DNA from: a virus
Virus record (IMG/VR): IMGVR_UViG_3300025379_000096
Span: 1-20,656 of that record
Length of the DNA stretch: 20,656 nucleotides
Direction: 5' to 3' (one strand)
In this document: positions 1 through 20,656 of the stretch, piece by piece
Layout: each line of letters starts with the position of its first letter
How positions within the stretch are numbered: position 1 is the stretch's first letter
Made by a program: the position numbers and the translations under genes
Notes under the pieces: generated by a model
Told to the model about the DNA's origin: nothing
Databases searched by the model: none
Seen by the model: only the letters and a program-made list of their open reading frames with translations

Positions 1-605
1 GGAACGTAAGCACCTAAAGATAAACTTCTTGCGTAAGGAGAAAGCATGGAAGCCGTGTCTGTATATTTAACGTCTAATGCTCGTAAGCTATTTACCGCAG
101 TCTTATTGTAATAAGCCGATAACATTGCCGCGGTATCAGAATATTTCATTGCTGAAAAACTTCTTTGATAAGGACTTAGCATTGTAGAAGTATCTGTATA
201 ATTTACTTTTAAAGCTAATTTTGAATCCGTAGAAGTTTTGTTGTAATAATTAGAAAGCATTGACGCAGTGTCCGCGTACTTAACCCTTAAAGCAATTTGT
301 GCTGCTTGATAGCTTGAATCGCTAATTAACGCATTAATATTAGTACGGTAGTTAGAAAGCATCGTAGCAGTATCAGAATATTTAACCCCTAAGAAAGAAC
401 GTAAATAAGGAGATAACATTGCCGCAGTATCGTTGTACTTCATTGCAGTTAAAGCCCTTTGATATGGCAGCAACATTGCCGCAGTATCCGTATAGTTTAC
501 CTTCCTATTTAAAGTCGTAGTGTCAAACGTAGGCAATTTAATAACTACATTTTTCTGTGCTTGAACTAAGCAAGGGAATAATATTAAAAAAAGTATTTTT
601 CTCAT
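1..605 (-). CDS. Repeat-rich exported fibre/adhesin protein, partial at the left edge
   Basis: An open frame starts at ATG 605-603 and runs with no stop to the window edge (201 codons seen; the C-terminus is missing). Residues 1-16 look like a signal peptide: a basic start (MRK), the hydrophobic core ILFLILF and a cleavage site at VQA|Q. From residue 36 the protein carries seven imperfect copies of [VM]-[KN]-Y-x-D-T-[AS]-x-M-L-[SL]-x-Y, beginning at residues 36, 55, 74, 108, 134, 153 and 179. Proteins with KYxDTAxML repeats are familiar from predicted tail fibres of Bacteroidota phages, so a receptor-contacting fibre or surface adhesin is inferred. It follows the 225-residue exported protein by 10 bases and is probably the end of the same message. 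An exported rather than virion-borne role is equally possible. Confidence 0.8.
   Translation of the reverse strand, partial: MRKILFLILFPCLVQAQKNVVIKLPTFDTTTLNRKVNYTDTAAMLLPYQRALTAMKYNDTAAMLSPYLRSFLGVKYSDTATMLSNYRTNINALISDSSYQAAQIALRVKYADTASMLSNYYNKTSTDSKLALKVNYTDTSTMLSPYQRSFSAMKYSDTAAMLSAYYNKTAVNSLRALDVKYTDTASMLSPYARSLSLGAYV
33..500 (-). repeat. Seven KYxDTAxML-encoding repeats
   Basis: Seven 13-codon units lie at 500-462, 443-405, 386-348, 284-246, 206-168, 149-111 and 71-33. Start-to-start spacing is 19, 19, 34, 26, 19 and 26 codons. The DNA of the units is similar but diverged at synonymous sites (for example GATACTGCGGCAATG against GACACGGCTTCCATG), which points to an old, protein-selected repeat rather than a fresh tandem duplication. 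The array may continue beyond the window. Confidence 0.85.
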
Positions 606-615
606 TAGTTATATA

Positions 616-1293
616 TTAAAATCTTTGTGATTCTTCCAACCAAATATAATTTTTCTTTGCCCCTGCATTTGTATTTGAAATAATTATTTGAGTGTTTGGT
701 GTTCCGTAAATAGGTACAACACTAAAATTATTTAAATTAAAAGAAGAATTATTAAATACAAAAGACTGAAACCCATTTAAATCAGTCCAATAAACATTGT
801 AAACATCCCCTACGTTAGTCCAATATTTAATATTATAGATGTGTACTAACCCGTCATTGGGTACTGTATAATTTATTGCCGTAGTCGTATCAGAACCTAT
901 ACCCGTAATAGTTGTTGTATCGTAATACTTCGCTACCGTTCTTGGAAAACTATTATTACTTATAATCCCACTCCCCCCCTGAAAATGTATTGTGTCCACT
1001 TGTAAACCATCAATACTTTTTATTGTTACATAAGTGCTATCCGAAGATTGTTGAATAGTATAGTAAGCCTTGTCGCTGCCGCCTACCTTTTTCCAATAAG
1101 TTTTTGCCCTTACATACAAAGCAGAGTCCGCTCCTATGATTACCACATTAGTATCAGCAGCACTCCAACCTGTAGTATCTCTTGTAGATAGCCCTATACC
1201 ATTGTAGTATCTAACTTTACTACCCGTAATTGGATACTGAGCAGACACAACTCCGCTAATAAATAATAATAATAATAATAAATATTTCTTCAT
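616..1293 (-). CDS. Secreted fibre-tip or adhesin-like protein with signal peptide (225 aa)
   Basis: The start at 1293 (MKKYLLLLLLF...) is preferred over the upstream ATG at 1317 because it directly begins a typical signal peptide and lies one base after the stop of the preceding gene (TAACATG junction). The peptide has a KK n-region, a six-leucine core and cleavage at VSA|Q near residue 18/19. The mature part is rich in Thr, Asn, Tyr, Ser and Asp with little charge, and contains KYYDTTT around residue 120, echoing the KYxDTA repeat of the next gene. Its C-terminal half alternates hydrophobic and polar residues, as in beta-sandwich tip domains. Receptor-binding or adhesin function is inferred from composition and position in the fibre block. 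No enzymatic motif was seen. Confidence 0.75.
   Translation of the reverse strand: MKKYLLLLLLFISGVVSAQYPITGSKVRYYNGIGLSTRDTTGWSAADTNVVIIGADSALYVRAKTYWKKVGGSDKAYYTIQQSSDSTYVTIKSIDGLQVDTIHFQGGSGIISNNSFPRTVAKYYDTTTITGIGSDTTTAINYTVPNDGLVHIYNIKYWTNVGDVYNVYWTDLNGFQSFVFNNSSFNLNNFSVVPIYGTPNTQIIISNTNAGAKKNYIWLEESQRF
1264..1281 (-). repeat. (TTA)6 microsatellite in a signal peptide
   Basis: Six perfect TTA codons encode Leu5-Leu10, the hydrophobic core of the signal peptide of the 225-residue protein. A length change by whole units would keep frame but alter core hydrophobicity. Confidence 0.9.
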
Positions 1294-1294
1294 G

Positions 1295-2137
1295 TTATAC
1301 GTTATATTGAATAGCAACTTCTTCAGTAGCTACCCAAGGATTAGAAACTGGCGTAGTTAATATACCTGTAGTACTATTCCATAACACCTGACTGATTGTA
1401 GGAGTACCAACCTCAATAACCTGGATTGGTGTAGCCCTAAACACAATATTCAATGTCTTACCAATTAACGCAGGTATAGATAATGTTTGTCCCGTTGTTA
1501 CAACAGTTTGGAATGTCCATGAAGTCGTAGGAGCCGTTGAACCTCCTGTATTAGAAGCACCTGTTATAAACCTTAAACCTCTTATCATTATCTCCATTCC
1601 CGTCTGCAATCCTATGTTAGGAGTACCATTCAAGAATGTAATAGTAGCGTTACTATCTGTATAAACTATACTGTATGAGAATTGACTTGTATCAGAAATA
1701 GGTAAGTTAGATTGCGGTAATTCCACACTAACACTATCCTTCATAATATAAGGGTAGTTAAGAATATAAGTTATATCTCCTGCTGATAAGGTACCGCCAC
1801 CTACAGTAAACTGTAAATTGAAAGCTACAATAGATGCTGATGCACCTGTAACTACATTGACAATAGAACCGGCACTACCTACCGTTAAAACGTTTTGTGC
1901 CTGTGCTTTCCACTTGCCTATTAAACTATTAAGGTAATTTCCTGTCTGATTAAATTGAGACGTACTTACATAATAAGGCTCGGCCCAACGCATCGCTTTC
2001 TTAACCAAATAAATTAACCTGCATCTTTGAGTCTCATCTACCCAAGAATAATACTTCTCTTGTTCTAATTCATTCTTAGATAAGTACAAGCTAATATCAG
2101 CCAAATTCAATAATGTATTCGCATCATTAGTAGTCAT
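1295..2137 (-). CDS. Probable tail/fibre-attachment structural protein (280 aa)
   Basis: Not recognised as a named family. The first ~80 residues are helical and charged, with several Trp and Tyr residues (KYYSWVDETQRCRLIYLVKKAMRW), suited to an attachment or oligomerisation domain. From residue ~85 on it is a low-charge, Val/Thr/Gly/Ile-rich beta-type sequence ending in NPWVATEEVAIQYNV. This two-part plan, a helical anchor and a beta-rich outer part, is common in fibre or fibre-adaptor subunits. Its start ATG overlaps the stop of the 179-residue gene (TAATG) and its stop is one base before the next start (TAACATG), so the three are probably translated in a coupled manner. It lacks a signal peptide, unlike the two proteins after it. 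Confidence 0.6.
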   Translation of the reverse strand: MTTNDANTLLNLADISLYLSKNELEQEKYYSWVDETQRCRLIYLVKKAMRWAEPYYVSTSQFNQTGNYLNSLIGKWKAQAQNVLTVGSAGSIVNVVTGASASIVAFNLQFTVGGGTLSAGDITYILNYPYIMKDSVSVELPQSNLPISDTSQFSYSIVYTDSNATITFLNGTPNIGLQTGMEIMIRGLRFITGASNTGGSTAPTTSWTFQTVVTTGQTLSIPALIGKTLNIVFRATPIQVIEVGTPTISQVLWNSTTGILTTPVSNPWVATEEVAIQYNV

Positions 2138-2676
2138 TAGAATCTAAGGTTAGACTGTGATATAATTAATGCAGCCCTGTTTAACGCAGCATCTGCTGAT
2201 AACAAATCCCCATAAGTAGCCGCCTTACTAGCCGCATCCTCTTCTGTTTGTAAAGCACCCCATGAATCATAAAACCCTTCCTGATTAACCCTCATAGGAT
2301 TTGATGCAGCAATCTCACATACACTATATAAAAATTTACTTGTATAACAAATTAATAAAACCAATTGTGTTATATTATAAACAGAACCAGAAACTGGCGC
2401 ATTTGAAACCAAAATTAATTCTACGTTAAGCGCATAGTCTTTATCTATATTAGTAATAGTAATAGAGTCCGCAGGATAAAGCGCAAAACTAAAATCTATA
2501 TAGTCTGTAGTACTTGAAGATGGAAATTTAAACGTAGTGCCATCAGCCTTATATAAATAAAGTCTTCTTGAAGAAAAGGTACTCTTTGCTTCACTAGCGT
2601 AACTACTTGTATCAGTTATTGTTAACTGAGTACAATCCTGTCCCTGAGTTGCCGTAAAGCTGGCTGTAAAGCTCAT
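2137..2676 (-). CDS. Probable virion structural protein, first gene of the fibre block (179 aa)
   Basis: The protein opens with a beta-rich stretch (MSFTASFTATQGQDCTQLTI) followed by DTSSYASEA and SSRRLYLYKADG, a layout I associate with small structural proteins in Bacteroidota phage fibre regions, though I cannot name the family. The middle is hydrophobic and beta-like (residues ~65-120, with LVLLICY); the last 50 residues are helical and Ala-rich. It starts 15 bases downstream of a TATATTTG promoter element and therefore probably leads the fibre transcription unit. The stop overlaps the next start. A tail-to-fibre adaptor or short fibre subunit is inferred from position only. Confidence 0.55.
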   Translation of the reverse strand: MSFTASFTATQGQDCTQLTITDTSSYASEAKSTFSSRRLYLYKADGTTFKFPSSSTTDYIDFSFALYPADSITITNIDKDYALNVELILVSNAPVSGSVYNITQLVLLICYTSKFLYSVCEIAASNPMRVNQEGFYDSWGALQTEEDAASKAATYGDLLSADAALNRAALIISQSNLRF

Positions 2677-2691
2677 ACTGTTTATTTTTTA

Positions 2692-2699
2692 CAAATATA
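2692..2699 (-). promoter_or_regulatory. Bacteroidota-type -7 element (TATATTTG)
   Basis: TATATTTG matches TAnnTTTG, the -7 consensus of the primary sigma factor in Bacteroidota, and lies 15 bases before the ATG of the 179-residue gene. No clear TTG occurs 19 bp upstream, where the end of the 979-residue gene lies, so strength is uncertain. The local string TTATATTTGTA is also found before the 221-residue gene at a near-identical distance (14 bases). Confidence 0.55.
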
Positions 2700-2704
2700 A
2701 TAAA

Positions 2705-5644
2705 TTATCCGCCTAATCTTGAACCTCTCATTGATTTACCTTTCATTCCTCCTGATTTCATTGAACCTGAACTGGGCTTCTTTTCTCCTGATTCTTTACC
2801 AGCTTCTCTCTCTACTTTCTTTTCTGACTTCTTTAATTGCATAGCTTTTTTCTCATTATCTATATGTGGCTTAAACAAATTAGGCAAACTAATATCTATA
2901 CTTCCTCTTAAAAAACTTGTCATAAAATCCATATCATCTTGAGAACCATATTTTGGCTTAAAAGAAAATCCAGAAAAATCTCCAATATTACTTAATATAG
3001 AGTTTGTATTCATTATACCTTGAGCAAAATTAGCACCAACTTGTTTAGGAAAAGATTCCATTGTCCTAACAGTTTGCTGAAATTGAGGATTAAACTTTCC
3101 TGTATTATAATCTCTTAGAGAAGTAATATAGGGGGCCTCACCTAAAACCGCAGTTGACAATAAGTGAATACCTGGAGAGCTTACCATTGGAGTTAAAAAA
3201 GAATTTATCTCATCTTTACTAGCCGCTTCAGCCATTTGTCCACCTGTACCTCCTTGCATATAAGTATCGTAAATAGCGTTTAACCCTAATGCCTTACCAC
3301 CTCTCTCTAATGTTTTGTTAAAAAATCCAAGGTTTACATCTTCCCACTTTCCATTTTTAAAAAGTAATTTTTTCATAGCAGGGCTTTTTTCTGCTAATTC
3401 TTTTTCTTTGTCGTTTAATGGTATTTTTAAAAAGTTTGAGTTTTTATCTTCCCAAGGATAGTTACCTGTATTTACTTTATAAGCTAAAACCCAAGTGCTT
3501 AATAAACCAACTGCCCCTCCGGATAACTGTTGAGCTGCTCTCATTTGTATCTTTCTACCAAGAGTCATTCCAGATGTTGGTAAAGAAGTTGCGCCTACCC
3601 AACCTTTAATACCATTTTTTAAAAATGTAGATGATGCAGTAAAAAACGGAGCTAATCCATTTTTTTTTAATGTTCTTTCCAATTGCCCTTCTGCCCCTTT
3701 TAAATAATTACCTAACTGATAATTAAACTGTCTTCTTTCTTCTGGGGTTGCTTTAGGATTAATTTCTAAACAAATCCTATCCATTAAAACCCTTGCCTTT
3801 AAATCAATACCCTTTCGTCCATATAATACAGGTGAAAGATTTAATAATGATTCTTTTTTAGCTCCTGTAGATTCAGATATTTTTTTAAACCAAGTTACTG
3901 CTCCTGATTTAGGACTAAGTAAACCTATGTTAGCCATTTCTTGAAGATGCTTAATAGCGGCTTCGCTTGTTACATCTTCATTGCAAATATTAAAAATAGA
4001 ACTAATTACTTTTGTTACAGGAGTGTTTCCTATACTTTTTGAAACCCAATTTGTTCCTGGAAATGGAGTTCCGTTTACTATTGCTCCAACAAGGTTTGCA
4101 GTATGTATGGTAGGCTCTACAATACCTTTAAGTGCTAAAGTAGTAACTCCATTCAAAGCCTTTTGGAACATGTTTCTATCCATATCCCCTTCTTGTATTA
4201 TCGGCTTCAATTCTTTATACAGCCATTCAGGCATTAATATTCTTTTAGGTGGAACCATTTTTCCATTAACAAGCATTGCTGTTCCTATAGCCTCTGAACG
4301 AGCAGGATAAGATGTCCCATTAATTACAATAACATCAGAAGCTGTTTCGCTTTGATTTAATTCTTTTATTACTCCTGCATCTGAAAGTGATTTAAAAAAC
4401 GCAGTTTTATTATTTGCTTTAAAAGAATCTGTTATCCTTTTTGATAAATTATTTACAGACAAATCGTAAGCATTAGACAATCCTGTAGCAAAATTATTTG
4501 ACTTGTTTTTTATAGGAGACAATTTTGAAAACCCTAACTTAGAAGAAAAGAATCCGCCTTTTTCATCTAATGGTATTAATGGGAAATAAGTATTCAACTC
4601 TCCCAAATCATTAGACATAAATCCTTCATTAGCCGCGTGGTTATCAGCAATAGGTTTTTCTACAGTCGACTTATATAAATTTAATGCATTCTTTATGTTT
4701 TCATCTTTTGTTATTTCTTCATAACTTCTTCCTCCGCTAAAATCTACCTTAGCAACATTTTCAGATGCCTTTTCAAATGCTGATGATATTAACTCTCTTG
4801 CGTCATCAAAATGGTCGCCCATAATTAAGTTAGAAACATCTTGAGATAAATTAGTCAAAGGAGTTCTTCCTTCTATTTCAGACAACAACTTTGTATATAT
4901 ACCATTAGACAAATTATCTATTAACTCAACATCAGACATCTGCATAACTTTTTTAGACATATCCATCCATCTATTCCTAATCCCATCTAACCTACTTTGA
5001 ACTAATGCTTGTCTTAATTCGCTCCACGCTTTAGGCCCATGTTCTTGAGATATTTTAGAAACAGCTCCTTTTAATATCATTGAAGTTTGAGTAGCTGAAG
5101 ACAAATATTTCATAGCAGCATCTTTTGATGCCTGAGATATTTCTCCTAGCTTAGAAAAGTTTGCTATAAAATAATTTTTAAATGCAGGAATAATATCTGT
5201 ATACCAAGGAGTCTTTCCTTCTGCTTTTTGTCTTTGTGCAACTGTGTTAGATGCTAATTGGTCGAACGCTTTATTAAGATTGTATCTAGTCTTTCCTTCT
5301 TCATACACCTTTTTAACCTCAATCTCATCAGAAGTTGCGCCAAACCTTTCATCAAACTTAACCTTAAAGTCTTCAAAACTTAGCTCTCCTTGGTTTGTAA
5401 TAAATTGCCCTTTTGTATAGTTAGCCCACTTATCAAACTGAATCTCTTCTTTATTTACTTTATTGCTAATGTACTTATAAGCCACTTGTGCATCTGGTAT
5501 ATCTCCATACCTATGAAAAGCTATTTCAGCATAGTCATTTAAGTCTTTATCACTTAACTCTTTTCCTTCCGCTGCAAAGGTTTTTTTAAGTCCTTCAATT
5601 AGGTTAGTCCAAGCAGGTAAGCTTTTATTTGGGCATATAGGCAT
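2705..5644 (-). CDS. Large internal virion (cargo/ejection) protein, putative (979 aa)
   Basis: The start at 5644 (MPICPNKSLPAW) is preferred to the ATG at 5722, which would overlap the 49-residue gene almost entirely; it follows that gene by one base (TAACATG). No enzyme motif was seen. The protein is largely helical and Lys/Asn/Ser-rich. A segment near residues 495-530 (KALNGVTTLALKGIVEPTIH) resembles the helical modules of injected phage 'polyvalent' or internal virion proteins, and residues ~704-723 (QQLSGGAVGLLSTWVLAYKV) could span a membrane. The last ~55 residues are very basic and Gly/Ser-rich (KSGGMKGKSMRGSRLGG), suited to contact with DNA. Together with its place after the other cargo-type genes, this suggests a protein packed in the head or tail and ejected with the genome. 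An outer tail protein cannot be excluded. Confidence 0.55.
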   Translation of the reverse strand: MPICPNKSLPAWTNLIEGLKKTFAAEGKELSDKDLNDYAEIAFHRYGDIPDAQVAYKYISNKVNKEEIQFDKWANYTKGQFITNQGELSFEDFKVKFDERFGATSDEIEVKKVYEEGKTRYNLNKAFDQLASNTVAQRQKAEGKTPWYTDIIPAFKNYFIANFSKLGEISQASKDAAMKYLSSATQTSMILKGAVSKISQEHGPKAWSELRQALVQSRLDGIRNRWMDMSKKVMQMSDVELIDNLSNGIYTKLLSEIEGRTPLTNLSQDVSNLIMGDHFDDARELISSAFEKASENVAKVDFSGGRSYEEITKDENIKNALNLYKSTVEKPIADNHAANEGFMSNDLGELNTYFPLIPLDEKGGFFSSKLGFSKLSPIKNKSNNFATGLSNAYDLSVNNLSKRITDSFKANNKTAFFKSLSDAGVIKELNQSETASDVIVINGTSYPARSEAIGTAMLVNGKMVPPKRILMPEWLYKELKPIIQEGDMDRNMFQKALNGVTTLALKGIVEPTIHTANLVGAIVNGTPFPGTNWVSKSIGNTPVTKVISSIFNICNEDVTSEAAIKHLQEMANIGLLSPKSGAVTWFKKISESTGAKKESLLNLSPVLYGRKGIDLKARVLMDRICLEINPKATPEERRQFNYQLGNYLKGAEGQLERTLKKNGLAPFFTASSTFLKNGIKGWVGATSLPTSGMTLGRKIQMRAAQQLSGGAVGLLSTWVLAYKVNTGNYPWEDKNSNFLKIPLNDKEKELAEKSPAMKKLLFKNGKWEDVNLGFFNKTLERGGKALGLNAIYDTYMQGGTGGQMAEAASKDEINSFLTPMVSSPGIHLLSTAVLGEAPYITSLRDYNTGKFNPQFQQTVRTMESFPKQVGANFAQGIMNTNSILSNIGDFSGFSFKPKYGSQDDMDFMTSFLRGSIDISLPNLFKPHIDNEKKAMQLKKSEKKVEREAGKESGEKKPSSGSMKSGGMKGKSMRGSRLGG

Positions 5645-5645
5645 G

Positions 5646-5795
5646 TTACTTACGTTTAGCGCCAGCAATCGCAATTGCTGCCATCTGTTTTTGACTTCTT
5701 TTCTTTGTACCCTTATGCGCAAGCTCGTGCATATTTTTAGACACAGCCTTGTTTACATCAGCCTTCTTTTCTGATTTAGCTTTAGTTAATGGCAT
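5646..5795 (-). CDS. Lysine-rich mini-protein, DUF6496-like motif (49 aa)
   Basis: Read directly from the sequence: start 5795, stop 5646-5648. It has 12 Lys in 49 residues and no Cys. The second half contains NMHELAHKGTKKRSQKQMAAIAIAGAKRK spread over residues 21-49, in which 'MHE...G...K..KQ.AIAIA.A' resembles the short DUF6496-type proteins found in phages and bacteria; the function of that family is unknown. The start overlaps the preceding stop (TAATG) and the stop is one base before the 979-residue gene, so expression is tied to the virion genes. Possible roles are DNA binding in the capsid or a small scaffold or cargo; none is shown by the sequence. Confidence 0.75.
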   Translation of the reverse strand: MPLTKAKSEKKADVNKAVSKNMHELAHKGTKKRSQKQMAAIAIAGAKRK

Positions 5796-5959
5796 TACTT
5801 CATTTTTTTACTTGTCTTAACATCATCCTTCTTTGCTGATGATTGCTTGCCGTATCTTGCCTCTGTCATACCCTTAACAAAAGCATCTTCTCTTTTTTTT
5901 GACATAGCACCATAAGGTTCTTTTTCAGTTGACTTCTTAACTCTTACTTTCTGTGGCAT
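5795..5959 (-). CDS. Lysine-rich mini-protein (54 aa)
   Basis: Read directly from the sequence: start 5959 (MPQKVRVKKS), stop 5795-5797. It has 14 Lys in 54 residues, no Cys, and a few Asp/Glu. The centre (EPYGAMSKKREDAFVKGMTEARYGK) could form an amphipathic helix; the tail is nearly all Lys, Ser and Asp. The start lies one base after the stop of the 46-residue gene, inside a duplicated junction sequence, and the stop overlaps the next ATG. Family unknown. Conservation of tight spacing on both sides and an intact frame support it as a real gene. Confidence 0.7.
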   Translation of the reverse strand: MPQKVRVKKSTEKEPYGAMSKKREDAFVKGMTEARYGKQSSAKKDDVKTSKKMK

Positions 5960-5974
5960 ATTATTTATTTTTAG
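5956..5974 (-). repeat. Duplicated intercistronic junction, copy 2
   Basis: CTAAAAATAAATAAYATGC occurs here (Y=T) and at 6098-6116 (Y=C), 18 of 19 bases identical. Both copies encode the last codons of one gene (ending NK-stop) and the ATG of the next, which suggests that the boundary was duplicated or kept as an A-rich start signal. Confidence 0.7.
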
Positions 5975-6101
5975 TTTTCTTTAATGTTTCTGCTAAATTT
6001 TTTTCTTTTGCTTTATCAATCATTACACGAAGAACTTCTTTACTTGTTTTCTTTTTAGGAGGATTCATCATAGCCTCTCCTACTTGTTTTTTAACTTGCA
6101 T
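5961..6101 (-). CDS. Lysine-rich mini-protein (46 aa)
   Basis: The start at 6101 (MQVKKQVGEAMMNPPKKK) is chosen because it lies one base after the stop of the ATP-grasp gene (TAACATG); the longer frame to 6167 would run inside that gene. It has 13 Lys in 46 residues and no Cys. Residues 20-46 (SKEVLRVMIDKAKEKNLAET...) look like one amphipathic helix. It is the first of three consecutive small basic genes between the ATP-grasp enzyme and the 979-residue cargo protein. Function unknown. Confidence 0.7.
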   Translation of the reverse strand: MQVKKQVGEAMMNPPKKKTSKEVLRVMIDKAKEKNLAETLKKTKNK

Positions 6102-6116
6102 GTTATTTATTTTTAG
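6098..6116 (-). repeat. Duplicated intercistronic junction, copy 1
   Basis: First copy in transcription order of the 19-base junction sequence, at the end of the ATP-grasp gene and the start of the 46-residue gene. Confidence 0.7.
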
Positions 6117-8475
6117 AATTTTTCTCCATAGTTTTAAAAGCTTCAACCGCCTCCTCAATACCCTCAATCTTTACATTCAAATCATACCCCTCTATCAGCT
6201 TAGCCATCTTCTTAAGTTTATTAGAACACTCTTCATGACTTTTCCCTACTGCTACTAAACTTCCTATAGTCGTACTATCTCCTGTCCTTAATACATGGTA
6301 AGTTCCATCTATCTTAATAGGGTTAATTAACTTTACCCATTGACGAATCTCTGGAGGGAAATAAACAGTCTGATGGTTACCGCTATGCCAACCTGAGCTG
6401 ATAAGAACTTCCATTCCATAAGGAGTATCTGTCTTTGGGTCCACCAGTATACCATTCCCACCACTCCAAATAATCTCTCCTAAGTTCTTATAAATCTCCT
6501 GATATAAAGCATTCGGTGGAAGGCCTAGGCGCATACAGTTGGACGACCAAAATGGTTTACCATTTCTTCTTACATACACAGTTCCATTAGGTACGGTTAC
6601 ACAATATACCTTTCCGATATAGTCAACCTCCTTAATGTAGTTGTCTTTTCTTTTTCCTGTAGCCTCAAACCACATTCTATCTTTAACAGCCAACTCAGAA
6701 ACAACATATATATTATGGTTTCTTGTATACTCCTTACCACCTCTAACACTCATCTTTGTTCCGGCTTTTTGCTGAATAGTTATATTGGCAACTCTTCCTG
6801 CCTTTAAAACTAACTCCTGCAAATCATCTGCCATCTTTTTAGATGTAGTAAAATACAATCTTTGATTCTTATGTATAGAACCGTCTCCTAAATTATAAGC
6901 ATCTAAGAATGAATTGATTATCCTTGGACATGCATTCTTAATAAAATCAGGTACAAACTTTTCATTAGATATGCCAAACTCATCAAGGTAACTAACAAGT
7001 TGTTTTGATGATATCCTATAACCACTCTTCTCATCTCTGTATTTAAAAGGTAGTCTATCTAAAACTTCTTTAACCTTCTCCTTGTGTTTGTATTGTGTTA
7101 TATTAACATTCCAAGTATCTGTAGAACCTTCTGATAAATACCACCCCAAGAATGCGGCAAAGTCATCAGCCTTAATCTTTACAGATACATCATGCTTAAC
7201 CTTTGTCATTATCTTTTTACCTTCCTTGCCTATAAAGTCCCACTCATTGTGGTACTCTGGTAATTCAAAGTAGTCGAAATCTTCACCATTCCACTCTCCG
7301 GTTCTTGGTATATAACCCTTATCTTTTAATTTACCTGCTTCTTCTTTGTAAACATTATCTCCATTTCTATCTGTCCTTAATACTAAATGGTTAGGAGTAA
7401 CCCTGCACTCAATAGACTTCTTAGGAGAAGTAATATCTATCATCTTACCCTCATACGGAGTTATAATATAGTCCGTAGGTTGCTGATACTCTATTTGGTT
7501 TGTATCTGTATTTAAAGTCGCCACGCTATCGCCCACAACAATATCAGCAATAGGCTTCCATCCATTATCAGTAAGAATATCAGTATCTTCAGAAAAGCAC
7601 GGGTCAATAAAATAATTCTTCCCTTCTTTTGTAGTTCTTACTTCTGTAGAGAAGAATCCTGAGTTGTCATACTTTTTTAATAGCTTAACAAACTTTTCGT
7701 TAACTTTTTTGTTACCTACAGATAGCTCATCCGTCTTCATTAATCTTCCTGCATAACTAACATCTTTAATCTCACAGCCTGTAAATACCATTGAAGGTAA
7801 CTCTCCATTAACACTATAAGCATCTATACCCTCTTCTACAATAGCTTCAATATTATCTACCACCACAAACTCTACAATGTATTTTAAAGGCCCTAAAGTA
7901 TTCTCTATGTTGTCTAAAAGAGGTTCTGATAGTTTATAATTAATATGATGAAAGGTTTCAAACACCTTTCTATACTTGGATATTTTAATAAACTTGTCTT
8001 CATTCTTTTTAAGGTGTTCTCTGAGTGCCGCCATACCTACTATGTTAATAGTCCTGGCGACATCCATACCTAACCCCTTCATTTCCACAGCCGTCTCATA
8101 TCTATTAAGTTCAAGACACTCCGCTTTGCCACTTCCGAAGCATGGTATACCTGAGCGTTCAAGCAACTCAAGTAAGTCTCCGTCATATATATCGGGAGTA
8201 AAAAAACAATCAATTTCATCAAGGACTGAAAACATATTCTCAATCCTTTCAATATTTTTTCCATCAAACGTTTTTAATCTTTTTCCATTCTTCCACTCTG
8301 TACCAACTACAGCCTCTGCCATTCCTGGATAAGCATTCTTCCACTCTGTATAATAGTAAACCTTCTTAAAGTGTTCTGTTAACTTTAAAGCAAAGTCAAA
8401 AAATAAACCATTGTCACAAACGAGTAAAGTTTTATCCTTGGATGAACCTATGTCGCCAACTTTTAATCTGTCCAT
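6103..8475 (-). CDS. ATP-grasp ligase-like enzyme interrupted by an intein (790 aa precursor)
   Basis: The precursor has 790 residues; removal of residues 293-646 leaves a 436-residue ATP-grasp protein. The host part resembles glycinamide ribonucleotide synthetase/biotin carboxylase-type ATP-grasp folds: an N-terminal pre-grasp domain (residues ~15-110), GSGKAECLELNRYETAVEMKGLG at ~114-136 opening the nucleotide-binding lobe, a lysine strand KFIKISKYRK at 161-170, and the late motif TTKEGKNYFIDPCMRLGLPP when spliced. DPCMR lines up with the metal-binding ExNxR motif. Such enzymes join a carboxylate to an amine or thiol through an acyl-phosphate; the substrate here is unknown. A purine-biosynthesis role is unlikely given its place between cargo genes and three lysine-rich mini-proteins; modification of a virion, host-envelope or small-molecule target is possible. 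It has its own candidate promoter element upstream. Confidence 0.8.
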   Translation of the reverse strand: MDRLKVGDIGSSKDKTLLVCDNGLFFDFALKLTEHFKKVYYYTEWKNAYPGMAEAVVGTEWKNGKRLKTFDGKNIERIENMFSVLDEIDCFFTPDIYDGDLLELLERSGIPCFGSGKAECLELNRYETAVEMKGLGMDVARTINIVGMAALREHLKKNEDKFIKISKYRKVFETFHHINYKLSEPLLDNIENTLGPLKYIVEFVVVDNIEAIVEEGIDAYSVNGELPSMVFTGCEIKDVSYAGRLMKTDELSVGNKKVNEKFVKLLKKYDNSGFFSTEVRTTKEGKNYFIDPCFSEDTDILTDNGWKPIADIVVGDSVATLNTDTNQIEYQQPTDYIITPYEGKMIDITSPKKSIECRVTPNHLVLRTDRNGDNVYKEEAGKLKDKGYIPRTGEWNGEDFDYFELPEYHNEWDFIGKEGKKIMTKVKHDVSVKIKADDFAAFLGWYLSEGSTDTWNVNITQYKHKEKVKEVLDRLPFKYRDEKSGYRISSKQLVSYLDEFGISNEKFVPDFIKNACPRIINSFLDAYNLGDGSIHKNQRLYFTTSKKMADDLQELVLKAGRVANITIQQKAGTKMSVRGGKEYTRNHNIYVVSELAVKDRMWFEATGKRKDNYIKEVDYIGKVYCVTVPNGTVYVRRNGKPFWSSNCMRLGLPPNALYQEIYKNLGEIIWSGGNGILVDPKTDTPYGMEVLISSGWHSGNHQTVYFPPEIRQWVKLINPIKIDGTYHVLRTGDSTTIGSLVAVGKSHEECSNKLKKMAKLIEGYDLNVKIEGIEEAVEAFKTMEKNSKNK
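6538..7599 (-). mobile_element. Intein with LAGLIDADG (DOD) homing endonuclease, 354 aa
   Basis: Residues 293-646 of the precursor. Block A starts at Cys293 (CFSEDTDILTDNGWKPI). Block B is ECRVTPNHLVLRT with the TxxH pattern Thr360-His363. Endonuclease blocks C and E are FLGWYLSEGS (442-451) and FLDAYNLGDGS (523-533), both keeping an acidic residue (Glu449, Asp531) at the catalytic position. Block F is GKVYCVTVP, and block G ends FWSSN|C, with Asn646 last and Cys647 as the +1 nucleophile. The usual penultimate His is Ser, as in a known minority of active inteins. All splicing residues otherwise look intact, so it is probably both splicing-competent and mobile. The reading frame is continuous with both exteins. 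Confidence 0.92.
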
Positions 8476-8495
8476 AATTCCGTTTTACTATCATT

Positions 8496-8503
8496 CAAAT
8501 TTA
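8496..8503 (-). promoter_or_regulatory. Possible -7 promoter element (TAAATTTG)
   Basis: TAAATTTG fits TAnnTTTG and lies 20 bases before the ATP-grasp ATG, in the 39-base gap after the 771-residue gene region. No good TTG at about -33. Weaker evidence than the site at 19826-19855. Confidence 0.35.
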
Positions 8504-8551
8504 CAACAATATAGTTATTTGCCACGCTTAATCTTAAACACGTTTTTAATC

Positions 8552-10867
8552 TTACTCACAAGACTTTCTTCTGAGGTATTCTTCTCTTGTTTCTCCAATT
8601 TCTCTCCTGTGTTCTCTTTCATACTCTGACTTGAATTCTTCTGGAGACTTGTATCTTGACTTTCTAAACTCATCGAACTTTGCTGATTCTTCTGGGGTTG
8701 CGTCTTTTGCGAACTCAAAGCTGCTGATAGGTTCTGATAATACATCTTTTGAAATTTCGGTGGCAGTTCCGCCAACTCCTTCTCCACTTCTTGAGGTGTC
8801 ATAATCTTGTTTTGTTTTATTTAATGCATCTATTCTATCTTGTGGCTCAGCTTCCTGATGAATTTTTATTTCTTCTTCAGTAGGCTTTGTTTTTGTTTCA
8901 GATACCCCCTTTAAATCAGCTTCAGGTATTTCTTGTATTGTTTTATAGTCTGTGCCTAATTCTTTGTTTACAGAATTAATTGCATGAGTCACGTTATCAA
9001 ATCCTAAATCTTGTGATTTTAAATTTTCAGCTTTACCTTCTTCTGTTTGCGTATAAGCAGGTTTTTCTAACTCTGATTTGTTTAAAGTTATTTCGCTTTC
9101 TACACCTGCTTCATTTTGTTTTGTAACTACAACTGTACCGTCTCCGTTGTCTTTTTTAACTGTCCATTCTTCTCCTTTGTGCATTACAGTCTCTTCTTTA
9201 TTCAAAATATCTATACCGGATTGAATATGATATTCTGTTTGAGGCACAGGTTCTCCAGTAGCACCAGTAACATCATCTACCTCTAGTTTAGTAGGGTCAG
9301 TAGACAATGTCATTTCTTTTATTCGCTTATCAATATTTGCAATTTCTTCATCTATCTTAGGATGGAATGAAGGGTCTGCCATTCTTTTTTGTTCTTCTAA
9401 ATTCATCTTCTTCCTTATGTTTCCAGAGAAGGAAGCTTTGTTTTCATCAGGTATAAAACTAGGAACTTTGTCTTGAGCTTGTTTAAATGAGTCTAACTCA
9501 CCAATCATTTTTTCAGTAGCTCCTTTAGGTATTAAACCATTTGTCTCTTGAGCCATTGAATAAGAAACTAATTTAGGCCTTTCAATAGTAGACAAATATT
9601 CTAATGCACCAGCTCTTGTATACTTAGATACATTTAATAAACCATGCGCAACACCAAAAGCAGCCGCAGTAGTAGCACCTTCGCCTCCTTTTTCTATACC
9701 ATTAGTTATCATTTCAGATAGGCTAACATTATATCCTTTTTCTTTTGCTGATATATCTGTAGCTAATGAACCACCTACGCTTAATCCTCCAAACTTAAGA
9801 ACGTCATATCCTGTATGTTTAATATCTTGTTTTAATAAGTTAACAAAGCCTTTACCTGAAGCACCTTTCCCGGCAGGTATAAAAGACAAAGCAGCAGTTT
9901 TTAACACTTCAACTCCTCCTGCTATTTGTCCTTGAGACACAGCTTTGTTCATAGCATCAATCTTATCTTCCTGTGTTACTTCTCTGCCAGAAGCTTTAAT
10001 CTCATTGATAGATTGACTGTATCTTTTTATTGCTTCTCCATGTACAGCTCCTGTGTATGCTGATGGAGATAATGCTAAAAAAGAAGCTGTAACTCCTCCA
10101 ACAAAAGCACCAACAGGTCCAGCTACGGCTCCTCCAGCCGATGCGCCACCAATTCCTGCACCAAATCCTAATGCTAATTGTTCAGCAGAACCACCAACAA
10201 ATTCAGACGCTTTAGCAACGCTTCCTGTTATTACGCTTTCAGGTATTGTATTTTCTTCTATAGCTTTATCAGCAAGTTTTATTTTGTTTTCAATATCTGC
10301 ACCAACAAATTCGTACGCTTCTTTTTCTTTTGTAAAAGATTGTTTAATACCCTCCCATAAAGCTTCAAATCCATTAAGTGATTTAACGTAGTAAGGGTTA
10401 TTAAGTTTATCAAAAGACAATGCTAGTTTATCAGAGTTTACCCCTTCCTGTATTTTGCTTTCAGCATTCTTCCAGCTTAAATCTCCTTCTACATAACTTA
10501 TATTATTATTATCTAAAGATTGTTTTACAGAGTTTTTTAAAGCTGTTTGTTTTGTTTCTTTTATTTTTTGTTCTTTAGCTTCTTTTCTTTTAGGAGCTTC
10601 TTGAACTTGCTGACTGAGTTCTTCTCTTCTTGCTATTTTAGGGCCTGCTGTACTTTCTGCAACATTTCTTGTAGATACTTTACCAAACAATTCTTCTGTC
10701 ATAGAAGAAGTCATAGCATCTTTTTTAGGCTTAGTATCGCCTTCGTAAGATTTTAATTTAGACTTACCATCTGACTTGTCTTCAATAAGTGTATCTCCTT
10801 TTGGAGGAGTCCATTTATCTTCAACAGGGGTATCTCCTTTTGGAGGTGTCCAATTATTATCAGGCAT
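8552..10867 (-). CDS. Putative ejection/cargo protein with glycine-zipper segment (771 aa)
   Basis: Not a named family to me. Two 13-residue tandem units WTPPKGDTxxEDK lie at residues 6-18 and 19-31, a possible short docking motif. A charged helical region (Lys/Glu/Gln-rich) covers ~50-115. Residues ~222-264 form a Gly/Ala-rich hydrophobic stretch (GFGAGIGGASAGGAVAG, then VGAFVGGVTASF) of the glycine-zipper type seen in membrane-penetrating phage ejection proteins. The C-terminal third is acidic and disordered-looking and ends in a charged helix (residues ~730-768). It starts three bases after the 582-residue gene and is probably cotranslated with it. The inferred role is an internal virion protein that helps DNA cross the host envelope. 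The frame just past its stop is odd (see findings). Confidence 0.6.
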   Translation of the reverse strand: MPDNNWTPPKGDTPVEDKWTPPKGDTLIEDKSDGKSKLKSYEGDTKPKKDAMTSSMTEELFGKVSTRNVAESTAGPKIARREELSQQVQEAPKRKEAKEQKIKETKQTALKNSVKQSLDNNNISYVEGDLSWKNAESKIQEGVNSDKLALSFDKLNNPYYVKSLNGFEALWEGIKQSFTKEKEAYEFVGADIENKIKLADKAIEENTIPESVITGSVAKASEFVGGSAEQLALGFGAGIGGASAGGAVAGPVGAFVGGVTASFLALSPSAYTGAVHGEAIKRYSQSINEIKASGREVTQEDKIDAMNKAVSQGQIAGGVEVLKTAALSFIPAGKGASGKGFVNLLKQDIKHTGYDVLKFGGLSVGGSLATDISAKEKGYNVSLSEMITNGIEKGGEGATTAAAFGVAHGLLNVSKYTRAGALEYLSTIERPKLVSYSMAQETNGLIPKGATEKMIGELDSFKQAQDKVPSFIPDENKASFSGNIRKKMNLEEQKRMADPSFHPKIDEEIANIDKRIKEMTLSTDPTKLEVDDVTGATGEPVPQTEYHIQSGIDILNKEETVMHKGEEWTVKKDNGDGTVVVTKQNEAGVESEITLNKSELEKPAYTQTEEGKAENLKSQDLGFDNVTHAINSVNKELGTDYKTIQEIPEADLKGVSETKTKPTEEEIKIHQEAEPQDRIDALNKTKQDYDTSRSGEGVGGTATEISKDVLSEPISSFEFAKDATPEESAKFDEFRKSRYKSPEEFKSEYEREHRREIGETREEYLRRKSCE

Positions 10868-10870
10868 AAA

Positions 10871-12619
10871 TTATTTCTTTGTATATGTTTTTCCATCTGG
10901 CCCAACATAAGTCTGTCCTGATGGTAATTCTTGATACTGACTATTAAAGTCTTTTATATTCATTTTAGAGCCATCTAACTTTACTTTTTTTTCAGCAGGT
11001 TTTTTAGGAGTTTTTTCTACGCCTTCATTTTGCTGATATACAGAACCCATATTCATTATAGCTTTAGCTTGTGAGGCTAAGTATTGATTTTGTGCTTTAG
11101 AACCAAAATCTTTACTATGAGTATTAGCAAAGTTGTCAAGTCCTGTTATGTCACCTTTGTAAACTTCAGACTGAGCTTTTTTAGTATCATCACCAGGAAC
11201 ATAAGAAGTAATAATTCCAGCTTTTAAATCATCAACAGAAACCCCTGTTTTTTGAGATAATTCTTCAACAGACATATTCTTAATCTTTTCTACATCTTCT
11301 GGTTTATTAGGGTCTAATCCAGCTTTAACAGCTAATGCTTGCGCTCCTTTATTAAACTCTGTGCCTTTTTCTCCTGCTTTAAATACTCCTCCATTCAAGC
11401 CACCTGGTAATAACCTTATCATATTGGCTGCATTTTTAGCGTCTTTACCTAATTGATTCCATATTGCTCCACCTATATTTAATATGTTTTCTCCAACATT
11501 AGGATGTTCTTGATGGAACTTGTAACTCCATTTTGTCCATTCTTTTTTATTTGAAAAACCTCTTTCAGTAGCAGCTTCTGCCTTACGTTGTCCAAGAGCA
11601 GTCTTACCTTCAGGAGTAAATTCAACATTGGATTTTTTAGCATTTGAAGGGAACCCATCAACAAGTTGTTTCAATGTTAACCAACTTTTTAAATCAGCAG
11701 TTGTTTCTCCTTCAGGCTTATTAATTAATGGCTTTCTTGTTTGATTTAATCCATCAGGACTATGAACACTAAAAATATCATTTCCTTTTGAATCTTGAAA
11801 TTTTGCCCATTGAGAATCAGGTATTGAATTATATTTTTCCCAATACCTATTTACGTCTCCAGAATTATATACTGAAGACATTATTTGAGAAGAAACCTTT
11901 TCTTTATTTTTACCTAAATTATCTACGTATGAATTAGTAGCTGAAACTATTTTGAATGGGTCGTATACATCATACAAGTCTCCAACTAGAGTTCCTAATG
12001 CCCCTTGCTTAACATTCGCTCTTACGTCTTTAATTACTGCCCCAGAAGTATTTTTAATAGAATCTTCAAACCCTTTATAAAATTTAGAAGTATCTACTCC
12101 TTTATATATAAGTTTATCCTTATCCCAAAGATTTTTTTCTATTATTTCATCTGTTGGCATAGTACTTAAATCTTTTATAGTTTGAAGAGTATTGTCTTCA
12201 AATTTATTTTGATTAGCTACATAAGATTTTCCAATACTATTTATGTCGTTTTGCAATTCCTTTCCTGTTCTAGAAAGAGACATTCCCTTTTCTCTTAAGT
12301 AATCAGCTTGCTCTTTTCTTTTATAATATTCTTCTGGATTGTTATTTTGCATGTTTGGGTTAGCAATCAAAGACAATTCTATATTCTTAGCTTTATTATG
12401 ATATTCAATAATCTTAGGTATATCAGCATCTCTAGCTTTGTCTGTTCTTCTATTATATAAAGCTTCGTTTGTGTAATATTCTTTTTGCAAAGCTTGTTTC
12501 TGCGCTTTTGTTTCTGCCGCAGCTTGTTTTGCAAAGTCGTCAATATGCTTATAGAACCCACTAAAATCTATGGGGCCATATGCTTTTTGTAATAGTCCTT
12601 CTGATACTCCTAATGGCAT
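10871..12619 (-). CDS. Putative internal virion (cargo) protein (582 aa)
   Basis: The N-terminus MPLGVSEGLLQKAYGPIDFS is followed by a long charged, Ala/Gln/Lys-rich helix (residues ~25-60), then a mainly helical, Lys/Asn-rich body. No transmembrane segment is obvious; residues ~385-405 (GENILNIGGAIWNQLGK) are only mildly hydrophobic. It ends LPSGQTYVGPDGKTYTKK, a compact 'LPSG...PDG' tail that I associate with Bacteroidota phage virion proteins. It lies between two other cargo-type genes downstream of the tail block, which is where crAss-like phages encode proteins packed in the capsid and tail barrel. Function is inferred from context and size; no enzyme motif was seen. Confidence 0.55.
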   Translation of the reverse strand: MPLGVSEGLLQKAYGPIDFSGFYKHIDDFAKQAAAETKAQKQALQKEYYTNEALYNRRTDKARDADIPKIIEYHNKAKNIELSLIANPNMQNNNPEEYYKRKEQADYLREKGMSLSRTGKELQNDINSIGKSYVANQNKFEDNTLQTIKDLSTMPTDEIIEKNLWDKDKLIYKGVDTSKFYKGFEDSIKNTSGAVIKDVRANVKQGALGTLVGDLYDVYDPFKIVSATNSYVDNLGKNKEKVSSQIMSSVYNSGDVNRYWEKYNSIPDSQWAKFQDSKGNDIFSVHSPDGLNQTRKPLINKPEGETTADLKSWLTLKQLVDGFPSNAKKSNVEFTPEGKTALGQRKAEAATERGFSNKKEWTKWSYKFHQEHPNVGENILNIGGAIWNQLGKDAKNAANMIRLLPGGLNGGVFKAGEKGTEFNKGAQALAVKAGLDPNKPEDVEKIKNMSVEELSQKTGVSVDDLKAGIITSYVPGDDTKKAQSEVYKGDITGLDNFANTHSKDFGSKAQNQYLASQAKAIMNMGSVYQQNEGVEKTPKKPAEKKVKLDGSKMNIKDFNSQYQELPSGQTYVGPDGKTYTKK

Positions 12620-12632
12620 ATTAATATTTTAA

Positions 12633-12716
12633 TTATCCTGCTATAGCTTTTCCAAATATTCCACCGGCTGATGCGCCTAAACCTTTTGTATTATCTGATT
12701 CATCTCCACCATCTCC
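12633..12716 (-). other. In-frame coding-like extension past the TAA of the 181-residue gene
   Basis: Directly after TAA 12719-12717 the same frame stays open for 27 codons (GDGGDESDNTKGLG, then ASAGGIFGKAIAG) to a second TAA at 12635-12633. Codons are mostly G- or A-initial, as in the neighbouring genes, and the Gly/Ala-rich end mirrors the GAIGGAAANAA just before the stop. The second stop lies 13 bases before the next ATG, the compact spacing usual here. No start codon serves this frame alone. It is best read as the former or alternative C-terminus of the 181-residue protein. Confidence 0.65.
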
Positions 12717-13262
12717 TTATCCCATTTTAGCTGCATTTGCCGCTGCCCCACCTATCGCCCCAAGTCCTTGAGAAATGGTAGACTTTGCAGATTGTAATTC
12801 AGCAAGTGATTTTTGATACGCAAGTACTTGTTTGTCTTGCCTACTCTTAAATGACTTACCATATTCTACAGTCATTTTATCTCTAGCACCTGAAAGTCTA
12901 TTTTTAGCTCCAATACCAAACTGAGCTTTTTGAGTTGCTAGGTTTTGTTTACCTGCTATTGCCTGTCCTACAATTGCACCTACAGATTGCAATGCACCTT
13001 TACGACTTTTAGCTGCATTTAAACCTTGTGTTTGAGATTGACCTATAGCCATCTTAGCTTCTTGTTCTCCTGGCATAGGAGCGTTTACATCAGCTTGCGC
13101 TTGTTGTAAATTAGCTTTAGCATATGGAGAATCAGTATAAGTTTCAATATCCCCAAATGTTTTCTCTGAGGCTTTTTTCTTACCTATTAAACTAAAAAGG
13201 CCTATGCCTGTTTGTAATAATCCCAATCCTGCTTGCGCGCCTGCTAATGGTGATAATCCCAT
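12717..13262 (-). CDS. Small internal virion/ejection-like protein, possibly prematurely stopped (181 aa)
   Basis: The N-terminus is a Gly/Leu-rich hydrophobic helix (GAQAGLGLLQTGIGLFSLIG, residues 8-27) followed by KKK, a plan shared with small podovirus ejection proteins such as T7 gp14. The rest is Ala/Gln/Lys-rich helix (residues ~50-165), closing with an Ala/Gly-rich tail. It follows the tail gene by two bases and leads the cargo block, which supports a role in forming an envelope channel during DNA entry. The frame continues beyond its TAA for 27 more codons, which would give about 209 residues; truncation by a recent nonsense change or leaky termination are both possible. Similarity to named families is by architecture only. 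Confidence 0.6.
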   Translation of the reverse strand: MGLSPLAGAQAGLGLLQTGIGLFSLIGKKKASEKTFGDIETYTDSPYAKANLQQAQADVNAPMPGEQEAKMAIGQSQTQGLNAAKSRKGALQSVGAIVGQAIAGKQNLATQKAQFGIGAKNRLSGARDKMTVEYGKSFKSRQDKQVLAYQKSLAELQSAKSTISQGLGAIGGAAANAAKMG

Positions 13263-13264
13263 AA

Positions 13265-16200
13265 TTAAAAGTTTATATAGTTTCTTGCGCTTATTTTATA
13301 ACCAATATATAAGCCTGACAAATATACGAAATTAGTACCACTGTTTTGTCTGAATGTCATCTCTATCCAAGTTCCCTTTAAATAGTCGCCATCATTAACT
13401 CCACCCAAACTATTGCTATCTCTTGATAAAGAAGCGTGGTACATACCCTCCATTAACTCATAGTCTCCTACAACAACATTACTTTTTTGTCCTAAAGAAG
13501 TATTGACATCTCCAATAATATTAGAAACCCAATAGTCATTAGAATTAACTCCTACATAGTCAAATGTCTTTTTAATAACATCTAAACTATTAAAAACAAA
13601 TGTTATAGCAGATGGCGTATTTACTCCATAGAAAGTATTTTGTACTGTGTTATTGTGTACATATAGAACTCCATTCTTCCAGCTTATAATTCCATTATTT
13701 GCTGATATAAACCATTCAGGTTCATAAGAATAAAAAGAACTGTAAGCATTTTTCTTTTCGTTAAATCCTACTGTATATGGAGTTAAAGTAACACTTGATT
13801 TAGTACCTGATTGAAATGCAGATACATATTCTTCTTCAAATGAATCATACATGCCTAATACCTTAGCATATCCACCAGAAGACCTAATATATCCTGTATC
13901 TAAATATTTAGCTGATATTGATGGAAAAAAGTATTGCCCTTTATATAGCTCACTTAAAGCAGTATTGCCGTCTCCTGAAAGTCTTATATGATACCCATTA
14001 ATAGGGTCTACAAAGTAATCAGCAGAAGATGATGATGCTAAAGAACAATATAAATTACCTATACCAAAACGTCCTGCGTAATAATTAATAGGGTTTATAA
14101 TTTTTACAGAACCTATTAAATTTGTAGAACCATCTTGGTTACTTAATTCAGTAGCGTATACATTTACTACACCAGTTCCCCTTGATTGAAATACCCTTAA
14201 TATTTTTTCTCTTAATTTAAACCTTTGTATATCTCCTTTACTTCTGTCATACTCATCATAATTAATAGGATAAAATCTATTGATATCGTTTATTAAAGTT
14301 CCTTGCTGATAAGTACCTCCATATCTTACTAAAGTAGAATTGTATATTTCTTTTGCATATGTGTCTATAACAAATGGCCTGCCATTACCTATTACTTCAG
14401 AAGGATATTTATCAGAAACAGATTGGTCTAGTATCCATAATGTTCCATTTCTTTCTCTGGAATAAACATCTCCTCTATAAAAATTAAATATAGCAGGTTG
14501 CGCTCCCGTACCTATGACTTGATTTTGTTGTTGACCTAAATGAACAAGATTGCCATTTACATCATTGCCTGTCCTATACGTTTCCCCAAATTCATAAAAT
14601 ACTTGTAAATCAGTATTTGTATTTGTAGCAGGAGTGTATACCTCTATGTAAAAATAATTATAACCTGTTGTCCCCCAAGAAGACATATTTGAATCGTACT
14701 GTAATTTTATAAAAAATCCATTTGTAGGGAAAGAAGAACCTGTAGGCTTGTCTGTTATTACATCTAAAATAGGATAATCAATAACAGTAGAATTACCATA
14801 ATAAGGAGGCGTTACTGTTGCACTACCACCTACTACTCCTATTACTCTAACCCTATCTCCTTTAGTATACGTGTAAGCAGAATATCCATTTGTATTTGTA
14901 TTGTAAGATGTAATATCTAAATATCCGTTAACAGAGTTTTGATAAGCACTATCAACTGTAATACTTTTAAATGAAGCTACAGTTAAATTATTTGTTCTTA
15001 CAAAAGAAAAATATTCTGCCCATGAAGGAGGAGGATTGTTTATAGAAAACTTAATACTTGGTATTGTTAATTGAGTAACGGTTAAATTTGTATTTTCTAT
15101 TTCAGGAGTAATTATTTTTAAAGTGTCATTTGTCATAACACCATTAGTTACCCCATATCTATCAAAATAACATATACCAAAAGCATATCTTGAGTTGTGT
15201 TTATATATAGAAGTATTTACATCAGTTGGAGTTCCTCCTGAAGGAGTTGCATAAGCAACAGTAGCATTAACATATAATACTCTTCCTTTACCAGAAGGGT
15301 TAGCCATGACTATTGCTATGTTTGGCGTAGTTTGGTCGCTTGCTACAATATGATAAATAGAATTTAATACAGTAGAATTAATAGCCGTTCTTAATCTTTG
15401 TTCTAAAATATTTAAAGCAGTATCTCCTGAATAAGAACCTACAGTATAATTTATTGTTGTAGCATAAGTAAGGTAGGTTCCTGATGTATAATCACAAACA
15501 CTAATTAACATAGAAATGACATCTCCAACTTGAGGATTGCCATTCATATTTACATAATAATTTCCTGTAAATGGCCCAGGAGGATAACTACCCGATATAG
15601 TATCTGAGTTAGTAAATGTTAATGGAGTTGAAGTAGCTGTATTTGGAACTAATGTTATTGTAGGTGCTGATATATTTAGTGTAATATTAGGTGTATTACC
15701 CTCAGTTATACCTCCATATATTAATACATTACCATTTAAAAGTTCTTGCGTATTTGCTTTTTTAGGAACGTAATCAAATAATAAAGCATCTTCAGCAGCA
15801 TCTACATATTCGTAACTTCCATCATTTATAAAATAATAAGTATAAATACTATTATCTGCAATAGACAATAAAGACTTATCTAATGTTGTTATTAATAAAG
15901 ATGCAGAAAATGTTGTTGATAAACTTTCTCTTGCTGATATCTCTATTTTAACACAATCAGATGGGCCTGTTTGTATAATTGTTTGTATTGTATTATTTTT
16001 AGATGGGTCAATATCTGTACCTAAAATATCAGCATTTGCAGGCGCAAACAATTTACTATACGGACTCCATGTTGATTTTGTATTGTCTCTATAAACCCAT
16101 CTGTATCTTAATTGGAATAATTTACTTTTAAGATTATTTAATGTTGTTATGCCACTATAAACAGAATCAATATAACTACAAACAGGAGCTATTAATGGCA

Positions 16201-16744
16201 TTACCCTAGCCACTCTTAAGTAATCTGCTTGCCAATTAGTACCACTAGAATAAAGAGTATTAGATAGAGCGTCATTAATATTTAAAAAACAAGGTCTTTG
16301 ATTTCTATCAGTCCAATATAATACGTCTCCTTCATTAACATCTTTATAAACTATATTAATAGAAGCTATTGGATAGTTTGGATTAAAATTAAATATATCG
16401 TAAAAGCTATTTGTAAAACTAACTAATACAGGCGTTATAGTACCTAATATAGTGTCGTAATAATAAATTCCATTCTTGCCCGTGCTATTGTAGTTAAAAT
16501 AATAAACTCTATTTTTTACTTCATCAAAATGAGAACCTATACAAATATTTTGTCCTGAAGGGAGAGAGTTAGTTATAGATGTATTACCAGGAATACTCTC
16601 AACACGATTTGAACCGGCATGGCCTCTGAATCTTACATTCATAGCATACTTGTGGTGATGCGCAGGGATAACATCATTGTTGTCATCCAAGTTCATAATA
16701 CCACCAAACTGTTTGTTCTCTATAGGTAACCTTCCTCTTGGCAT
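13265..16744 (-). CDS. Large tail protein, crAss-like 'stabilization'/tail-tip type (1159 aa)
   Basis: The N-terminus (MPRGRLPIENKQFGGIMNLD, then a run with HHHKYAMNVRFRG) strongly recalls the large tail 'stabilization' proteins of crAss-like phages, which are distantly grouped with P22 gp10-like tail proteins. The body is almost entirely beta-type: Tyr/Asn/Thr/Ser/Gly-rich with repeated short strands (for example VYYFNYNSTGKNGIYYYDT at ~77-95). This fits a propeller or sandwich assembly at the distal tail. No signal peptide or transmembrane segment was seen. It starts three bases after the 255-residue connector gene and is the last gene of the tail block before the cargo genes, the usual order in this phage group. 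The C-terminus (FVYLSGLYIGYKISARNYINF) is a final beta strand region. Confidence 0.7.
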   Translation of the reverse strand: MPRGRLPIENKQFGGIMNLDDNNDVIPAHHHKYAMNVRFRGHAGSNRVESIPGNTSITNSLPSGQNICIGSHFDEVKNRVYYFNYNSTGKNGIYYYDTILGTITPVLVSFTNSFYDIFNFNPNYPIASINIVYKDVNEGDVLYWTDRNQRPCFLNINDALSNTLYSSGTNWQADYLRVARVMPLIAPVCSYIDSVYSGITTLNNLKSKLFQLRYRWVYRDNTKSTWSPYSKLFAPANADILGTDIDPSKNNTIQTIIQTGPSDCVKIEISARESLSTTFSASLLITTLDKSLLSIADNSIYTYYFINDGSYEYVDAAEDALLFDYVPKKANTQELLNGNVLIYGGITEGNTPNITLNISAPTITLVPNTATSTPLTFTNSDTISGSYPPGPFTGNYYVNMNGNPQVGDVISMLISVCDYTSGTYLTYATTINYTVGSYSGDTALNILEQRLRTAINSTVLNSIYHIVASDQTTPNIAIVMANPSGKGRVLYVNATVAYATPSGGTPTDVNTSIYKHNSRYAFGICYFDRYGVTNGVMTNDTLKIITPEIENTNLTVTQLTIPSIKFSINNPPPSWAEYFSFVRTNNLTVASFKSITVDSAYQNSVNGYLDITSYNTNTNGYSAYTYTKGDRVRVIGVVGGSATVTPPYYGNSTVIDYPILDVITDKPTGSSFPTNGFFIKLQYDSNMSSWGTTGYNYFYIEVYTPATNTNTDLQVFYEFGETYRTGNDVNGNLVHLGQQQNQVIGTGAQPAIFNFYRGDVYSRERNGTLWILDQSVSDKYPSEVIGNGRPFVIDTYAKEIYNSTLVRYGGTYQQGTLINDINRFYPINYDEYDRSKGDIQRFKLREKILRVFQSRGTGVVNVYATELSNQDGSTNLIGSVKIINPINYYAGRFGIGNLYCSLASSSSADYFVDPINGYHIRLSGDGNTALSELYKGQYFFPSISAKYLDTGYIRSSGGYAKVLGMYDSFEEEYVSAFQSGTKSSVTLTPYTVGFNEKKNAYSSFYSYEPEWFISANNGIISWKNGVLYVHNNTVQNTFYGVNTPSAITFVFNSLDVIKKTFDYVGVNSNDYWVSNIIGDVNTSLGQKSNVVVGDYELMEGMYHASLSRDSNSLGGVNDGDYLKGTWIEMTFRQNSGTNFVYLSGLYIGYKISARNYINF

Positions 16745-16747
16745 ATA

Positions 16748-17515
16748 TTATCCTTTTACTCCATACGTAGCCGCTTCTCTGATGTATTGCTCAGCTACTT
16801 GTAATCTAAATGGTTTCAATCTCTTCCTAGCTAATTTCTTTTGAGAGTAGTATTCTCTCTCCCTCATATTCTTTTCATTAATATTAACAAGCCTTGTAGA
16901 TGGTAATGATTGAATATCTTTCCATCTTAAAAAAGAAATCAAAGCCTCTTGGCATCTGAAGTCAATAGTATAATCATCATCCATTACAGGGCTGCATATA
17001 TACTCAAGCACTACAGAACCATAACCAAACTGAGGGTCGAATATAATAACTCTATTCTGAGAATCTAATCTGCACTCTCCTGCTTGAACAAGTCCTGAAC
17101 CTACACCAAAGTAATGTTCGTAATCTTCATCCCAATACCCAAACCAATAAGGATAGTTAGGTACAGTCATGCCAGCACCAATCTGACTAGCAGTATCTGA
17201 AAGTCTTGTAGAAAGAGTATCTCTGTATCTTGTCAATGACTCATTTACTTTCAATGTAGCTACTTCTCCTGACTCATTAAATAAACCAACCCTTACATAT
17301 TCTAAATAATCATCAGGCAAATCACAAGTCAAATTTGAATTGACAGGTAGCACAGTAATTTTTGGAGACCAGGAAACATCTAAACCAATCTCTTGAAGCC
17401 CACGAAATGCCATTGCCCAAAGCCTTCTAAAGTCTTTAGTAGTTAACCTAGCTTCGTCAATATACATATTAACGGCATCTGATAACTTAATATATTTTTC
17501 TATTTGATTATTCAT
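16748..17515 (-). CDS. Head-tail connector/ring (tail tubular-like) protein (255 aa)
   Basis: The layout matches ring or adaptor proteins of crAss-like and P22-like tails: an N-terminal helical part (residues 1-45, YIKLSDAVNMYIDEARLTTK, then RRLWAMAFRGLQEIGL), a beta domain with VTVLPV-like strands and LPDDYLEYVRVG at ~68-80, an aromatic loop (WFGYWDEDYEHYFGVG, ~128-143), and a C-terminal helix with many basic residues ending KLARKRLKPFRLQVAEQYIR. In such proteins the last helix inserts against the neighbouring ring. It lies five bases after the 209-residue gene and three before the 1159-residue tail gene. The specific ring to which it belongs cannot be told from sequence alone. Confidence 0.6.
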   Translation of the reverse strand: MNNQIEKYIKLSDAVNMYIDEARLTTKDFRRLWAMAFRGLQEIGLDVSWSPKITVLPVNSNLTCDLPDDYLEYVRVGLFNESGEVATLKVNESLTRYRDTLSTRLSDTASQIGAGMTVPNYPYWFGYWDEDYEHYFGVGSGLVQAGECRLDSQNRVIIFDPQFGYGSVVLEYICSPVMDDDYTIDFRCQEALISFLRWKDIQSLPSTRLVNINEKNMREREYYSQKKLARKRLKPFRLQVAEQYIREAATYGVKG

Positions 17516-17520
17516 AATTA

Positions 17521-18150
17521 TTAGCTTTCAACGCTATCAGTAATGTGGTCTGCCTTAATATTTTTACGAACCATTATTTTTTGCATCACTATATCAAACA
17601 CCATTCCTATAGCATCAGGAGGAACGTTAATTGGAGTTGATAAAGAATTAGTTATATGAGTAGCCATTCTTACATTAACCTTTACATTAGTTGGCAAGTT
17701 GTTTTTAACCCACATATACAAAGTAATACCTTCAATCCAATAGTAAGCTGCGTTAGGCTGATAAGGCATGTTTCTAAAGTAGTCAATCTCATTTGGAGAA
17801 ACATATAACACAGGTTTGCTTTGCCCATTTACTCCTACAAAAAAAACACTATTAACACCGCTATTTTCAGGTAGCCCCATCGGAGGATGAGGTAAACTAG
17901 AGTAGTAATATCCTGTATCAGAATCTTTGCTAAATGAAGTCAATCTATAAGTAGTGATGTAAGCTTCAGGTGTAGAAAGTAATCCTGTAATAGCATACGC
18001 ATCATTAGATTGCTTTACTGCAACTTGAGCTACAGCATCATTAATGTGCAACAATAACTCATTGTCCGTAAGTACAGCAGAGTCGTCTGGGTAGTCATTA
18101 TAATAAGCCCTACGAATCCTGTCGACCATATTCTGTGTGGTAACTATCAT
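17521..18150 (-). CDS. Head-tail connector/ring protein, putative (209 aa)
   Basis: The helical N-terminus (TQNMVDRIRRAYYNDYPDDS, then LTDNELLLHINDAVAQVAV) is typical of phage gateway and adaptor proteins, which begin with 'x..RIRR.Y......LTD.EL...INDA'. It is followed by a beta domain (residues ~55-170) and a C-terminal helix (PPDAIGMVFDIVMQKIMVRK). Its ATG overlaps the stop of the 221-residue gene (TAATG), so the two products are probably made in matched amounts, as expected for stacked rings. Assignment as a ring or stopper protein is an inference from layout and neighbours. Confidence 0.6.
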   Translation of the reverse strand: MIVTTQNMVDRIRRAYYNDYPDDSAVLTDNELLLHINDAVAQVAVKQSNDAYAITGLLSTPEAYITTYRLTSFSKDSDTGYYYSSLPHPPMGLPENSGVNSVFFVGVNGQSKPVLYVSPNEIDYFRNMPYQPNAAYYWIEGITLYMWVKNNLPTNVKVNVRMATHITNSLSTPINVPPDAIGMVFDIVMQKIMVRKNIKADHITDSVES

Positions 18151-18815
18151 TATTCTCCTGTATTAATTACTCCCTGTCCAAATTGACTTAGAGTTGGTTC
18201 TTTTAATGAAACACCAATTATTTTAGCGGCTCTACCTACAAGCTCGTCAATATCATTATTATTCCATAATGGGTCTACACTTCCTGTTGGATTGTATACA
18301 GGTCTTCCACTTCCATCAAGTGTATAATTCCAAACAATATTTGCAGGTACAGTTAAATATTTAACCGTAATACTTGGTATTGTAGTTGGATAGATTCTCC
18401 AATTAGTATTTTGTTCTACAAAAAAAGCATTCTCTTCATCTACAGGGTCTATTGAATCCTGCATCCTCTCAGCAAAAGAATCCTCTTCTATTCTATATAC
18501 TCTGTATATATTAGGAGTATACATGCCTATTAACTTATTAAAACCTGTTGGCTTTGTTGCTAAACCTCCTGTTACAGTAACTACACTTGATTGTTCAAAT
18601 GGCATCAATCTTGACACCACGTTATCAGTCATTGATAAGCCTACCCTAGGTCTTGCATTTCCATATTGATACTGCTCAATTCTACCTACTAAAAAATCAT
18701 AATAATTTCTTTGTGCAGAATTTATAGCATATTGAAAATCGGCAGGACTTAAGCTTCCTAGCTGATTCTTTCTTACTATAAATCTAAGTATGGAATAAAC
18801 TTCGTCTACAGTCAT
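18150..18815 (-). CDS. Head-tail connector (adaptor) protein, putative (221 aa)
   Basis: The start at 18815 (MTVDEVYSILRFIVRKNQLG) is chosen over the ATG at 18884: the longer frame would run through a clear terminator hairpin and the promoter at 18830-18837, while 18815 lies 14 bases after that promoter. The protein has a helical N-terminus with LSPADFQYAINSAQRNYYDFLVG (residues ~22-44), a beta-rich middle, WRIYPTTIPSITVKYLTVPA at ~145-165, and a C-terminal helix with DELVGRAAKIIGVSLKEP. This plan recalls structural connector proteins placed straight after the capsid gene in crAss-like phages. It is the first gene of the long connector-tail-cargo unit. Confidence 0.6.
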   Translation of the reverse strand: MTVDEVYSILRFIVRKNQLGSLSPADFQYAINSAQRNYYDFLVGRIEQYQYGNARPRVGLSMTDNVVSRLMPFEQSSVVTVTGGLATKPTGFNKLIGMYTPNIYRVYRIEEDSFAERMQDSIDPVDEENAFFVEQNTNWRIYPTTIPSITVKYLTVPANIVWNYTLDGSGRPVYNPTGSVDPLWNNNDIDELVGRAAKIIGVSLKEPTLSQFGQGVINTGE

Positions 18816-18829
18816 GAGACTATTTTGTA

Positions 18830-18837
18830 CAAATATA
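18830..18837 (-). promoter_or_regulatory. Bacteroidota-type -7 element (TATATTTG)
   Basis: TATATTTG (TAnnTTTG) starts two bases past the T-run and trailing G of the terminator and 14 bases before the 221-residue gene's ATG. The region expected to hold the -33 TTG is occupied by the terminator stem and shows only TTTC. It probably restarts transcription of the connector block right after the upstream unit ends. Confidence 0.55.
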
Positions 18838-18839
18838 AC

Positions 18840-18867
18840 AAAAAACCCCCGTATAGAAATACGAGGG
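18840..18867 (-). terminator. Rho-independent terminator after the 303-residue gene
   Basis: On the minus strand CCCTCGTAT-TTCT-ATACGGGGG forms a 9-bp stem with one G-U pair and a four-base loop, followed by six T. It lies about 30 bases after the stop of the 303-residue gene and ends that transcription unit. Confidence 0.92.
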
Positions 18868-18897
18868 CTATCATTATGATACATCTATGCAAAATAA

Positions 18898-19809
18898 TTA
18901 TAACTGCATTCTTAGGGTGCTGATAAAACCAGAGCCATCTTCCGTAGAAGCAAACTCAGTTAAAGCATCTACAGCCGTTTGATTGGCAGGTAGCTGATGA
19001 ATTAATTGTTTAGTGGAAACCCAATGAGCTTGATTCTTAACCAAGCCTGTTGTTATGATTGATTTTTCTAATCCTTTCTCTACTAAGAATCTTAGTTTTA
19101 ATTTAGGGTTGTTTGCCATCAATAAGAACTTCTCAGGGTCAGCTAAAGCTTTTGCTTTATAGTCTTCTCTGATTGCGTCCATCTCTCTTTCTTCTCCTGT
19201 GCTTGCATGTGTGAAAGGGATGCCTAAAAATTTAGCATGAGGTACCATATCGTCCTCGGAGGCTGAGCGCGCTAAATCATAAGCCCTATCTTTCTTTCTA
19301 CCTAACTCAACTACATTATCATCTGTATTACCATAGTCTAATAACATATAGGTATTGGTAACCATCTTGAATTTATTCTTGTTGGCTGAACATTGATTGT
19401 TTAACCTTAAGAACTCTACAAGTGGTTTATTCCAAGATGGCACTCTTAAATGCCCATCATTAAAAGTTATAATATTTGTTTGTTTATTTAAAATGCTATC
19501 AGCTAAAGGTCCGTTTACTTCTTGCTCATCTACAAAAATGGTTTTCATTCCATCAATGTATCTTACTTCCCTAGGCTGTAAATCAGGTTCTTGTTCTGTA
19601 CCGTAATTCCATAAGATGATGTCTGTGTTTGGAATTGTAAAGTAGGGAGGAAATACACTAGCACCTTCATGGTACTTTGGGTGTTCTTTTAAAAGTCTGA
19701 AAATATACATCTCAGGCTCTTTCTTAGCTTTCTTCGCAGCTATCTTCTTACTTGAAGTTACTGGCGAATCTAATGTTGGTACGCTTGCCAACTCAGTTGC
19801 TTTTGCCAT
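18898..19809 (-). CDS. Unrecognised phage protein, probably head-associated (303 aa)
   Basis: I do not recognise the family with confidence. Residues 1-30 are Ala/Lys/Ser/Thr-rich (SSKKIAAKKAKKEPEMYIFR), followed by a globular mixed alpha/beta domain with SVFPPYFTIPNTDIILWNYG (~50-70), TNIITFNDGHLRVPSW (~131-146) and a helical C-terminus rich in Leu and Lys (residues ~210-285). It has one Cys and no signal peptide or membrane segment. It has its own good promoter (19826-19855) and its own terminator, so it can be expressed as a single gene and perhaps more strongly than its neighbours. The location between the expected capsid genes and the connector block suggests a head decoration, scaffold or auxiliary protein, but a regulatory role is not excluded. 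Confidence 0.55.
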   Translation of the reverse strand: MAKATELASVPTLDSPVTSSKKIAAKKAKKEPEMYIFRLLKEHPKYHEGASVFPPYFTIPNTDIILWNYGTEQEPDLQPREVRYIDGMKTIFVDEQEVNGPLADSILNKQTNIITFNDGHLRVPSWNKPLVEFLRLNNQCSANKNKFKMVTNTYMLLDYGNTDDNVVELGRKKDRAYDLARSASEDDMVPHAKFLGIPFTHASTGEEREMDAIREDYKAKALADPEKFLLMANNPKLKLRFLVEKGLEKSIITTGLVKNQAHWVSTKQLIHQLPANQTAVDALTEFASTEDGSGFISTLRMQL

Positions 19810-19825
19810 AATTAAAAATTTTTAT

Positions 19826-19855
19826 CAAAGTTATATAATATATAATAGATACCAA
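19826..19855 (-). promoter_or_regulatory. Bacteroidota sigma-A-type promoter (TTG-N19-TAACTTTG)
   Basis: TTG at 19855-19853 and TAACTTTG at 19833-19826 are separated by exactly 19 bases, an ideal -33/-7 pair for Bacteroidota. The -7 element ends 16 bases before the ATG of the 303-residue gene, and the spacer is almost pure A/T. It lies in the 67-base gap after the homing endonuclease gene. Confidence 0.75.
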
Positions 19856-19876
19856 CAAGAATGCCAACTTATTTTT

Positions 19877-20647
19877 TTAGACATCTTGACATTCTTTTTT
19901 AAGCACTTCGCCACCATTAAGTACTAAATATTCTTCATTAGTAAGATACTTCCATTTATACCCATAAGCTGTACCAAGTTTTCCAGTAAGACAACTGGAT
20001 ATATTAGACCTTCCTTTACCTATACTTTTTGAAGCATCTTGTACATTTAAAAAATAATTTAACATATTACCTTCTCTATCTAACATTGCCACACAATTAG
20101 AGTAACATGTATTAAAATTTTTTATTCTTATGTTGTCTGCTCTTTCTTTACCATTTACTATTTCTTTTTGTTTACGTTTCCATTCAGGGTCAGCTGCTCT
20201 TTTTTTAGCTGCATCATTTATGCCTTTAATCCAATTAGGATTCAAAGACCTTTTTTTAATCATATCTCTATGCTTAGCTAAATTATTAGGGTCAGAAAAT
20301 CTTTTCTTTTGTATCTCACTATTCATAGCACAAAACTCATCAGCCCTTTTTACTCCTCTATTTGTAACAGGTTCCAACCTTACATTAAAAGTATTGTCTT
20401 TATATATTTGACACCAATATAATTCCCTTTCGTTCAATATATTTATTTCACAATATTCTACTGGTTCAAAAATAAAATCTTCTATTGGATATTTTTTTGC
20501 ATAGTTATACAAATGCCTATTTATAATTCTTTTAGGATTAATAAACCAATTTCTATGGGCTTGCAATCTTCTTTCTAAATCATCAGATTGACCTATATAA
20601 GTCTTGCCTGATTGAATATGTACTATTTTATAAATTCCAGACTTCAT
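19877..20647 (-). CDS. Freestanding GIY-YIG homing endonuclease with NUMOD-type repeats (256 aa)
   Basis: Residues 1-90 are a GIY-YIG nuclease domain: G4-I5-Y6, Y17-I18-G19, the catalytic Arg region ERRLQAHR (25-32), and Glu75 in NEREL-YWCQIYK as the metal ligand. Residues 114-163 hold three 17-residue units beginning KKR, with a later [DN]P (114, 131, 148), like the DNA-contacting NUMOD3-type repeats of homing nucleases. Residues ~186-236 (VAMLDREGNMLNYFLNVQDA, then ISSCLTGKLGTAYGYKWKYL) are a NUMOD1-like helical DNA-binding module. All catalytic residues are present and the gene is complete, so it is probably active and nicks or cuts a nearby cognate site. It stands beside late virion genes and is not inside an intron that I can detect in this window. 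Confidence 0.9.
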   Translation of the reverse strand: MKSGIYKIVHIQSGKTYIGQSDDLERRLQAHRNWFINPKRIINRHLYNYAKKYPIEDFIFEPVEYCEINILNERELYWCQIYKDNTFNVRLEPVTNRGVKRADEFCAMNSEIQKKRFSDPNNLAKHRDMIKKRSLNPNWIKGINDAAKKRAADPEWKRKQKEIVNGKERADNIRIKNFNTCYSNCVAMLDREGNMLNYFLNVQDASKSIGKGRSNISSCLTGKLGTAYGYKWKYLTNEEYLVLNGGEVLKKECQDV

Positions 20648-20656
20648 GTTTAAACG

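Follow-up and report, generated by a model that had tools for sequence, protein, structure and literature searches.

Predicted exported tail-fibre proteins with glutamine at +1 and O-glycosylation motifs in a crAss-like phage of Bacteroidota

Tailed-phage virions assemble in the cytoplasm, and tail fibres are taught as being folded and attached there. The exported morons Lom of lambda and Llp of T5 are encoded beside receptor-binding genes; they differ from the proteins described here in being small outer-membrane proteins or lipoproteins rather than long fibres, in phages that have separate fibres. For the Bacteroidetes, the Q-rule describes substrates of signal peptidase I that carry Gln at +1 (PMC5837995, PMC10653852). 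Q-rule proteins have already been reported in P. gingivalis phages (proposed Nixviridae; PMC10367356), in which the predicted cleavage of phage proteins likewise exposes Gln; five such proteins are given there, of unknown function and not assigned as fibres. Targets of phage DGRs have been stated to be without signal peptides (PMC6199706). Bacteroidota glycosylate only non-cytoplasmic proteins, at Ser/Thr after Asp and before mostly L, I, V, T, A or S, with nearly full occupancy of the sites and over-representation of the motif in exported proteins (PMC12871550, PMC8729774).

The locus analysed here shares with the known Q-rule substrates (PMC5837995, PMC10653852) a signal peptide with an Ala/Ser/Gly-rich c-region and Gln at +1, and differs from them in that its genes are phage-encoded and lie in a tail-fibre slot; the pyroglutamate is here predicted from sequence. 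Its products resemble the general O-glycoproteins of Bacteroidota (PMC12871550, PMC8729774, PMC8550257) in their predicted export, their enrichment in D[ST][AILVMT] and their disfavoured third residues, but are viral proteins of structural type whose glycans are predicted from the motif. With conventional fibres and tailspikes (gp85/gp87 of phi38:1; the slot genes of L038-L042) they have in common the slot, long beta-rich shafts and S74, tailspike or esterase domains; the conventional proteins start without a signal peptide, and the control set of them is depleted in the glycosylation motif. Q-rule phage proteins are published. A search of the open-access literature, most subscription papers not being searchable, met no account of Bacteroidota phages whose tail fibres are exported, O-glycosylated or marked for glycosylation.

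The window and its putative fibre genes

The window (the whole stretch of DNA analysed, 20,656 bases) is an IMG/VR virus fragment in which minus-strand virion genes lead up to the reported block at the left edge. The block comes after these genes, and the window does not reach the lysis genes. The features used below are as follows.

3..605, minus strand: P0001, N-terminal 201 aa of a predicted long exported fibre; ATG at 605, gene cut by the left window edge
558-605, minus strand: P0001 predicted signal peptide, residues 1-16, MRKILFLILFPCLVQA; codon of Gln17 (+1) at 555-557
616..1293, minus strand: P0002 (225 aa), putative exported protein, either a short fibre or a member of the fibre cassette; start codon ATG at 1293, last base of the stop codon at 616
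1240-1293, minus strand: P0002 predicted signal peptide, residues 1-18, MKKYLLLLLLFISGVVSA; codon of Gln19 (+1) at 1237-1239
1078..1239, minus strand: P0002 mature N-terminal module, QYPITGSKVRYYNGIGL..DSALYVRAKTYWKKVGG, from an alignment of 16 sequences
1295..2137, minus strand: 280-aa protein that lacks a signal peptide and adjoins the fibre slot on its upstream side; candidate virion-side adaptor
2137..2676, minus strand: 179-aa protein without signal peptide, conserved in crAss-like relatives
13265..16744, minus strand: crAss-type muzzle protein (PF25729, E 1.5e-6; phrog_14478, E 1.1e-52)

The PF25729 match of the muzzle protein is to the Crassvirales muzzle C-terminal domain, and this protein and several adjoining ones match virion families (PHROG). 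The closest isolates by muzzle are Cellulophaga phi38:1 and Calle, Flavobacterium elemo and Maribacter Panino. The phage is placed as crAss-like by the muzzle and the adjoining virion proteins; portal, capsid and terminase are outside the 20.6-kb fragment. Elsewhere in the window, a 790-aa phage protein (6103-8475, minus strand) bears a LAGLIDADG intein at about residues 293-646, its homologue in the contig of L003 having 434 aa and no intein, and a homing-endonuclease-like 256-aa protein (19877-20647, minus strand) sits amid the virion genes.

Signal peptides were called by a simple rule; the crude rule shifts some cleavage sites by 1-3 residues, so the Q-sites were also read by eye. The earlier note had given both proteins signal peptides with Gln at +1, and this is confirmed on the minus strand: P0002 reads MKKYLLLLLLFISGVVSA and continues after the predicted cleavage with QYPITG, and P0001 reads MRKILFLILFPCLVQA and continues with QKNVV. 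Each has a basic n-region, a hydrophobic core, small residues at -3/-1 and Gln at +1. The signal sequence of P0001 is moderate, with Pro and Cys inside the hydrophobic stretch. The appeal to the Q-rule in that note also holds, in that Gln is the first residue of the predicted mature protein and is retained in homologues despite strong divergence, and the upstream 179-aa and 280-aa proteins do start without a signal peptide, as it had stated.

The gaps to the upstream neighbours are 1 base for P0002 and 10 bases for P0001, a spacing as in an operon. P0001 carries shaft repeats of the form YxDTAxMLSxY, with D-T-[AS] in each, and a close relative (L002) has a full length of 1144 aa. Neither protein has a Pfam match, and PHROG gave one weak match for P0001, to a family of unknown function; no recognised fibre or tailspike domain was found with Pfam or PHROG in P0002 or in the portion of P0001 inside the window. 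No match was obtained by tblastn of both proteins against the phage collection. Structure prediction gave pLDDT values of 40 for P0002 and 58 for its N-terminal module.

Distribution, gene order and cassette exchange

Relatives were collected by an IMG/VR scan with P0001, in which 29 were found, mainly via the repeats. A signal peptide with Gln at +1 is present in all 28 relatives that have an intact N-terminus. The strict signal-peptide-plus-Gln pattern was found in 30 of 617 non-redundant phage-locus ORFs, compared with 0.38 in composition shuffles, and 62 of 401 ORFs were positive by a looser rule, +1 being Gln in 35 and the next residues reaching 5 each. The post-cleavage sequences of the relatives belong to several unrelated modules (QTVIYGKYKY, QVYQxMPQ and QWTPINGKQRF types), all of which keep the signal peptide and Gln; the repeat-less slot proteins L060, L062 and L020 start in the same way. 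The pattern, confirmed in these predictions, is real and general in many uncultured Bacteroidota phages, a breadth that the earlier note missed, as it did the O-glycosylation motif. No exported fibre was found in seven sampled isolates (phi38:1, elemo, Panino, 11b, FCL-2, B40-8 and P12002L), and the trait is therefore not universal; a search for cultured members, or for virion proteomics or localisation of any member, found none.

In crAss-like and contractile-tailed phages, and in others, the genes with this pattern occupy the tail-fibre slot, with tail genes on one side and lysis genes on the other. Each cluster runs from one or two fibres through small proteins of the same kind to holin-, spanin- and lysozyme-like genes, the lysis genes being assigned from sequence reading. 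Baseplate genes precede the block in L002, L015 and related contigs (hub phrog_4930; DUF2586, PF10758, in L015 and L025), and crAss-type genes precede it in L005 and L021, as in the window; in L029 portal and tape-measure-like genes of a different type lie upstream of it. No other fibre-like gene was found among the ORFs of at least 200 aa in the crAss-like contigs G002, G003 and G008 (55-72 kb). Some relatives match the Peptidase_S74 chaperone, tail fibre and tailspike PHROGs, SASA acetylesterase or GDSL esterase (PF03629, PF13472), those with tailspike, S74 or esterase matches being L002, L005, L018, L020 and L062. The S74 part of L005 used as a query retrieved just unrelated S74 fibres.

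The window's closest crAss-like relatives, L038-L042, have in the same slot a fibre without a signal peptide (MVVQSIGLVTDLRGQNKN..), which in L038 matches a tail fibre PHROG. Since exported fibres are present in some phages and signal-less ones in the slot of others, they look like alternatives for one slot. A census was made with the tail gene immediately upstream of the slot as the only bait. It gave 55 non-redundant slot genes, of which 32 had a signal peptide and Gln, two another hydrophobic start and 21 neither. The same bait applied to bacterial genomes yielded four MAG loci: the slot protein is exported in L060 and L062 and not exported in L063, and the contig of L061 is too short.

Small genes with the same start were also seen. 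In contractile phages, a protein of about 142 aa with signal peptide and Gln (L035 2065-2493, L014 1946-2377, L030 1637-2065) sits between a putative capsid gene and a DUF2586-like tail gene, where a decoration protein might be expected; at this position L015 has a 253-aa protein without signal peptide. A family of about 120 aa, also with signal peptide and Gln, lies directly after the fibre gene and ahead of the lysis genes (L002 6590-6952, L021 15816-16199, L023 7221-7571, L024 11784-12134, L005 13599-13952). In G008 (the record of L021) two genes found near one end (1429-2831) recur, inverted, near the other (69597-70999), which probably reflects the assembly or a terminal repeat.

The N-terminal module family (16 sequences, from crAss-like and contractile-tailed phages) has the consensus QWTPIxGKQRFxxGLGIPxxDT..ADSxQIVxRPxDSxLYxRYKGxWxK and starts at most three residues from the cleavage site. 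Conservation is highest at an Arg and at three D-[ST] pairs; Ser or Thr follows 47 of the 52 Asp residues of the modules, in pairs that count among the best conserved positions. This type-A module occurs in podo-type as well as myo-type phages; for an anchor specific to one morphotype this would be unexpected, unless both types also have the dock in common. In the contractile phages a domain of about 75 residues, a plausible virion-side dock, forms the C-terminus of the protein encoded just ahead of the slot. The best further matches of its profile among 1047 ORFs were slot-upstream proteins of crAss-like and other phages, and the C-terminal part of the 280-aa protein of the window (about 1310-1507) gave a weak match (E 0.0017). 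Exported fibres in the contractile set numbered 31/34 with the dock and 3/22 without it, and a tree of the neighbouring gene gave three well-supported independent contrasts for this association, too few for significance. Dock-like ends also precede the signal-less fibres of L038-L042. On account of the three contrasts and these signal-less cases, the dock was rejected as a mark specific to exported fibres and is retained as a candidate adaptor only.

The left end of the window is shared with other phages.

1..1104, minus strand: stretch shared with the contractile-phage contigs L002, L035, L036 and L037 at 98-99% DNA identity

The window is without 192 bases of repeats (in frame) that are present in these four contigs. 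The first ~65 residues of P0002 show only a distant relation between the window phage and the contractile phages, and the identity breaks at KTYWKKVGG, the end of the N-terminal module. This appears to be the usual pattern of receptor-binding gene exchange, in which the N-terminal part stays with its phage and what follows is swapped; a signal peptide is present in both N-terminal parts, each its own. An assembly chimera might account for the identity, the window being a single contig, but the four myophage contigs show no differences among themselves, and compared with them the window has a mismatch, 28 bases inside the common stretch, as well as the 192-base repeat deletion.

The repeats were also found in eight of 299 genomes from the order to which a Parafilimonas MAG belongs. 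The host repeat loci inspected are not prophage-like, lying beside fusA-like and ribosomal protein genes or beside a PorP/SprF gene (PF11751, E 1.2e-26), and the host repeat proteins with a readable start also open with a signal peptide and Gln. In L089-L096 (Chitinophagales genomes) the chromosome encodes exported proteins that reach 2200 aa and contain the YxDTAxML repeats of the phage fibres. Likely hosts of phages with such fibres are freshwater Chitinophagales or other strains of Bacteroidota. Descent from host adhesins, one of the possibilities raised in the earlier note, gains partial support from the occurrence of the same repeats with signal peptide and Gln in non-phage Chitinophagales loci; capture of the fibres from host surface proteins is plausible as one of the two directions of transfer.

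The O-glycosylation motif

Occurrences of D[ST][AILVMT] were counted against residue shuffles. The exported fibres contain 379 sites compared with 114.7 after shuffling (3.3x; 2.9x with the repeats masked) and the signal-less Bacteroidota phage fibres 33 compared with 54.6 (0.6x). Ratios were 1.2x in other virion proteins, 5.4x in the host chromosomal repeat proteins and 1.4x in all other ORFs, a set that retains some exported fibres missed by the strict pattern. As positive controls from among known periplasmic phage proteins, 16 lipobox proteins of these loci gave 7.8x and spanin-like proteins of isolates 5.6x. For the census slot genes the values were 3.26x with signal peptide and Gln versus 1.06x without signal peptide, and for the Chitinophagales host loci 1.7x in exported proteins (a small sample) and 0.66x in the rest. 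P0002 has six sites and P0001 seven.

When each of the 20 residues was placed before [ST][AILVMT], only D was strongly raised (3.31, the next being 1.34); in signal-less fibres D gave 0.61. After D[ST], the exported fibres are depleted in G, N, F, Y, D, P, Q and R, a pattern that signal-less fibres do not have, and the disfavoured third residues G, N, P, D, Q and F agree with the measured motif (PMC12871550). With proteins clustered at 40% identity (nine exported and 12 signal-less clusters), a one-sided Mann-Whitney test gave p = 1e-4, or 4e-4 with the repeats masked.

The enrichment provides independent evidence that the predicted export is real, and may point to a possible reason for it. 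The motif statistics make it likely that the exported fibres are O-glycosylated. Such glycosylation need not be complete, because abundant surface proteins of P. gingivalis avoid O-glycosylation (PMC8729774).

Proposed assembly route and competing explanations

Proteins of the P0001/P0002 type are, judged from their N-termini, very probably exported and cleaved. That they are part of the virion is probable, in view of gene position, the domains of relatives and the lack of alternatives. The earlier note had offered four roles without ranking them; of these, attachment to virions at lysis is favoured by the slot, the lack of a rival fibre gene in large contigs, the signal-less fibres of sister phages and the domains of relatives, with coating of the host surface or a block to superinfection being less likely.

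The signal peptides, the +1 Gln, the slot, the domains of the relatives, the motif enrichment and the cassette exchange are all present in the sequences, and are consistent with the following route. P0001 and P0002 would be the tail fibres with which a crAss-like Bacteroidota phage binds its receptor, and a Sec signal peptide would take them across into the periplasm. The cut by signal peptidase I would expose Gln, which under the Q-rule would be cyclised to pyroglutamate, and the general D-[ST]-[AILVMT] system of the host would probably O-glycosylate the fibres, which would fold in the periplasm. Holin, endolysin and spanin would then open the envelope, and the fibres would meet virions assembled in the cytoplasm, the N-terminal module binding an adaptor encoded just upstream (in the window, the 280-aa protein). 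Cleavage, pyroglutamate, glycans, presence in the virion and docking at lysis are the steps that we infer. The whole route, of exported, capped and probably glycosylated receptor-binding fibres joining virions at lysis, is favoured, by a small measure.

The strongest competitor, which we regard as unlikely, is that the proteins are exported yet never enter the virion and act in the periplasm or at the host surface, as adhesins, in a receptor-masking superinfection block, or as shed decoys against adsorption to debris. The signal peptide, the Q-rule and the glycosylation motif would suit any exported protein, the repeats with signal peptide and Gln recur in non-phage host loci, and the lambda and T5 morons also adjoin tail genes. 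Modification of the outer membrane by Q-rule phage proteins was the guess made in the P. gingivalis phage study (PMC10367356). Export without virion attachment would nevertheless leave three large crAss-like contigs without a tail fibre, ordinary fibres fill the slot in sister phages, and members match the S74 chaperone, tail fibre, tailspike and esterase families.

Dual targeting, with a full-length fraction staying in the cytoplasm to enter virions and the exported fraction having another role, would fit the cytoplasmic assembly of tailed-phage virions and the moderate strength of some signal sequences, such as that of P0001 with its Pro and Cys; we consider it improbable, as the cleavage site and +1 Gln are strictly kept across divergent sequences and the D-[ST] sites of the N-terminal module are conserved, both of which argue that the cleaved, exported form is the one that works. 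It is very improbable that the signal peptides and motif-rich repeats are functionless relics of a recent capture of host surface-protein genes, as homologous repeats in Chitinophagales chromosomes and the recent movement of the cassette between phages might suggest, given that the unrelated N-terminal modules all retain signal peptide and Gln, that repeat-less slot proteins have them too and that the enrichment survives repeat masking.

Extended beyond this phage, the preferred reading of fibres that join virions at lysis leads to a broader proposal, which we advance tentatively: a large class of Bacteroidota tailed phages, of several tail types, may have fibres that are Sec-exported, pyroglutamate-capped, O-glycosylated by the host and docked when the envelope opens. 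The signal peptide together with the D[ST][AILVMT] signature offers a simple computational flag for exported proteins of Bacteroidota phages. If the route is true, fibres cloned in E. coli for study would be without sugars. Fibres could carry host glycans, which may affect folding, protease resistance or recognition, and the tips of the virions would wear host sugars. Virion assembly would end outside the cytoplasm, and the timing of lysis would become an assembly step.
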